Shown here one piece after another: positions 1 to 64,000 of a stretch of DNA of 64,000 nucleotides. Position numbers and translations under genes: made by a program. Position 1 is the first letter of the stretch. Every line of letters begins with the position of its first letter. This DNA comes from an uncultured SAR116 cluster alpha proteobacterium (GTDB lineage: Bacteria; Pseudomonadota; Alphaproteobacteria; Puniceispirillales; Marisalimonadaceae): assembly GCA_902615325.1 (NCBI GenBank), contig CACMOJ010000002.1:1-64000 (forward strand), read 5' to 3'. The notes beneath the pieces were generated by a model. It worked only from the letters and a program-made list of their open reading frames with translations, was not told the origin of the DNA and made no database searches.

Positions 1-228
1 TTTTAGAGAACTTAAATTTTGGGATAAAATGTAGATATCTCCTGCTCTTGGAGAAATCATGCCGCAAATTAAATTGAGAAAAGTTGATTTACCAATGCCA
101 CTTTTACCTAATATAAGTTTTTTTTCATTAGTTTGGATTGAAAAATCATTTATTTGAATCTTAAATTCATCTTGATTATTCCAATAAAATTCTAAATTTT
201 TAATCTCAATAAGATTCTTTGAATTCAT
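1..228 (-). CDS. ABC transporter ATP-binding protein, partial (cut by window edge)
   Basis: Only the first 76 codons are inside the window; the frame runs off base 1 without a stop. The translation begins MNSKNLIEIKNLEFYW and contains a Walker A motif GKSGIGKST near residue 43, so it is an ABC ATPase. Its ATG overlaps the TGA of the upstream DUF2796 gene (TGATG), so the two are translationally coupled. DUF2796 proteins (ZrgA in Vibrio, the PA4063 locus in Pseudomonas) are usually followed by an ABC transporter linked to zinc, so this is probably the ATPase of a second zinc-related transporter. Permease genes would lie outside the window. The ORF track misses it because of the truncation. Confidence 0.85.
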   Translation of the reverse strand, partial: MNSKNLIEIKNLEFYWNNQDEFKIQINDFSIQTNEKKLILGKSGIGKSTFLNLICGMISPRAGDIYILSQNLSSLK

Positions 229-836
229 CAATTAGAAAAGTTATACAAACTTAGTTTTTTTGTAAATTTATTTATTTTATGTTTTGTAGTGGATTTTCTT
301 CCAATAACATTGAGTTCTAAATTTTTACTATTTTTAAAACTATCAAAAATATTAAAAGTTATAGAAGAAAACTCTGTTATATTTGAGCAGTTATATTCAT
401 ATTTTGCTCTAAACTCAGTATGATTTTTTTCTTCTAAAATTTTTGATGAGTTATTTAAAATTTTACAATTTGCTGCGGATGGTATAGAAAGTAAATTAAC
501 TGGATTCTTTAACATATTTAAAGCATTTTTGACTAAATCTTTATCTTTTTGTGACTTAGCTTTATATTCAAATCCAACTGTATCAAAACCAGGCATTTCA
601 ATATCAAATAGAACTTTATTTTTTTCTTGAACTACATTAATTACACTCAGTCCATGTACATGTGCATCTAAAGATCCTTTTTTATCATGGTCGTGTTTAT
701 CATGGTCGTGTTTATCATGGTCGTGTTTTTTTTTCATAACCTTTTTTTCTTTATGGTCATGATCATGTTTGTGATTTCCTGATGAAAATGAATTGAAAGA
801 AAATAATATAAAAATGATAATAATTAGATAACGCAT
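228..836 (-). CDS. ZrgA-like periplasmic zinc protein (DUF2796)
   Basis: The 202-residue protein has a signal peptide (residues 1-19), a His/Asp-rich stretch with repeated KHDHD units (about residues 22-52), then a DUF2796-like domain. Recognisable family features are the DAHVHGLS entry motif, PGFDTVGFE, and two cysteines (AANCKIL and YEYNCSN) that could form a disulfide. ZrgA proteins are zinc-repressed periplasmic proteins that work with a dedicated ABC transporter in zinc acquisition. Here the gene is followed with one-base overlap by an ABC ATPase and is preceded by a Zur-like operator (876-892), consistent with induction under zinc shortage. Family assignment is by motif recognition; the exact transported form of zinc is unknown. 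Confidence 0.8.
   Translation of the reverse strand: MRYLIIIIFILFSFNSFSSGNHKHDHDHKEKKVMKKKHDHDKHDHDKHDHDKKGSLDAHVHGLSVINVVQEKNKVLFDIEMPGFDTVGFEYKAKSQKDKDLVKNALNMLKNPVNLLSIPSAANCKILNNSSKILEEKNHTEFRAKYEYNCSNITEFSSITFNIFDSFKNSKNLELNVIGRKSTTKHKINKFTKKLSLYNFSN
681..725. repeat. Three exact 15-bp tandem repeats in the ZrgA-like gene
   Basis: The unit tttatcatggtcgtg occurs three times without mismatch. On the minus strand it encodes the repeated pentapeptide KHDHD in the His-rich linker of the DUF2796 protein. Exact repeats at the DNA level imply recent expansion or homogenisation by slippage, so copy number may vary between strains. Confidence 0.9.
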
Positions 837-875
837 TTTACAATATCCTAAATAAATAATTTATTTTTTTTAAGT

Positions 876-892
876 ATGTTACTTTATAACAT
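876..892 (-). promoter_or_regulatory. Candidate Zur operator upstream of the ZrgA-like gene
   Basis: Read on the minus strand the site is ATGTTATAAAGTAACAT, a near-palindrome 40 bp before the start codon at 836. It shares the pattern ATGTTATANNNTAACAW with sites upstream of the zur-cobW operon and in the znuA/znuC divergent region. Zur binding is inferred from the shared pattern and the zinc genes it precedes. Confidence 0.65.
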
Positions 893-955
893 TACAGATT
901 TAATTAGTAAACGTATACTTAATAGAAAAAATTGGAATTAAATAACATTGGTATT

Positions 956-1591
956 TTATGAAATATTATTGTAAATATTTTTCCAATAGTCAGCGTGATC
1001 TAATCTAAGTAAAATAGAATTTTTTTTTAAGGCAGAATCCGGGGTTCTGTGAAGAAGGCCTTCTGAGCCGCCTTTAAAAATGGCTATGTCCCATTCATTA
1101 ACGAATTGTTTTTTTTGAAGGAATTTTAATATTTTTTCATTGGGCTCGCCATTTAAATAAGCTAATTTATCTGCAGCAGCATCAGGTAGCCACTCTGTAC
1201 CTTCTCCAGAATAAGTTACTAGTAATCTTTGTGGTACATTGTCAATGTGGAAACGTTTACATCCTCTTTTTGAGCCTATCCACATACTTATTGAACTGGT
1301 ATTTTGAATATCACAAAAAATTTCGCACACATAAGTAATATCATTTATCCAAGTTTCATAAAAAATAGAAGATTTGATTTCGAACGAAAAAACGTCTGAT
1401 AAAGCTGATTTAATATTATTTTTTGTATCAAATTTACTTATTTCTGCATTGACTGAGAAATCAATTTTAATAAGGTTTTTAAAAAAGCTAACTGAACCTT
1501 GAGGTGCATTCCTTTCATAAATCATCAATTTACTATCTATATAAGAAAAGTTTTTAAATTCATTTATATTTTTAGCTAAAATTAAACTCAT
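956..1591 (-). CDS. DUF1826 domain protein of the zinc-scarcity operon
   Basis: This 211-residue protein matches the DUF1826 family by the conserved block CKRFHIDNVPQRLL and TYSGEGTEWLP, and by the later LLHRTPD. DUF1826 genes commonly sit beside COG0523 GTPases under Zur control; the biochemical role is not established. The arrangement H115-x-D117 ... H181 ... R196 resembles the metal and co-substrate residues of Fe(II)/2-oxoglutarate oxygenases, but that is my inference. It is the last gene of zur-cobW-WD40-87aa-DUF1826, with only 7 bases between it and the 87-residue gene. No signal peptide is visible, so it is probably cytoplasmic. Confidence 0.8.
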   Translation of the reverse strand: MSLILAKNINEFKNFSYIDSKLMIYERNAPQGSVSFFKNLIKIDFSVNAEISKFDTKNNIKSALSDVFSFEIKSSIFYETWINDITYVCEIFCDIQNTSSISMWIGSKRGCKRFHIDNVPQRLLVTYSGEGTEWLPDAAADKLAYLNGEPNEKILKFLQKKQFVNEWDIAIFKGGSEGLLHRTPDSALKKNSILLRLDHADYWKNIYNNIS

Positions 1592-1598
1592 AATTTAT

Positions 1599-1862
1599 TC
1601 ATTTTTCATTATCATATAAAATTTCAATATCTTTTATTTGAATTTCACTCGCTGACTTTGATATTCTCCAATCTTGAATTGAACCATCAGATTTTCTTAC
1701 AGTAAATACTGTCTCCACTGGGGGACAATTAGGTTCATGACAACGAAGTTCAGCAACACTAATTGTTGAATCCTCTGAAACAGAAAATTTTTCAGTAAAC
1801 ACAGTTTTCAAATTTCTAATAATCTCTGGATTTGTTTTTTTATTATCAAACATCCCAACCAT
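1599..1862 (-). CDS. Conserved small protein with CxxxxCPP motif, zinc operon
   Basis: An 87-residue cytoplasmic protein of unknown function. The notable segment is AELRCHEPNCPPVETVF, with two cysteines five apart, a His and a Glu that could bind metal. Similar short proteins in alphaproteobacteria are sometimes labelled nitrate reductase in databases, which this sequence does not support. Its ATG overlaps the stop of the WD40 gene by one base (TAATG), so it is coupled to it. Its place between a WD40 protein and DUF1826 in a Zur-preceded operon suggests a role in zinc economy, by context only. Confidence 0.7.
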   Translation of the reverse strand: MVGMFDNKKTNPEIIRNLKTVFTEKFSVSEDSTISVAELRCHEPNCPPVETVFTVRKSDGSIQDWRISKSASEIQIKDIEILYDNEK

Positions 1863-2899
1863 TAATTATCTCCAGCCCATAACGGTGACCAGAGTATATT
1901 ACCCATCGCGTCACCAATAAGTATATGAGATTTGTCATTAGAAATAGAAATTGCAGTAACCTCAGAGCCAGTTGCATTTCTAATAAGATATGATTTTTTG
2001 GTTTCATCAATTTCTGACAAGACTACTGATCCATCTTGAAAACCAGCAAAAACAGCATTCTCTTGAGGTAAGTTTTCCACAAAAGTTGCATTTTGCTTAC
2101 CTCCATTCGCAACACAGGTTGGTTTTCTTCCAAGTGGCCCATCCTTTCCATCAAATGGCCAGCAAATAGCTTCACTGGCTCCAGAAGTCACCAAAAAAGG
2201 TGTGCTTCCTGCCCAAGTAAAGCTTTTGATTTTAGAGGGATACCCTGCCATCGCTAAATCAATTTTATCTCTGATACGCCACCCATGTACTTCGTTTTCT
2301 TGCATGGCTGAAACAAGATACTTTCCATCAGGACTAAAAGTAACTTTTCCATGAGAACCTTTCCATACAAATCGAGATGATTTCCATCTTCGGTCACCCC
2401 TTTGCCAAACTGTAACACCCCCATATGACGACACAGCTAACTTATTTCCTTCTAAATCAAAAGAAAGACCTCCAACAGTGCTTGAATTATCCATGATTAG
2501 AGGTTTGCTGTCGTCATTGACCCAAAGATATGCTTTTTTGCCTGATGAGCATGCAAAGAAGTTTTCAATTGATGCGACGCAATCAACCCACTGTGAACCA
2601 AAATTGTAAATCTCATTTATTTGCCCATCGGATGATATTTTAAGAAACTTTCCATCATCTCCACCTGTAAAGACAAATTGACCATTCGAACTCATTGTAA
2701 GTATAACTCCTTTATGAGCTTTAACTTCAAATGGTTCTTGATTTAATCCAAAAAAACGCAATGATCCATCGCCAAAACTAGTTACAACTGCGTTATTAAG
2801 GACAACTGATCCAGTAACTGGTGCCTTAATTTTATATTCGTTACCTCTTTGTTCTAATTTTGTTTTTACAATATTTTTAGTTTGCAAATCTATATTCAT
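1862..2899 (-). CDS. WD40-repeat beta-propeller protein, zinc operon
   Basis: The 345-residue protein has spaced WD40-type segments (DGSLRFFGLN, DGKFLKISSDG, LAVSSYGGVTVWQRG, YLVSAMQENEVHGWRI, DGSVVLSEID, HILIGDAMGNILW) that would build roughly a seven-bladed propeller. There is no signal peptide, so it is predicted cytoplasmic. Propellers normally act as protein-binding scaffolds. Its start overlaps the stop of the COG0523 GTPase by one base, and the next gene overlaps its own stop, so these three are made together. A likely, unproven role is to hold the GTPase or its client metalloproteins. Confidence 0.8.
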   Translation of the reverse strand: MNIDLQTKNIVKTKLEQRGNEYKIKAPVTGSVVLNNAVVTSFGDGSLRFFGLNQEPFEVKAHKGVILTMSSNGQFVFTGGDDGKFLKISSDGQINEIYNFGSQWVDCVASIENFFACSSGKKAYLWVNDDSKPLIMDNSSTVGGLSFDLEGNKLAVSSYGGVTVWQRGDRRWKSSRFVWKGSHGKVTFSPDGKYLVSAMQENEVHGWRIRDKIDLAMAGYPSKIKSFTWAGSTPFLVTSGASEAICWPFDGKDGPLGRKPTCVANGGKQNATFVENLPQENAVFAGFQDGSVVLSEIDETKKSYLIRNATGSEVTAISISNDKSHILIGDAMGNILWSPLWAGDN

Positions 2900-3867
2900 T
2901 AAGATTTACAACCTTCAAATCCTTCTTGAAGTCCCATATTTTCTAAATTTCTTCCTATAAAAACAACTCTAGAGTTTCTTTCGGCATTTTTTGGCCATGG
3001 ACCCATTGGGGAAGCATCCATTAACATATGAACACCTTGAAAGACATAACGTTCATCTTTCTCAGCAAAATTTAAAATACCTTTTGATCTTAAAATATCT
3101 TGTCCGTGAGTTTGTAATAGATTTCCAAACCAAGTTTGAAACTTGTCCATATTTAGTGGAGTTTCAGAAACAAATGAAACACTTGTTACGTCATCATCAT
3201 GATCGTGGTCATGGTCAGATTCTAAAAAGTCAGGCTCTACTTCTAAAACACGTTTTAAACTAAATGCATTCAATCCGAGTATTTCATCTAAAGGTGCGGC
3301 ACAACGTGTTGTTTTAATAATTTTTGCGTAAGGATTAATTTTTTTTATTCTTTTTTTAACGTTTTCTAACCCTTTTTCATCTACTAAATCTACTTTATTC
3401 AGTAAAACAACATCAGCAAACGCAATTTGCTCCTCAGCTTCATGATGTTCACCAAGTTGAGAGTTTAAATGAACTGCATCTGCTACTGTGACAATAGCAT
3501 CTAATTTTGTTCTATCTGCAACATCTTGATCTACAAAAAAGGTTTGTGCTACAGGTGCAGGATCAGCGAGGCCAGTCGTTTCAACTATTATAGCATCTAG
3601 TTGGTCAGCCCGTTTCATCAAACCACCTAGAATTCTTATTAAATCCCCACGAACTGTACAGCAAATACATCCGTTATTCATTTCAAACACTTCTTCGTCA
3701 GCATCAACAACTAAATCATTATCAATACCTTGTTCACCAAATTCATTAACTATTACGGCATACTTACGTCCATGATGTTCAGTCAGTATACGATTTAAAA
3801 GAGTTGTTTTACCAGCACCTAAAAAACCTGTTAAAACTGTTACTGGTACTTGTTCTACAGTTTGCAT
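2899..3867 (-). CDS. COG0523 (CobW/ZNG-type) GTPase, putative zinc metallochaperone
   Basis: The 322-residue protein shows the COG0523 layout: Walker [10 protein letters not shown] (residues 14-22), the metal-binding CxCC motif GCICC (C67, C69, C70), a DXXG-type ETTGLADP segment, the guanine motif NKVD, a His/Asp-rich loop [10 protein letters not shown] (about residues 218-227) and the C-terminal CobW_C domain. Members under Zur control deliver zinc to client enzymes during shortage. Here it follows zur by 24 bases and starts the coupled chain GTPase-WD40-87aa. A cobalamin role is less likely, as no cobalamin synthesis genes are near. An AGGATG ribosome site precedes the ATG. Confidence 0.88.
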
Positions 3868-3891
3868 ATATCATCCTTTCAATTACAAATT

Positions 3892-4278
3892 CTAAATACA
3901 ATTATTACATTGACCATGTATTTCAAAAATTGGGTTGTCAGCTAAAAATCCTGTTTTTTCAGATAATGATTTTATACTATTAGCAATATTTATATCTAGA
4001 TGCTCGGTTACATTTCCACACGTTTTACAAATTTCAAAAATTGGAACTTTATTTTCATGATTACCACAACATACAGTCCACGCATTCAATGATTCGATCT
4101 TATGAATCAGACCATTAGATACAAGTTTATTGAGAGCTCTATAAATCGTTGTTGGAGCAGAAATACCCTCAGAAGCTAATTCTTTAAGTATTTCATAAGC
4201 TGATAACGGTTTTTTCTTTTTTTTTAAAAAATTATAAACTTTATTCGCATGTGTTTCGTTATTTCTTTTTAAAGACAT
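3892..4278 (-). CDS. zur: Fur-family zinc regulator Zur (first paralogue)
   Basis: A 128-residue Fur-family repressor with an N-terminal winged helix (recognition segment APTTIYRALNKLV) and a C-terminal dimerisation domain. The structural zinc site is present as CKTC and CNNC. Compared with E. coli Zur, the regulatory ligands are all visible: His in LIHKIES, Cys in TVCC, His in GNHE and Glu in NVTEH. It leads an operon with the COG0523 GTPase and is preceded by a Zur-like palindrome at 4327-4343, suggesting autoregulation. A second Zur-like gene follows znuB at 7147. Confidence 0.85.
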   Translation of the reverse strand: MSLKRNNETHANKVYNFLKKKKKPLSAYEILKELASEGISAPTTIYRALNKLVSNGLIHKIESLNAWTVCCGNHENKVPIFEICKTCGNVTEHLDINIANSIKSLSEKTGFLADNPIFEIHGQCNNCI

Positions 4279-4326
4279 AAAATACCCGTAATATTATTAA
4301 TTTATAAAATAAACTAACAAAATGCA

Positions 4327-4343
4327 ATGTTATAACATAACAA
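4327..4343. promoter_or_regulatory. Candidate Zur operator upstream of the zur-cobW operon
   Basis: The sequence ATGTTATAACATAACAA includes a perfect 12-bp palindrome ATGTTATAACAT. It lies 49 bases before the zur start and matches the pattern at the other two zinc promoters in the window. It probably serves zur autoregulation and control of the GTPase operon. Confidence 0.65.
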
Positions 4344-4414
4344 AAATCCTAATAAATTCATTTAATTAGTTTTGTTTAAAATAAACTTGCAATTATTTGC
4401 TAAGTGTCAACACA

Positions 4415-5479
4415 CTAACACTTATTAAGATTTTCATATAAATCATTTATCAAATTAAAATATAAGTCATTCCCAGGTTTATAAGATGAACCATGAGGAT
4501 CTAATATACCGGTTTTAGCTCCTGAGCTTTTGGCAATCATATTTATAAGTTTTGGATTAAACTGTGGTTCAGAAAATATACATTTTATATTCTTATCTTC
4601 AACAAGGTGTTGTATCTCTTCAATTTGCTTTGCGCCAGGTTGAATATCAGTATTGATAGTAAGTGCACCTAATGCCTCAACACCAAATCTTTTTTCAAAA
4701 TATTGATAAGCGTCATGAAATGTTACAAAACTTGCTTTTTTATTTATAGATTTATCAATTTTGTTTATTAGATTATCAAGTTTATTAACTGTATTATTAG
4801 CATTCATCTTATAAAAATCTGAATTTTTTGAATCTAAAGTAGCTAATTGATTAGCAACTTCTTTAACTATAACTTTTGCATTATTTGGATCCAACCATAT
4901 ATGCACGTCAAACTCACCATGAGCATGAGCATGACCGTGCTTGTCATGATCATCATGTTTAGCGTGCTTATCTTCCTTGTGACCATGTTTGTCATGATCA
5001 TCATGCTTATCTTTTTTATGACCGTGCTTATCATGGTCATCATGCTTGTCATGCTTGTCTTCTTTGTGACCGTGCTTGTCATGATCATCATGATCACCAT
5101 AGATATTTTTTTCTCGAAATTTGTGAATCTCCAAGCCACTAATGTCCATTAAATGAACAACCTTAGCTTTTTTTGGTATTGATTTAAGTGGTTTTTCTAA
5201 AAAACTTTCTAAATCTTTATCAATCCAGAAAATTGCATCTGCATTTTCAAGCATTTTTGCATGTGAAGGTTTTAAAGTAAAACTATGTGGTGATGCTGTT
5301 CCCTCTAAAATAAGATCTAACTTACCTTTATTTCCCATTACATTTGATATAAGAGAGTGTAGTGGCTGTATCGTTGTTACTACTTTAATTTCAGCATTAA
5401 CCCCGGTACTAAAACTAATTGGAATTATTGATAAAATTAAATATTTAAAAAAAATTTTAATTTTGTTTGACTTAAACAT
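4415..5479 (-). CDS. znuA: Periplasmic zinc-binding protein ZnuA
   Basis: The 354-residue protein is the solute-binding subunit of the ZnuABC zinc importer. It has a signal peptide ending near residue 29 (GVNA/E), the first zinc His in ASPHSFTLKPS (H65), a long His/Asp/Lys-rich loop at about residues 128-186, a second ligand His in FDVHIWLDP, a third in TFHDAYQYF, and the acidic ligand near ILDPHGSSY. The His loop is longer than usual and made of repeated KHDDHDKHGHKED units, fitting a zinc-scavenging role. It is divergent from znuCB with a shared Zur-like site between them. Confidence 0.93.
   Translation of the reverse strand: MFKSNKIKIFFKYLILSIIPISFSTGVNAEIKVVTTIQPLHSLISNVMGNKGKLDLILEGTASPHSFTLKPSHAKMLENADAIFWIDKDLESFLEKPLKSIPKKAKVVHLMDISGLEIHKFREKNIYGDHDDHDKHGHKEDKHDKHDDHDKHGHKKDKHDDHDKHGHKEDKHAKHDDHDKHGHAHAHGEFDVHIWLDPNNAKVIVKEVANQLATLDSKNSDFYKMNANNTVNKLDNLINKIDKSINKKASFVTFHDAYQYFEKRFGVEALGALTINTDIQPGAKQIEEIQHLVEDKNIKCIFSEPQFNPKLINMIAKSSGAKTGILDPHGSSYKPGNDLYFNLINDLYENLNKC
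4915..5100. repeat. Degenerate tandem repeats encoding the ZnuA histidine-rich loop
   Basis: This stretch is built from diverged copies of a unit of roughly 36-48 bp (for example tcatgatcatcatgcttatc and gaccgtgcttatcatggtca) coding for KHDDHDKHGHKED-like segments on the minus strand. Two spurious ORFs in the track (4847-5152 plus and 4867-5139 minus) are by-products of this low-complexity DNA. It resembles the His-rich repeat of the ZrgA-like gene. Confidence 0.8.
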
Positions 5480-5537
5480 AATTTACCCTCTTATTATATC
5501 TTGATTTATTAAAATATTATTTACTTTAAAACATGTA

Positions 5538-5554
5538 ATGTTATATTATTACAT
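5538..5554. promoter_or_regulatory. znuC: Candidate Zur operator in the znuA/znuC divergent promoter
   Basis: ATGTTATATTATTACAT lies at the core of a 21-bp near-perfect palindrome (5536-5556, one mismatched pair). It is 58 bases from the znuA start and 27 bases before the znuC ATG, so one site could control both directions. It shares its pattern with the two other zinc promoters here. Confidence 0.75.
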
Positions 5555-5581
5555 TAATAAAATTATCATAGCAACATTAAA

Positions 5582-6322
5582 ATGAAAAAAAATAAACCTT
5601 TAGTAAAATTAAATAACGCAGGTGTTTATAGAGATGAAAAATGGCTAGTTAAAGGTATTTCATTAGAGATAAATAAAAAAGAAATTGTGACATTAATAGG
5701 TCCGAATGGATCTGGTAAAACGACTACAGGTAAATTAATTTTAGATATACTTCAACCTGATGAAGGAAGCGTTAGTTTAAATACTAAACAAATCGCATAT
5801 GTCCCTCAGAAGATTAATATAGATTGGGCAATACCACTAAGGGTAATAGATTTCATGAATATTACCTCAAAACTCGATAAATCAAAAATTATACAAAGTT
5901 TAGAATTAACAGGTGTTGATCACTTAATTTATAAAAATCTTTTGAACTTATCTGGTGGAGAATTTCAAAGAGTTATGATTGCAAGGTCAATAGCCAAACA
6001 ACCTGAATTATTAATTTTAGATGAACCTGTCCAAGGAGTTGATTTTAATGGTGAAATAAAATTATATAATTTGATTAAAGAAATATCTGATAAACTTAAA
6101 TGTGGTATTTTACTCATATCTCACGATATTCATTTTGTCATGTCATCTACAGACCATGTTATTTGCTTAAACGGTCATGTTTGTTGCTCTGGGACACCTA
6201 ACGATGTTGCGAAAAACCCAGCCTATATAGAACTCTTTGGAGAAACTGCAGCTTCTGCAATTTCATTATACAGGCATGATCATAACCATACTCATAATCA
6301 AGATGGAAGTATTTCGAAATGA
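5582..6322 (+). CDS. znuC: Zinc ABC transporter ATPase ZnuC
   Basis: A 246-residue ABC ATPase that powers zinc import. Visible motifs are Walker A GPNGSGKTT (about residue 40), the signature LSGGEFQR, Walker B LLILDEP and the switch His in LISHDIHFV. The C-terminus carries a short His-rich tail HDHNHTHNQD, seen in other ZnuC proteins. The stop overlaps the znuB start by four bases (ATGA), so the two are coupled. A Zur-like operator precedes the gene. Confidence 0.93.
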   Translation: MKKNKPLVKLNNAGVYRDEKWLVKGISLEINKKEIVTLIGPNGSGKTTTGKLILDILQPDEGSVSLNTKQIAYVPQKINIDWAIPLRVIDFMNITSKLDKSKIIQSLELTGVDHLIYKNLLNLSGGEFQRVMIARSIAKQPELLILDEPVQGVDFNGEIKLYNLIKEISDKLKCGILLISHDIHFVMSSTDHVICLNGHVCCSGTPNDVAKNPAYIELFGETAASAISLYRHDHNHTHNQDGSISK

Positions 6323-7134
6323 TCTTAGATGATTTTTTTACAAGAGCTCTTTTAGCTGGCATAGGGATGGCAATTGTTGCTGGACCATTAGGATGTTTCG
6401 TTATTTGGAGAAAATTAGCTTATTTTGGGGATACTCTTGCTCATTCAGGTTTACTTGGGGTCACAATAGGCTTCATTTTAAATATAGATTTATCTTTATC
6501 TGTTTTTGTAATTTCTGGAATTATTGCTTTACTTCTTATAGTTTTACAAAAGAAAACTAAATTAGCTGGTGACGCTTTACTAGGTTTGCTTGCTCATTCT
6601 TCACTTGCCATAGGACTTGTTTTTATAGCAATACTTACAACGATTCGTTTTGACTTAATGGGACTTTTAGTTGGTGATATACTCTCTGTGACTATAAATG
6701 ACATAATTATAATTTGGCTAGGAGGAAGTTTAATCTTGTTAGTCTTATTTTATATCTGGAAATCCTTGTTTGCAGCAACTGTAAGTTATGACCTTGCAAA
6801 AGCTGAGGGAATGAACCCTGATGTTTCAAATTATATATTTACTGTAATTTTAGCTGGTATTATTGCTATATCCATAAAAATGATTGGTGTTTTATTAATT
6901 ACAGGTTTGCTATTAATACCACCTGCCATGTCTAGAAACTTTAGTAATAGCCCAATTCAAATGATGTTTTTTTCAATCATTGGTGGTATTTTATCTGTCG
7001 TAATAGGTTTGTTTTGTTCTTTAGAATTAAATACTCCTTCAGGACCAAGTATTATAGTTGCTTCATTAATGCTTTTCATCATCTCCTTATTTTTCAAAAA
7101 AGGAATGACTATTGTACAAAAATCAAAAATTTGA
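6319..7134 (+). CDS. znuB: Zinc ABC transporter permease ZnuB
   Basis: The 271-residue integral membrane protein belongs to the ABC-3 family of zinc/manganese permeases. It has about eight hydrophobic segments and typical family stretches such as WRKLAYFGDTLAHSGLLG near the N-terminus and the later IKMIGVLLITGLLLIPPA. It forms the membrane channel with ZnuC and receives zinc from ZnuA. Start and znuC stop overlap; a second Zur-like regulator follows 12 bases downstream. Confidence 0.93.
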   Translation: MILDDFFTRALLAGIGMAIVAGPLGCFVIWRKLAYFGDTLAHSGLLGVTIGFILNIDLSLSVFVISGIIALLLIVLQKKTKLAGDALLGLLAHSSLAIGLVFIAILTTIRFDLMGLLVGDILSVTINDIIIIWLGGSLILLVLFYIWKSLFAATVSYDLAKAEGMNPDVSNYIFTVILAGIIAISIKMIGVLLITGLLLIPPAMSRNFSNSPIQMMFFSIIGGILSVVIGLFCSLELNTPSGPSIIVASLMLFIISLFFKKGMTIVQKSKI

Positions 7135-7146
7135 TATTTTGAAAAT

Positions 7147-7530
7147 ATGTTAGAATTGTCATTTAATCAGGAAACCGTACACAAACTTCTACAAGCATCT
7201 GATAAACCTTTAAAGGCATATAATATTCTCTTTGAAACACAGAAATTAGGAATTAAGTCCCCTACTCAAGTTTATAGAGCATTAGATAAATTAATAGAAT
7301 TAGGTAAGGTTCATAAAATTGAAAGTAAAAATGCTTTCGTGGCCTGCAGCAAAATTAATTGTTCAAATCAAAATTCTACATTTTTTTTAATATGTGATAC
7401 TTGCGAAAATATCATTGAACTTGAGGATCAAAAAATTACTGACCAGTTAAATAAGACTTGTGAACAGTATGGAAGCAAATATAAAAATCATACTATAGAA
7501 ATATCTGGAACTTGTTCAGACTGTAATTGA
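7147..7530 (+). CDS. Second Fur-family Zur-like regulator downstream of znuCB
   Basis: A 127-residue Fur-family protein. The DNA-binding part (SPTQVYRALDKLIELGKVHKIES) is close to the first Zur, and the structural CxxC pairs (CDTC, CSDC) are kept. In the sensor region the His in VHKIES and Cys in FVAC are present, but the expected His before the CxxC is absent; KINCSNQNS offers a Cys instead. The place after znuCB is the usual position of zur in alphaproteobacteria, so this may be the ancestral copy with altered sensing, or a specialised paralogue. Likely co-transcribed with znuCB. Confidence 0.8.
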   Translation: MLELSFNQETVHKLLQASDKPLKAYNILFETQKLGIKSPTQVYRALDKLIELGKVHKIESKNAFVACSKINCSNQNSTFFLICDTCENIIELEDQKITDQLNKTCEQYGSKYKNHTIEISGTCSDCN

Positions 7531-7562
7531 TAATTAAGAAGTCAATTAATTAAGATTTTTTT
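7531..7562. terminator. Weak AT-only hairpin between the second zur and the TRAP permease gene
   Basis: TAATTAA and TTAATTA form a 7-bp stem around an 8-base loop, followed by a run of seven T on the plus strand. It fills the convergent gap between the Zur-like gene and the TRAP permease. All pairs are A-T, so termination strength is doubtful. Confidence 0.35.
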
Positions 7563-7563
7563 A

Positions 7564-9624
7564 CTATCCTGATAAGTATTTTGGAAACCATAGCGCAATA
7601 TCTGGAATAAACATTACCATTAACATACCGATTATTTGTAAAGCAATAAAAGGAAGTACTGCATAAAATATTTCTTGTAATTCTATATCTGCTGGAGCAA
7701 CTGATTTAAGCCAAAAACATGCTGGCCCAAAAGGTGGTGATAAAAAATATATTTGTATGTTCATTACAAAAAGTACTCCAAACCAAACAGCTGCCCATTC
7801 AGGCTCTAAGCCAAGTTCAGGAGCCATTCCTACCACAACAGGTGCAAACACTGGAACAGTAATAAATGCAATAGCTATCCACTCCATAAAGGTCCCTAGA
7901 ACAACTAAAATTCCCATCATAACAAAAACGATCCCAAGTGCTGGCAAACCAAGTCCAGAAAATAAAGACCTCATAAAATCAGCACCACCAATTAAGTTAT
8001 AAATTCCTACAAATGCAACAGCGCCTAAAATTAACCAGATAATTGTACCTACAGTTGACATTGTTCCAGCTAGAGCTACTTGTAATAAATTCCAATCAAA
8101 AGAGTTTCTAAATGCTGCTACAAAAATAGCTCCTAGTACTCCAACAGCAGCTGCTTCAGTAACTGAAGCTATTCCTCCATATATTGATCCCATCACACAA
8201 AAAATTAAAAATATACTTAAGAAAACAGCATAAAGTTTATCCTTAGACATTTTCATTTCTTTTTTTCTAGCAGCAGCTACTTCTTCTGCTGTCGGTGCCA
8301 TGGCAGGATTGATATTACATCTTGCCAACACATACAAAGCATATAAGAACGCTAAAAGAAGCCCTGGAACAGCTCCTGCCATAAATAAGTCACCAATTGC
8401 TACTTGAGCTGATAAACCATAAATAATCATTATAATACTTGGTGGAATTAGCGTAGCGAGTGCTCCAGAAGCACAAATTAATCCTATCGACATTTTTCTA
8501 TCATAACCCAGTCTTAAAAGCTGAGGTAGGGCAACTAATCCTAACATTACAATTTCACCACCCATTACTCCAGACATGGCAGCTAAAACAACAGCTACTG
8601 CTATAGTTTGAATAGCTACTCCACCTCTCAGTTTTCCAGCAAAAATAGACATTGCATCAAACAAATCTTCAGCAACACCAGCTCTTTCGAGTATTGAAGC
8701 CATTAAAACAAATAAAGGAACAGCAATTAAGGGATATTTTTCTAGTAGTCCAAATGCATTAGTTGACACTAAATATAACCCACCATACCCAAAGTAAAAT
8801 AATGCACTAAGTATTGAAACAAAAAGAGTAACTACTCCTAAAGGCATTCCAGTCATCATAAGAACAAGCATTAAAGCAACAATAAGTAAACTTGCTGTAC
8901 CAATATCCATATCTCTCATATTGATAATTTCTTGTGGATTAATGAAACCACCTACATATGCGTAAATAGAATTTATATATCCAAAAAAACTCTCTTCACC
9001 CATAAAATGAACAATGATAACACAAGTGATTCTTAATAAAATTAACCCACATACAATTAAAACTATATTTTTTGCTAATTTAGATGAAAAATGTCTGTAC
9101 AAATTAATCATCAACTGGAGTATGTAAACAATAGCTCCGAGTGTTAACATTGATTTTAAAATTAAGGGTTGTGGTGAATTCCAAGCACTACCTGCCCTTT
9201 CAATCATCATCACAGACTCTAAAGCTCTTATAACAGAATCATCTATAAGCAGCCATAATGCTATGACACCAATGACATAGGCGAATAAATCAAGCCACCA
9301 CTTACCTCGATCAGAGGCCATTATATAGAAAACAGTTATACCTATATGACGTTTATGCAAAGTTACATAAGCTGCAGATAACATCCATGCAGTAGCAGCC
9401 AATACCATAACCACCTCAAAAACCCATTGAGTTGGAGAATCGAAAATATATCTTGATACAACTTCATATCCTGTAACTGCAGCACAGATTAAATATAATT
9501 GAGCAACAGCTAATCCAGAGAATTTACTGAAATGATCATAAAATCTAAAGTTATCGTGAATTGGTTTAAAATTTTCTTCTTCATCCAATATTGTACCTTT
9601 TTTATTTACTGTAATTTCTGACAT
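7564..9624 (-). CDS. TRAP transporter fused small and large permease (DctQM)
   Basis: The 686-residue membrane protein joins two TRAP subunits. Residues about 25-195 are DctQ-like (TRYIFDSPTQWVFEVVM-type segment and four hydrophobic helices). Residues about 235-686 are DctM-like, with GMPLGVVTLFVSIL, the GGVAIQTIAVAV and MSGVMGGEIVML region, and GLICASGALATLIPPSI. TRAP systems import organic acids using a sodium or proton gradient and a periplasmic binding protein. The matching DctP is on the opposite strand at 9877 with a microprotein between. The start is supported by GGAGAA seven bases before the ATG and a good promoter upstream. Confidence 0.9.
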   Translation of the reverse strand: MSEITVNKKGTILDEEENFKPIHDNFRFYDHFSKFSGLAVAQLYLICAAVTGYEVVSRYIFDSPTQWVFEVVMVLAATAWMLSAAYVTLHKRHIGITVFYIMASDRGKWWLDLFAYVIGVIALWLLIDDSVIRALESVMMIERAGSAWNSPQPLILKSMLTLGAIVYILQLMINLYRHFSSKLAKNIVLIVCGLILLRITCVIIVHFMGEESFFGYINSIYAYVGGFINPQEIINMRDMDIGTASLLIVALMLVLMMTGMPLGVVTLFVSILSALFYFGYGGLYLVSTNAFGLLEKYPLIAVPLFVLMASILERAGVAEDLFDAMSIFAGKLRGGVAIQTIAVAVVLAAMSGVMGGEIVMLGLVALPQLLRLGYDRKMSIGLICASGALATLIPPSIIMIIYGLSAQVAIGDLFMAGAVPGLLLAFLYALYVLARCNINPAMAPTAEEVAAARKKEMKMSKDKLYAVFLSIFLIFCVMGSIYGGIASVTEAAAVGVLGAIFVAAFRNSFDWNLLQVALAGTMSTVGTIIWLILGAVAFVGIYNLIGGADFMRSLFSGLGLPALGIVFVMMGILVVLGTFMEWIAIAFITVPVFAPVVVGMAPELGLEPEWAAVWFGVLFVMNIQIYFLSPPFGPACFWLKSVAPADIELQEIFYAVLPFIALQIIGMLMVMFIPDIALWFPKYLSG

Positions 9625-9679
9625 TTATTCTCCAAATATAAATTTTCGCTTGATTTTTAAAGACAATCGCTCATTCTTA

Positions 9680-9709
9680 ATATTAGTTACATAAATTTTT
9701 TTATGTCAA
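9680..9709 (-). promoter_or_regulatory. Predicted sigma70 promoter of the TRAP permease with embedded inverted repeat
   Basis: On the minus strand TTGACA (9704-9709) and TAATAT (9680-9685) are separated by 18 bases, close to the vegetative consensus. The inverted repeat ACATAAA-N4-TTTATGT (9689-9706) overlaps the spacer and the -35 box, so a repressor bound there would block transcription. No regulator gene is next to it, so the binding protein is unknown. Confidence 0.6.
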
Positions 9710-9729
9710 GAAAGAAAGGTAAATGAATT

Positions 9730-9852
9730 ATGGCTAAACCAGTTAGGAATGATCATGTTAACACTTATGGTGTTTGGGCATGGGTTGTTGGATTTGCGTT
9801 TGCAACCTTTATTGTTTGGCTCATGTTTCATTTAGCTGATGGATTCAGTTAA
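9730..9852 (+). CDS. 40-residue single-span membrane microprotein before TRAP dctP
   Basis: This small ORF is missing from the track. Its product begins MAKPVRNDHVNTYGVWAW and continues through a hydrophobic helix of about 20 residues (VVGFAFATFIVWLMFHL) to a short DGFS tail, so it would be a one-pass inner-membrane protein. A ribosome site AAAGG lies about ten bases before the ATG, and the dctP gene with its own AAGGAGG follows 24 bases later. The coding quality and spacing suggest a real gene co-transcribed with dctP, perhaps a TRAP accessory subunit. I do not recognise the family. Confidence 0.6.
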   Translation: MAKPVRNDHVNTYGVWAWVVGFAFATFIVWLMFHLADGFS

Positions 9853-9876
9853 TTTTATCACACAAGGAGGTAATTA

Positions 9877-10893
9877 GTGAAAAAATTATTAATCAGTGCG
9901 GTACTATCATCTGCTTTATTAATTTCTGGCAGCCTTAGTGCTAAAACATTAAAATTTCAAATAAGTTCAAAAGCTGGAGATTGGGCTCATACATATTTGA
10001 ATACAAAAAACAAAGTTCTTGAAGAACTTACAAATGGTGAGTTAAAAATTGACCCACTACCGACAAAATCAGTTGTCCCTCATAGAGAAACAATTGACGC
10101 TGTAGCAAATGGTATCTTAGACGGAGACATGAATGCTATAGCTTATTTCGCAGGTAGAGACCCTGCTTTTGCTATAATGGGAGACCTAATTGCAGGTTAT
10201 GACACACCAAAACAATATCAAGAATATTGTATGCATGGTGGCGGAAAAGAAATGCTTCAAAAAATTTATGACAAAGTTTTACCAGGTAAAATTTTAGTTT
10301 TAGGTTGTGGTCCTTATGGTAAAGAAGCATTAGTTTCAAAAGTACCAATTAACGGTGTAGCAGACTTAAAAGGTGTTAAAATTAGATCACCTGAAGGACT
10401 TGCAGCTGATGTTTTTAGAAGAGCTGGTGCTTCACCATCATCTATTCCATTTTCAGAAGTTTATACATCTTTAGAAAAGGGTATTGTTGATGCAGCTGAC
10501 GCATCTGTATACATAAACAATCACGCTAGCGGATTTCATAAAATTGCAAAGTATCCATTATATCCTGGCATACACTCAATGGCTAACCTTCAAACAATAA
10601 TTAACAAGAAGGTTTTTAATAAATTGAGTAAGCAAAACCAAGTTGCGCTTAAGACTTGGACATATTGGGTATGGACGAGCAAGTTAAGAGATGCAGGCTT
10701 AGATGGAAGAGCTCAAGTTGCTAAAGATAAAGCAGCAGGTGACTTAACAATTATAGATTGGCCAGTATCCGAAAGAGCTAAATTCAGAAAAATAGCCGTA
10801 GAGGCTTGGAATGCTGCAGCAGCAAAAAGCCCTCTTGCTAAAGAAGCTCTAGAGTCAAACTTAGCATATATGAAAAAAATTGGTTTATTGTAA
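9877..10893 (+). CDS. TRAP transporter solute-binding protein DctP (system 1)
   Basis: The 338-residue periplasmic protein has a signal peptide (residues 1-22, ending SLSA/K) and the DctP fold. The family stretch LKGVKIRSPEGLAADVFRRAG contains the Arg that binds the substrate carboxylate, followed by PFSEVYTSLEKGIVDAAD. A GTG start is supported by a strong AAGGAGG six bases upstream. The permease is divergent at 7564. The sequence suggests a monocarboxylate or keto-acid ligand class, but the ligand cannot be read off. A perfect hairpin follows the gene. Confidence 0.9.
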   Translation: MKKLLISAVLSSALLISGSLSAKTLKFQISSKAGDWAHTYLNTKNKVLEELTNGELKIDPLPTKSVVPHRETIDAVANGILDGDMNAIAYFAGRDPAFAIMGDLIAGYDTPKQYQEYCMHGGGKEMLQKIYDKVLPGKILVLGCGPYGKEALVSKVPINGVADLKGVKIRSPEGLAADVFRRAGASPSSIPFSEVYTSLEKGIVDAADASVYINNHASGFHKIAKYPLYPGIHSMANLQTIINKKVFNKLSKQNQVALKTWTYWVWTSKLRDAGLDGRAQVAKDKAAGDLTIIDWPVSERAKFRKIAVEAWNAAAAKSPLAKEALESNLAYMKKIGLL

Positions 10894-10915
10894 ACCTATA
10901 AATAAAACATAATAT

Positions 10916-10957
10916 ACTTAACTAACTATTTAAATAGTTAGTTAAGTTTTATTTCTT
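10916..10957 (+). terminator. Rho-independent terminator after dctP (system 1)
   Basis: A perfect 32-bp inverted repeat (10916-10947) centred on TTTAAA is followed by a T-rich tail TTTTATTTCTTT. It sits 22 bases after the dctP stop and 22 bases before the RraA-like gene, so it would end or reduce transcription between them. Confidence 0.8.
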
Positions 10958-10968
10958 TAAAAAATTAA

Positions 10969-11670
10969 ATGAATTTAGATATTTTAACTACTGTTGACAC
11001 ACCTACTATTTCTAATGCTCTTGATATATATAGAGGCGATCGATCAGCTGAAGGCTTTACCAAATTTCCAGTAGTTTGTTCAAATAAAAATCTTAAACCT
11101 ATTATGGGAGTAGCCAAGACAGCCAAAATTAAAGCTTCAATTAAATCTTCATTAAATCCTGCAGAATTAAACGAAATACGTTTAAATTATTATGAATATA
11201 TGTCTCAAAGAAAAGATACATCTTTTAAAAATTTATGTGTTATTGAAGACTTAGATTGGCCAAACTCTATTGGTGCTTTTTGGGGAGAAGTGAATGTATC
11301 ACTTCACAAAGGTTTAAAATTAAATGGCACTTTAACAAATGGATTACTTCGTGACCTTGGTGATATAGATAAAGATTATATGGTGTTAGCTAGCGCTATA
11401 GGTCCAAGTCATGCATATGTTCATGTTGTAGAATTTAATACAGAAGTCAATTTATTTGGTTTAAATATAAAACCAAATGATATTATTCATGCTGACCGTC
11501 ATGGTGCCGTTATTATACCAAGGGACGCTCTTGAAATATTACCTAAAGCAATACAATTTATGAAAGATAAGGAAGAAATTGTAATTAAAGCATCAAAAGA
11601 AAAAGATTTTAATTTTGAAAAACTTAAAATTGCATGGCAAAAAGCAAATTCTATGACTTTTAGAAATTAA
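10969..11670 (+). CDS. RraA-family protein (4-hydroxy-4-methyl-2-oxoglutarate aldolase-like)
   Basis: The 233-residue protein has the RraA/HMG-aldolase signatures: TNGLLRDLGDID (the GxxTDGxxRD-type active site) and the later GLNIKPNDIIHADRHGAVIIP, which bears the metal-binding Asp. Bacterial members are either class II aldolases/oxaloacetate decarboxylases or the RNase E inhibitor RraA. The location behind a TRAP binding protein favours a catabolic aldolase acting on the imported acid, by context. It lies beyond a terminator hairpin and has no clear ribosome site. Its last four bases overlap the convergent serine hydrolase. Confidence 0.75.
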   Translation: MNLDILTTVDTPTISNALDIYRGDRSAEGFTKFPVVCSNKNLKPIMGVAKTAKIKASIKSSLNPAELNEIRLNYYEYMSQRKDTSFKNLCVIEDLDWPNSIGAFWGEVNVSLHKGLKLNGTLTNGLLRDLGDIDKDYMVLASAIGPSHAYVHVVEFNTEVNLFGLNIKPNDIIHADRHGAVIIPRDALEILPKAIQFMKDKEEIVIKASKEKDFNFEKLKIAWQKANSMTFRN

Positions 11671-12875
11671 AGTGAATTTGAAATTTCTTTGAATACGGAA
11701 AACATTAATTCTTCAGTTTTAATATTAATTGGATCTGAAGCTGAAGACATTCTTATAATAGTTAATTCTTTTTTAGGATTTATCCATATATTTTGACCAT
11801 GAATGCCAATAGCACAAAATTCATTGTCCTTAAAACCAGTTTGATACCACTTTGATCTATAATTTCCATTAGGAAATCTCTCTAACTTTTCTTGATTTAA
11901 ATAACATTTGTTATCTTTAAAATTTATGAAATCATCTATCCAAGATTCTGGAATAATTTGATTTTTGCCATTGGAGCCATAGCAACGAACTAATTCTGAA
12001 AGTGTTAATAAGTCATAAGGAGAAATACTGATTCCTCCCGCAGACCGAGAGGCCCCCCATTTATCTAATGTTACATTAGCATCATCTTTCAAACCAGCTG
12101 GTAAGAACAATAATTCAGATAAAATATTGTAATATTTTTCATCACATATTCTTTCAATAATCCATCCCAATAAATCACTGTGTGGAGAACAATAATGATA
12201 TTTTGTTCCATGAGGTAAATTGTTTAAAGAAGATGGCATACTTGACAAAAATTCATACAAACCTTGGGGAACATCATCTATATCTTCTTCAATGACATCC
12301 CAACCAGTTGAAGCTCTATATTTCTTAAAGATTTCTGCTTCGCCTGAATAATCTTCTATAAAATCTGATGATACATTCATGTCTAAAACATTTCTTATCG
12401 ATGCATTTTTGTATGCAGTATTGGTGAGCTCGGGAATATAATGACAAACTTGAGAATTTAAATTAATTTTATATTTTTTTTGAATTATACCAAATAGTAA
12501 AGATGTTAAAGACTTTGAAATAGAAAAGATTATGTGAGAAGTAGATTTCTTTGTAAAGTTGTCGAAGTATTCAAATATAAGTTTTCCTTTATGCATCACT
12601 AAGAATGCATCGGTGTCACATTTTTTAAATATGTCCTTTAGAAAAAGGTTTTTTTCTTTATGTTTAATTTTTAAATCGTCAAAACTCTTGAATTTTGAAA
12701 TAAAGTTTGGTTTAGAATTTGGTTTTACGGGTATTTGTGCAGTTGGAATTAAGTTTCTAACATTAACAAAGGACCACGAATTATAAGGATATTTTCTCCA
12801 ATTACTTAACTCTACTTGATAATTTTTAGGAACTGGATTTCCTTTCATAATTTTGTTTGTTTCGAAATTAGCCAT
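11667..12875 (-). CDS. Beta-lactamase-fold serine hydrolase (class C / NylB-like)
   Basis: About 402 residues with the beta-lactamase/esterase family nucleophile motif S-x-x-K in FSISKSLTS (near residue 118), the second-site tyrosine in KYHYCSPHSDLLGW, and a later IGIHGQNIWI segment in the KTG-like position. The set matches 6-aminohexanoate-dimer hydrolase and EstB-like proteins rather than true beta-lactamases. There is no signal peptide, so it is cytoplasmic. I take the ATG at 12875 over the GTG one codon earlier; neither has a clear ribosome site. The substrate is unknown. Confidence 0.75.
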   Translation of the reverse strand: MANFETNKIMKGNPVPKNYQVELSNWRKYPYNSWSFVNVRNLIPTAQIPVKPNSKPNFISKFKSFDDLKIKHKEKNLFLKDIFKKCDTDAFLVMHKGKLIFEYFDNFTKKSTSHIIFSISKSLTSLLFGIIQKKYKINLNSQVCHYIPELTNTAYKNASIRNVLDMNVSSDFIEDYSGEAEIFKKYRASTGWDVIEEDIDDVPQGLYEFLSSMPSSLNNLPHGTKYHYCSPHSDLLGWIIERICDEKYYNILSELLFLPAGLKDDANVTLDKWGASRSAGGISISPYDLLTLSELVRCYGSNGKNQIIPESWIDDFINFKDNKCYLNQEKLERFPNGNYRSKWYQTGFKDNEFCAIGIHGQNIWINPKKELTIIRMSSASDPINIKTEELMFSVFKEISNSL

Positions 12876-12957
12876 CACGAATTACTATATACAAATAAAT
12901 CAATATTCAAATAAATTACTATTTATTTTTTGTTTCCAAATTTATATATTATTTAAT

Positions 12958-13131
12958 ATGGATAAAGAAAAATACATGAAAGATTTGTGGATCAAATATA
13001 ATAAATCTAAAAATATTAATTACCTTCAACAAGCTTGTGAAAATGCACCATTTTTTGGTAATCCAGAGATGGGCAAAGAAATTTCAAAATTATTAGGTAA
13101 ATTAGAAATTTTAAAAAAAAATTGTGAATAA
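12958..13131 (+). CDS. Hypothetical 57-residue protein before the BtuF-like gene
   Basis: The track starts this frame at 12853, inside the divergent gene, but the ATG at 12958 (MDKEKYMKDLWIKYNKS) gives a credible soluble, charged and mostly helical protein. The stop lies 8 bases inside the next gene, which begins with GTG at 13124, so the two appear coupled. I do not recognise it. A small helical partner of the BtuF-like protein is possible. Confidence 0.5.
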   Translation: MDKEKYMKDLWIKYNKSKNINYLQQACENAPFFGNPEMGKEISKLLGKLEILKKNCE

Positions 13132-13909
13132 CTTTCCACCCCAAAGAATTGTTTGTTTAACAGAGGAAACTGTAGAATTATTATACTTGTTAGGTGAAGA
13201 AGATAGAATAGTTGGTGTTACTGGATATGCAGTGAGACCAAAGATTGTAAGAAAACAAAAACCCAGGATTTCAAGTTTTAAATCAGCCAATTTACAAAAA
13301 ATTGTTGAATTAAAACCTGATATTGTTTTAGCTTTCTCTGATATTCAATCAGAAATAGTTGCTAATTTAGTGAAAAAAGGACAAAGCGTTTTGTGTTTTA
13401 ATCAAAGAGATATTGAAGGAATATTTAACATGATTCAAACTATCTGTAATTTGTTAGACATAAAACATAAAGGAATAAATTTAATATCAAAATTAAAAAA
13501 AAATATTTATCAAATAAAAAATAAATACAGTAATTACAATAAGTTAAAAGTTTATTTTGAAGAATGGAATGATCCACTTATAACTGGTTTAAAATGGGTT
13601 TCAGAATTAATTAATATAGCAGGTGGAGAAGATATTTTTTATAAAAAATCATTAAATGAACTCGCTAAAGATAGGATTATATCTGAAGAAGAAGTAATAA
13701 AAGAAAATCCAGATATTATAATAGGATCCTGGTGTGGTAAAAAAGTTAACTTCGATCAAATACGAAATAGAAGAGGCTGGAATAAAATAAATGCTATTAA
13801 GTATGATAAAATTTATGAAATAAAGTCTCCTTTAATTTTACAACCGGGACCAGCTGCTCTGACAGATGGTTTAGATGAAATTGTTAAAATTTTAAATATT
13901 AATAGATAA
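13124..13909 (+). CDS. Cytoplasmic BtuF/FecB-like binding protein without signal peptide
   Basis: The 261-residue protein has the fold of periplasmic cobalamin/siderophore-binding proteins: RIVCLTEETVELLYLLGEEDRIVGVT at the N-terminus, LKPDIVLAFSDIQ, a long connecting helix, and NPDIIIGSWCGKKV. It lacks a signal peptide and a transporter partner, so it likely acts in the cytoplasm. Orphan members of this family occur in proteobacteria and are annotated as cobalamin-binding proteins; the ligand is not proven. Start is GTG, overlapping the 57-residue gene by 8 bases. Confidence 0.7.
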   Translation: MNNFPPQRIVCLTEETVELLYLLGEEDRIVGVTGYAVRPKIVRKQKPRISSFKSANLQKIVELKPDIVLAFSDIQSEIVANLVKKGQSVLCFNQRDIEGIFNMIQTICNLLDIKHKGINLISKLKKNIYQIKNKYSNYNKLKVYFEEWNDPLITGLKWVSELINIAGGEDIFYKKSLNELAKDRIISEEEVIKENPDIIIGSWCGKKVNFDQIRNRRGWNKINAIKYDKIYEIKSPLILQPGPAALTDGLDEIVKILNINR

Positions 13910-13989
13910 GTATATTGTATAAATATTAATTTTATTTTAATTTTAAGTATATGTATTGAAGTTGAATTAAATATTTATGAGGAAAAACA

Positions 13990-14817
13990 ATGAGTGATTT
14001 AAATAATATAAAAATTGGAAATGTAAAAGTTACTGTTCTGGAAGATGGTTATTTAAATTTACCCAAAGAGGTTCTTAAAAATATAAGCCCAGAGATCGAA
14101 AAGACCTTAACTAATAATGCGGAAAGTGATTTGGTGCTAAGTAATATAAACACTTTTCTAATAGAACAAAATAATGAAAAACTTTTAGTAGATGCAGGAT
14201 GTAGAGATATTTTTGGTCCTACTTGTGGTTTTTTCCCTGAACAGTTAGAAAAAGCAGGAACTAATCCTGAAGAAATTACTGATTTATTTTTTACACATTT
14301 ACATCCAGATCATGTTGGAGGCGCAATAACTAAGGATGGAAAACCAGTTTTTGTAAATGCTTCAGTTAAAATACCAGAAAAAGAGATAGATTTTTGGAAC
14401 AGAGATGATTTCGAAGATGTAGAAGCTAATGGTAAAAGCTTTGCAGATTTAGCAAAATCACTTTTAAATGCTTATGAAGGTAAAGTCATATCTGTATCAA
14501 ATGAAGATGAAATAATAAAGAACGTACATGTTGTTGATTTGCCAGGGCATACTCCTGGTCATTCAGGTTTTAGAATAGATGATGCAAATGAAAGTTTTAT
14601 TAATTTAGGTGATATTTTACACGTACCAAATATACAGTTAGAAAATCCAAATATCTCTCTATTATTTGATGTAGATATGGAACAAGGTCTAAAAACGAGA
14701 AAAAAGCTTTTTGATATGGTTAGTACAGATAAATTACTATGTTCAGGTGGTCATATGTTAGCACCAAAATTTGGCTATATTGAAAAATCTGGGACCGGCT
14801 ATAAATTTAGTGAGTAA
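13990..14817 (+). CDS. MBL-fold metallo-hydrolase
   Basis: A 275-residue metallo-beta-lactamase-fold enzyme. The metal motif HxHxDH is read as THLHPDHVGG (H103, H105, D107, H108), with the later DLPGHTPGHSGF supplying the next His and FINLGDILH the bridging Asp. The last metal His is in CSGGHMLAPKFG. Such enzymes hydrolyse lactones, thioesters or other esters; the substrate is not deducible. It is preceded by GAGG eight bases before the ATG. No signal peptide. Its 3' end overlaps the convergent DUF1289 gene by 19 bases. Confidence 0.8.
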   Translation: MSDLNNIKIGNVKVTVLEDGYLNLPKEVLKNISPEIEKTLTNNAESDLVLSNINTFLIEQNNEKLLVDAGCRDIFGPTCGFFPEQLEKAGTNPEEITDLFFTHLHPDHVGGAITKDGKPVFVNASVKIPEKEIDFWNRDDFEDVEANGKSFADLAKSLLNAYEGKVISVSNEDEIIKNVHVVDLPGHTPGHSGFRIDDANESFINLGDILHVPNIQLENPNISLLFDVDMEQGLKTRKKLFDMVSTDKLLCSGGHMLAPKFGYIEKSGTGYKFSE

Positions 14818-14972
14818 TTTTTACTTTTTAGTTGTTGTATAATTTGATCTCTTTTATTTGATCTAAATTTTGACCAGTTACGAATTTGATAGCTTGTTCT
14901 ACCACAACCGACGCAAACATCATTTTTAAGTTTACATACATCAATACATGGAGACTTTATTTTTTTTCTCAT
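14799..14972 (-). CDS. DUF1289 small cysteine-rich protein
   Basis: This gene is absent from the ORF track. The 57-residue product begins MRKKIKSPCIDVCKL and has four cysteines in the DUF1289 pattern SPCIDVC-x7-CVGCGRT followed by IRNWSKF. The cysteines probably bind a metal. The family function is unknown. It starts eight bases after the end of the isocitrate-lyase-family gene and could be the last gene of the TRAP 2 operon. Its stop lies inside the MBL gene on the other strand. Confidence 0.8.
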   Translation of the reverse strand: MRKKIKSPCIDVCKLKNDVCVGCGRTSYQIRNWSKFRSNKRDQIIQQLKSKNYSLNL

Positions 14973-14979
14973 GTTTTAT

Positions 14980-15849
14980 TTATCTTTTTGAAGACTCATA
15001 TCTTGATGATACCTCATAATAATCATCAAACCCTACTCTTTTTCTTAACTCAGTGAAACTCATTAAATTACTTGATCTATCATCATCTGTTTTCAATTTA
15101 TTCAAACTATCTACCATAGCTTTCATAGCCGAACTAAGAGCAGTCAATGGATATACAGCCATATTATATCCAATATCTTCTAATTCTTTCATACTTAAAT
15201 TAGGAGTTAGTCCACCCTCCACAATATTAGCAATTTTACAACCTGGAACCTCTTGACAAATTAGTCTCATTTCTTCTTCTGTTTTAGGAGCCTCAACAAA
15301 TAAAATGTCAGAACCTAATTCATGAAAAATTTGAGCTCTCTCAATTGCCTCTTTTATACCATGAGTGTGATTTGCATCAGTTCTAGCCATAATTAAAATA
15401 TCTTTTTCTTCTCTTGCATCCACTGACGCTCTGATTCTATCAAATGCTTCTTCTCTTGAAACAACATCTTTCCCTGGTGTATGACCACATCTTTTTGGAG
15501 AAAGTTGGTCTTCTATTAATACTCCTGCACACCCAATCTTTGCAAAACTTTTTACAGTTCTTTGCACGTTCATAGCATTTCCATAGCCTGTATCTCCGTC
15601 ACCAATAACTGGTAGACTAGTAGCATCAGTTATATTATTAAGTTGATCTAAAACTTCTGTAAGAGTCATAACACCTAAATCAGGTTCACCTATTCTAGAA
15701 GCTGATGCTGCAAAACCTGACATAAACATTGCATCAAAACCAGTTTGTTCTATTAATTTTGCAGAAAGAGCGTCAAAACATGATGGTATAGGTAAAAATG
15801 AATTATTTTTAATCAAGTTTCGAAATTTAGTAGAGTTTTCAATATTCAT
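14980..15849 (-). CDS. Isocitrate lyase/PEP mutase family enzyme
   Basis: The 289-residue protein has the superfamily magnesium motif GDGDTGYG (residues 83-90) and the lyase active-site KRCGH with a catalytic Cys at 121, so a C-C lyase (methylisocitrate, dimethylmalate or other 2-alkylmalate lyase, or oxaloacetate decarboxylase) is more likely than a PEP mutase. It follows dctM of TRAP system 2 by 15 bases and shares its direction, suggesting it cleaves the imported acid. It is shorter than true isocitrate lyase. There is no prpC or prpD here, so I give no symbol. Confidence 0.82.
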   Translation of the reverse strand: MNIENSTKFRNLIKNNSFLPIPSCFDALSAKLIEQTGFDAMFMSGFAASASRIGEPDLGVMTLTEVLDQLNNITDATSLPVIGDGDTGYGNAMNVQRTVKSFAKIGCAGVLIEDQLSPKRCGHTPGKDVVSREEAFDRIRASVDAREEKDILIMARTDANHTHGIKEAIERAQIFHELGSDILFVEAPKTEEEMRLICQEVPGCKIANIVEGGLTPNLSMKELEDIGYNMAVYPLTALSSAMKAMVDSLNKLKTDDDRSSNLMSFTELRKRVGFDDYYEVSSRYESSKR

Positions 15850-15864
15850 AACAACCTCATTATT

Positions 15865-17139
15865 TTATAATTTAAAAGGAATATATAGCGCTAAATCAGT
15901 CCATATATACATTACAAAAACTGTAAATATCATCATTATTATAAATGGGAACACACCTTTCGCAACCTCTCCTAATTGAGTTTTGGCAACTGATTGTATA
16001 ACATAGAGATTTAAACCTACTGGTGGCGTAATAAGTGCACACTCAACCATTATAACCATAAATATTCCAAACCAAATAGGATCAACACCCATAGCCATAG
16101 CAGCAGGTAAAAGAACAGGAACCATAATAATTACCATTGACAAAGTTTCAAAAACCAAACCCATTGCAACTAAGATGATACATACCACAACCATAAAAAA
16201 GGCTTTTGTATCTATATTTGAACTTATGAAATAAGATATATCTTGAGGAATTCTATATAAAGCTATTGCTTTTCCAAAAGTCTTGGCACAAGCAACTATT
16301 ATTAATATTGCTGCAGTAGTAACCATAGATTCAAATACAGCTTCTTTAAAATCATCCCATGTTAGAGTTTTTAAAATAAAAACTGTTATTATTAATGAAA
16401 GAAAAAAACCAACTGCAGCTGCTTCTGTAGGTGTAAAAACACCTGTATAAATTCCACCAAGAATCAAAAATGCGAGAATGATTGTGGGAATAACCTTTTT
16501 TGAAGTATTTTTTTTTACATCCCATGTACTTGGTTCTAGTTTTTTAAACCCACCAAAGAATTTAGAATAAACAATCGAATAAATTATAAATAAAGATATA
16601 AGAAATATACCTGGCCCAATTCCAGCAAGAAATAAAGCTATAACTGATTCTTCAGTAATGAAACCATAAACTATCATTGGTAAACTAGGAGGTATCAAAA
16701 TTCCTAATGTACCACCAGCTGCTAAAAGACCATATACAAAATTTTTATTATAGCCTCTTTTAATCATCTCTGGGATAGCTACGACACCAATAGTAGCAGC
16801 TGTTGCTACAGACACGCCAGAAATTGCTGCAAAGATACCACATGATATAATTGTTGCAACTGCTAAACCACCAGGCCAATGTCCTACCCATGCTTGGACT
16901 GCATTAAATAAATCTTTTCCACAACCACCTTTAAGGAGAACATTACTCATTAAAAGAAAAAGTGGAACAGCAAGTAAAATGAAACCATCAAGCGTTGATA
17001 ATATAGCTTGAGGAGCCATTAAAGGAGAAAAACCTCCAAAAATTAGCATTGCAAGCCCAAGAAAACCTAATGAAAAAGAAACAGGTAAACCTGACAACAA
17101 TAATACAAACATTAATGATAATACGATTAAAATAGTCAT
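15865..17139 (-). CDS. TRAP transporter large permease DctM (system 2)
   Basis: The 424-residue protein has about twelve hydrophobic segments and standard DctM landmarks: LLSGLPVSFSLGFLGL near the start, PLFLLMSNVLLKGG, GVSVATAATIGVVAIPEM and AAGGTLGILIPPSLPM. It is the transport channel driven by an ion gradient. The gene starts one base after the dctQ stop and precedes the lyase-family gene, forming dctPQM-lyase. Confidence 0.92.
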   Translation of the reverse strand: MTILIVLSLMFVLLLSGLPVSFSLGFLGLAMLIFGGFSPLMAPQAILSTLDGFILLAVPLFLLMSNVLLKGGCGKDLFNAVQAWVGHWPGGLAVATIISCGIFAAISGVSVATAATIGVVAIPEMIKRGYNKNFVYGLLAAGGTLGILIPPSLPMIVYGFITEESVIALFLAGIGPGIFLISLFIIYSIVYSKFFGGFKKLEPSTWDVKKNTSKKVIPTIILAFLILGGIYTGVFTPTEAAAVGFFLSLIITVFILKTLTWDDFKEAVFESMVTTAAILIIVACAKTFGKAIALYRIPQDISYFISSNIDTKAFFMVVVCIILVAMGLVFETLSMVIIMVPVLLPAAMAMGVDPIWFGIFMVIMVECALITPPVGLNLYVIQSVAKTQLGEVAKGVFPFIIMMIFTVFVMYIWTDLALYIPFKL

Positions 17140-17140
17140 T

Positions 17141-17632
17141 TTAGTGATTACTTTCTGGTGGCTCTATATTTTTTAAAAGTTTTATTATTTCTAAAAAAGA
17201 TTGTATTAATAATAATAAAAAACAAAAAGGAATTGATAATTCTGCTATCCAAGATGGTAAATTAAGTAAACTTCCTGTGGTTCTTCCTCTAACAAAAGAA
17301 TCATAAAAAATGTCAAAACCGAATATCATGACATAAGAGGAAAAAATTATTAAAATCATTAATATTAAAATATTTACAATTTTTTTGTAAGGTTTAGATA
17401 ATTTATTTATAACTAAATTAATCTGTATGTGTTTTCTTGACTTCAATGCCCAAGGCATCGCCAATAATGTTCCATAAATTAATGAGATTTGACTAAGTTC
17501 TGCAGCCCAAATGGTTGGTGATAGAAAAAAATATCTTGCCATTACTTCATAAGAAAGCATGAATCCTGCTAGACAAAAAAGCCAAGCAGAAAACCAAGCT
17601 ACATAATCTATTAATTTTTCAAAGTGATTCAT
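17141..17632 (-). CDS. TRAP transporter small permease DctQ (system 2)
   Basis: About 163 residues with four hydrophobic helices and the DctQ stretch YEVMARYFFLSPTIWAAELSQ. The track begins at 17653, but that ATG falls inside the terminator-like hairpin after dctP, and the codons following it (LSLFYL) come from the stem. The ATG at 17632 (MNHFEKLIDYVAWF) gives the usual DctQ start. The small subunit joins DctM in the membrane. Confidence 0.88.
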   Translation of the reverse strand: MNHFEKLIDYVAWFSAWLFCLAGFMLSYEVMARYFFLSPTIWAAELSQISLIYGTLLAMPWALKSRKHIQINLVINKLSKPYKKIVNILILMILIIFSSYVMIFGFDIFYDSFVRGRTTGSLLNLPSWIAELSIPFCFLLLLIQSFLEIIKLLKNIEPPESNH

Positions 17633-17637
17633 TAAGT

Positions 17638-17664
17638 AAAAAAGAGAGAGCATAAAACTCTCCC
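17638..17664 (-). terminator. Terminator or attenuator between dctP and dctQ (system 2)
   Basis: On the minus strand GGGAGAG pairs with CTCTCTC across a 7-base loop (one G-U pair) and is followed by six T. The hairpin begins 10 bases after the dctP stop and ends before the dctQ start at 17632, so it would let dctP be made in excess over the permease. Confidence 0.8.
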
Positions 17665-17674
17665 TTATTTAAAA

Positions 17675-18667
17675 TTATAATTTTGATGCGGCATCTAAAA
17701 GTTGTGCTCCTAGCGATCCAGCATTCTTTTTATAATCATCATAAACTGGCTTAGAAGCTGCTTTAAATGCGTCAATATCTGATTTACTAGGCGTTACAAT
17801 TTTCATACCTTTAGACTTGGCCAAATCATATGCCTCTTGTTCAATTTTAGCTACATTATTTCGAACATCTTTTTCAGCAATTACAGCAGATTTTATAATT
17901 ACATCTTTTTGTTTAGCAGATAAACTATTAAACCACTTTGTATTAGCTACTACAATAAATTCAATAACACCATGATTCGTTTTTGTTATCGTATCCATAA
18001 CTTCAAAAAGTTTTCTAGATTTCACTCCAGAAACTCCAGTCATACCCACATCAACGGTACCTCTTTGATAAGCAAGATATTGTTCCGAACCAGAAATTAA
18101 AGTTGGAGCCCCACCAGATGCTTTTACAAAAGTACCCAATGTTTTTCCAAATACTCTGACTTTTTTTCCCTTCATATCAGACGGATTTTTAATAGCTTGA
18201 CCATTTGAAAGCATAATTGCATTTCCATATGCTTGCCACCATAATACGGTAGAACCTGTGCCCTTAATTGCATCATCTATTGGACCTCTTATTGAGGATC
18301 CTTTTGAAACAGCCTTTCTTACTTTTTGATCTGTATTTAATAAGAAGGGTTGATAAAATAAATCTACAGCAGGTATATCCCCTACATATCTAGTAAGTGA
18401 AGCAACTCCTGATTCAATTGAACCAGAGCCAACTGCAGCTGGCACTTCTTTATCTTTATATAGTTGAGCAGAATCATAAATTTCAACTTTAATATCGCCA
18501 TTTGATCTACTTTCAACCTCTTTTTTGAAAAGTAACAAATTTTGACCTAAATGCGATTTAAGTGGTAGTTGTAGAGATATTCTCATAGTTGTTTCAGCAA
18601 CTACAAAATTTACAGAGCCTAATACAATTACTGATGCTGCTAATAATTTTATTAATAACGATTTCAT
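17675..18667 (-). CDS. TRAP transporter solute-binding protein DctP (system 2)
   Basis: The 330-residue periplasmic protein has a signal peptide of about 24 residues (NFVVA/E), then the DctP fold. It shows the early motif SLQLPLKSHLGQNLLLFKKEVE, the MKGKKVRVFGKTLGTFVKASGG segment with the carboxylate-binding Arg, and EQYLAYQRGTVDVGMTG. It leads dctP-dctQ-dctM-lyase. A GGGGAG ribosome site is seven bases before the ATG. The promoter upstream carries a perfect palindrome in its spacer, so expression is probably repressor-controlled. Confidence 0.92.
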   Translation of the reverse strand: MKSLLIKLLAASVIVLGSVNFVVAETTMRISLQLPLKSHLGQNLLLFKKEVESRSNGDIKVEIYDSAQLYKDKEVPAAVGSGSIESGVASLTRYVGDIPAVDLFYQPFLLNTDQKVRKAVSKGSSIRGPIDDAIKGTGSTVLWWQAYGNAIMLSNGQAIKNPSDMKGKKVRVFGKTLGTFVKASGGAPTLISGSEQYLAYQRGTVDVGMTGVSGVKSRKLFEVMDTITKTNHGVIEFIVVANTKWFNSLSAKQKDVIIKSAVIAEKDVRNNVAKIEQEAYDLAKSKGMKIVTPSKSDIDAFKAASKPVYDDYKKNAGSLGAQLLDAASKL

Positions 18668-18706
18668 AAATACTCCCCGGTATATTAATAAATAATGAAA
18701 TAATAC

Positions 18707-18734
18707 TTTATAGTTAAAATTTTAACTTAAGCAA
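18707..18734 (-). promoter_or_regulatory. Predicted promoter of dctP (system 2) with palindromic operator
   Basis: On the minus strand TTGCTT (18729-18734) and TATAAA (18707-18712) are 16 bases apart. The perfect 16-bp palindrome AGTTAAAATTTTAACT (18712-18727) fills the spacer. This is the classic place for a repressor site. The regulator is not in the window. Confidence 0.55.
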
Positions 18735-18809
18735 GAAAGATCATTAATTAATTAATAAATAAATATAATTTTAAGAAAAAGGTTATTTTACTAATTTATT
18801 TTATTAAGA

Positions 18810-18885
18810 TGGTGAGCCCGGCAGGATTCGAACCTGCGACCCACTGATTAAAAGTCAGTTGCTCTACCAACTGAGCTACGGGCCC
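18810..18885 (-). tRNA. tRNA-Lys (TTT)
   Basis: A 76-base cloverleaf including an encoded CCA. The acceptor stem pairs GGGCCCG with CGGGCTC, the anticodon loop is CTTTTAA giving anticodon TTT, and the T arm contains GGTTCGAATCC. It lies 29 bases after the coaD start-strand partner region, on the same strand as the upstream TRAP 2 operon, and probably has its own promoter. Confidence 0.97.
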
Positions 18886-18914
18886 ATTATTAATCTGAAA
18901 TTATTTTAAATTAT

Positions 18915-19412
18915 TTATTTTATCAAGTTAAATTTTTTAATTATTTCATTATTTACATTTTCAGGTACAAAGGATGAAACGTCACCACCTAAAGAAGCAA
19001 CTTCTTTAACAAATCTTGAAGCAATAAATTGATTTGTCTCAGAGGCCATTAAAAATACAGTTTCAATCTCACTATTTAACCTTTTATTCATACCAGCCAT
19101 TTGAAACTCATAATCGAAATCAGAAACAACCCTCAAGCCTCTAATTATAATTGAAACTTCATTAATTTTTGCAAAATCAATCAACAAATTATCGAATGAT
19201 TCAGCATATATTAAAGCATTGTCAACATTATTAGCATTAATTGCCTCATTTATTAATTTTATTCTTTTATCAATTGAAAAAAGTGGATTTTTTGATGTGT
19301 TTTTTGCAACAGCTACAATCAATTTATCACATAGCTTTGTGGATCTAATTATTATATCTAAATGACCGTTTGTTAGAGGATCAAATGTTCCTGGGTATAA
19401 TCCAATTTTCAT
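18915..19412 (-). CDS. coaD: Phosphopantetheine adenylyltransferase CoaD
   Basis: The 165-residue enzyme transfers AMP from ATP to 4'-phosphopantetheine, the fourth step of coenzyme A synthesis. It has the nucleotidyltransferase motif YPGTFDPLTNGHLDI at the N-terminus, IIRGLRVVSDFDYEFQM in the middle, and FVKEVASLGGDVSSFVP near the end. It follows gyrA by 27 bases, an order common in alphaproteobacteria. Length is normal. Confidence 0.96.
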   Translation of the reverse strand: MKIGLYPGTFDPLTNGHLDIIIRSTKLCDKLIVAVAKNTSKNPLFSIDKRIKLINEAINANNVDNALIYAESFDNLLIDFAKINEVSIIIRGLRVVSDFDYEFQMAGMNKRLNSEIETVFLMASETNQFIASRFVKEVASLGGDVSSFVPENVNNEIIKKFNLIK

Positions 19413-19439
19413 AATTTAATGCTCATAATGATAAATTAA

Positions 19440-22004
19440 TTATTCTGCATCATCACCATCATTATCGAGAAGTAATGCTACAGATACTACTTTTTCTTCT
19501 TCTGACACATCAAATAGTTTGACACCTTGTGTCTTTCTTCCAGTTACTCTTATAGAATTACTATCATTCTCATGAACCTTTAACCTTATTAATTTTCCAA
19601 CATTTGTAACAAGCATGATCTCATCATCAGACGAAACTATATATGAAGATACAACTGGACCATTTCGATCAGAACATTCAATATTAGCAACACCTTGACC
19701 GCCTCTGTTAGTGATTCTGTAATCATCAACTATAGTCCTTTTACCGAAACCATTTTCCGTGACGGATAATACATATTGTTTGATATCTGGATTAACTATA
19801 GACATTGAAACAACATAATCATTTGGTTTAAGTTTTATACCTCTTACCCCAGATGAATCACGTCCAACAAATATTCTAACATCATTAATATCACATCTGA
19901 TAGCTTTACCAAGTCGTGTAGCTAAGAAAAAGTTATCTGTCGCATTACATGGTAGTACAGAAACTAATTCATCATCATTATGCAATTTCATTGCAATTTT
20001 ACCATTTTGCCTAATATTAACAAAATCATTGAGTTGATTTCGTCTAACGTTTCCATTTTTCGTTGCAAATAAAATTTGTAAATCATTCCAACTATCTTTT
20101 TCAGATGGCATCGGCATTACTGTTTGTATTTTTTCAGTAGTATCAATTGGCAGCAAATTCACCATTGCTTTCCCTAGTGCCTGTGGTGCTGCAATTGGTA
20201 ATTTATAACATTTTAATTGATAAACCATACCTTTAGAGGTAAAAAATAAGATAGGTGTATGAGTATCTGTTACAAATAACGAAGTAACCATATCCTCATC
20301 CCTCATTTTCATTCCAGAACGGCCTTTACCTCCTCTTTTTTGAGCTTTATAAGTTGATAAGGGAACTCTTTTTATATATCCACGATGACTTACAGTTACT
20401 ACCATATCTTCTTTTTGGATAAGGTCTTCATCATCTTGATCCACATAACTATCAGTTATTATGGTTTTTCTTTCATAATTAAGTTTATTTATTGCTTCAT
20501 CAAATTCAGATATAATTAATTTTTTTAATACATCATTATCAGAAATTATAGAAAGATATTGATTTATATTATCTGATAACTCGTTGATTTCTAATGTTAT
20601 TTTTTCAGATTCAAGTCCTGTTAACCTTTGCAACCTAAGATCCAAAATAGCTTTTGCTTGTAATTCAGATAATTTATATGTACCGTCGACAACTTTGTTA
20701 TCAGGGTCATCAATCAGTTCAATATATTTTTCAATATCATTTGCTTTCCAAAATTTATTACATAATTCTAATTTAGCCTCTTCGCCGTCTTTAGAACCAC
20801 GAATAATTTTGATGATTTCATCAATATTTTTTAGTGCCACTAGCAAACCAGTCAACACATGAGCTCTATCTCTAGCTTTATTTAATAAAAACTTGGTTCT
20901 ATTTAAAACTACTTCTTGTTTAAATTTATTAAAAGACAATAAAATATCTTTTAAATTCATTTGTTTGGGTTGACCATTATCAAGAGCTAACATATTTATT
21001 GAAAAGGTAGATTGAAGCCTAGTATGTTTCCAAAGTTGATTAAGTACTACATCTCCTTGAGTATCTTTTTTTATATCAATTACAATTCTCATACCATTCC
21101 TATCAGACTCGTCTCTTAAATCTGATATTCCTTCAATAGTTTTACTTCTTACTAATTCGCCTATTTTTTCCAATAATAGAGATTTATTAACTTGATATGG
21201 TATTTCTGTAATAATTATCTTATCTTTGGCGCTCTCATTGCTAATAACTTCAACTTTAGCCCTCATTACTATGCCGCCTTTTCCAGTTTTATAGGCATTA
21301 ACTATACCAGATTTTCCAAAGATGAACCCGGATGTTGGAAAATCAGGACCTTTAACATATTCCATTAGATCTTCAATTGATAAATCAATATCATTAATGA
21401 GTGCTTTACAAGCATTAATAACTTCAACTGGGTTATGAGGAGGAATGTTAGTGGCCATGCCAACAGCTATACCTCCAGCACCATTTACTAATATATTTGG
21501 AAATTCTGCAGGAAGAACAGATGGTTCTAGTTGAGATTCGTCATAATTTGGGACAAAAGAAATTGTTTCTTTATCAATGTCACGTAATAATAATTCAGCT
21601 GATTTTGAGAGTCTAGACTCTGTATATCTCATGGCTGCTGGAGGATCACCATCGACAGAACCAAAGTTACCTTGTCCATCAACCAATTCAACTCGCATAG
21701 AAAAATCTTGGGCCATACGAACCATTGAATCGTAAATCGCAGAGTCTCCATGTGGATGATAATTACCCATTACATCTCCAACAATCCTAGCTGATTTTCT
21801 GTAGGGCTTCGACCAATCATAACCACCTTTGTACATCGCATATAATATTCTTCTATGGACTGGCTTAAGACCATCTCTGACATCTGGTAAGGCTCTAGAA
21901 ACAATTACACTCATAGCATAATCAAGATAAGATTTTTTCATCTCGTCACTTATGGATATAGTGGATATATGCTCTTTAGAGGGGTTTTCTGAATTATTTT
22001 CCAA
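19440..22004 (-). CDS. gyrA: DNA gyrase subunit A
   Basis: The 854-residue protein is the breakage-reunion subunit of gyrase, which introduces negative supercoils. The catalytic tyrosine is in AAMRYTE (Y127). The quinolone-determining region reads [17 protein letters not shown] with Ser88 and Asp92, the sensitive wild-type residues. The GyrA box [10 protein letters not shown], which marks gyrase rather than topoisomerase IV, is present before the C-terminal beta-pinwheel. It is followed by coaD on the same strand. Confidence 0.97.
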
Positions 22005-22067
22005 ATTTTAACCTTAACACAATATATAGTAAAACATTTCTTAACATAATACTATATATATTTAATA

Positions 22068-22535
22068 TTAAAATGGTATTTCGTCATCATCAATAGATAA
22101 AGGTTCATCTAAAACTTTTGGTTTCTCTTGATCATTATTTGAAGATAATTGTTCGTTACTATTATTATTAGGCAATTGATTTCTTGAACCTAATAATGTT
22201 AATTCACCTTTATATCTTTGCAAAACAATCTCTGTTGTCCAACGATCTTGCCCAGATTCTTGGTCTGTCCATTTTCTTGTTTGAAGTTGTCCTTCAATAT
22301 AAACTGTACTGCCTTTCTGCAAATATTGTTCAGCTATTCTTCCAACGGGTTCATTAAAAATTACAACACGATGCCATTCTGTTCTCTCTCGAGGCTCACC
22401 TGATGATTTATCTTTCCATTTTTCTGAAGTTGCTATACTTAATCTAACTACCCTATCTCCATTTTGTAATGCACCAACTTCTGGGTCTCTACCCAAATTT
22501 CCAACTAGAATAACTTTATTAATACTTCCGCTCAT
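22068..22535 (-). CDS. ssb: Single-stranded DNA-binding protein
   Basis: About 155 residues. The OB-fold begins [19 protein letters not shown] and includes [10 protein letters not shown] and [15 protein letters not shown]. The C-terminus is the acidic tip DDDEIPF used to recruit repair proteins. The track start at 22604 adds a hydrophobic run that is not part of SSB; the ATG at 22535 has AGGAG nine bases upstream. It is divergent from uvrA, as in many proteobacteria. No SOS box is obvious between them. Confidence 0.96.
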
Positions 22536-22609
22536 CTTGACGCTCCTAAACTTTGATACTAAATATAATAGATCTATAACAATTATATACAACCTATAAA
22601 TCAAAACTT

Positions 22610-25471
22610 ATGTCAAAAAATCTACTTCCTAGCAAATACTTGCAAGTTAGAGGTGCAAGAGAACACAATTTAAAAAATGTTAACTTAGATTTACCAAAAA
22701 ACAGATTAATAGTAATAACTGGATTATCTGGATCAGGAAAAAGTTCTCTTGCTTTTGATACAATTTATGCAGAAGGTCAAAGAAGATATGTTGAATCTTT
22801 ATCTGCTTATGCTAGGCAATTTTTACAAATGATGCATAAACCAGATGTAGATTTAATAGAGGGTCTTTCTCCGGCAATTTCTATCGAACAGAAAACAACA
22901 AGTAAAAATCCAAGGTCTACAGTTGGAACAGTTACAGAGATCTATGACTACATGAGACTTTTGTGGTCTAGAATTGGCATACCCTACTCTCCAGCCACTG
23001 GTTTACCAATTGTAAGTCAGACTATTTCACAAATGGTAGATAAAATAATTGAGTATCCAGAAAAAACTAGATTCAATTTATTATCACCAATTGTCAGAGG
23101 AAAAAAAGGAGAGTACAGAAAAGAATTTCAAGATTTATCAAAAAAGGGTTTTCAAAGGTTTAGAATTAATGGTGAGTTTTACGAAATAGATGAAATACCA
23201 AAATTAGATAGATATAAAAAACATGATATAGAAGTTTTAGTTGATAGAATAATTATAGATAAAAGTAATAAAGAAAAGTTGTCAGAACTTAAACAAAGAT
23301 TAGCAGATTCAATAGAAATAATATTAAATTTATCTGATGGCTTATTATATTTAATAAATAATGGCACAAATGAAAAAATTGTGTTTTCATCAAATTTTTC
23401 GTGTCCTGAAACTGGCTTTACAATAGATGAAATTGAGCCTAGATTATTTTCTTTTAATAATCCAGCTGGCGCTTGTAAAGAATGTGATGGACTGGGATAT
23501 TCAAATGTATTTACTGAAGAATTAATCATTCCAAATAAAAAGTTATCCTTTAGAGAGGGTGTAATTGCTCCTTGGGCAAATAATACTAGTAAATTATATA
23601 CGCAAACATTAGTATCATTAGGAAAACATTATGGGTTCGATTTAGATACATCATTTAATAAATTAGATAAAAAAACTCAAGAATCTTTACTATATGGTTC
23701 AAAAGACGAAAAAATTGAAATAATCTATAATGATGGAACAAGAGTTTTTAAATCAAAAAAAGTTTTTGAAGGTATCATTCCAAATTTAATTAGGAGATTT
23801 AAAGAAAGTGATAGCAAATGGATAAAAGAAGAATTAACCAAATTTCAATCTGAACAAGCTTGCCCTCTTTGTAAAGGAAAGAGATTAAAAGAGGAAGCTA
23901 TAGCAGTTAAAATTGATAAAAAAGATATATCAGAAATCACAAGCTTATCAATAATTGAAACAGAAAAATGGTTTAATAAATTAAGATCGAAGCTTAATCC
24001 TCAAGAACAAAAAATATCTAATCAAATCTTGAAAGAAATTAATGATAGAATTGGTTTTTTGACAAGCGTTGGACTAGGCTATCTTAGCCTTAACAGAAAA
24101 AGTGGTACTTTATCAGGTGGAGAAAGTCAAAGAATAAGATTAGCAAGTCAGATTGGTTCCGGATTAACAGGCGTATTATACGTATTGGATGAGCCAAGTA
24201 TTGGCCTACATCAAAGAGATAATGAAAAATTATTAGAGACTTTACAAAAATTAAAAAGTTTGGGTAATACAGTAATTGTTGTAGAACATGATCATGAAGC
24301 TATGTTAGCAGCTGATTACATAGTTGATGTTGGTCCAGGTGCTGGAGTAGATGGCGGTCACATCATTGCTGAAGGAACACCTGAAACTATAAAAAATAAT
24401 AAAAAAAGTATCACTGGAAACTATTTAAGCGGACTAAAATTTATTGAAACACCCTCTAAAAGAAGACCAATAAATGCAAATAAAAAAATAACAGTTGTAA
24501 ACGCTTATGGAAATAATTTACGAAATATTACTGTGGATTTTCCACTAGGAGTTCTTACTTGTGTTACTGGTGTTTCAGGAGGTGGAAAATCAACACTTAT
24601 TATCGAAACACTTCAAAAAGCATTATCAAAATCTCTAAATGGGGCGAGTAGTATCCCTTCACCTCATGATGAAATAAGAGGATTGTACCTTATTGATAAA
24701 ATAATTGATATTGATCAATCACCTATTGGAAGGACACCAAGATCTAACCCTGCAACTTATACTGGTGCTTTTTCATTTATAAGAGATTGGTATTCCGGTC
24801 TTCCAGAAGCTAAAGCAAGAGGTTATCTTCCAGGAAGATTTTCATTTAATGTTAAAGGGGGAAGATGTGAAAACTGCCAAGGTGATGGTGTAATTAAAAT
24901 TGAAATGCATTTTTTGCCTGATGTATACGTTAAATGCGATCAGTGCAATGGAAAAAGATATAACAGAGAAACTTTAGAGATTAAATGGCAAGATAAATCT
25001 ATATCTGATGTTTTAGATCTTACAGTTTCAGAAGGATTAGAATTATTTAATGCAGTCCCAATGATCCGAGAAAAATTAGAAACATTAAAAGAAGTTGGCC
25101 TAGGTTATATTAAAATTGGGCAAAGGGCCACGACACTTTCCGGTGGTGAGGCTCAGAGAATTAAACTGTCAAAAGAGTTATCTAAACGAGGAACTGGTAA
25201 AACAATATATATATTGGATGAACCAACAACAGGACTACATTTTCATGATATTAAAAAATTAATTGAGGTAATACAAAGGTTGGTTAATAATGGAAATACT
25301 GTAATTGTCATTGAGCACAATATAGATGTGATAAAAGTAGCTGATTATGTTATAGATCTTGGTCCTGAAGGTGGTGATAAAGGTGGAAAGATCGTTGGGT
25401 GTGGGACACCAGAAGAATTAAGTAAAATAAAATCAAGCTATACAGGTCATTTTTTAAGCAAGATTTTTTGA
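22610..25471 (+). CDS. uvrA: Excinuclease ABC subunit A
   Basis: The 953-residue ATPase finds DNA damage in nucleotide excision repair. It has two ABC modules: Walker [10 protein letters not shown] with a late signature [12 protein letters not shown], then GVSGGGKST with [15 protein letters not shown]. The zinc-finger cysteines are seen in CPLCKGKR-type and [17 protein letters not shown] motifs. Length and domain order are normal for UvrA. It is followed seven bases later by trmFO on the same strand. Confidence 0.97.
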
Positions 25472-25478
25472 TAGTTTT

Positions 25479-26810
25479 ATGAAAAAAAAAATTCACATCA
25501 TTGGTGGAGGTTTAGCCGGCTGTGAATTAGCTTATCAATTGTCTTTAAATAACATTTTTACATATATATATGAGATGAGACCAAAAGTGAGAACTGATGC
25601 TCATCAAACAGGGCAATTATCAGAATTAGTGTGTTCAAATTCCTTTAGGTCAGATGATAGCGTATATAATGCTGTTGGCCTTCTTCATGAAGAACTGAGA
25701 TTATCAAATTCATTGATAATGGAAGCTGCAGATAAAAACAAAGTGCCTGCCGGAAGTGCACTTGCAGTTGATAGAAACATGTTTTCAAAATACATAGATA
25801 CAAAAATTAAATCTAACAAATATATCAAAGTAATTAATAAAGAAATTACATCCTTGAAAATTTTTAATGATGACATTGTAGTTATTGCCACAGGACCTTT
25901 AACCACAAAAAGATTATCTGAAGAAATTGAAAAAATAACATCAAAAAAATCTTTAGATTTTTTTGATGCTATAGCCCCTATTGTATACTACGAAAGTATT
26001 GACATGAATATTGCATGGAAACAATCTAGATACGACAAAGGTGACGGAGACGACTATATAAATTGCCCTTTAACAAAGTTTGAATATTTTAGATTAATCG
26101 AAAATATAAAAAATTCACCAAAAATAGAGTTTAAAGATTTTGAAAATACCCCATTTTTTGAAAGTTGTTTACCTATTGAAGAGATGATAAGAAGAGGGCC
26201 TGAAACATTGAGATATGGGCCTTTGAAACCGGTAGGCCTAACTAACAAGCATTCAAATGAAAAACCTTATGCTGTAGTACAATTAAGACAAGATAACAAA
26301 TTAGGTACTTTATATAATATAGTTGGTTTTCAAACAAAAATGACTTACGGAGCACAAAAAAATGTTTTTAAAAATATACCTGGTTTACAAAATGCAAAAT
26401 TTGCTAGATTTGGAGGCCTTCATAGAAACACATTTATTAAATCACCTAAAGTACTTGATAAATACTTAAGATTAACAACTAATAAAAATATTTTTTTTGC
26501 TGGCCAAATAACTGGAGTAGAAGGGTATGTTGAGTCTACCGCAATTGGCAATTTATTGGCTAGAATATTATCTTCAATCATACTTAATAAAAAATTTATT
26601 TCTGCGCCAAAATCAACTGCACACGGCTCTTTACACAAACATATTACAAAAAATGCAAACGTTAATACTTTTCAACCAATGAATATTAATTTTGGTATAA
26701 TAGATAGCTTTAATGAAAATATCAAAGTTAAAGGCAAGGAAAGAAAAGCACTTAAAACAAGAAAAGCTATTAAAGATTTTAAAAATTGGATTAAAAAACA
26801 AACCAACTAA
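25479..26810 (+). CDS. trmFO: tRNA (uracil-54-C5)-methyltransferase TrmFO
   Basis: The 443-residue flavoprotein makes ribothymidine at position 54 of tRNA using methylenetetrahydrofolate and FADH2. Landmarks are the FAD motif IIGGGLAGCELAYQL, EMRPKVRTDAHQT, the catalytic-region ELVCSNSFRSDD and the C-terminal FFAGQITGVEGYVESTA. It differs from SAM-dependent TrmA. It lies 7 bases after uvrA and overlaps the convergent DUF498 gene by four bases. Confidence 0.95.
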   Translation: MKKKIHIIGGGLAGCELAYQLSLNNIFTYIYEMRPKVRTDAHQTGQLSELVCSNSFRSDDSVYNAVGLLHEELRLSNSLIMEAADKNKVPAGSALAVDRNMFSKYIDTKIKSNKYIKVINKEITSLKIFNDDIVVIATGPLTTKRLSEEIEKITSKKSLDFFDAIAPIVYYESIDMNIAWKQSRYDKGDGDDYINCPLTKFEYFRLIENIKNSPKIEFKDFENTPFFESCLPIEEMIRRGPETLRYGPLKPVGLTNKHSNEKPYAVVQLRQDNKLGTLYNIVGFQTKMTYGAQKNVFKNIPGLQNAKFARFGGLHRNTFIKSPKVLDKYLRLTTNKNIFFAGQITGVEGYVESTAIGNLLARILSSIILNKKFISAPKSTAHGSLHKHITKNANVNTFQPMNINFGIIDSFNENIKVKGKERKALKTRKAIKDFKNWIKKQTN

Positions 26811-27226
26811 ATGAAAATCGTAATAAAATCCCTTTTTTCAAGTGTCAAAAAATTAAAAGTTCCAGATGCTTGGCCAATTTTCATTAAATCTAAACCAATT
26901 TTGTTTTTTTCAGAAATATCTCTTAATCTTAAAATGTCTTTAGAATTATAATCTTTAATACCAATAAGAATTAATTCAGGATATAATGAATTTAAAGAAA
27001 AATATTTAGAATTTAAATATTTAATATGATCAGATGTGAGAGCTTTTAAATCTTTTAAACTTATTTGAAATATTTTTTGTCCAAAAATACATACTGGAAA
27101 AGCATAATTAATATTATTTATATTAATTTTATTATCTGAATAGCTGCTAATAAAAAGTTTTGATAAGTCAAATTCTTCTTTAAATGTTAATGATAAACCT
27201 TGAGCTTTCTTACTTTTATAACTCAT
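26807..27226 (-). CDS. Mth938/NDUFAF3-like protein (DUF498)
   Basis: The 139-residue protein fits the Mth938 domain family, whose mitochondrial relative NDUFAF3 assists complex I assembly. Recognisable parts are an N-terminal ...ININNINYAFPVCIFGQKI strand region, PELILIGIKD and GLDLMKIGQASGTFNFL. It overlaps the end of secF by 11 bases; a DUF498 gene after secDF is a common alphaproteobacterial order. The bacterial function is not settled. The assignment rests on context and these weak motifs. Confidence 0.75.
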   Translation of the reverse strand: MSYKSKKAQGLSLTFKEEFDLSKLFISSYSDNKININNINYAFPVCIFGQKIFQISLKDLKALTSDHIKYLNSKYFSLNSLYPELILIGIKDYNSKDILRLRDISEKNKIGLDLMKIGQASGTFNFLTLEKRDFITIFI

Positions 27227-28160
27227 GCTCTAGCACTGACTTAGATTTATCTTTATCTTCAAAACCTTTGTAAATCTTAAAAAAAGTTAAAGAAGAAACA
27301 GCAATAAAAATTGAAGAGTATGTTCCGATAACAACACCCCAAATCATAGCTAAAGCAAAATCCTTTAAAACAGCTCCACCAAAAAAATATATAACAAATA
27401 ATGCTAATAAAGTTGTTAAAGATGTGATTACAGTTCGTGAAAGAGTTTCATTAATTGATCTATTATAAATAACTATATTTTGCTGTGATTTATATCTTCT
27501 TAAATTTTCTCTAACCCTATCAAATACAACTACAGTATCATTGATTGAATAACCTGCTGTTGTAAGTAAAGCCGCAACAATAGCAAGATTAAACTCCAAA
27601 TTTAAAAGAGAAAACAAACCAATTGTTGTTAAAACATCGTGTGATAAGGCAAAAATTGCAGCTATTGAAAACTGCCACTCAAATCTAAACCAAATATAAA
27701 TTAAGATTAGAAAAAGTGATAACAATACTGCAGTTATTCCAGCCTCTTTTAACTCCTCACCAACAACAGGACCAACAAATTCTGTTCTTCTAATAGTATA
27801 TTCATCTTTAAAAGAATTTTTTATTTTGTTTAATGCTTCAACCTGTTCTTTATTTCCACCCTCTTGTTTTTGAACTCTTAACAATACATCCGTATTTTTT
27901 CCAAACTCTTGCACTGATACTTCACCTAAACCCAATGATTTAGCATCTTTTCTAAAATCAGAGATGTTAACAACTTTATTTTCAATACTTCGAAACTCGA
28001 CTAAAATACCACCTTTGAAATCAATACCTAAGTTTAATCCATTTAAAAATAAAGAGCTAAAAGTCATAACTATTAAAATTAAGGAAAATAATAATGCAAA
28101 AAATTTAAATTTTAAAAATTCAATATTTAAATTTTGACTGATTATATTAAATCTAAACAT
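27216..28160 (-). CDS. secF: Protein translocase subunit SecF
   Basis: The 314-residue membrane protein works with SecD to complete Sec export using the proton gradient. It has a first helix near residue 25, the periplasmic start GLDFKGGILVEFRS, and the C-terminal helices with VGPVVGEELKEAG, AAIFALSHDVLTTIGLF and SINDTVVVFDRVREN. It follows secD by three bases. Length is normal. Confidence 0.96.
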   Translation of the reverse strand: MFRFNIISQNLNIEFLKFKFFALLFSLILIVMTFSSLFLNGLNLGIDFKGGILVEFRSIENKVVNISDFRKDAKSLGLGEVSVQEFGKNTDVLLRVQKQEGGNKEQVEALNKIKNSFKDEYTIRRTEFVGPVVGEELKEAGITAVLLSLFLILIYIWFRFEWQFSIAAIFALSHDVLTTIGLFSLLNLEFNLAIVAALLTTAGYSINDTVVVFDRVRENLRRYKSQQNIVIYNRSINETLSRTVITSLTTLLALFVIYFFGGAVLKDFALAMIWGVVIGTYSSIFIAVSSLTFFKIYKGFEDKDKSKSVLEHEL

Positions 28161-28163
28161 ATG

Positions 28164-29714
28164 TTAAATATTCCTTGTTTGACGTTTGGCGTATGTAATT
28201 ATTTGGTATTTTGTTATTATTATGGCTGTAAACATTGATGTAATTAATCCAATCATTAAGGTAACTGAGAAGCCTTTAATGGGACCACTTCCAAAAATAA
28301 AAAGTGCAAATGCAGCAATAAAAGTTGTAAGGTTTGCATCGACTATTGTTGAAACTGCTCTTTTGAAACCTTGATCAATAGATTCTAATATATTTTTTCT
28401 TAATAAATTCTCTTCTCTTATTCTTTCAAAGATCAATACGTTAGCATCAACTGCCATCCCAATAGTAAGAACAATTCCAGCTATACCAGGTAGAGTTAAT
28501 GTCGCTTGAATAATTGTCAAAACTGATATTAAAAAAACCATATTCATAATTAATGAAACATTCGCAAACAAACCATATATCCCATAATAAATAAGCATAA
28601 AGATCATCACAACGACAATGGCAATTACACTTGCAAATTTACCTGCTTCTATAGAGTCTTTGCCTAAACCTGGGCCAACAGACCTTTCTTCAAGTATCGT
28701 TAATGGGACAGGTAATGCCCCAGCTCTTAATACTAAAGCTAAATCTCTAGATTCTTGAACAGAAAAATTTCCAGTGATTTGACCATTTGAAAAAATTTGA
28801 CCTTGAATAACTGGAGCACTGATAACTTTATTATCTAATACAATTGCAAATGGCTTTCCAATATTTTTACCAGTAATCCTCCCAAATTTTTTTCCACCTA
28901 ATGTACTTAATGCAAACATAACTGCTGGATTTCCATCTTGATCAAAACCAGGATTAGCATCAATTAATTCTTCACCACTAATCATGACTCTTTTTTGAAT
29001 AAGATAGTAAACATCTCTATCATTTTCTGAATTCATTAAAATATAACCGGGGGGAACGGAACTGGAATTTGTTAATTCATTAGACTCAATTCTAGGATGA
29101 GTGAATCTAAAAGATAATTTTGCTGTCTTTCCAAGCAAACGTTTAATTCTATCAGGGTCATCAACTCCAGGAAGCTGAACAAGAATTCTGTCGAGACCTT
29201 GTGATTGTATTAAAGGTTCTTTTGTACCACTTTCATCGATTCTTCTTCTAACAATTTCAAGAGCTTTTTTTAAAGTTGATGCATATAAATTTTTACGACC
29301 ATTTTCTGAAAAATCTAAGATGAATCTATCTTCAATATTTGAAATATCAAAATTAACTTGAAATTTTTCTAAGAGATTTTTAGTTCTATCAATTAATTCT
29401 TTTTTTCTAATTCTAAAAGTTATTTTTCCATTATTACTATTAAGACCTTTATATCTAATTTTTTCTTTTCTAAGATCATTTCTTATTGAATTAGCAGTAT
29501 TATCTATAAACTCTATTTCTGATGTTTTCATTTCAGCTTTAAGGAGAATATATGATCCTCCTTTTAAATCTAATCCAAGATTAACTTTTTTACCTGGTAA
29601 ATAAGTAGAAATTTTATTAAAACTAAATTTTGTTACTGCATTTGGTAAAGCATAAAGAATTGCAATTACAGAAACAAAAAGTATTAATAATGAATTAAGT
29701 TTAGAAAAATACAT
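28164..29714 (-). CDS. secD: Protein translocase subunit SecD
   Basis: The 516-residue protein is the larger partner of SecF. Family landmarks are GLDLKGGSYILLK near the start, RRRIDESGTKEPLIQSQG and ILVQLPGVDDPDRIKRLLG in the periplasmic part, and GIAGIVLTIGMAVDANVLIFERIREE in the C-terminal membrane domain. It lies directly after yajC, giving yajC-secD-secF-DUF498 in one unit. Confidence 0.96.
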   Translation of the reverse strand: MYFSKLNSLLILFVSVIAILYALPNAVTKFSFNKISTYLPGKKVNLGLDLKGGSYILLKAEMKTSEIEFIDNTANSIRNDLRKEKIRYKGLNSNNGKITFRIRKKELIDRTKNLLEKFQVNFDISNIEDRFILDFSENGRKNLYASTLKKALEIVRRRIDESGTKEPLIQSQGLDRILVQLPGVDDPDRIKRLLGKTAKLSFRFTHPRIESNELTNSSSVPPGYILMNSENDRDVYYLIQKRVMISGEELIDANPGFDQDGNPAVMFALSTLGGKKFGRITGKNIGKPFAIVLDNKVISAPVIQGQIFSNGQITGNFSVQESRDLALVLRAGALPVPLTILEERSVGPGLGKDSIEAGKFASVIAIVVVMIFMLIYYGIYGLFANVSLIMNMVFLISVLTIIQATLTLPGIAGIVLTIGMAVDANVLIFERIREENLLRKNILESIDQGFKRAVSTIVDANLTTFIAAFALFIFGSGPIKGFSVTLMIGLITSMFTAIIITKYQIITYAKRQTRNI

Positions 29715-30029
29715 TTATTTTTTTGAGGCTTTTACGTCTGACACCATACTTCTTATCATATTAACATTGACACCTTTTGATATCTCTACAGTAATTTCTT
29801 CCGAATTTTCAGTGGCTTTTACAATTTTTCCAACAATACCGCCAGCAGTTACAATTGAGTCACCTCTTTTTAAATTCTGAACCATGTTTTTATGTTCTTT
29901 AACTTTTTTTTGTTGTGGTCTAATTAAAAGAAAGTAAAAAATAATAAAAATTAAAATAAAAGGGATCAATCCCCCAAGAGAAAAACCGCTTGCCGAACCG
30001 GCAGATTGTGCGAAAGCTGTACTAATCAT
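29715..30029 (-). CDS. yajC: Preprotein translocase accessory protein YajC
   Basis: About 104 residues: one membrane helix (GLIPFILIFIIFYFLLIRPQQKKVKEH) followed by a small cytoplasmic domain with RGDSIVTAGGIVGKI. YajC binds the SecDF complex. The track start at 30152 would overlap the divergent ATPase gene; the ATG at 30029 has GAGG nine bases upstream and gives the normal YajC start MISTAFAQSAG. One-base spacing to secD suggests coupling. Confidence 0.94.
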   Translation of the reverse strand: MISTAFAQSAGSASGFSLGGLIPFILIFIIFYFLLIRPQQKKVKEHKNMVQNLKRGDSIVTAGGIVGKIVKATENSEEITVEISKGVNVNMIRSMVSDVKASKK

Positions 30030-30137
30030 AATAACCTCATAAATAATTACTATTGTTTTAATACATTTTAAAAAAAAAACAATATTGGTAATGGTTTTTA
30101 TTAAAAATAATATTATATTACCAAGTAAGGGTATGAT

Positions 30138-30998
30138 ATGGACATTAACCAAGAAATTTTAAATAGAATTGCAGAAGCTCTTGAAAGAATATCCCCTAAT
30201 ATTGATGAAAAAATTGATTTATCTAAATCCGATGGTTTTATATATGATGATAGTTTAAAAAACCTTAAACCAGTTAAGAAAATCAGTAGAATTCCAATTC
30301 AACTTTTAAAGGGATTAGAAAATCAAAAAGATATTTTATTAAAAAATACAAAAAATTTTGCAAATAACTTACCAGCAAATAATGCACTATTATGGGGTGC
30401 TAAAGGTACGGGGAAATCTTCTCTTGTTAAATCAGTACACGCAGAAATAAATATCCAAAATAATGAAAAAATCAAACTAATTGAGATTCATCGTGAAGAC
30501 ATTAATAACTTACCATACTTATTATCAAAACTAGCTGATTATAACGAAAATAAGTTCATTCTTTTATGTGATGATTTATCATTTGATGCTGGAGAAAATA
30601 CATACAAAAGCTTAAAATCTGTTCTAGATGGCGGTATTGAAGGAAAACCAGATAATATAATATTTTACGCAACTTCTAACAGACGTCATCTTATGCCAAG
30701 AGATATGATTGAAAACGAAAGATCTACTTCTATAAATCCATCTGAAGCAGTTGAAGAAAAAGTTTCATTGTCTGATAGATTTGGCCTATGGATTGGTTTT
30801 CATAATATATCTCAAGATATATATTTAGATATTATATATGGTTACGTTAAAGAATTTGAATTAAACATTGACAATCCAACTCTGAGATCTAAAGCGCTTG
30901 AATGGTCGATAACAAGAGGTGCAAGATCAGGTAGAGTAGCATGGCAATTTATTCTTCAATTAGCTGGTGAATTAAATAAAAAAATCAATCTTAATTAA
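30138..30998 (+). CDS. DUF815 family ATPase
   Basis: The 286-residue P-loop ATPase has Walker A GAKGTGKSSLV, Walker B FILLCDDLSFD and the sensor-region ATSNRRHLMPRDM, with ENERSTSINPSEAVEEKVSLSDRFGLWIGF, typical of DUF815 proteins. The cellular task is unknown. In alphaproteobacteria it is commonly found between yajC and the surE-nlpD group, as here. An AAGGG lies seven bases before the ATG. Its end overlaps nlpD, on the other strand, by 8 bases. Confidence 0.85.
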   Translation: MDINQEILNRIAEALERISPNIDEKIDLSKSDGFIYDDSLKNLKPVKKISRIPIQLLKGLENQKDILLKNTKNFANNLPANNALLWGAKGTGKSSLVKSVHAEINIQNNEKIKLIEIHREDINNLPYLLSKLADYNENKFILLCDDLSFDAGENTYKSLKSVLDGGIEGKPDNIIFYATSNRRHLMPRDMIENERSTSINPSEAVEEKVSLSDRFGLWIGFHNISQDIYLDIIYGYVKEFELNIDNPTLRSKALEWSITRGARSGRVAWQFILQLAGELNKKINLN

Positions 30999-31860
30999 TA
31001 TACAAATTTGGATTAACTGGGTTTCTTGATTTTCTAATCTGAAAATGAACAGAATTATTTTTATAAATTTTTCCTATTACTTGTCCTTTTTTAACTAATT
31101 CACCTTCCATTACATTAAATTCATTAATTCTAGCATAAGCTGTCACAAATTGACTGTCGTGTTTAATTAAAATCATTTTACCAAATGATTTTAAATTAGA
31201 TCCAACAAAAGCAACTTTACCACTCATAGAGGCTATAATTGATTGATCAGACGAAACCAAAATATCAACTCCATCATTATGTTGATTTCCATTATCAAAT
31301 GGACCAAAGTCTTTAATCATTTTACCATTTACAGGAAAAAGGAATTTTGATTTAATTTTTGGAATTGAAGCGATGTTTGATTGTTTAACAATTTTTGTTT
31401 TGTTTACCAACCCTATTACAGAATAATCTTTATTCAAAGGTATTTTTAAATCAATATCTGGAATTAATTTATATGGCTTTCGTAAACTATTTAATTCTAC
31501 TATATCAGATTGAGATACAGCGTAAATCATAGAAATATCATATATATTTTGATTTTGCTTTACTTTGTGCATTAACGGATAGGGCAAATAAATTTGCTGA
31601 CCTTTTGAAAGTTCATATGGAGGACTCAGATTATTGGCTCTTATAATTTCTTGGGGCAAAATATTATATGTGTTTGCTAAATCATAAATAGTTTGATTTT
31701 CATCAACACTGACATATTCATCTTTAGGAAAATCAAGTTTTTCGATAGAGAAATTTTTTACTACAACATTAGAAGTATTTTTTTTTGATAGAGGAAAAAT
31801 TGGGTCAGGATTACATCCAGTAATAATAATTAGAAGAAAAAAATTAAATAAAAATTTCAT
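30991..31860 (-). CDS. nlpD: LysM/M23 lipoprotein, NlpD-like amidase activator
   Basis: The 289-residue protein has a lipoprotein signal with lipobox IITGC (Cys16), two LysM peptidoglycan-binding repeats (about residues 50-92 and 95-138) and a C-terminal M23 (LytM) domain. The metal ligands of active LytM enzymes are incomplete: HxxxD reads NDGVD and HxH reads SVH. This matches E. coli NlpD, which does not cut peptidoglycan but activates an amidase during cell separation. It ends the long argS-tat-surE-pcm operon. Confidence 0.85.
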   Translation of the reverse strand: MKFLFNFFLLIIITGCNPDPIFPLSKKNTSNVVVKNFSIEKLDFPKDEYVSVDENQTIYDLANTYNILPQEIIRANNLSPPYELSKGQQIYLPYPLMHKVKQNQNIYDISMIYAVSQSDIVELNSLRKPYKLIPDIDLKIPLNKDYSVIGLVNKTKIVKQSNIASIPKIKSKFLFPVNGKMIKDFGPFDNGNQHNDGVDILVSSDQSIIASMSGKVAFVGSNLKSFGKMILIKHDSQFVTAYARINEFNVMEGELVKKGQVIGKIYKNNSVHFQIRKSRNPVNPNLYIN

Positions 31861-31863
31861 ATA

Positions 31864-32493
31864 TTATAATGTTTTATAAAAATCAAAATTAACTTCACAA
31901 ATATCTTCAATCTTAGACAATGATTTATTTTTATCAACTTTAAATAATTGCAAAATTTGAACTCCGGATGATGACAGTTTTGGAGAAATACATTTACCAT
32001 TATAATTAATTTGTTTTATTAAATTATCATTGATTTGATTTACAACAAAAGAAATAAATATTTTGTCAAATGGAGATTCTTCTCTCCATCCATTAAATCC
32101 ATCTTCACATTTAGATTTAATATTTGTTAATTTTAATTTTTTAAAATTATTATTAGCCAAAACATATAATGTTTTAAATTTTTCTATAGTGTAAACTTTT
32201 CTAGATAAACGTGAAAAAATTGCTGTGAAATAACCACTTCCCGTTCCAATTTCTAATATTTTTTCATTGGGCTTTAATTGTAATTTCTGTGCAATAATAG
32301 CAACTAAATAAGCATCATTAAATTGTTTATCTAATTTATTTTTAAATTTATGTTTTAATGAAACATTTTTTTGTATGTCTTCAGTTTTAAAAAATTCAAT
32401 TGGTATTTCTTCAATTGCAGAAATTATATTTGTATCAAAAATACCAAATGATCTTAAATAAATGCTTAATTCAAGATTGTTTTTATAATTCAT
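31864..32493 (-). CDS. pcm: Protein-L-isoaspartate O-methyltransferase
   Basis: The 209-residue SAM-dependent enzyme methylates isoaspartyl residues in aged proteins for repair. The SAM motif is EKILEIGTGSGYFTAIFSRL, followed by VYTIEKFKTLY. Its start overlaps surE by 11 bases, and surE-pcm-nlpD is a classic order. A second PCMT-family gene is at 48742. Some conserved N-terminal PCMT residues look diverged, but length is normal. Confidence 0.88.
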   Translation of the reverse strand: MNYKNNLELSIYLRSFGIFDTNIISAIEEIPIEFFKTEDIQKNVSLKHKFKNKLDKQFNDAYLVAIIAQKLQLKPNEKILEIGTGSGYFTAIFSRLSRKVYTIEKFKTLYVLANNNFKKLKLTNIKSKCEDGFNGWREESPFDKIFISFVVNQINDNLIKQINYNGKCISPKLSSSGVQILQLFKVDKNKSLSKIEDICEVNFDFYKTL

Positions 32494-33220
32494 AATTATT
32501 TGTAAAATTTTTATTAGTTAAATTTATTAGCAAAGAACTTAAAGTTATATAACCATTTTTTAAAGCATTTAAATCATCAACGTTTTGGTTATTAAGTACG
32601 TTCATTTTTCCAATTTTAAAAGTTGATTGTTTATTATCAATAATAATTTCATCTGAGCATTTTTGATTAGAACAATTTACAATTTGTAAACCTTTAATAT
32701 TATTTTGCTTACAATTTGGAAAATTTAAATTTAATAATAAATTATCTTTTGAAAAATATTTCAATACTTTAGAAAGAATAATTGGCAAATTATTTTTTGA
32801 AATTATGTAATTATTATCCTTATTTGTAATCATTTGACTTATTGCTAAACTAGGAATTCCTCGTAACGCACCCTCAAAAGCAGCTCCAACAGTTCCTGAA
32901 TATGAAATTTCATCACCAATATTTGTTCCAGCATTAATGCCAGAAAATATATAATCAGGTTTATCATTTTTAAATATATAATTAAGTGCAAAAATAACAC
33001 AATCAGTTGGTGTTCCATCAACAACCCAAGATGTTGAAGTTATTTTTTTAAATTTAATTTCTTCTTTTAAAGATATAGATCTACTTGAGCCAGACATATT
33101 ATCTTTGGGCGCCACTATATATATTTCATTAGTGAAGTTTTTAAGAATATCTGATAATAATTTTATACCAAATGAATTATACCCATCATCATTCGTAACT
33201 AAAACCTTATTAATTCCCAT
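32483..33220 (-). CDS. surE: 5'/3'-nucleotidase SurE
   Basis: The 245-residue metal-dependent phosphatase acts on nucleoside monophosphates and is tied to survival in stationary phase. The N-terminal active site VLVTNDDGYNSFGI supplies the two metal aspartates, and SGSSRSISL and FSGINAGTNIGDEISYSGTVGAA are the other family blocks. Start overlaps the serS stop by one base (TAATG). Confidence 0.95.
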   Translation of the reverse strand: MGINKVLVTNDDGYNSFGIKLLSDILKNFTNEIYIVAPKDNMSGSSRSISLKEEIKFKKITSTSWVVDGTPTDCVIFALNYIFKNDKPDYIFSGINAGTNIGDEISYSGTVGAAFEGALRGIPSLAISQMITNKDNNYIISKNNLPIILSKVLKYFSKDNLLLNLNFPNCKQNNIKGLQIVNCSNQKCSDEIIIDNKQSTFKIGKMNVLNNQNVDDLNALKNGYITLSSLLINLTNKNFTNNYEL

Positions 33221-34503
33221 TATTTCAAATTAATTTTTTGTTTATTTTGCATATAAGGCCTTAAAACTTCTGGAATAATAATATCACCATATTGATCTTG
33301 ATAATTTTCTATAATTGCTATCATTGTTCTGCCAACTGCAAGACAAGATCCGTTTAAAGTATGCAAAAAATTTAATGATTTATTTTCTTTATCTCGAAAT
33401 CTTGCATTCATTCTTCTTGATTGAAAATCCCCGCAATTTGAACAAGATGATATTTCTCTGTACTGACCCAATCCATTATTTTGTCCAGGTAACCAAACTT
33501 CAATATCATATGTTTTTTTTGAAGAAAAGCCAGTATCACCACTACATAATAGCATAACTCTATAAGGTAAATTTAATTCTATTAAAATATGCTCTGCATG
33601 ATTTGTCATTTCCTCAAGTTTAGAAGCAGAATCTTTTGGGTGCACAATTGAAACCATTTCAATTTTTGAAAATTGATGTTGTCGTATCATGCCTCTTGTA
33701 TCTTTTCCTGCTGCACCAGCTTCAGATCTAAAACATGGTGAATAAGCAACAAAATTTAATGGTAACTCATAATCATTTAAAATCTCATCTCTTACAATAT
33801 TTGTTAAAGGTACTTCAGAAGTTGGAATTAACCACTTATCTTGATCTGTTTCAAATAGATCATCTTTAAATTTTGGTAATTGACCTGTACCAAATAATGA
33901 TTTTGAATTAACTATATATGGTGGAGAGATTTCTTCTCTTTTAAATTTAATAGTATTTATATCAAGCATAAAATTAATTAGGGCTCTCTCTAATAAGGCT
34001 AAATCATTTTTTATTACAACAAATCTACTTCCAGAAATTTTTGCACCTAATTCAAAATTTAATTTATGATTGTTTGTTAAATCAACATGATCTTTTGGAA
34101 CAAAAGAAAATTTAGTTTTTTTACCCCAAGATCTTATAACTTTATTATCATTTTCATTAACCCCATTTGGCACATCATCATCTAGAATATTTGGCAAATT
34201 AATAAGAATATCTTTTAATTCATTTTCACTTTCTTTTATTTTTTCATCAGCTAAAGAAATTTGATCTTTTAATTTTTTTACACTCTCTTGAACTTTGATG
34301 GCATCTTTCCCACCCTTAATAAGAATACCTATTTGTTTTGATAGTAAGTTTCTTTCTTCTTGAAAAATTTGAAGGTTTGAGATTAATTCTCTATTTTTTT
34401 TATCAATTTTTAATATACTTTCTGAACTAATGTCAACGTTTCTATTATTCATTTTTTTATTAAATATTTTTGGATTATCTCTAATAAATTTTATGTCATG
34501 CAT
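33220..34503 (-). CDS. serS: Serine--tRNA ligase
   Basis: The 427-residue class II synthetase charges tRNA-Ser. It has the N-terminal coiled-coil arm (about residues 30-105), motif 2 FRSEAGAAGKDTRGMIRQHQF, the serine-binding ISSCSNCGDFQSRR and motif 3 NGSCLAVGRTMIAIIENYQ. Length is normal. It lies between tatC and surE in the alphaproteobacterial order. Confidence 0.97.
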   Translation of the reverse strand: MHDIKFIRDNPKIFNKKMNNRNVDISSESILKIDKKNRELISNLQIFQEERNLLSKQIGILIKGGKDAIKVQESVKKLKDQISLADEKIKESENELKDILINLPNILDDDVPNGVNENDNKVIRSWGKKTKFSFVPKDHVDLTNNHKLNFELGAKISGSRFVVIKNDLALLERALINFMLDINTIKFKREEISPPYIVNSKSLFGTGQLPKFKDDLFETDQDKWLIPTSEVPLTNIVRDEILNDYELPLNFVAYSPCFRSEAGAAGKDTRGMIRQHQFSKIEMVSIVHPKDSASKLEEMTNHAEHILIELNLPYRVMLLCSGDTGFSSKKTYDIEVWLPGQNNGLGQYREISSCSNCGDFQSRRMNARFRDKENKSLNFLHTLNGSCLAVGRTMIAIIENYQDQYGDIIIPEVLRPYMQNKQKINLK

Positions 34504-34518
34504 AATCGTCTCTTATTT

Positions 34519-35295
34519 TTATTTTTTATAATTGATTTTAGATAGTAAAATTGAAAACTCATATAAAACAATCATTGGCAAAGCTAATAAGACCTGAGAA
34601 ATTACATCAGGTGGCGTTAATATAGCGGCAACAACAAAAGATATTAATATTGCATATTTTCTTTTGTTTGCTAAATCTTGAGGGGTCATAATACCACTTT
34701 TAGTTAAAAGTAATAATAGAACTGGTAATTCAAAACATATTCCAAATGCAAATATTAACTTCATTACTAAGGACAAATATTCTGAAATCCTTGGTTCTAA
34801 CTCTATTGGTAAAGATCCATCTATACCTGTAATTTGGAATGAAATAAAAAAATCCCAAGCTAATGGAATTACAATATAATAAACCATACACCCACCTAAA
34901 AAAAACAAAATCGGTGTAGCAATCAAAAATGGTAAAAACATCATTTTTTCATTTTTATATAAACCAGGTGCAATAAATTTCCATAATTGAATTAATAATA
35001 TTGGAAATGCAATTGTCATAGAAATAAAGAAAGCAACTTTAACTTGAGTAAAAAATCCTTCATGCAAAGCTGTAAATATCATTCTTCCGCCTGTTTGAGC
35101 TATTTTATCAGCCAAAGGCTGTTGTAAAAAAACATAAACTAAATCAGCAAAATTTTGGTTATTATCAGTGAATTTTATAAAACAAAGAAAAAATAATAAC
35201 AAAAATACTATTGTTACAGTCAATAGTCTTTTCCTTAGTTCTATCAAATGACTTAATAAAGACATTTTTTCTAAATCATTTTCATCTTTTGTCAT
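34519..35295 (-). CDS. tatC: Twin-arginine translocase subunit TatC
   Basis: The 258-residue membrane protein has six hydrophobic helices and the TatC start LLSHLIELRKRLL, then FTALHEGFFTQVKVAFF, FPILLIQLWKFIAPGLY and the late ILTPPDVISQVLLALPMIVLYE. It recognises the twin-arginine signal and exports folded proteins with TatA and TatB. It follows tatB by nine bases. Confidence 0.97.
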   Translation of the reverse strand: MTKDENDLEKMSLLSHLIELRKRLLTVTIVFLLLFFLCFIKFTDNNQNFADLVYVFLQQPLADKIAQTGGRMIFTALHEGFFTQVKVAFFISMTIAFPILLIQLWKFIAPGLYKNEKMMFLPFLIATPILFFLGGCMVYYIVIPLAWDFFISFQITGIDGSLPIELEPRISEYLSLVMKLIFAFGICFELPVLLLLLTKSGIMTPQDLANKRKYAILISFVVAAILTPPDVISQVLLALPMIVLYEFSILLSKINYKK

Positions 35296-35304
35296 ATGAT
35301 ATAG

Positions 35305-35622
35305 TTATTTGTTTTTAGTTTTTTTTCTTGGTTTAATTGTTTTTTTTAAATTTTTAAATTCGTTTTCTGCTTCAGTAACTGTTTTTTTTGCTTCTAAAAT
35401 AGTATTATCTTTTTTAATTTCTAAAACATCTTTTCTTAATTCAGAGAGTTCCAATTCATCATTCATTTCACTTACAGAACTTTTAAAGTCATAAGCATAA
35501 TTTTTAATTTTATCAATAAATTTGAATATAGATTTTAAAACTTTTGGTAAATCTTTTGGTCCAACAATTATAAGTAAAATAAATGCTACCAGAGTGAATT
35601 CTTGCCATCCAATATCAAGCAT
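35305..35622 (-). CDS. tatB: Twin-arginine translocase subunit TatB
   Basis: The 105-residue protein starts with the TatB helix MLDIGWQEFTLVAFILLIIVGPKDLPKVLK, including the Gly-Pro hinge, then an amphipathic helix and a charged tail rich in Lys and Glu. It forms the receptor with TatC. It stands between tatA and tatC. Confidence 0.93.
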   Translation of the reverse strand: MLDIGWQEFTLVAFILLIIVGPKDLPKVLKSIFKFIDKIKNYAYDFKSSVSEMNDELELSELRKDVLEIKKDNTILEAKKTVTEAENEFKNLKKTIKPRKKTKNK

Positions 35623-35642
35623 AATTTATAATTCTTTTAAAT

Positions 35643-35867
35643 TTAAGTTTTTTTCTTAGACTTTTTAGCTTTTGTAGATTTAGTTTTATTTGCTTTTTTT
35701 AAAGGTTTTTCTTCAATTTTATCGTTTTTAGATTTGATTTGATCTTTAAAGTTTTTTAAACCTTTTCCAAAATCACCCATCAAAGCTGATAATTTACCCT
35801 TTCCACCAAATAATACTAAAACAACTATTAATACTATTACCCAATGCCAAATACTAGTAAATCCCAT
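35643..35867 (-). CDS. tatA: Twin-arginine translocase subunit TatA
   Basis: About 74 residues: one helix ([17 protein letters not shown]), the amphipathic segment [17 protein letters not shown] with the FGKG hinge of TatA, and a basic tail ending KKSKKKT. The ATG at 35867 (MGFTSIWHW) with GGAG ten bases upstream is preferred over the track start at 35885. Confidence 0.93.
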
Positions 35868-35892
35868 ATAATCTCCATAAATCAACTGCTAT

Positions 35893-36951
35893 TTAAGTTT
35901 CAAATATATAACTATAATTAACATCTGTATACAAGTTTACAATTTGATTATTTTCAAAATAATTAATTCCTGGTATTTTGATGTGCAAATGATCGTAATC
36001 TTTCATTCCGTTTAAAGCTAAATGAACAATTGTACTTCCACCTAAGAACTTTGCTTCTATTATTCTCCCATTATTTGGAGATTTGACTAAATTATTATTT
36101 CTTTTGTTAGAAATTATACTGTCATCTTCTGTTGATTTAATTATTTTAATTCCTTCACTTCTTACAACTAAGGAATAATTTTCTTTCAAATTATTATTAT
36201 TCAAATAAAAATTACCTAAAGGCGTATGTAATTTATTATCAACTTTTCTACCAGTAATCACATTAATTTCACCAAAAAACTCAGCTACGAATCTATTTTT
36301 TGGTCTAGTATACAATTCAACGGGTTTACCATGTTGTTGGATTTGTCCATCTTGTAAAATAGCTATGTAATCAGATAAAAACATTGCTTCATCTGCATCA
36401 TGCGTAACAATTATACTTGTTATGTTATTGTCTTTTAAAATATGTAATACTTTATCTCTTAATTTCTCTCTTAATCTAGTGTCAAGATTTGCAAATGGCT
36501 CATCTAATAAAATAATTTTAGGATTAGAGGCTAGACCTCTAATCAAAGCAACGAGTTGTTTTTGCCCACTGGATAATTGATGAGGATATGAAAATTTTAT
36601 TTTATCTATATTATAATCATGCATCAAACTATCAATTTTATTTTTATTATTATCTAATTTAGATAAACCATAATAAATATTTTCCATCACAGTTAAATGT
36701 GGAAATAATGCACTGTCTTGAAATACAAATGAAACATTATTCATTTGATTATTAATTTTTGAACTAGAAATGTTATTGTTATTATCAATTTGAATATTTC
36801 CAGATTGTAAATTTTCCAAACCACTAATTAATCTTAAAAGAGTTGTTTTACCTGATCCTGATGGTCCAAGAATAGACGTGACTGAGTTAGAATTAATGTT
36901 TAAAGAAAAATCTTTAAGTATCTGTTTTTTCTTAAAAAAAATGATTGACAT
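35893..36951 (-). CDS. FbpC/PotA-type ABC ATPase, orphan, with N-terminal frameshift at a T8 run
   Basis: A 352-residue ABC ATPase with Walker A GPSGSGKTT, Q-loop VFQDSALFPHLTV, variant signature LSSGQKQ, Walker B IILLDEPFANLD, H-loop VTHDADEA and a C-terminal TOBE-like region, as in iron(III) or polyamine importers. No permease or binding protein is near. The first strand of the family is missing from this ORF: in the next frame, an ATG at 36967 encodes MIKINNVNHFF and then hits a stop right after a run of eight T (36934-36941). With seven T the frames join as NNVNHFFKKKQILKDFSL. So the gene is frameshifted, uses slippage, or carries a sequence error. Confidence 0.75.
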   Translation of the reverse strand: MSIIFFKKKQILKDFSLNINSNSVTSILGPSGSGKTTLLRLISGLENLQSGNIQIDNNNNISSSKINNQMNNVSFVFQDSALFPHLTVMENIYYGLSKLDNNKNKIDSLMHDYNIDKIKFSYPHQLSSGQKQLVALIRGLASNPKIILLDEPFANLDTRLREKLRDKVLHILKDNNITSIIVTHDADEAMFLSDYIAILQDGQIQQHGKPVELYTRPKNRFVAEFFGEINVITGRKVDNKLHTPLGNFYLNNNNLKENYSLVVRSEGIKIIKSTEDDSIISNKRNNNLVKSPNNGRIIEAKFLGGSTIVHLALNGMKDYDHLHIKIPGINYFENNQIVNLYTDVNYSYIFET

Positions 36952-36959
36952 TATTGATT

Positions 36960-37556
36960 TTAATCATTGATATTTAAGCTATTTAATTCAGATGGATCTT
37001 TAAAAACTTTATTATCAAAATTTAACAACCCTGCTTCTTTTAATTCATCTAAACCTGGTAATTGATTAACATTAGATAATCCAAAATGATCTAGAAATTT
37101 ATTTGTTGTCTCCCAAGTTGATGGTCTTCCAGGCAATTCTAAACGCTTACCTGGTTTCACCCATCCAATTTCAAAAAGAATATCTAATGTTCCCTTACTT
37201 AAACTCACACCTCTAATCTCTTCAATTTGAGAACGAGTTATAGGTTGATGGTATGCAATTATACCTAAGGTTTCTGTTGCCGCCCTAGAAAGTTGCTTTG
37301 AAGCTTCTTGTTCAATATTTAAAAGGCTAGAAACCTCTTCAGAAGTTCTAAAACAATATGTATTATTTATACTTATGAGGTTAAATCCAAAATCTTGAAA
37401 TTTTAACTCCAATTCATCAAGTAATTTAATTAAATTATCTTCATTATCTTCAAACTGTTTAAGTGAATTGAATTTCACAGGTTCAGGGGATGCAAAAATG
37501 AATGCCTCTAATAATTTTAACTTAAGATTGTGATCTAATTTAGTATTATTATTCAT
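36960..37556 (-). CDS. scpB: Segregation and condensation protein ScpB
   Basis: The 198-residue winged-helix protein has the ScpB core AATETLGIIAYHQPITRSQIEEIRGVS and the later GRPSTWETTNKFLDHFGL. It joins ScpA and SMC in the chromosome condensation complex. It follows scpA by 12 bases; the out-of-frame start of the ABC ATPase (ATG at 36967) overlaps its stop. Confidence 0.94.
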   Translation of the reverse strand: MNNNTKLDHNLKLKLLEAFIFASPEPVKFNSLKQFEDNEDNLIKLLDELELKFQDFGFNLISINNTYCFRTSEEVSSLLNIEQEASKQLSRAATETLGIIAYHQPITRSQIEEIRGVSLSKGTLDILFEIGWVKPGKRLELPGRPSTWETTNKFLDHFGLSNVNQLPGLDELKEAGLLNFDNKVFKDPSELNSLNIND

Positions 37557-37568
37557 TTCTAAACACAG

Positions 37569-38312
37569 TTAATCATTTTTAATCATTTGTAAATCATTTA
37601 TCTTAGAATTTTGTTTAAGAGATACATGACCTTCTTTTGCTAATTCTAAAGATGCCGCAAAATGTGAAGCGTACGCAGATTTCATTTCCAAAAAATCTTT
37701 TATATCTTTTGGTAGAAAGGCAAATAAATAATTCCAATCTTTAAAAAAAGAAAGAGAATTTTTTAAATTTGTTAAAGCTCTTTCAACCGTAAATAATTTA
37801 CTATATGCAATGGTCATTTTAGATTTATCTTCATGGCTTATAGACATAGCATAACTTTTTGTTAAATCATAAAGAGATAACTCATATTTATATTTGATTT
37901 TTTTACTAAAAATTTCATGCTCACCTCTTTTAAAAAAATCAATTCCTAATTGTTTTCTTAAAAGTAAATTTTTTGATAATTTTTGAAATTCAGCTAATTT
38001 CAAAATTTGAAATTTAAGTTTTTCAGACAAATCATCTATTTCATCATTTTCATTTTCATCCTTAGGTAGGAGTTCTCTTGATTTTATAAATGCTAAAATT
38101 GACCCAACAACTAAATATTCTGCAGCAATTTCTATATCATTTTTAATTATTTTTTTCAAAAATTCTAAATACTGTTCTGCAAGAGGTAAAATTTTAATTT
38201 TTAAAATATCAACTTTTTGATCTTTTACTAGTGATAACAAAAGATCAATAGGACCTTCAAATCCTTCAAGCTTTAATTCTAAAATATTATTTTTAACAAA
38301 ATTTTGAGTCAT
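37569..38312 (-). CDS. scpA: Segregation and condensation protein ScpA
   Basis: The 247-residue kleisin begins with the ScpA signature LEGFEGPIDLLLSLVKDQKVDI and contains AAEYLVVGSILAFIKSRELLP. It links the SMC heads. In many alphaproteobacteria nagZ lies between the SPOR gene and scpA; here the SPOR gene ends at 38313 directly next to the scpA start, so nagZ is absent from this spot. Confidence 0.94.
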   Translation of the reverse strand: MTQNFVKNNILELKLEGFEGPIDLLLSLVKDQKVDILKIKILPLAEQYLEFLKKIIKNDIEIAAEYLVVGSILAFIKSRELLPKDENENDEIDDLSEKLKFQILKLAEFQKLSKNLLLRKQLGIDFFKRGEHEIFSKKIKYKYELSLYDLTKSYAMSISHEDKSKMTIAYSKLFTVERALTNLKNSLSFFKDWNYLFAFLPKDIKDFLEMKSAYASHFAASLELAKEGHVSLKQNSKINDLQMIKND

Positions 38313-38873
38313 TTATTTTTTTATTTTTATAATACAATTTATTTTTTTATTTTTAAAAAAATCACATAATTTTATAGCATTTATTTTTGTAATAGCATTC
38401 GTTTCAATGGAATAAAATAAATTATTTTTATTATTCGTTTTAAATAATTTTATTTCAATTTCTTTAAATTGGAGTATTTTATGTTTGTTAACAATTAACA
38501 ATTGTTTATCTGCATTTTTTTTATTTTTAAAAACACCTAATTGAACTATAAACTTATTAATTATCCTTTTTGAATTATTTTTTTTATCTAATAAATTATT
38601 ATCTCTATTATCTTTATTTTTTTTAACTACAATATTTTTGGACTCTAAATTTTCTGAGATATTATCATTACCATGATTAAGAATTTTAAAATTATAGTCA
38701 TTATTTTTTACTTCATTTGGAATAATAAAATTTTCATTATTACTAGATTTAATTACTGGGATTTCAACAAATTCTTCTCTTATAAAAATGATATTTATAA
38801 AGCTAACTATAAATAAGCAAGTTAATGCCAAAAAATTTATACTTACAAAAAGATAAAAGTAAATTCTAAACAT
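38313..38873 (-). CDS. SPOR-domain membrane protein
   Basis: The 186-residue protein has one N-terminal helix (about residues 3-30) and a SPOR-like domain at the C-terminus that begins NKFIVQLGVFKNKKNADKQLL. SPOR domains bind denuded peptidoglycan at the division site. The middle is Asn/Lys-rich and probably disordered. It follows argS by two bases, the usual location in alphaproteobacteria. The assignment uses context and the short SPOR signature. Confidence 0.8.
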   Translation of the reverse strand: MFRIYFYLFVSINFLALTCLFIVSFINIIFIREEFVEIPVIKSSNNENFIIPNEVKNNDYNFKILNHGNDNISENLESKNIVVKKNKDNRDNNLLDKKNNSKRIINKFIVQLGVFKNKKNADKQLLIVNKHKILQFKEIEIKLFKTNNKNNLFYSIETNAITKINAIKLCDFFKNKKINCIIKIKK

Positions 38874-38875
38874 TT

Positions 38876-40612
38876 TTACATCTCTTCCATGGGCTTGATA
38901 GATAAAATATTTAAACCGCTTTTTATTGTTAACATTATAGAATTAATTAAAGCTAATTTTGATTTTGTTATAGATGTATCGCCTACATGAATAAATTTTA
39001 AACTTTCGTCAACTTTACCTTTATTCCATAATGAATGAAATTCAGATGCCAATTCTATTAAGTAATAACAAATACGATGTGGCTCCATATGTTTAGCTGA
39101 CAATTCTACAACTCTTGGCCATTGGGAAATTAGTTTGATTAAAGATAATTCATTATTATCTTTTAACATTTTAATTTCATCAAAAGAAAATTTTTGATCA
39201 AATATATTAGAGTTTTTCACTATTGATTTACATCTTGCATAAGCATAGTGAACATAAAAGACTGGATTATCTTTATTTTGAGCCAATGCTTTTTTAAAGT
39301 CAAATTCTAAAATTTGTTCATTTTTTCTAGTTAACATGATAAATCTAATTACATCTTTTCCTAAATCATTAATTAGGTCAGATAACATTATAAAATTACC
39401 ACTTCTTTTACTCATCTTTATTTTTTTATCATCATTCATAAGATGAACAATTGCACAAACTTTATTTACAAGTTTTATTTTATTTGAAGATAATGCTTTT
39501 ACTGCACTTTCAATTCTTTTTAAATAACCTAAATGATCTGCACCAAGAATATTAATTAAATTTCCTTTAGTTTTTTCTATTTTATATAAATGATAAGCCA
39601 TATCATTAGCAAAATATGTCCAAGAACCATCTGATTTTTTTAATGCACGATCACTATCGTCTCCAAATAGAGAAGACTTAAATAAAAGTTGTGGTCTTGG
39701 CTCCCATTCTTCAAGATCAGCTTTACCTTTTGGCTTTTCTAACATTCCCTCATAAATTAATTTTTTATCATTTAAAATATTTAAAACTTTATCTAAAAAT
39801 CCTTTTTCAATTATTGACTTTTCACTAGTAAAGATATCCATTTCAACTCCAAGATTTAATAAATCTTTTTTTATTAAATTTAAAATCTCATTAATGACGA
39901 GTTGATTAACCGTTAAAAAAAATTTTTCGTAATCTAATTTTTCTAAAGTATCATTATATTGATTTTTTATCTTCTTAGCGATCTTAATTAAGTAATCACC
40001 AGGATAAAAATTTTCAGGAATATTTGCTTTTATCCCAGATAATTGTTCAAAATACCTTAATTGAACGGATTTAATTAAAACATCAATTTGTTTGCCAGCA
40101 TCATTAATGTAGTACTCACGAGTAACATTAAAACCTACTAATTTGAGTATTCTTGCCAAACAATCCCCTACAACAGCTCCTCTTGCATGACCTGCATGCA
40201 AAGGTCCTGTAGGATTAGCAGAAACAAACTCTAAGTTTAAGTTATTATTTTTACCAAATAGTTCATACTTCCATTTGCCATTTTCCAGTAAATTAAATAG
40301 TATTTTATGCCATATATCTTTTTTTAAAGTAAAATTTATAAAACCTGGATTTGCAACAAGAACATCAGAGAAATCATGATGAGTTTCAAATTTTAATTTT
40401 AATTTTTTTGCAACATCAAGTGGTTTTGTTTTAAATATAGAGGATAAAACTAATGCTGCATTAGTAGATAAATCTCCAAATTTTTTGTCCTTTGGAACTT
40501 CAACTACAACTTTTTCTAATAAATTAATATTCTCTAAAACAATATTGTTATCTTCTAACAAAATAAGAATTGTCTCATTTATATACCGTAAATAAGTGTT
40601 AAATATATTCAT
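38876..40612 (-). CDS. argS: Arginine--tRNA ligase
   Basis: The 578-residue class I synthetase charges tRNA-Arg. The HIGH-type motif is GPLHAGHARGAVVGD, the KMSKS-type motif is KIKMSKRSGNFI, and the N-terminal Add-1 domain and C-terminal DALR domain (HMEPHRICYYLIELASEFHSLW) are present. It follows dgt by five bases. Confidence 0.97.
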   Translation of the reverse strand: MNIFNTYLRYINETILILLEDNNIVLENINLLEKVVVEVPKDKKFGDLSTNAALVLSSIFKTKPLDVAKKLKLKFETHHDFSDVLVANPGFINFTLKKDIWHKILFNLLENGKWKYELFGKNNNLNLEFVSANPTGPLHAGHARGAVVGDCLARILKLVGFNVTREYYINDAGKQIDVLIKSVQLRYFEQLSGIKANIPENFYPGDYLIKIAKKIKNQYNDTLEKLDYEKFFLTVNQLVINEILNLIKKDLLNLGVEMDIFTSEKSIIEKGFLDKVLNILNDKKLIYEGMLEKPKGKADLEEWEPRPQLLFKSSLFGDDSDRALKKSDGSWTYFANDMAYHLYKIEKTKGNLINILGADHLGYLKRIESAVKALSSNKIKLVNKVCAIVHLMNDDKKIKMSKRSGNFIMLSDLINDLGKDVIRFIMLTRKNEQILEFDFKKALAQNKDNPVFYVHYAYARCKSIVKNSNIFDQKFSFDEIKMLKDNNELSLIKLISQWPRVVELSAKHMEPHRICYYLIELASEFHSLWNKGKVDESLKFIHVGDTSITKSKLALINSIMLTIKSGLNILSIKPMEEM

Positions 40613-40617
40613 AATTA

Positions 40618-41793
40618 TTATGATCTTAAATCATTTGATTTCATTTCGAAATAATTGTCAGTCATACTTGCAATATAATCACAAACATCTGTTGCAATAA
40701 TTGCATCTGTTATATTTTGTCTTGTTTTGTAATCTGAAGTTTGCCACTTTACAGGAAGCATTTTTGGGTCATTAGTATACATTTCAAACAAAAATCTAAA
40801 TTTTTTGTCAATAAGTGAGTATTGGTCCAAAATTTTTTTATTATTATACATATTTTGAAACAAAAATTTTTTTATTGAGAGAAGTTCTTTATATGTATTT
40901 GTTTTCATTTCAATTATTTGTTTACCATAATTAATAACATCATCAATAGTTTTAATTTCATTCTTAATGATGTTAAACTTTGATTTCTCAACCAAATCAT
41001 TAATAAAATAGTTGGATAAATTATTGGTTAAATAATAGATTAAAAGTTTATCATCTTTAATTTTATTATTTTTAAATTTTTGCAAAAAAGTATCTATTAT
41101 TGGTAAATTTATTAAATCTTTTATTTTAATAATCTTTGATCTTAAACCATCTTCTAAATCATGCGAAACATAAGCAATGTCATCACAAATATTGGCAATT
41201 TGTCCCTCTAATGAGGAATATTTATTAATTTCGAAATTAAAATCTTTTTCTAGAGATTTAATTAAACTTGGAACATTACTCATTGATTTAAATGGACCAT
41301 TATGCTTGATAATTCCATCCAAAGTTTCATAAGTTAAATTTAAACCATCAAAGTTTAAATACTTTTTTTCAATCTTCGTAACAATCTTTAATGTATGTAA
41401 ATTATGGTTAAACCCTCCATAATTTTTCATTAAATCATGTAAAACATCCTCTCCTGCGTGACCAAATGGTGGATGCCCAAGGTCATGGGCTAAGGAAATT
41501 GCCTCAGCCAAATCATCATTCAAGTTTAAATAACGAGCAACAGATCTTGCTAATTGTGCAACTTCTAAAGTATGTGTCAATCTGGTTCTGACATGATCAT
41601 TTTTAGTGTTAATGAAAACTTGAGTTTTGTCCTTTAGTCTTTTAAATGCATCGCTATATAGAATTCTATCTCTATCTCTTTGATATTCTGTCCTATTAAA
41701 TTGAAGTTTACTGTCTTTATATTTTCTGCCTTTGCTATAATTCCCGTGAGAAGCGATATCAGAAAGTTGTCGATTTTCATATTTCTTGTTCAT
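40618..41793 (-). CDS. dgt: Deoxyguanosinetriphosphate triphosphohydrolase-like protein
   Basis: About 391 residues of the HD superfamily. Motifs are TRLTHTLEVAQLARSVAR (first His), AISLAHDLGHPPFGHAGE (His-Asp) and ICDDIAYVSHDLEDGL (last Asp). It hydrolyses dNTPs to the nucleoside and triphosphate. I choose the ATG at 41793 (MNKKYENRQLSDIASH); the track start at 41835 adds an unusual leader reaching towards the divergent erpA. It heads the dgt-argS operon. Confidence 0.93.
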   Translation of the reverse strand: MNKKYENRQLSDIASHGNYSKGRKYKDSKLQFNRTEYQRDRDRILYSDAFKRLKDKTQVFINTKNDHVRTRLTHTLEVAQLARSVARYLNLNDDLAEAISLAHDLGHPPFGHAGEDVLHDLMKNYGGFNHNLHTLKIVTKIEKKYLNFDGLNLTYETLDGIIKHNGPFKSMSNVPSLIKSLEKDFNFEINKYSSLEGQIANICDDIAYVSHDLEDGLRSKIIKIKDLINLPIIDTFLQKFKNNKIKDDKLLIYYLTNNLSNYFINDLVEKSKFNIIKNEIKTIDDVINYGKQIIEMKTNTYKELLSIKKFLFQNMYNNKKILDQYSLIDKKFRFLFEMYTNDPKMLPVKWQTSDYKTRQNITDAIIATDVCDYIASMTDNYFEMKSNDLRS

Positions 41794-41850
41794 ACAATAA
41801 ATCTGGTGTAATGTTGTTTTAAAATATACGTGCATTAAATATAATATATT

Positions 41851-42177
41851 ATGAATAATTTTAAACTAACAAATAATGCGGCTACTAGAATTAAAAAACT
41901 TCAAAAAAATGAAGAAATTGGTTCTTTATTTCGTATTTCAGTTCTTGGTGGTGGTTGTTCAGGGTTTCAATATGATTTTTCTTTTACAAAAGAGATAAAA
42001 GATGACGACATTACCTTTTGTGATTTTGATGTAAATTATTTAATTGATAAAACATCAATTGAATTTATTAAAGACGGAAGTTTAGATTTTGTTCAAGAAT
42101 TGGGAGGTTCTTTTTTTAAGATTGAAAATCCTAATTCAACTGCAAATTGTGGTTGTGGTACTAGTTTTTCCATTTGA
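41851..42177 (+). CDS. erpA: A-type iron-sulfur carrier ErpA/IscA
   Basis: The 108-residue protein has the three cysteines of A-type carriers: GGGCSGFQY (C36) and NCGCGTSF (C100, C102). It passes Fe-S clusters to target proteins. It is divergent from dgt and seven bases before xthA, an order seen across alphaproteobacteria. ErpA is preferred over IscA because no isc or suf genes adjoin. Confidence 0.9.
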   Translation: MNNFKLTNNAATRIKKLQKNEEIGSLFRISVLGGGCSGFQYDFSFTKEIKDDDITFCDFDVNYLIDKTSIEFIKDGSLDFVQELGGSFFKIENPNSTANCGCGTSFSI

Positions 42178-42183
42178 TTTAAA

Positions 42184-42939
42184 ATGTATATATCAAGTTT
42201 TAATGTCAACTCTATTAATGCAAGAACAGATAACTTAGTTAATTATCTTAATAAATACCCAATAGATGTACTTCTATTACAGGAAATAAAATCGGTTAAA
42301 GAAAATTTTCCATATAAAACCTTTGAAAATCTTGGATATAATATCTATGCAAATTGTCAAAAATCTTATAACGGTGTCGCAATACTTAGTAAATTTAAAA
42401 TGATTAATCCAAAATTTAGTTTTTTTGAAGATAATCAAGCTAGATTTTTAGAAGTTAATATACAAGATTATAAAATAATTTGTGTTTATGTACCTAATGG
42501 AAATCCAATAGATACCGAAAAATATACTTATAAGTTAAATTGGTTAGAAAACTTTTATTCATATTGCAAATCACTTATAAAAACTAATAAAAAAATCGTT
42601 ATTGGAGGGGATTTTAATATAATTCAATCAAATCTTGATTGTTATAATGAGGATGATTGGTTTAATGATGCTTTATTTACAATAGAAGTTAAAAAAAAAT
42701 TAAGACAGATTTTACACCTTGGTTTCTATGATTCCTTTAGAGCAAAAAATAGTTCAATAAAAGCATTTAGTTATTGGGATTATCAAAGTGGTGCTTGGCA
42801 GAAAGATAACGGAATTAGAATTGATCTAATATTATTAACTTCAAACGTTATAGATGAATTAAAAAATTCAGGGATTCATAAAGAACTCAGGGGGCAAACT
42901 AAACCAAGTGACCATACACCTGTATGGATCGAATTATGA
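42184..42939 (+). CDS. xthA: Exodeoxyribonuclease III
   Basis: The 251-residue endonuclease/exonuclease/phosphatase-fold enzyme cuts at abasic sites. Motifs are SSFNVNSINAR, LLLQEIKS (metal Glu), VIGGDFNI (Asp and Asn) and PSDHTPVWIEL (catalytic Asp-His). It is slightly short of E. coli ExoIII. It runs with erpA and ends eight bases from the convergent dehydratase gene. Confidence 0.94.
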   Translation: MYISSFNVNSINARTDNLVNYLNKYPIDVLLLQEIKSVKENFPYKTFENLGYNIYANCQKSYNGVAILSKFKMINPKFSFFEDNQARFLEVNIQDYKIICVYVPNGNPIDTEKYTYKLNWLENFYSYCKSLIKTNKKIVIGGDFNIIQSNLDCYNEDDWFNDALFTIEVKKKLRQILHLGFYDSFRAKNSSIKAFSYWDYQSGAWQKDNGIRIDLILLTSNVIDELKNSGIHKELRGQTKPSDHTPVWIEL

Positions 42940-42947
42940 TATTTATA

Positions 42948-44795
42948 CTACAAATATTTGTTTTTAGGTTTAAAGGCATTAGTATTACTTTTTCTAGGAT
43001 TATGAACCCAAACTTTACCATTAGGGTGCATTCCAGCTCCGTAAACAGCTGAAACTGCTAAATTTCTCATTCTAGCTAATAGACGAGTATCCACCTCTCC
43101 AACAAAAGGATGAATTCCACCATTTTTATTCACTTCATCTTTCCATTTTTTTTCTCTAGATAAAAATGTTTCTTTATCTTGTAGTTCAATACAATTAAGT
43201 TCATTTGTATTCAAATTGGCTTCAATTGTATCACCCTCTTCAACTAGAGCAATTGGCCCACCTAGAGCTGCTTCAGGACCAACATGACCAATAACTAAAC
43301 CAACAGAACCACCAGAAAATCTAGCATCTGTCATTAAAGCTAATGTAATATCTCTTTCTCTACATAAGGTAGTTATTCTAGATGTAGGGTCCAACATTTC
43401 GGGCATGCCAGGAGCACCCACTGGTCCTTCATATCTTACAATGATCATATCTAAGTCATTAAAAAAATCGGGATGATTATCTAATTTTTCTAGCAATTTT
43501 TTTTCTCCATCAAATATTCTCGCTTTACCTTTGAAGATATTATTTTCAAGGCCTCTTTCAACACCAGCTAATTTCAATATAGCTGTATTTTCAGGTGACA
43601 AATTTCCACCAAGAAGTCTTAATCCACCCGTTTTTTTGAATGGGCTCTTAACATGATATATTACTTCATTATCAGGGCTATCTGGATTTAATCTTAATAC
43701 TTGCTCACTAAGTGTTTCACCTGTGCAAGTTAATGTGTGCCCATTTAACAAACCAGAATCCAATAAGTTTTTGATTATTACCTGTATTCCACCTTTTTCA
43801 TCAATATCAACCATAGAGTATTTACCAAAGGGCCTTGCATCTATGACTACTGGAACAATATTTTGAGATAAATCATTAAACTCCTTCATATTCATAATGT
43901 CTCTTTCAAAATCAGAATATCCTGCTGATCTTGCAATCTCAGGAGCATGAAGTAAAACATTTGTTGAACCACCTACTGCCATTGAAACTATCATTGCATT
44001 TCTTATAGATTCTCTAGTAACTAAATCACGCGGTTTAATATTTTTTTTAATCATATTAACAAGAAAATCTACTAATTCATTTGGAAAAATTTTTAACCTT
44101 CTAGGGTCATCAGAAGCTGGTGAAACCATATGGAGAGGTTGCATACCAACAACAGCTATAAACGTCTGCATTGTATTGTAGGTAAACATACCTCCACAAC
44201 TACCATAACCAGGACAAGATTCTTTAGCTATCCTACATTTCAAATCTTCATCTTCACTACCTGCTAATTGAAAACTCGATATGATATCTAACGGTTCTTT
44301 TGTTATAGAATCAGTTCCTGGTCTAATAGTTCCATCTGACATTATAATTGCAGGCCTATTATGCTCTAACAAAGCCGATAAAGTACCAACAGGAGGTTTA
44401 TCACATGCAACTACAGCAATTGTTCCTTCTAAACCACTAGCACTTAAATGTTCACAAATAGCATCATTAGTAACTTCTCGACCAATAAGAGAATATCGCA
44501 TTTCACGTGTTCCATTTCTCATTCCATCTGATGTTGCGATAGTAAACTCTGGAGCAACAAGTCGCATTTTGAAATCACTATTTTTGTTGTCAATTCTATT
44601 TTTAAGAGCATCATGAATTGTATCAACTTTTAGTTTTACTCCTAAATAACATTGTGAGTCTCCACCATTTCCTATAACACCAACAGATGGATTATGAATA
44701 TAATCAAGGTTAGTTCCTAGTTCTCTTGCTATTCCATATGTTTGAGCGTTTCTTCCAGGATTCCTATCTATTAAAACTGATTTATTTTTTTTCAT
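42948..44795 (-). CDS. IlvD/Edd family dehydratase
   Basis: About 615 residues. The three cluster cysteines of the family are visible as GGDSQCYLG (C49), ACDKPPVGT (C131) and GYGSCGGMFTYNTM (C200), and the C-terminal half has EGPVGAPGMPEML, MTDARFSGG and IGHVGPEAALGGPIA. Family enzymes dehydrate dihydroxy acids: IlvD in valine/isoleucine synthesis, or sugar acids. CDKPPVGT is unlike the CDKxxPGM of typical IlvD, so the substrate is uncertain and a sugar-acid dehydratase is possible. The ATG at 44795 has GGAG seven bases upstream; the track start is a TTG. It follows valS. Confidence 0.82.
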   Translation of the reverse strand: MKKNKSVLIDRNPGRNAQTYGIARELGTNLDYIHNPSVGVIGNGGDSQCYLGVKLKVDTIHDALKNRIDNKNSDFKMRLVAPEFTIATSDGMRNGTREMRYSLIGREVTNDAICEHLSASGLEGTIAVVACDKPPVGTLSALLEHNRPAIIMSDGTIRPGTDSITKEPLDIISSFQLAGSEDEDLKCRIAKESCPGYGSCGGMFTYNTMQTFIAVVGMQPLHMVSPASDDPRRLKIFPNELVDFLVNMIKKNIKPRDLVTRESIRNAMIVSMAVGGSTNVLLHAPEIARSAGYSDFERDIMNMKEFNDLSQNIVPVVIDARPFGKYSMVDIDEKGGIQVIIKNLLDSGLLNGHTLTCTGETLSEQVLRLNPDSPDNEVIYHVKSPFKKTGGLRLLGGNLSPENTAILKLAGVERGLENNIFKGKARIFDGEKKLLEKLDNHPDFFNDLDMIIVRYEGPVGAPGMPEMLDPTSRITTLCRERDITLALMTDARFSGGSVGLVIGHVGPEAALGGPIALVEEGDTIEANLNTNELNCIELQDKETFLSREKKWKDEVNKNGGIHPFVGEVDTRLLARMRNLAVSAVYGAGMHPNGKVWVHNPRKSNTNAFKPKNKYL

Positions 44796-44808
44796 TATAC
44801 ACTCCAAT

Positions 44809-47436
44809 TTAATTTGATATTATCTCATTTATTTCTTTAATTTTAGTTAAAAATTGTTTTTTTAAATTTTCATTTTTTACAATAACTTCCTTAGGAGCTT
44901 TATCTAAAAAAGATTTATTGGATAACAAATTATCAATTTTTACTAAACCTTCTTCAGCTTTACTTCTCTGTTCAATCAGCAGTTTTATTTGATTTTCATC
45001 TAAAATATTAGATTTTTTTTTAATTCCTAAAATAAATTTTTCCGTTTGAATATAATTTAAATTGTCTTCAGGAAACTTGTTGTCACTTAAATAAATAATT
45101 TCTTTTAGTTTTCCAATATACTGAAGTAAAAATTCATTTTTTTTTACTAATTTGATATTTTTTAAGTAATTTGATTTGATATAAATATTTAAAGTATTTT
45201 TAAATGAAACTTTATTTTTAACTCTATAAACTCTTAATGCGATTATTATATCAATTAGTAACTCAATTGATAAATCTACAGTATCTAATTTAAACTTCTT
45301 TGGCCAACTTGAAGATATAAGCATTTCACTATCATTAAAAAATTTTAAATTCAACTCTTCTGTTAGATATGGCTTTATGGGATGCAATAGTTTTAAAACT
45401 GATTTCATTATAAATGAGGATACATATTTAACTTCATTTACATCATCTATTACTTTTGACCTAAATACTGGTTTTAAGAATTCTAAATACCAATCACAAA
45501 AATCTCCCCAAACAAATTTATAAACAGTATTAGAATACTCATTAAATTTGTAATTAAAAATAGCTTTATCTACATTGTCATATACATCAATAAGTTTGTT
45601 TAATATCCAAATGTTAATTGGTAATTTAACATCTTTAAGATCTAATTCCTTAAAGTTATAACAATCATTTAAATTCAAAAATTTACATGCATTAATTACT
45701 TTGGTTGAAAAATTTCTGTAGCCAATAATTCTTTCTTCGGATAACTTTATATCCCTACCTTGTGCAGCCATTGCGCAAAGTGTAAACCTTAAAGAGTCAG
45801 CACTATATTTTTCTAATAAATCTAGAGGGTCCATCACATTACCCTTTGACTTAGACATTTTTTGTCCTTTTTCATCTCTAACCAAAGCATGAATATAAAC
45901 TTCTTTAAAAGGAGATACACCTTTCATAAAATGAATACCCATCATCATCATTCTAGCTACCCAAAAAAATATTATATCAAATCCCGTTACCAAAACCTCT
46001 GATGGATAATATTTTTTCAATAAATCACTTTCCTCAGGCCAATTAAGTGTAGAAAATGGCCATAAAGCAGAAGAAAACCATGTATCTAAAACATCTTCAT
46101 CCTGTTTTAGTAAAACTTTTTTTCCATAGAATAAATCAGCAGATTTTTGTGCGTCTTTAGAATTTTCAGCAACAAATACTTTATTGTCTGGTCCATACCA
46201 AGCTGGTATCCTATGTCCCCACCAAAGTTGCCTAGATATACACCATGGCTGAATATTTTCCATCCAATCAAAAAAAGTGTTTTCCCAACTCTTAGGTACA
46301 AATTTAGTTTCACCAGACTTCACAGAATCTAAAGCAGGTTTTGCTAATGCTTCTGCGTTGACATACCATTGATCCATAAGCCAGGGCTCAATAATTGTTC
46401 CAGATCTGTCACCATGAGGAACAACATTATTGATTGTCTCTATCTTTTCAATTAAGTTATTTTGTTTTAATATTTCAATTATTTTTTCTCTTGCAACAAA
46501 TCTATCTATTCCTTCAAATTCAGGTGGAACATTTTTATTTAGACGTCCATTTTGGTCAAATATATTTATATTTTTTAAACCATGCCTTTTTCCTACCTCA
46601 AAGTCATTGAAGTCATGTGCAGGAGTAATTTTTACAGCACCAGTTCCTTTTTCAATTTCGGTAAAATCATCTGAAATTATAGGAATTTTTCTATTTGAAA
46701 TTGGTAAAATCAAATTTTTTCCAATAAATTGATTGTATCTTTCGTCATTGGGGTTAACGGCAACAGCAACATCCCCTAACATTGTCTCTGGCCTTGTGGT
46801 TGCAACAATTAAAAAATCTTTTCTATTTTCTAATGGATATTTTATATACCAGAATTGACTTTTCATTTCTCTTTGTTCTACTTCTAAATCAGAAATAGCT
46901 GTTAACAATTTTGTATCCCAATTTACTAACCTTTTATCTTTATAAATTAAACCTTCATTGAAAAGTTTTACAAAAACCTTTTTAACTGCAGATGACAAGC
47001 CATCATCCATAGTAAATCTTTCTTTATCCCAATCTGGAGAAGCTCCAAGTGCCCTAAGTTGATTAGTAATTTGTCCTCCAGAATGCTCTTTCCATTCCCA
47101 TACTTTCTTTAAAAACTTATCTCTACCAATATCTCTTCTATCAATCCCTTTTTCGTTTAATTGCCTTTCAACAACCATTTGAGTTGCAATACCAGCATGA
47201 TCTGTTCCTGGTTGCCATAGAACATCACGACCTTTCATACGAAAATATCTAATTAAAATGTCTTGAAGAGTAAAAGTTAATGCGTGTCCAATATGTAGTG
47301 AACCCGTAACATTAGGCGGAGGCATCATTATTGTATATGGTTCTTTCTTACTACTCACCTTTGCTTTGAAACAACCTTTTTTAGCCCAACGATCATACCA
47401 AAATTTTTCATAATCTTTATGATTAAATGTATCCAT
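44809..47436 (-). CDS. valS: Valine--tRNA ligase
   Basis: The 875-residue class I synthetase has HIGH as GSLHIGHAL, KMSKS as GQKMSKSKGNVMDP, the ARPETMLGDVAVAV-type editing domain (TTRPETMLGD), and the C-terminal coiled coil that marks ValRS. It charges tRNA-Val. It lies between a TolC-like gene upstream and the IlvD-family gene downstream on the same strand. Confidence 0.97.
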   Translation of the reverse strand: MDTFNHKDYEKFWYDRWAKKGCFKAKVSSKKEPYTIMMPPPNVTGSLHIGHALTFTLQDILIRYFRMKGRDVLWQPGTDHAGIATQMVVERQLNEKGIDRRDIGRDKFLKKVWEWKEHSGGQITNQLRALGASPDWDKERFTMDDGLSSAVKKVFVKLFNEGLIYKDKRLVNWDTKLLTAISDLEVEQREMKSQFWYIKYPLENRKDFLIVATTRPETMLGDVAVAVNPNDERYNQFIGKNLILPISNRKIPIISDDFTEIEKGTGAVKITPAHDFNDFEVGKRHGLKNINIFDQNGRLNKNVPPEFEGIDRFVAREKIIEILKQNNLIEKIETINNVVPHGDRSGTIIEPWLMDQWYVNAEALAKPALDSVKSGETKFVPKSWENTFFDWMENIQPWCISRQLWWGHRIPAWYGPDNKVFVAENSKDAQKSADLFYGKKVLLKQDEDVLDTWFSSALWPFSTLNWPEESDLLKKYYPSEVLVTGFDIIFFWVARMMMMGIHFMKGVSPFKEVYIHALVRDEKGQKMSKSKGNVMDPLDLLEKYSADSLRFTLCAMAAQGRDIKLSEERIIGYRNFSTKVINACKFLNLNDCYNFKELDLKDVKLPINIWILNKLIDVYDNVDKAIFNYKFNEYSNTVYKFVWGDFCDWYLEFLKPVFRSKVIDDVNEVKYVSSFIMKSVLKLLHPIKPYLTEELNLKFFNDSEMLISSSWPKKFKLDTVDLSIELLIDIIIALRVYRVKNKVSFKNTLNIYIKSNYLKNIKLVKKNEFLLQYIGKLKEIIYLSDNKFPEDNLNYIQTEKFILGIKKKSNILDENQIKLLIEQRSKAEEGLVKIDNLLSNKSFLDKAPKEVIVKNENLKKQFLTKIKEINEIISN

Positions 47437-47446
47437 TAAGTATTGC

Positions 47447-48736
47447 CTAAAAGTTATATTTTCCTATATCTATCAAAAGTTTGTACTTATTAAGCAATTG
47501 ATCTGATTTACTTTTTAATAATCGCACTTCTGCATTCATTACATCAACTTCTATATCTAACACATCTAATAAAGTTCTCAAGCCAAACTCCTCTTCTTTT
47601 TTTACACCATTTAAAGCTAACTTCGATGCATTATATTCTTTATCAGCAGCAACAACGCTGAAATCAGAATTTATATGATTATTAAATAAAGAAAGAGTTT
47701 TTAATTTGCTAACTCTAGTTAGCTCTTTTTCTTCTTCTAAAAGACTCTTATAATCATCATCTAAGCTTAATATTAATGATCTCTCAGATTTATTCCTTAA
47801 TAAAGTAGATTTAAACGTAAGTATTGTGCCATAGCTCGAATAATCATTAGCTGACGAGTTTGAATCTGACTCACTATTTTTTATATACAAATCTAAATCT
47901 AATGATGGATAACTACTTGATGATTGTTTGGCTTTTAAAAGCTGAGCATTTTTTTTCTTTAACATAATATTTAAAATTCTTAAGTTAGAATTTAAAGATA
48001 ACCTTTCTGCCTTTTTAACTGATTTAGGAAGAGAAAAATTAAATTCAGGAAATTTTAATTGTCTAATATTGAAATCATCACCAATTAGACTTTTAAATTC
48101 GTTGATATAGTTTATTTGTTCAGTCTTACTCGTAGCTAACTCATACTCAGATCGTGCAAGTCTTGCCTCAGCCTCTGATACTATTGTTGGAGTAATTGTT
48201 CCAGCAGAAAGCTTTAATTTTGATGCTTTAACTGCAGTCTTAAACCTTCTTACATTAGAAATTCTTAGATCCAAAATTTTATTTGAGTTATAAACATTAA
48301 GATAACTCGTTAATGTATTAATAAATAAATCTTGTTTAGCTAAAAGAAGATTATTAGAAGCAATTTTTTTATTATTCAAAGCAATTTCTACGCTTTTATC
48401 AGTATAGCCAAAATCAATTAAAGTTTTATCTAAACTTATTGTGTTTACAGTTGTTCTTTGGTCTACATAATCACCAATATGATCTGATTTTTTATTATCT
48501 AATGTAAATGAACTAGTAAAATCAAAACTCCAATCTTTATTTGAATAAGAATTCTTTATCAAATTAGTTTTAGAATTTAATAAAAATTCATGTTTTTTAA
48601 TAATGTTACTATTTGTAATTGATTTCTTATATGCATTTATAAAGAGAAAATGTTCATCAGCTTTTATCTTAAAGCTAATGCATATTGCTAAATTAATAAA
48701 AATAAATATAAATGAAGATGTTAATTTTATTTGCAT
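47447..48736 (-). CDS. TolC-family outer membrane efflux protein
   Basis: The 429-residue protein has a signal peptide of about 26 residues (SFKIKA/D) and two outer-membrane efflux repeats with long coiled-coil helices. The segment LSAGTITPTIVSEAEARLARSEYELATSKTE and, later, FGLRTLLDVLDIEVDVMNAEVRLLKSK are the mirrored TolC helices. It would be the outer channel of a type I secretion or RND export system. A PCMT-family gene directly upstream is the usual neighbour in alphaproteobacteria. Confidence 0.88.
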   Translation of the reverse strand: MQIKLTSSFIFIFINLAICISFKIKADEHFLFINAYKKSITNSNIIKKHEFLLNSKTNLIKNSYSNKDWSFDFTSSFTLDNKKSDHIGDYVDQRTTVNTISLDKTLIDFGYTDKSVEIALNNKKIASNNLLLAKQDLFINTLTSYLNVYNSNKILDLRISNVRRFKTAVKASKLKLSAGTITPTIVSEAEARLARSEYELATSKTEQINYINEFKSLIGDDFNIRQLKFPEFNFSLPKSVKKAERLSLNSNLRILNIMLKKKNAQLLKAKQSSSSYPSLDLDLYIKNSESDSNSSANDYSSYGTILTFKSTLLRNKSERSLILSLDDDYKSLLEEEKELTRVSKLKTLSLFNNHINSDFSVVAADKEYNASKLALNGVKKEEEFGLRTLLDVLDIEVDVMNAEVRLLKSKSDQLLNKYKLLIDIGKYNF

Positions 48737-48741
48737 ATAAA

Positions 48742-49395
48742 TTAGAAATTAAACTTTTTTGTTTGTTTGAAACCATCAAAAACTGGTATGTAGGCATCAA
48801 ATAAATAGTTTTTTGTAAATTCTTTGCCATGTCTCTGGTATAAGTTTGCTTTTCCAACGTGACCTTCTTTAATTTCAACAGCAACTAGTTTTCCATTTTC
48901 AGAAAGTTGATTTAAAATTTCAATAGGAACAAAATTTACACCACCCTCAATAAAAATACAATCATATGGCAGTTGATCAGAATATCCATTTTCTATTTTA
49001 CTTTTTATAAAAACAACATTATTTACTTCAAGCTTAGTTAAAACTTCTGACGAAAACTCATAAAAACTTTTAATGGATTCAATGCCAATAACAGTATTAC
49101 ATAAATAAGATAAAATTACAGAATTATATCCAACTCCACTTCCTATAGATAATACTGTATCACTCTTATCAATGTTAAGGCTTTGAATTAAACGGGCATT
49201 AATCATAGGATTAAGCAAAAATCTATTTTTTGTAAGATCAATATTTATATCCAGGTAACAATAATTAATATTTTTTTTATTCACAAATATTTCTCTAGGT
49301 ACTCTCTGAAAAGCATCTATTAGATCAATATCGACTATCTTGTTTGGTTTTAACTGACAATCAACCATATTTTTTCTTAAAAAATTAAAATCCAT
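48742..49395 (-). CDS. PCMT-family methyltransferase next to tolC
   Basis: The 217-residue protein belongs to the protein-L-isoaspartate methyltransferase family by MVDCQLKPNKI...DAFQRVPREIFV, the SAM motif TVLSIGSGVGYNSVILSYL and the later DCIFIEGGV. It is the second family member here and is the one usually coupled to tolC (five-base gap). Whether it repairs isoaspartate or modifies something else is unknown, so I give no symbol. Confidence 0.82.
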   Translation of the reverse strand: MDFNFLRKNMVDCQLKPNKIVDIDLIDAFQRVPREIFVNKKNINYCYLDINIDLTKNRFLLNPMINARLIQSLNIDKSDTVLSIGSGVGYNSVILSYLCNTVIGIESIKSFYEFSSEVLTKLEVNNVVFIKSKIENGYSDQLPYDCIFIEGGVNFVPIEILNQLSENGKLVAVEIKEGHVGKANLYQRHGKEFTKNYLFDAYIPVFDGFKQTKKFNF

Positions 49396-49523
49396 AATAA
49401 TCCTTAACGATTTAATTAATTTTTATAACAAAAATATAATGATTTAAAGTCTTTATTTATAAACGCCTTTTTATTAAAAAGACATTCTTGTTAATTATAA
49501 GGAATTGTTTTATAAGATTGTAT

Positions 49524-49597
49524 GGCCCGATGGCAGAGTGGTGATGCAGCGGCCTGCAAAGCCGTTAACAGCGGTTCGATTCCGCTTCGGGCCTCCA
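49524..49597 (+). tRNA. tRNA-Cys (GCA)
   Basis: A 74-base cloverleaf with encoded CCA. The acceptor stem pairs GGCCCGA with TCGGGCC, the anticodon is GCA in CTGCAAA, and the T arm is GCGGTTCGATTCCGC. A promoter-like TTGTTA-N16-TTATAA lies just before it. The selD-fusion gene starts eight bases later, so they may share a transcript. Confidence 0.97.
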
Positions 49598-49605
49598 AAT
49601 GTAAA

Positions 49606-51711
49606 ATGAATAACAGTTCAAAAAAACAAATTGAAAAAGACTTAGTACTTATTGGAGGTGGGCATTCTCACTTAGATGTTTTAAAATCATTTATAATGAA
49701 TAAAATTGATGGATTAAGAGTCACTTTAATTTCAGATGTATATGAAACACCCTATTCTGGAATGTTACCTGGCTTTATTGAAAATGATTATTCTTTAGAT
49801 GACATTCAAATTGATTTATACAAGATTTGTTATCATGGAAATTTTAGATTTATTAATTGTAAAGTGAATAAAATTGATGGTATTAAAAATCTAATATATT
49901 TTAAAAATAGACCACCTTTAAGTTTTGACTACTTGTCAATAAATATTGGCATTAACAATGATACAAAAACAATAAAAAATGCTGATAAATATGCTTTAAA
50001 ATTAAAACCAATATCTAAAATAAATTATAATGAAATCATTAATAATTTAGAAGGCAAGAAGGTAGGTGTAATTGGATCGGGACCAGCTGGAGTAGAAGTT
50101 AGTCTAGCATTGAAAAAAAGATATAATGAAATTGATATCTTTTTATTTACTGGGAAAAGTGGATTGCTTAGCAATTATTCAAATTCTAGCAAAAATTCAA
50201 TTTTAAAAAACCTTACAGACGCTAATATTAATGTAATATTCAAAGATAAGGTATCAGAGGTAAGTAAAAATAAAATTGTTACCAAATCATCTAAGGTTTA
50301 TTTAATTGACAAAGCAATTTTGTCAACAAATGGAGTTCCTCCAAAATGGTTAAAAAAAACTAACTTAGTATTATCTCGTGAAGGTTTTATACAAACAAAC
50401 AATAAACTTCAAACAAATTTTAATCATATATTTGCATCTGGTGATATTATTAATTTTTCAGATAAAAATTTAACAAAATCAGGTGTTTATGCCGTAAAAT
50501 CTGGATTAGTTTTAAAAAAAAATATTAGAAATATCATCCTTAACAAACCATTAGTTAATTACCACCCTCAAAAATATTATTTATCAATAATTGGTTTATC
50601 AAACGGAAAAGCTTTAGCTTACAAATATAACTTATATTTTACATCAAAATTAATTTTAAATTTGAAGAAATATATTGATTTAAGATTTATAAATAAATTT
50701 AAATTATATGATAAAATGGATTACAAAAATAATACCATGGATTGTAAAGGTTGTGCTTCAAAAATAGATTTGACTACTTTGAAATCTTCACTGCCTAGAG
50801 ATATAATTAAATCCTCAGAAGATGCCACTCAAATTACTAAAGGAAGTTCATATGTTAATTCAATAGATATGATAACATCTATTGTTACAGACCCTTTCCT
50901 TCTTGGTAAAATATCAGCCAATCATGCGTTAAGTGATATTTATGCAAGTTTTGCAAAACCTTTGTCGGCATTAATGATTTTACAACTTCCAAAATCCTCA
51001 CAAAGTATTCATTCTAATGATTTAATACAAATTCAAGAAGGAGCAAAATTAGTTTTAAATGAAAATGCATGCATATTATCTGGAGGACACACAATGATCG
51101 GACAAGACGAAAGTCCAGTGATAGGATTTTCAATAGTTGGCAAGACATTTAAAAGATTAAATAAAAAAATTAGTAATCATGATGTGGTAATATTGACAGA
51201 GAAACTAGGAACGGGAATAATTTTTGCTGGCGTTAACTCAAACGCAATTAGTAGTAAATATATTAAGGATGTTAGCTACCAATTAGAAAACGGAAACATA
51301 AAGTTAGGAAAAATATTAAATCAAATCAATCCTTTAGAAGCTACAGATATTACTGGTTATGGTTTAGGAAATCATTTAGTTAATTTAATAAACAGAAATA
51401 AAAATATCAAAGGTATTACCATTTTTAAAGATAAAATTAAATTATTTGAAGGTGTAAATGAGTGTCTACAAAAAAATGTAAATTCTTCATTTTATGAACA
51501 AAATTTTAATTATGGAAAAAATAAAGTTTTATTTAATAAAAATGACTTGATAAATAAAATATTTTTTGATCCACAAACTGTAGGTGGTATAGCATTTATA
51601 ATTCCTCAAAAAAATTATTTAAAAATAAAAAATATTTTAGAAAAAAATGAGATTATATTTAGTAAAATTGGTTATATAGACAATTCACATAGTCATTTAA
51701 GAGTAATTTAA
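49606..51711 (+). CDS. selD: Selenide, water dikinase SelD fused to an NDH-2-like flavoprotein domain
   Basis: The 701-residue protein has an N-terminal pyridine-nucleotide-disulfide oxidoreductase domain (about residues 1-340) with DLVLIGGGHSHLDVL and a second dinucleotide motif VGVIGSGPAGVEVSLAL, then SelD from about residue 375. The SelD active site reads DCKGCASKI: the essential Cys (C383) and Lys (K386) are kept, while the second Cys of E. coli GCGCKI is Ser. The product is selenophosphate. The track start at 49522 reads through tRNA-Cys; the ATG at 49606 is right. The stop overlaps mnmH by one base. Confidence 0.92.
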   Translation: MNNSSKKQIEKDLVLIGGGHSHLDVLKSFIMNKIDGLRVTLISDVYETPYSGMLPGFIENDYSLDDIQIDLYKICYHGNFRFINCKVNKIDGIKNLIYFKNRPPLSFDYLSINIGINNDTKTIKNADKYALKLKPISKINYNEIINNLEGKKVGVIGSGPAGVEVSLALKKRYNEIDIFLFTGKSGLLSNYSNSSKNSILKNLTDANINVIFKDKVSEVSKNKIVTKSSKVYLIDKAILSTNGVPPKWLKKTNLVLSREGFIQTNNKLQTNFNHIFASGDIINFSDKNLTKSGVYAVKSGLVLKKNIRNIILNKPLVNYHPQKYYLSIIGLSNGKALAYKYNLYFTSKLILNLKKYIDLRFINKFKLYDKMDYKNNTMDCKGCASKIDLTTLKSSLPRDIIKSSEDATQITKGSSYVNSIDMITSIVTDPFLLGKISANHALSDIYASFAKPLSALMILQLPKSSQSIHSNDLIQIQEGAKLVLNENACILSGGHTMIGQDESPVIGFSIVGKTFKRLNKKISNHDVVILTEKLGTGIIFAGVNSNAISSKYIKDVSYQLENGNIKLGKILNQINPLEATDITGYGLGNHLVNLINRNKNIKGITIFKDKIKLFEGVNECLQKNVNSSFYEQNFNYGKNKVLFNKNDLINKIFFDPQTVGGIAFIIPQKNYLKIKNILEKNEIIFSKIGYIDNSHSHLRVI

Positions 51712-52751
51712 TGAATACAATTTCAACTACCAAAATTTGGGATGATAAAAAATATGATACAATAATTGATGTTAGATCTCCATCTGAATTTAATGAAGAT
51801 CACATTCCAGGCTCTATAAACCTTCCAGTTTTAGATGATGAGGAAAGAAAAAAAATTGGAATTATTTATAAAAAAAAATCTACTTTTGAGGCAAAAGTTT
51901 TGGGATCTTCATATGTTGCTAAAAATATTTCAGAATATTTAATAAAAAAACTTAAAAATAAAAATGGAGCATGGAAGCCATTAGTTTATTGCTGGCGTGG
52001 TGGACAAAGATCTAGAGCATTATGCCTAATTATGCAAGAAATAGGATGGCGTGTAAATCAATTAGAAGGAGGATACAAATACTACAGGAACGATATCACA
52101 AAAAAATTGCAAATATTATCTCCAAAGTTAAAGATTATTTTAATATCAGGAAAAACCGGAACAGGTAAAACTAAATTATTAAATGAAATAAAATTAAATA
52201 ATGGACAAATTATAGACTTAGAAGGTATTGCTTGTCATAAAGGCTCCTTATTGGGTAAAGATTTAAATAATAGCCAACCGTCTCAAAAACTTTTTGAAAG
52301 TTTGTTATATGATGCTTTAAAAAATATAAATTTAAGTAAAAATATTTACTTAGAAGCTGAAAGTAGCAAAATTGGAAATTTACATATACCTCAACCTTTA
52401 TGGAAAAAAATGTTAAGTTCAAAAAAAATAAATGTTGAAACTACTTTTGAAAGTAGAGTTAGATTTTTATTAAATGATTATAAATACGCTCAGCTAGATA
52501 ATAATTTTTTTAAGCCTTTGATAAATGGATTAAAAAGACGATTATCAAAAAAAATAATTGCTGACTGGCAGCAACATATAAAAAATAAAGATTGGAAACA
52601 ATTGACTGAAAGTTTGCTGGTAAATCATTATGATCCTTCATATATTTCAAATTATAAAAAGAAAAATCAAAAAATTATTAAAAATTTTACCATTAATAAA
52701 GTAACTAAAACTGAATTAAATTCATTAGCAAATAAAATATTAAATCTATAA
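51711..52751 (+). CDS. mnmH: tRNA 2-selenouridine synthase MnmH
   Basis: The 346-residue protein has an N-terminal rhodanese domain with the catalytic VYCWRGGQRSRAL (C94) and a C-terminal P-loop domain with ISGKTGTGKTKLL. It replaces sulfur by selenium in the wobble 2-thiouridine of tRNA-Lys, Glu and Gln, using selenophosphate. Start and selD stop overlap (TAATG), so donor and user are made together. No selA or selB is here, so selenium use may be limited to tRNA. Confidence 0.94.
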   Translation: MNTISTTKIWDDKKYDTIIDVRSPSEFNEDHIPGSINLPVLDDEERKKIGIIYKKKSTFEAKVLGSSYVAKNISEYLIKKLKNKNGAWKPLVYCWRGGQRSRALCLIMQEIGWRVNQLEGGYKYYRNDITKKLQILSPKLKIILISGKTGTGKTKLLNEIKLNNGQIIDLEGIACHKGSLLGKDLNNSQPSQKLFESLLYDALKNINLSKNIYLEAESSKIGNLHIPQPLWKKMLSSKKINVETTFESRVRFLLNDYKYAQLDNNFFKPLINGLKRRLSKKIIADWQQHIKNKDWKQLTESLLVNHYDPSYISNYKKKNQKIIKNFTINKVTKTELNSLANKILNL

Positions 52752-52798
52752 ATTTTTTATATACATATTTATATTTTTGTGTATTTTAAAAATGCAGT

Positions 52799-52873
52799 TC
52801 CTCGGTAGCTCAGTGGTAGAGCAATCGGCTGTTAACCGATCGGTCGGGGGTTCGAATCCCTCCCGGGGAGCCA
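52799..52873 (+). tRNA. tRNA-Asn (GTT)
   Basis: A 75-base cloverleaf with encoded CCA. The acceptor pairs TCCTCGG with CCGGGGA, the anticodon is GTT in CTGTTAA, and the T arm is GGGGGTTCGAATCCCTC. It lies 47 bases after mnmH and 21 bases before cysK on the same strand. Confidence 0.97.
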
Positions 52874-52894
52874 TAAATTTTATTTTATTTTTAA

Positions 52895-53896
52895 ATGAAT
52901 ATTAATAACAATTTTGTAGAAGCTATTGGCAACACACCACTTATAAAGCTTGTTTATCCAAGTAAAATCACTGGATGTAATATTTATGGAAAAGCAGAGT
53001 TCCTTAATCCTGGAGGATCTATAAAAGATAGAGCAGCAAAAGCCATTATTCTAGATGCTATTAAAGATGGTAAACTTAAAGATGGTGGGACAATAATCGA
53101 GGGAACAGCAGGAAACACTGGCATTGGCCTTGGCTTAGTTGGGAATTCAATGGGTTTTAAAACAATTATTGTAATGCCTGAAACTCAAAGCCAAGAGAAA
53201 AAAGACGCATTAAATCTAATTGGTTGCGAATTGAAACTAGTGCCTGCATTACCATATTCAAACCCTGGCAATTATATCCGTCAATCAGAAAGTTTAGCAA
53301 ATGAACTTAATAAATCTGAACGAAATGGTGTTTTGTGGGCAAACCAATTTGATAATGTTTCAAACATGAATGGACATTTTAATACGACTGGGCCAGAAAT
53401 TTGGTCTCAACTTGATGGAAAAGTTGATGGTTTTACATGTGCTGTGGGGACTGGTGGTACTTTAGCCGGAGTAAGTAAATACTTAAAAGAAAAAAAGGAA
53501 GATATTAGAATATTTTTATCAGATCCTTATGGTTCTGCCCTATATAATTATTACAAAATAGATGAACTTAAAGCAGAAGGTAATTCCATTACTGAAGGAA
53601 TTGGTCAAGGTAGAATTACAGAAAATTTAAAACACCTTGTTGTTGATGATGCTGTTAGAATTAACGATGAAGAAGCTTTAAAAATGATTTTTAAACTGCT
53701 TAAAGAAGAAGGTTTGTTTTTAGGTGGATCAAGCGGCATTAATGTATGCGGTGCTATAAAAATGGCCAAAAAACTTGGTCCTGGTCATAATGTTGTTACA
53801 ATTCTATGTGATTCAGGCCAAAGGTATCAATCAAAAATATGGAATAAGGGATTTTTAAAATCAAAAGGCTTACCTTTTCCAAGTTGGATGGAGTAA
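52895..53896 (+). CDS. cysK: Cysteine synthase (O-acetylserine sulfhydrylase family)
   Basis: The 333-residue PLP enzyme makes cysteine from O-acetylserine and sulfide. The PLP lysine is in GGSIKDRAAK (K44), the substrate loop is EGTAGNTGIGL, and the phosphate-binding region is VGTGGTLAGVSKYLKE. TAGNTG instead of TSGNTG resembles the cystathionine-beta-synthase-like branch, so donor specificity could differ. It is directly followed by the sulfurtransferase gene, one base away. Confidence 0.88.
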   Translation: MNINNNFVEAIGNTPLIKLVYPSKITGCNIYGKAEFLNPGGSIKDRAAKAIILDAIKDGKLKDGGTIIEGTAGNTGIGLGLVGNSMGFKTIIVMPETQSQEKKDALNLIGCELKLVPALPYSNPGNYIRQSESLANELNKSERNGVLWANQFDNVSNMNGHFNTTGPEIWSQLDGKVDGFTCAVGTGGTLAGVSKYLKEKKEDIRIFLSDPYGSALYNYYKIDELKAEGNSITEGIGQGRITENLKHLVVDDAVRINDEEALKMIFKLLKEEGLFLGGSSGINVCGAIKMAKKLGPGHNVVTILCDSGQRYQSKIWNKGFLKSKGLPFPSWME

Positions 53897-53897
53897 A

Positions 53898-54740
53898 ATG
53901 AAAGAAATTTTTTTATCAGCTAAAGAAGTTAATGAATTAAAACATTCAAAACAAAATATTATCATCTTTGATTCGTCATATTTTTTGCCAAATACAGGTA
54001 TTAATGCAATTCATGAGTATAACAACGAACATATTAAAGATGCAGTTTTTTTTGATATTGATAAAATTTCAGATCCAAATAATGATCTTCCACATATGTT
54101 TCCAACTAAAGATGTTTTTGAAAAACACATGCAAAAACTGGGATTAAGCAATAATCATATTGTAGTTATATATGATAATTCTCCCCTATTATCATCGGCT
54201 AGATGTTGGTTTTTATTAAGATATTTTGGGCATAAAGAAATCTTTATTTTATCAGGTGGGATTAAGTCATGGAAAGAAAATGGTTTTATAACTACTAATG
54301 AAGTGTCAAACATGTCTTTAGGGGATTTTAAAGCAACTGAAGAAAATAAAAACTTACTCATTAAAATTGAAGAAATGAAAGATATTTCTGATAATAAATC
54401 ATTTCCAATAATTGACGCAAGATCATTTGAAAGATTTTCTGGTAGTGGTAAAGAACCTAGACCAAATTTAGAATCAGGACATATCCCCAATTCTTTAAAT
54501 CTTCCAGCATCTAAATTATTAGATAAAAGTGGTAATTTAATTTCTAAATCTGATTTTAAAAATTTAATTAATGATTTAAATTTAAGTGAAAATGAAAAAG
54601 TTATAACTACATGTGGATCTGGAGTATCTGCGTGTGTAATAGCATTATCTTATTACAGAATAGGAAATGAGGATATTCCAGTTTATGACGGCTCTTGGTC
54701 TGAATGGGCTTCTAAAAACATGAAAATCAATAAGCTTTAG
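53898..54740 (+). CDS. sseA: 3-mercaptopyruvate sulfurtransferase / rhodanese
   Basis: The 280-residue protein has two rhodanese domains. The second carries the active loop [11 protein letters not shown] (C239); CGSGV is the mercaptopyruvate type rather than thiosulfate type. The preceding [23 protein letters not shown] is a standard family block. It transfers sulfane sulfur and follows cysK, linking cysteine formation and breakdown. Its last four bases overlap aapP. Confidence 0.92.
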
Positions 54741-55489
54741 TGATTTAAAATCTGACTTAAAAACAATTTAGTTCTATCATTTGTTGGTTTGGTAAAAAAT
54801 AATTTTGGAGTATTTTGCTCTATTATTTCACCTTCATCCATAAATATAACTCGATCAGCGACTTTTTTTGCAAAACCCATTTCATGAGTTACAACTAACA
54901 TAGTCATGCCAGTTTGTGCTAATTCGATCATGGTGTCTAATACTTCTTTAATCATTTCAGGATCTAAAGCTGAAGTAGGTTCATCAAATAACATTATTTT
55001 TGGTTTCATACATAATGCACGCGCAATAGCTACTCTCTGTTGCTGGCCTCCAGAAAGTTGACCAGGAAATTTTTTCGCTTGCTCGGGAATTTTTACTCTT
55101 TCAAGATATTCCATTGCCAATTCGTCGGCATCTCTCTTCGGCATTTTTCTCACCCAAATTGGAGCAAGTGTACAATTCTCTAAAACAGATAAGTGTGGAA
55201 ATAAATTAAATGATTGGAACACCATCCCTACATCACTTCTTATAACTTCAAGATTTTTCAAATCACCAGATAACTCAACATCATTTACTGAAATATGACC
55301 TTGTTGGTGAACTTCTAATCTATTGATACATCTTATCAGAGTTGATTTCCCAGACCCTGATGGACCACAAATAACAATTCTTTCACCTTGACTAACTTCA
55401 AGATTTATATTTTTAAGTACATGAAATGAACCAAACCATTTGTGCATTTCATTAATTTTTATAACATTTTTTTTATTTTTACTATTCAT
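54737..55489 (-). CDS. aapP: General amino-acid ABC transporter ATPase AapP
   Basis: The 250-residue ABC ATPase has Walker [11 protein letters not shown]-loop [13 protein letters not shown], signature [15 protein letters not shown], Walker [16 protein letters not shown] and H-loop VTHEMGFA. It powers the AapJQMP importer for polar and other L-amino acids. It is the last gene of the operon, 19 bases after aapM. Confidence 0.95.
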
Positions 55490-55508
55490 TTTTACACCTT
55501 TAAATCAA

Positions 55509-56624
55509 TTAGTTATGGTCTGTACTTAATTTCTTTTCAAGCCACAATGAGTATCTAGACATTGCAAAGCAACTAATAAAAAATATTACAGCAACAAACA
55601 AATAAGTTTCTGTTGATAACCCGTTCCATTTAGTATCTGCAAGTGCTGCCCTCCCTATTCCAAGAGGATCTAAAAGACCTATGATCACAACCAAAGTTGT
55701 ATCCTTATAAAGACCAATAAATGTATTAACAATACCTGGTATTGAAATTTTTAATGCTTGTGGAAGAGTAATAAATCTTGTTGTTTGCCAATATGTTAAT
55801 CCGATCGCATCTGCAGCTTCATATTGTCCCTTAGGAATAGCTTGAATACCACCTCTTATAACTTCAGCAATATAAGCTGCTGAAAAGAAAGTCATCATAA
55901 TTATAACTCTTATAAGTAAATTAAAGTTGGTTCCAGGTGGCAAAAAATAATTTAACATTGTTGATGCAACAAATAATAACGTTATTAATGGAACTCCTCT
56001 CATAAATTCTATAAAGCAAACACTTAATAATTTTACTAATTTTAATCGAGATTGCCTGCCCAAAGCCAAAAGAATTCCTAAAGGTAAAGAGCACGCAATA
56101 CTGGTAACTCCAATAATTACTGTTAGCATTGCTCCACCAAAAAGATTGGTCTCAATCATTAATAAATTAAAAACACCACCTTTAATCAAAATAAAAGCGA
56201 TAAATGGATACAAACAACTAAATATAAGCATATATTTTCTAAATTTTATATCTGGATAAAGTAATGGTGCTGCTGCAATCAACAATAAAAGAAAGGAAGT
56301 ATCTATTCTCCATCTTTCAGCCAATGGATAAAAGCCATAAATAAATTGGTCAAACCTTTTGACAATCACTGCCCAACAAGCTCCATCACCAATTTTTCTA
56401 CAACTTGGTTTATCATTGGCATTGACAACTGCATCAACTACAAACCAACTTAAGCCTCCTTGAATTAATAGGTATAACAAATATAAGGACAGTATTGTTA
56501 AAATAGAATTACTTAAAGATGAAAAAAGATTATTTTTTACCCAACCAACAATTCCAACTGTACCTGGTGGTGGAGGTAAATCAGGATGAGTGCCTGGTAC
56601 ATAATTTTGTTTATCAAAAACCAT
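55509..56624 (-). CDS. aapM: General amino-acid ABC transporter permease AapM
   Basis: The 371-residue permease has helices near residue 40 and 110-165, and a C-terminal transport domain with the EAA loop EVIRGGIQAIPKGQYEAADAIGL. The long N-terminal part before the transport domain is normal for AapM. It pairs with AapQ. Its ATG overlaps the aapQ stop by one base. Confidence 0.94.
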   Translation of the reverse strand: MVFDKQNYVPGTHPDLPPPPGTVGIVGWVKNNLFSSLSNSILTILSLYLLYLLIQGGLSWFVVDAVVNANDKPSCRKIGDGACWAVIVKRFDQFIYGFYPLAERWRIDTSFLLLLIAAAPLLYPDIKFRKYMLIFSCLYPFIAFILIKGGVFNLLMIETNLFGGAMLTVIIGVTSIACSLPLGILLALGRQSRLKLVKLLSVCFIEFMRGVPLITLLFVASTMLNYFLPPGTNFNLLIRVIIMMTFFSAAYIAEVIRGGIQAIPKGQYEAADAIGLTYWQTTRFITLPQALKISIPGIVNTFIGLYKDTTLVVIIGLLDPLGIGRAALADTKWNGLSTETYLFVAVIFFISCFAMSRYSLWLEKKLSTDHN

Positions 56625-57790
56625 TATCTATCCACCAATTTAACTCTGTAATTATACCAATTCATTAAAGACGATATGCTTAAAGAAATGCATAAATAAA
56701 TTAGTAAAACTAAAACCATAGTCTCCATTTCTCTACCAGTTTGATTTAAAGAAATGCCACCTAAGGTTGCAACTAAGTCCATATAACCAATAGCAATAGC
56801 TAATGACGAATTCTTTGTCAAATTTAAATACTGACTAGTTAAAGGTGGAATAATAACTCGTCTAGCTTGAGGTAAAATGACTAAATTCATTACTTTGTCA
56901 GGCTTTAATCCGATTGATTCAGCAGCTTCTCTTTGTCCTTTATGAATAGCTAAAATCCCCGCTCTCACAATTTCTGCAATAAAGGCTGCAGTATAAATTG
57001 CCAGAGCAAAAGTTAATGCAATTAACTCAGGACTTAGGTGTAACCCACCTCTAAAATTAAACCCTTTTAATTCTGGAATGCTGAAAGAAATTGGAAAATT
57101 GTTTAGTATGAGTGCTATGCAAGGAAGTAAAATTATAACTATTAAGTTTATCCAAAAAACTGGTAATTGTTTGCCTGTGTTTTCTTGTCTTTTTTTAGAA
57201 AATTTATTAAACAAAATTGCAAATATTATTGCTATTATTGTGAAAAGATAAAATAATTCTATTCCTGCTTCAGCAATTGGTTTAGGTATATAGAAACCTC
57301 TGTTTGTTAAGTAAGAAACATCAAGTATATCAATTGCTTGTTTTGGATGAGGCAGAGTATTGATAATTATTCCATGCCACAGTAAAATATGCAGTAAGAT
57401 TGGTACATTTCTAGTAAATTCAACATACCAATAAGCGATCTTATTTGCTAACCAATTTTTAGATAATCTTAAGACCCCCAGAAAAAGACCAAAAATTGTT
57501 GCTATAATTATACCAAAAAAAGCAACTAACCCAGTATTAAGCAATCCAACTACAGCAGCTCTTAAATGGGAATCTCTGTTGTTATATGAAATTAAATATT
57601 GATTTATGTCATATCCAGCAGGAATGAAAAGAAATTCAAAACTGAGGTCTTTCCCCAATTTTTCAAAGTTACCAGATACATTTCCAGCAAGCCAAGAAAT
57701 AAACCATCCAAAGATAATCAATACAATTATCTGAACAATTATTTCACGAGACTTTTCATTTCTCCAAATTTTCAAAAGATCAAAAGACAT
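56624..57790 (-). CDS. aapQ: General amino-acid ABC transporter permease AapQ
   Basis: The 388-residue permease has eight or so helices and the EAA loop EIVRAGILAIHKGQREAAESIGL near the C-terminus. The insert between the first helix group and the transport domain is typical of AapQ and distinguishes it from short HisM-like permeases. The gene follows a strong hairpin after aapJ. Confidence 0.94.
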   Translation of the reverse strand: MSFDLLKIWRNEKSREIIVQIIVLIIFGWFISWLAGNVSGNFEKLGKDLSFEFLFIPAGYDINQYLISYNNRDSHLRAAVVGLLNTGLVAFFGIIIATIFGLFLGVLRLSKNWLANKIAYWYVEFTRNVPILLHILLWHGIIINTLPHPKQAIDILDVSYLTNRGFYIPKPIAEAGIELFYLFTIIAIIFAILFNKFSKKRQENTGKQLPVFWINLIVIILLPCIALILNNFPISFSIPELKGFNFRGGLHLSPELIALTFALAIYTAAFIAEIVRAGILAIHKGQREAAESIGLKPDKVMNLVILPQARRVIIPPLTSQYLNLTKNSSLAIAIGYMDLVATLGGISLNQTGREMETMVLVLLIYLCISLSISSLMNWYNYRVKLVDR

Positions 57791-57852
57791 AATTTAGATC
57801 ATACAATTAAATCACATTAATACAAAACTTGTAATTTTACATTAAAATAAAT

Positions 57853-57882
57853 AAAAAAAACGCCTCTAAATGAGGCGTTTTT
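57853..57882 (-). terminator. Terminator or attenuator between aapJ and aapQ
   Basis: On the minus strand CGCCTC pairs with GAGGCG around a 5-base loop, extended by A-T pairs, and is followed by eight T. It lies 18 bases after the aapJ stop. It would reduce read-through to aapQMP so that the binding protein exceeds the membrane parts. With T on both sides it could work in both directions. Confidence 0.88.
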
Positions 57883-57899
57883 AATTGAAGATTTTTAAA

Positions 57900-58913
57900 T
57901 TACTTAATTGGTGGGATATAATGTAATCCACCGTCTCTGTAAAGTGCATTCATACCTCTTACAATTGTTAGAGGATATAAGTTCCTTTCAAAACTTTCAG
58001 CATAATTACCAACTTGGCTTATCACATTTACTGCCCAATCGGCTGATAGACCAAGCTTAGATAAACCTTGCAATGGATCCTTTCCAAGAAGTCTATTTAT
58101 TTCTTTGTCTTTATTATCCTGCGCTGCTAACTTCTTAACATTTTTTGATGTAATGCCTTTTTCTTCAGCAGACATCATTGCTCTTAAAACCCAAGATACA
58201 ATATCAGCCCACTGGTCATCACCATGTCTTACAACAGGTCCTAAAGGCTCTTTTGAAACTATTTCTGGTAAAACCATGTGCGCATCAGGATTATCAAAAC
58301 TCATTTTTGTTGCATAAAGTCCAGAAGCATCTGTTGTGTAAACATCACATCTACCAGCTTTATATAACTCTTGAGCTTCAGCGTTAGTTTCAATTGGCAC
58401 CGGGTTATATTTCATTTTATTACCAGCAAAAAATTCAGCTAAGTTTAATTCTGTAGTTGTACCTGTTTGAATACATACAGATGCACCATCTAATTCTTTA
58501 GCAGATTTAACTCCTAATTTTTTTGGTACCATGAAACCCTGGCCATCATAGTAATTAACACCAATAAAAGTTTGAGCTAAATCAACATCTCTTGAAAAAG
58601 TCCAAGTGGTGTTTCTAGAAAGGATTTCACCTTCGCCAGCTGCTAATTTTGTAAATCTTGTTTTACCTGTAGCAGTTGTATATGAAACTTTATTAGCATC
58701 GCCTAATACTGCAGCTGCAACAGCTTTACAAAAATCAACATCAAATCCTTGCCAATTTCCTTTATCATCAGGAGCAGCAAAGCCAGCTAAACCAGTATTA
58801 ATAATACAATTTAACTTACCTCTAGCCCTGACATCGTCAAGTGTGCCTGCAAGAACAGATCCTGCAAACATAACTCCAGCGACAGAAGCCGCTAAAATTG
58901 CTTTTATTTTCAT
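57900..58913 (-). CDS. aapJ: General amino-acid ABC transporter binding protein AapJ
   Basis: About 337 residues: signal peptide of 22 (GSVLA/G), then GKLNCIINTGLAGFAAPDDKGNWQGFDVDFCKAVA, a family start typical of AapJ/BztA, and ARGMNALYRDGGLHYIPP at the end. It binds general L-amino acids in the periplasm. The ATG at 58913 with GGAGG nine bases upstream is preferred over the track start at 58949. Confidence 0.94.
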   Translation of the reverse strand: MKIKAILAASVAGVMFAGSVLAGTLDDVRARGKLNCIINTGLAGFAAPDDKGNWQGFDVDFCKAVAAAVLGDANKVSYTTATGKTRFTKLAAGEGEILSRNTTWTFSRDVDLAQTFIGVNYYDGQGFMVPKKLGVKSAKELDGASVCIQTGTTTELNLAEFFAGNKMKYNPVPIETNAEAQELYKAGRCDVYTTDASGLYATKMSFDNPDAHMVLPEIVSKEPLGPVVRHGDDQWADIVSWVLRAMMSAEEKGITSKNVKKLAAQDNKDKEINRLLGKDPLQGLSKLGLSADWAVNVISQVGNYAESFERNLYPLTIVRGMNALYRDGGLHYIPPIK

Positions 58914-59022
58914 TTTAAGTCCTCCATAAAAATTGTCATGACATTTCATGAATTAATGATTAATTTTGTACATGATGTTATTAATTATTCAAGGAAAATC
59001 TTAAATTTAGAACTAAACTGGT

Positions 59023-60207
59023 ATGAAAAAGAAAAAAATACAAAAAATCGACACAATTGCAGCACATGCTGGATTAAAACCTGAAGAAAACCATGGTATA
59101 GTTAATCCACCTGTTTATCATGCAAGTACTATACTTTCCTCTTCTATGAAAGACTATAAAGATAGAACTGGAAAAAAATATACATATGGAAGAAATGGTA
59201 CACCAACATCTGAAGCATTAGAAAAAGCTATCTGCGATCTATATGACGCAGATGGTTGCGTTTTAGCCCCTTCTGGCATGTCAGCAATTACAAATAGCTT
59301 TATGGGCGTTTTAAAGTCATTTGATCATGCTTTAATACCTGACTGTGTATATGGTTCTGCAAGAAGGTTTATTGAAGAAGAGTTTCAAAGATTTCAAATA
59401 GAATATGATTTTTATGATTCAAGAAATCTATCTTATTTAGAAAGTAAAATTAAAAATAACACGAAAGTTATATATTTAGAAAGTCCAGGAAGTTATACAT
59501 TTGAAATAATAGATATTAATAAAATAGTAAAATTATCAAAGAAGTACAAAATTACTACAATTATTGATAACACATGGGGAACAGCACTATATTTTAATGC
59601 CCTCAAATTTGGTGTCGATATTGTTGTTGAAGCAATAACAAAATATATTGGTGGTCATTCAGACGTTATGATGGGTGTAACCGTATGTAATAAAAAACAT
59701 CTGAACTCAATAATTAGATGGAAAAGAAACTCTGGACAATGTGTTGGCCCAGATGATGTTTTTTTAGCCTTGAGAGGATTGAGAACCCTGCCATTAAGAC
59801 TAGAAAAATCTCAAAAAAACTCTATTACACTAGCAAAATTTTTAAGCAATCAAAAAGAAGTTAAAAAAGTTTACCATCCTGCTTTAAAAGAACATCCTGA
59901 TCATAAATTATGGAAGAGAGATTTTAGTGGTGCGTGTGGTATATTTGGTATTGAATTTGAAGATTATGTAACAATTAAGATGGCTGAATTTTTTGCGGAT
60001 AATTGTTTTTTATTTGGAAAAGGAGCTTCTTGGGGTGGTTACGAAAGCTTAATGACAATGACTGATGTAAAATCCAACAGAACAATTAATACAAGTTTTG
60101 TACCTAAAGGAGAATATTTAAGAATTTATGTTGGAATTGAAAATATAGATGATATTCTAGATGATGTAACAAATTCATTTACAAAGATGAGAAAAAAATT
60201 CAAATAA
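59023..60207 (+). CDS. metC: Cystathionine beta-lyase-like PLP enzyme
   Basis: The 394-residue Cys/Met-metabolism PLP enzyme has NPPVYHASTILSS near the start, YGRNGTPTSEALEKAI, the PLP-binding Asp in IIDNTWGTALY, and the PLP lysine in EAITKYIGGHSDVMMG (K207). It would release homocysteine from cystathionine for methionine synthesis. The close relatives include other gamma- or beta-lyases, so the exact reaction is probable, not certain. It is divergent from aapJ. Confidence 0.85.
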   Translation: MKKKKIQKIDTIAAHAGLKPEENHGIVNPPVYHASTILSSSMKDYKDRTGKKYTYGRNGTPTSEALEKAICDLYDADGCVLAPSGMSAITNSFMGVLKSFDHALIPDCVYGSARRFIEEEFQRFQIEYDFYDSRNLSYLESKIKNNTKVIYLESPGSYTFEIIDINKIVKLSKKYKITTIIDNTWGTALYFNALKFGVDIVVEAITKYIGGHSDVMMGVTVCNKKHLNSIIRWKRNSGQCVGPDDVFLALRGLRTLPLRLEKSQKNSITLAKFLSNQKEVKKVYHPALKEHPDHKLWKRDFSGACGIFGIEFEDYVTIKMAEFFADNCFLFGKGASWGGYESLMTMTDVKSNRTINTSFVPKGEYLRIYVGIENIDDILDDVTNSFTKMRKKFK

Positions 60208-61084
60208 GAGCCTCTTCACCTTCAATTGTAGTTCTTCTCATATCCCTTGTTTCATTAACATCATCAAAAGATCTTACACGATGCATTGTTTGACGATTAT
60301 CCCACATGATTAAATCATTAACTTTCCATTTATGTACATACTTAAATTTTTTTTGAGTTGCATATTCAATTAAATCATCCACAAAACACATTGCATCGGG
60401 TCTAAGCCATCCTTTGATTTTTCCAATATGACTTGATAAATATATTGATTTTCTATTATTTTCTTTAATTTTTCTAACCATTGGTTGAAGTACTGGTTTA
60501 AAGTTTTTAATTTCGCTTTTTGATAATTCTTTTTCCATATCAAACCCAAGTCTTTGCCTTGAGTAAATTAATGAATGTTCACAATATAAATTTTCAATTT
60601 TATTTCTGATGTCATCATAAAGGTTTTCATAAGCTAATCTCATGTCGGAAAATTCTGTATTTCCACCTTTTTTTACAATTGTTTTCGAGGATAACAAAGA
60701 ATATTTTGCGGGTATTTTTTTAAATGAACTATCTGAATGCCATAAACGATTACCTAAATTAAAAATTCTTCTGGGATCATTTTTTTTAAATACATTTGAT
60801 TTTTTATCAATATTTGAAACATCAGCCAATTTTTTAGATAACCTACGATCACTGTCTTTTGTTATATTAGATTTTTTTCCGGAATACTCTATATTTCCAA
60901 AGTATTCAGAAAAATTAACTTGCTCGTCATCAGTCAATGATTGATTTCTAAATACAAGCACACCAAATTTATCTATACTTTTTTGCAGTGTGTCAATTTC
61001 ACTTGTGTTTAATTTATCCTTTAAATTGATATCACTTACAAAAGCAACAAATTCACTATTTTTTTTTAATGGTTTAATTTTCAT
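60200..61084 (-). CDS. TfdA/TauD-family Fe(II)/2-oxoglutarate dioxygenase
   Basis: The 294-residue enzyme has the iron ligands H116-x-D118 in LWHSDSSF and H268 in QTMHRVRSF, with the 2-oxoglutarate Arg in ETRDMRRTTI. WDNRQTMHRV is the standard TauD/TfdA distal block. Members oxidise taurine, 2,4-D and other small acids; the substrate is unknown here. It overlaps metC by eight bases tail to tail. The 51-base gap to the divergent secreted-protein gene holds only short promoters. Confidence 0.85.
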   Translation of the reverse strand: MKIKPLKKNSEFVAFVSDINLKDKLNTSEIDTLQKSIDKFGVLVFRNQSLTDDEQVNFSEYFGNIEYSGKKSNITKDSDRRLSKKLADVSNIDKKSNVFKKNDPRRIFNLGNRLWHSDSSFKKIPAKYSLLSSKTIVKKGGNTEFSDMRLAYENLYDDIRNKIENLYCEHSLIYSRQRLGFDMEKELSKSEIKNFKPVLQPMVRKIKENNRKSIYLSSHIGKIKGWLRPDAMCFVDDLIEYATQKKFKYVHKWKVNDLIMWDNRQTMHRVRSFDDVNETRDMRRTTIEGEEALI

Positions 61085-61128
61085 ATAAGTTATCTTATGT
61101 TTTTGCTAAATTACTTAAAAGGAAAAAA

Positions 61129-61599
61129 ATGAAAAATTTAATATTATTTTTAATTTTAATGGTTTTAGCAAAGTTTGCTTATGCGAAAGAGAACTTAGTA
61201 CTTAAAGGATATTGGTTTGAATGTGAATTTTCTGAAAAAACAGTTCCACCAAAAGATGAATGTAAAATGCTTGATGACGATGGTTTTAACTTTAAAGGAA
61301 ATGTTGCTATAAATATAAAAAATATTTCAAGTAAAGAAACTAAATGTAAAAAAAATAAAATTGGACAATGTTTTCAATCAAATACTAAATCTATAAATGT
61401 TACAGTGGGTAGATCTGATCAAGTCAAGTTTCAAGATTCAAACTTAATTTTAACTTTTTTAGGTTGCAGTCAGAAATTCAAACTTAAAAATTATATAAAT
61501 TTCATAGAAGCAACGCCTGATAAAAAGAAATGTTTTTGGACTGGGAAAAGACATTTTTATTTAAAAAAATTCGATGGATCAGTTAATATTATTGAGTAA
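61129..61599 (+). CDS. Hypothetical secreted protein, cysteine-containing
   Basis: I do not recognise this 156-residue protein. It has a clear signal peptide (residues 1-19, FAYA/K) and a soluble domain with seven cysteines (for example YWFECEF, DECKML, TKCKKN, IGQCFQ, LGCSQKF, KKCFW), which could form disulfides in the periplasm. It has a good ribosome site (AAAGG seven bases upstream) and is two bases before the next gene, so the three genes 61129-62433 form a probable operon. Confidence 0.65.
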   Translation: MKNLILFLILMVLAKFAYAKENLVLKGYWFECEFSEKTVPPKDECKMLDDDGFNFKGNVAINIKNISSKETKCKKNKIGQCFQSNTKSINVTVGRSDQVKFQDSNLILTFLGCSQKFKLKNYINFIEATPDKKKCFWTGKRHFYLKKFDGSVNIIE

Positions 61600-61601
61600 T
61601 T

Positions 61602-62036
61602 ATGAACTTGTTTAATATAATAAAATTTGGCCTAATCTTTATTCTTTTAAGCTTTTTATCTATTTTATTTAATATTGTAATGGGCTTTATTGGTATTCAA
61701 TTTTTTTATGGAACTATAGTTGCTCTTTTAATCACTATAATTTCAATTTACTTTAAAGTCATACTGCCGTTGTATATAGGATCATTTTTTGGAATGACAC
61801 ATGTTCTAGAATGGCACTGGTTAATAGCAACATTGATTTGTTTGCCAGGATTACTTTTCATTACTCCAAACCTATTCAAAAAAGTATTTAATATCAACAC
61901 CCTAAGATCACGCAATAACTTTGATTTTAAAAGTAATGATAATTCAAATTTTAAACATACAATGAAAACAAATGTTAAAAATGAAGACATTATTGAAGGT
62001 GATTATGAAGTGATTAAAGATGAAGATAAAAAATAA
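61602..62036 (+). CDS. Hypothetical three-helix membrane protein with acidic tail
   Basis: The 144-residue protein has about three to four hydrophobic helices in residues 5-95, then a hydrophilic tail ending IIEGDYEVIKDEDKK. The IEGDYEVI tail is a short motif seen at the end of several small bacterial membrane proteins. No function can be given. It starts two bases after the secreted protein and overlaps the next gene by 17 bases. Confidence 0.6.
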   Translation: MNLFNIIKFGLIFILLSFLSILFNIVMGFIGIQFFYGTIVALLITIISIYFKVILPLYIGSFFGMTHVLEWHWLIATLICLPGLLFITPNLFKKVFNINTLRSRNNFDFKSNDNSNFKHTMKTNVKNEDIIEGDYEVIKDEDKK

Positions 62037-62433
62037 AATAATAATCATAACTACTACTTTTTTTCTTTTTTCAGTAAACATTGCAAAGTCTTATGAAGTT
62101 ACACTGCCAAATTTTGGATTCATTTGTATCAATAAAATAAATAATGAAAAATTCGAGTTTATTTTTTCACGAAATAATAACGATACCTCAGATATAGTTT
62201 TTCGAAGAATAGATGGTAAGTTTAAATATATTGGAAATGTCCTTGCGCAAAAAAGCGGTTCTTATGTTTTATGGGAAGACAAAAGTTTTTATAAAACTAC
62301 AGACTTTGCATGGAATTTAGATAAAGTAACTTCAACTTTATCACCAATAATACTTAGCGTTGGATTAGACATTGAAGATAAAAGCAAAATACCAACCAAG
62401 ATGACTTGTAATAGTAGAAGTATATATTACTAA
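62020..62433 (+). CDS. Hypothetical secreted protein
   Basis: A 137-residue protein with a signal peptide (about residues 1-25, AKSYE) and a beta-rich soluble part (FGFICINKINNEKFEFIFS, GKFKYIGNVLAQKSGSYVLWED). Two cysteines, CINK and TCNSRS, could pair. It is not recognised. It overlaps the preceding membrane protein by 17 bases, which supports co-translation. An AT palindrome follows at 62444-62458. Confidence 0.6.
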   Translation: MKIKNKIIIITTTFFLFSVNIAKSYEVTLPNFGFICINKINNEKFEFIFSRNNNDTSDIVFRRIDGKFKYIGNVLAQKSGSYVLWEDKSFYKTTDFAWNLDKVTSTLSPIILSVGLDIEDKSKIPTKMTCNSRSIYY

Positions 62434-62493
62434 ACTTTTAAATAAGATATTATATCTTGTATTTAGATTAGCTTTGAATTAAGAATTAAATGT

Positions 62494-62570
62494 GGGCCAG
62501 TAGCTCAGCTGGATAGAGCAATTGCCTTCTAAGCAATAGGTCAGGGGTTCGAATCCTCTCTGGCTCACCA
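62494..62570 (+). tRNA. tRNA-Arg (TCT)
   Basis: A 77-base cloverleaf with encoded CCA. The acceptor pairs GGGCCAG with CTGGCTC, the anticodon is TCT in CTTCTAA, and the T arm is GGGGTTCGAATCCTC. The small lipoprotein gene starts 17 bases later and probably shares the transcript. Confidence 0.97.
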
Positions 62571-62587
62571 CTTTTGAAAGGATTTTT

Positions 62588-62953
62588 ATGACTAAATATA
62601 AATATAAAATAGTTATATCTATTATAATATGTTCTTTTTTGATTTCATGTTCAAAATCTTCAAAAGAAATTGTTGGTCTTTACGTGTCTCCTCTTCAATA
62701 TGCAGATTACTCATGTGATCAAATCAAAAGTGAAATGATGAGAGTTTCGACAAAAGTAAAATCATTAACTGGAGAATTAGACGAAAATAAAGAAAATGAT
62801 CAAATGATCACTGGTGCAGGTTTAATTCTATTTTGGCCTGCACTTTTCTTTATTGGAGGAACAAAAGAACAAGAGGCAGAATATGCTAGGCTTAAAGGTG
62901 AATATGAAGCTCTTGATAAAGTGGCAATTCAAAAAAATTGTCTTGTGAGATAG
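62588..62953 (+). CDS. Small lipoprotein with conserved FWPALFFIGG motif
   Basis: The 121-residue protein has a lipoprotein signal with lipobox FLISC (Cys21), then SPLQYADYSCDQI, a helical stretch, the hydrophobic GLILFWPALFFIGG and a closing RLKGEYEALDKVAIQKNC. The same order of motifs occurs in many small alphaproteobacterial lipoproteins, some mislabelled as metal ABC transporter proteins. Function is unknown. AAAGGA lies six bases before the ATG, 10 bases after the tRNA-Arg CCA. Confidence 0.7.
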   Translation: MTKYKYKIVISIIICSFLISCSKSSKEIVGLYVSPLQYADYSCDQIKSEMMRVSTKVKSLTGELDENKENDQMITGAGLILFWPALFFIGGTKEQEAEYARLKGEYEALDKVAIQKNCLVR

Positions 62954-63041
62954 TTTATTAAATTACTAATAACAAAATTACTTCATATTAAGTATATTTA
63001 AATAGCATAATTTCTTTTGTTTAGAATGATATATTACTATT

Positions 63042-63359
63042 TCAATGAGACCAAAGTCCTTTTCTTTTGAAATCAAAGTTATCTGCGTAAGATTTTGGTT
63101 TAATTTTTCTAGTATTATTATTTAAAATTCTATATTTCAATGAATGAAGTTCCGCATAATCAATTGCTTCTTCTTTTGAATCAAATTTTAAATTTATTTG
63201 CTTTGCAGTATCGTCACTTCCAGACCAACCCATCAATGGATCTAAATTAGTTTTAGAATAACTTATATATTTTAAAATCCAAAATTTATTTGTCGCCAAA
63301 CCTGACTGCATTGCAGACTTAGTTGGTTTATAAATAATTACATCTATATTATTTGACAT
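63042..63359 (-). CDS. NDUFS4-type accessory subunit of NADH dehydrogenase (complex I)
   Basis: The 105-residue protein matches the ETC complex I NDUFS4 family: YKPTKSAMQSG, FWILKYI, LDPLMGWSGSDDTAKQINLKFDSKEEAIDYAE, and the end KPKSYADNFDFKRKGLWSH. It stabilises the peripheral arm of complex I near the NADH module. This subunit is found in alphaproteobacteria and mitochondria, so it is a useful taxonomic marker. Confidence 0.92.
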   Translation of the reverse strand: MSNNIDVIIYKPTKSAMQSGLATNKFWILKYISYSKTNLDPLMGWSGSDDTAKQINLKFDSKEEAIDYAELHSLKYRILNNNTRKIKPKSYADNFDFKRKGLWSH

Positions 63360-63400
63360 AATAAAAACATATAAAAAATAATTTAAATTTCAAGTAAAGA

Positions 63401-64000
63401 TTAACCATTTATAGAATATCCGCCATCAACTGGAATTGCAGTACCTGTAATGAAATTAGATGCTTCTGATGCTAAAAAAACAGCAATACCACCTAAATCA
63501 TCAGGATCTCCCCATCTTCCTAAAGGTGTGCGCTCTGTAACTTTTTTTTCTAAGCCAGGAATATCTAAACGCGCTTGTTTTGTTAACTCTGTATCAATGT
63601 ACCCAGGTAAGACAGCATTAACTTGAATATTTTTTGGCGCCCATGTATTAGCAAAACTTTTAGTAAGCTGTACCACCCCTCCTTTACTTGCTGAGTATGC
63701 ACTGCCTAATGGAGCTCCAAACAAAGAATGCATTGATCCAATGTTAATAATTTTTCCAGATTTATTTTTAATAAAATGCTCGTAGCAAGCTTTTGAACAA
63801 ATAAACATACTGACAAGATTCGTATTAATAATTGATGTCCACTCTTTTAATGAATATTCTTCAGGCCTTTTTCTAATATTTGTTCCAGCATTATTTACTA
63901 AAATATCTATTTTTTGAAATTTATCTACAACTTGATTAACCATATTTTGACAAGAAAGTTCGTCATCGACATCAACTTCAATAGCCATTGCATTAATATT
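63401..64000 (-). CDS. SDR-family oxidoreductase, N-terminus outside window
   Basis: Short-chain dehydrogenase lacking only its first about 50 residues. The frame stays open to base 64000, so the ATG used by the track at 63988 is internal. Visible are DILVNNAGTN, the catalytic Ser in IINIGSMHS, the YSASKGG (YxxxK) motif, VNAVLPGYIDTEL and the end FITGTAIPVDGGYSING. The family includes gluconate 5-dehydrogenase and 3-oxoacyl-ACP reductase types; the substrate is not clear. The cofactor motif TGxxxGIG is beyond the edge. Confidence 0.88.
   Translation of the reverse strand, partial: NINAMAIEVDVDDELSCQNMVNQVVDKFQKIDILVNNAGTNIRKRPEEYSLKEWTSIINTNLVSMFICSKACYEHFIKNKSGKIINIGSMHSLFGAPLGSAYSASKGGVVQLTKSFANTWAPKNIQVNAVLPGYIDTELTKQARLDIPGLEKKVTERTPLGRWGDPDDLGGIAVFLASEASNFITGTAIPVDGGYSING

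Follow-up and report, generated by a model that had tools for sequence, protein, structure and literature searches.

A conserved GTPase, WD40 propeller and p87 gene set in a Zur-linked zinc locus of a SAR116 alphaproteobacterium, with a DUF1826 neighbour of predicted oxygenase fold

The zinc-scarcity gene set found in an uncultured member of the SAR116 cluster is layered and does not form one four-gene unit: the conserved unit comprises a COG0523 GTPase, a WD40 beta-propeller and an 87-residue protein (here p87), and their order is kept well above chance. Comparison of gene neighbourhoods suggests that the fourth gene, encoding a DUF1826 protein, is a guest in this module, which shares its regulon and mainly belongs with the ZigA module. 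We read the locus, with a probability of about 0.6, as a Zur-controlled zinc-delivery module (GTPase, propeller and p87) accompanied by an accessory DUF1826 oxygenase. To our knowledge, two points are new: p87 as a family with conserved partners, and the assignment of DUF1826 to an oxygenase fold. That GTPase and WD40 genes are linked, and that DUF1826 responds to zinc, is already known. For zinc delivery inside the cell, the foremost candidates are GTPases of COG0523, of which few bacterial partners and clients are known. p87 accompanies these GTPases and the propeller in SAR11 and SAR116, marine bacteria of high abundance, and offers a concrete handle on this process; for DUF1826, a widespread protein of zinc starvation that includes PA5534 of Pseudomonas aeruginosa, the predicted fold points to an activity that can be assayed.

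The zinc locus and its Zur-like box

The window (the whole analysed stretch of 64,000 nucleotides) contains the following features:

228..836 (-), ZrgA-type zinc uptake protein, Pfam ZrgA 105.6 bits, 119 bases downstream of DUF1826
878-890, Zur-like site with one mismatch, before zrgA
956..1591 (-), DUF1826 protein, PF08856 78.9 bits (gathering cut-off 22)
1599..1862 (-), p87, 87-residue protein, predicted alpha-beta-beta-beta-alpha, without a Pfam or NCBIfam family
1862..2899 (-), WD40 beta-propeller, Pfam WD40 38.9 bits (cut-off 27)
2899..3867 (-), COG0523/CobW GTPase, Pfam cobW 204.8 bits and CobW_C 88.6 bits
3892..4278 (-), zur1, Fur-family regulator and first gene of the operon, Pfam FUR 33.1 bits
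4329..4341 (-), Zur-like palindrome GTTATGTTATAAC, exact motif match, 51 bases upstream of zur1
4415..5479 (-), ZnuA zinc-binding protein, Pfam ZnuA 218.9 bits
5540-5552, Zur-like site with one mismatch, between znuA and znuC
5582..7134 (+), znuC and znuB, zinc ABC transporter, Pfam and NCBIfam matches
7147..7530 (+), zur2, second Fur-family regulator, Pfam FUR 39.1 bits

A preliminary description of this DNA had proposed four coupled genes behind zur that serve under zinc scarcity. All four open reading frames are indeed there on the minus strand, with one-base overlaps at the GTPase/WD40 and WD40/p87 junctions and with gaps of 7 bases between p87 and DUF1826 and of 24 bases between zur1 and the GTPase. 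The zinc context also holds, as the window has two Zur-like genes, ZnuABC and ZrgA, together with a Zur-like box upstream of zur1. The top NCBIfam match of zur1 is Zur, at a score under the Zur equivalog cut-off. Among 80 related p87 loci (see below), 65 have a zinc transporter, Zur or ZrgA within the fetched stretch. The ZnuABC genes of the window are flanked on both sides by Fur-family (Zur-like) genes (3892-4278 and 7147-7530); a long tandem repeat rich in His and Asp (KHDDHDKHGHK...) is present in ZnuA (4415-5479) and, in shorter form, in ZrgA (228-836).

The motif GTTAT-N3-ATAAC is found in exact form at 4329-4341, and to judge from its sequence and position, GTTATGTTATAAC is the probable operator of the zur1-GTPase-WD40-p87-DUF1826 operon. 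Across the whole window the motif shows no enrichment (7 found against 5.4 expected), and because this count is at chance level, the Zur-box claim rests on the comparison between operons: of 70 regions upstream of related operons, 56 contain the motif, against 4.6% of shuffles; the control shuffled bases in a simple way, and the 70 regions include many that are related to one another. The window motif agrees with the EMSA-tested Zur motif of Paracoccus denitrificans, e.g. GTTACGATATAACAT (PMC5387054). In that bacterium a COG0523 gene and two hypothetical genes (pden1338-1340) form one Zur-linked operon, which is up 8- to 13-fold under zinc depletion (PMC5387054); the two hypothetical genes may be relatives of the WD40 and p87 genes.

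p87 and its GTPase and propeller partners

The preliminary description regarded the small cysteine protein as undescribed, and we agree: searches of Pfam and NCBIfam found no family for p87, which by gene order is a two-cysteine partner of the GTPase. Its motif C-H-E-P-x-C-P-P is encoded by bases 1719-1742, and among 36 diverse relatives only C41, P44 and C46 (C-x2-P-x-C) are invariant. The structural model, of moderate confidence (pLDDT 76), has the order alpha-beta-beta-beta-alpha; a fold search with it gave no significant match among solved structures, and PDB sequence searches with p87 and with its profile returned nothing useful. The dsRBD and ribosome-hibernation-factor folds share this order of elements, but we rejected them, as their E-values (0.15 and worse) are too weak. 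The nearest GTDB relatives are from SAR116 single-cell and metagenome genomes, and no p87 relative was found in viral contigs.

Using the p87 profile we gathered 80 GTDB loci, from hosts that include SAR116, Pelagibacteraceae (SAR11) and Rhodobacterales. In every one of the 80, WD40 is the gene immediately upstream of p87; 76 also have the GTPase, and DUF1826 was found in 9. The expectation that the four genes are conserved as a set was therefore borne out in part: GTPase-WD40-p87 is coupled far beyond close relatives, and DUF1826 usually does not travel with it. In genome draws that were not chosen for gene order, p87 relatives sit beside a COG0523 GTPase or WD40 gene in 23 of 27 places, namely after GTPase-WD40, immediately after the module's own GTPase type or a ZigA-type GTPase, or after WD40 alone; one tested GTPase that precedes p87 scores above the ZigA cut-off. 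Nothing argues more strongly for a role of p87 together with these GTPases and the propeller than this variety of partners. The remaining 4 of 27 places have no such neighbour, and the same was seen on Phyllobacterium, Rhizobium and Calothrix plasmids; since some relatives stand alone in this way, the family is broader and not tied to a role with GTPase and WD40 only.

Named examples include the cultured Gemmobacter aquarius (GTPase-WD40-p87 with the same one-base overlaps), Sinorhizobium chiapasense (aztABC-GTPase-p87), Mesorhizobium huakuii (GTPase-GTPase-p87 by aztAB, with the annotation "nitrate reductase") and Agrobacterium rubi. WD40-p87 pairs apart from any GTPase occur as well (loci L236 and L238-L241), and a WD40-p87 pair, read as that stretch alone, is found in Methylobacterium bullatum (NZ_LR743510.1, 63952-65183). 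p87 relatives directly behind a ZigA-type GTPase, without WD40, are present in loci L176 (5372-7290) and L229 (4665-6189). In one metagenome contig (L172, 1071-1601) p87 is joined in frame to the C-terminal end of a ZigA-like GTPase, which may reflect a deletion, a chimera or an assembly error. The Gemmobacter locus (L295) contains an unannotated 109-residue gene (7298-7627) that overlaps the end of p87 by four bases and has no Pfam match. A DUF1636-like cysteine protein (motif CMSQCKR) and an iron/metallophore-type ABC transporter repeatedly adjoin the module (L051, 3932-4348; L060, 4063-4482; L295, 9858-10310, where the protein is annotated as DUF1636).

The gene order could also be that of an ordinary operon whose genes share Zur control while their products form no physical complex. 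All the genes belong to the zinc regulon, and co-regulation by itself may hold genes together; however, p87 stands strictly behind WD40 or GTPase in distant lineages and at differing zinc loci, while nearby transporters and regulators vary, and we regard this explanation as unlikely.

The GTPase has a nucleotide-binding domain, a CobW_C domain and a CxCC metal motif, here CICC (residues 67-70, bases 3658-3669), and so belongs to COG0523/CobW. Its nearest solved structure is E. coli YjiA. It scores below the equivalog cut-offs of both ZigA (NF038288, 196.7 bits against 600) and YjiA (NF008578, 237.7 bits against 361). The WD40 protein has 40 invariant columns among 18 diverse relatives; judged by eye, no signal sequence is visible in its translation, and the propeller is probably cytosolic. 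A WD40 profile drawn over the class has matches in 38 of 241 genomes. In alphaproteobacterial loci that lack p87, the GTPase gene is next to or near the WD40 gene on the same strand in 18 of 20, and we saw no hidden divergent p87 downstream of WD40 in these loci. The adjoining of the two genes there argues that GTPase and WD40 are an old pair, and that p87 is a later, or a partly lost, third member. Such linkage was on record: Haas 2009 already presents the clustering of WD40 with COG0523 subfamily 5 and shows DUF1826 in Zur-linked clusters (PMC2770081), so the suggestion that the WD40 and DUF1826 links were undescribed has to be withdrawn. The window GTPase has the neighbours of subfamily 5 (WD40, znuABC and a Zur site), a likeness set by gene neighbourhood.

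The two cysteines of p87 allow more than one reading. A metal site made of two cysteines alone is weak. As one alternative, p87 might regulate the GTPase or the propeller or cap it structurally (e.g. acting in nucleotide exchange or folding), with cysteines that are structural and carry no metal. A small alpha-beta-beta-beta-alpha protein behind several COG0523 GTPase types and WD40, with an invariant proline-rich loop yet just two Cys, would suit such a role. The His-rich tails (HNHNH, HTH) on several SAR11 and related copies favour contact with metal instead, and a disulfide is disfavoured in the reducing cytosol. We consider the regulator or cap a serious but tentative alternative to p87 as a metal-handling adaptor, the reading we prefer.

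DUF1826: a guest with a predicted oxygenase fold

The DUF1826 gene lies directly behind p87 in three SAR116 genera. Of 29 loci outside the module, 20 have one or more zinc-regulon genes near DUF1826, and in 12 it directly adjoins a ZigA-type GTPase gene on the same strand; sampled ZigA-type partners reach the ZigA cut-off of 600 or nearly so. A separate family has the order GTPase-WD40-p87-DUF1826-ZigA type, and in Gemmobacter a DUF1826-ZigA pair is convergent beside GTPase-WD40-p87. Together these two layouts outline a possible route to the arrangement seen in the window. In Francisella, DUF1826 responds to zinc limitation or to loss of Zur (PMC5786701). The P. aeruginosa member, PA5534, responds to N-acetylcysteine and zinc depletion (PMC9431628; PMC11761036); a 2025 study lists this gene, next to zigA, as unannotated and suggests in passing a zinc-sparing paralog or zinc chaperone (PMC11761036).

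The predicted DUF1826 model is confident (pLDDT 93.6, pTM 0.90) and contains a double-stranded beta-helix. A fold search with it gave 156 PDB matches at E <= 0.001, and the best 50 listed are overwhelmingly Fe(II)/2-oxoglutarate (2OG) oxygenases; the best match has an E-value of 1.6e-5, TM-scores are modest (0.3-0.5) and identity is about 10%. Small-molecule oxygenases such as the ethylene-forming enzyme and auxin dioxygenase lead the matches, among which the protein hydroxylases FIH, JMJD5 and MINA53 also appear. A DUF1826 sequence profile compared with solved structures found no 2OG oxygenase, and a PDB sequence search with the protein itself gave nothing useful. In 2OG oxygenases an Arg or Lys about 10-14 residues after the last His binds 2OG. 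Across 60 DUF1826 sequences the HxD...H triad is nearly invariant (H115 in 59, D117 in 60 and H181 in 59), and the candidate for the 2OG-binding arginine is R192 (H+11) in 52, while 8 SAR116-type sequences have S192 and R196; since the arginine of the SAR116 type has moved four residues, each of the 60 sequences keeps exactly one arginine at 192 or 196. In the window protein, H115, D117 and H181 are the predicted metal triad, and R196 is the candidate 2OG-binding residue. Triad and retained arginine fit a working 2OG site, short of proof. We also note an extra conserved cysteine, Cys111, beside the HxD motif.

The model therefore suggests an Fe(II)/2OG oxygenase rather than a zinc effector. 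The preliminary description cast DUF1826 as the effector of a complex, a role that does not agree with its absence from most copies of the module, its frequent pairing with ZigA-type GTPases elsewhere and its predicted fold. It is possible, though by no means assured, that DUF1826 acts as an oxygenase on small molecules within the zinc response, and that Zur control is the sole reason for its location: the best fold matches are of this kind, and its frequent zinc-regulon neighbours include no fixed partner beyond ZigA. Against this, metallophore genes were not seen beside DUF1826 in the window, and direct coupling to the ZigA-type GTPase in 12 of 29 loci suggests a chaperone link. Hydroxylation of p87, the propeller or a client, which would couple the allocation of zinc to the status of iron, oxygen or 2OG, seems improbable to us: the position directly behind p87 in the SAR116 genera and in the family ending with the ZigA type speaks for it, as does the presence of protein hydroxylases among the fold matches, but DUF1826 was not found in 71 of 80 p87 loci and at other sites stands with neither WD40 nor p87. 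DUF1826 might also bind metal without catalysing a reaction, as a cupin-like protein, or be a zinc-sparing paralog or a zinc chaperone. This view would accommodate the published suggestion for PA5534 (PMC11761036), Cys111 and the shifted arginine of the SAR116 clade; we doubt it, as HxD...H in nearly all 60 sequences and an arginine at 192 or 196 in all are as in a working enzyme.

Proposed working and comparison with known systems

In the reading that we favour, a shortage of zinc would release Zur from its box ahead of zur1, and coupled translation would yield GTPase, propeller and p87 together. The GTPase would hold zinc at its CxCC motif and hand it to priority clients in a GTP-driven cycle, and the propeller would dock the client or the GTPase. 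As a small adaptor, p87 may bind the GTPase, the propeller or both, and position or pass on the metal through its C-x2-P-x-C loop. DUF1826, as a predicted Fe(II)/2OG-dependent oxygenase, would be an accessory of the same regulon. From gene order, a complex of GTPase, propeller and p87 is plausible, and DUF1826 is unlikely to be one of its members. The parts of scaffold and metal relay, which the preliminary description gave to the propeller and the small cysteine protein, are likewise inferred. A bolder version, in which p87 represents a new class of small cysteine adaptor for several COG0523 GTPases and the propeller, and DUF1826 modifies the apparatus or the client, with iron, oxygen and 2-oxoglutarate thereby tuning the delivery of zinc, strikes us as very unlikely.

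Several known systems resemble parts of this locus. AztD, a periplasmic zinc chaperone, is a beta-propeller encoded in zinc loci, often near CobW genes (PMC6689063), as is the window WD40; we rejected it as the identity of the WD40 protein, which is without a visible signal sequence and had no AztD chain among the PDB matches listed. The Fe(II)/2-oxoglutarate oxygenases (ethylene-forming enzyme, FIH, JMJD5, MINA53) have the HxD...H triad and the predicted fold in common with DUF1826, which differs from them in its low identity (about 10%), in the lack of a sequence-profile match and in the arginine shift of its SAR116 clade. Eukaryotic ZNG1, like the window GTPase, belongs to COG0523, carries CxCC and is used when zinc is limiting, a likeness by description; its chaperone action on the client MetAP1 is documented (PMC10642216). 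Most eukaryotic COG0523 forms are placed in subfamily 5 by Haas 2009 (PMC2770081). Subfamily 5 itself, with WD40 and znuABC, shares with the window the CobW-type GTPase, the adjoining WD40 gene, the zinc transporter and the Zur-site context; unlike the window set, the GTPase-WD40 linkage as described in the text consulted (PMC2770081) does not have p87 and DUF1826 as members. The ZigA module (zigA-DUF1826, e.g. P. aeruginosa PA5535-PA5534) combines, as in the window, a Zur-controlled COG0523 GTPase with DUF1826; the window GTPase is not ZigA (196.7 bits against the cut-off of 600), and the window adds WD40 and p87 to this combination.
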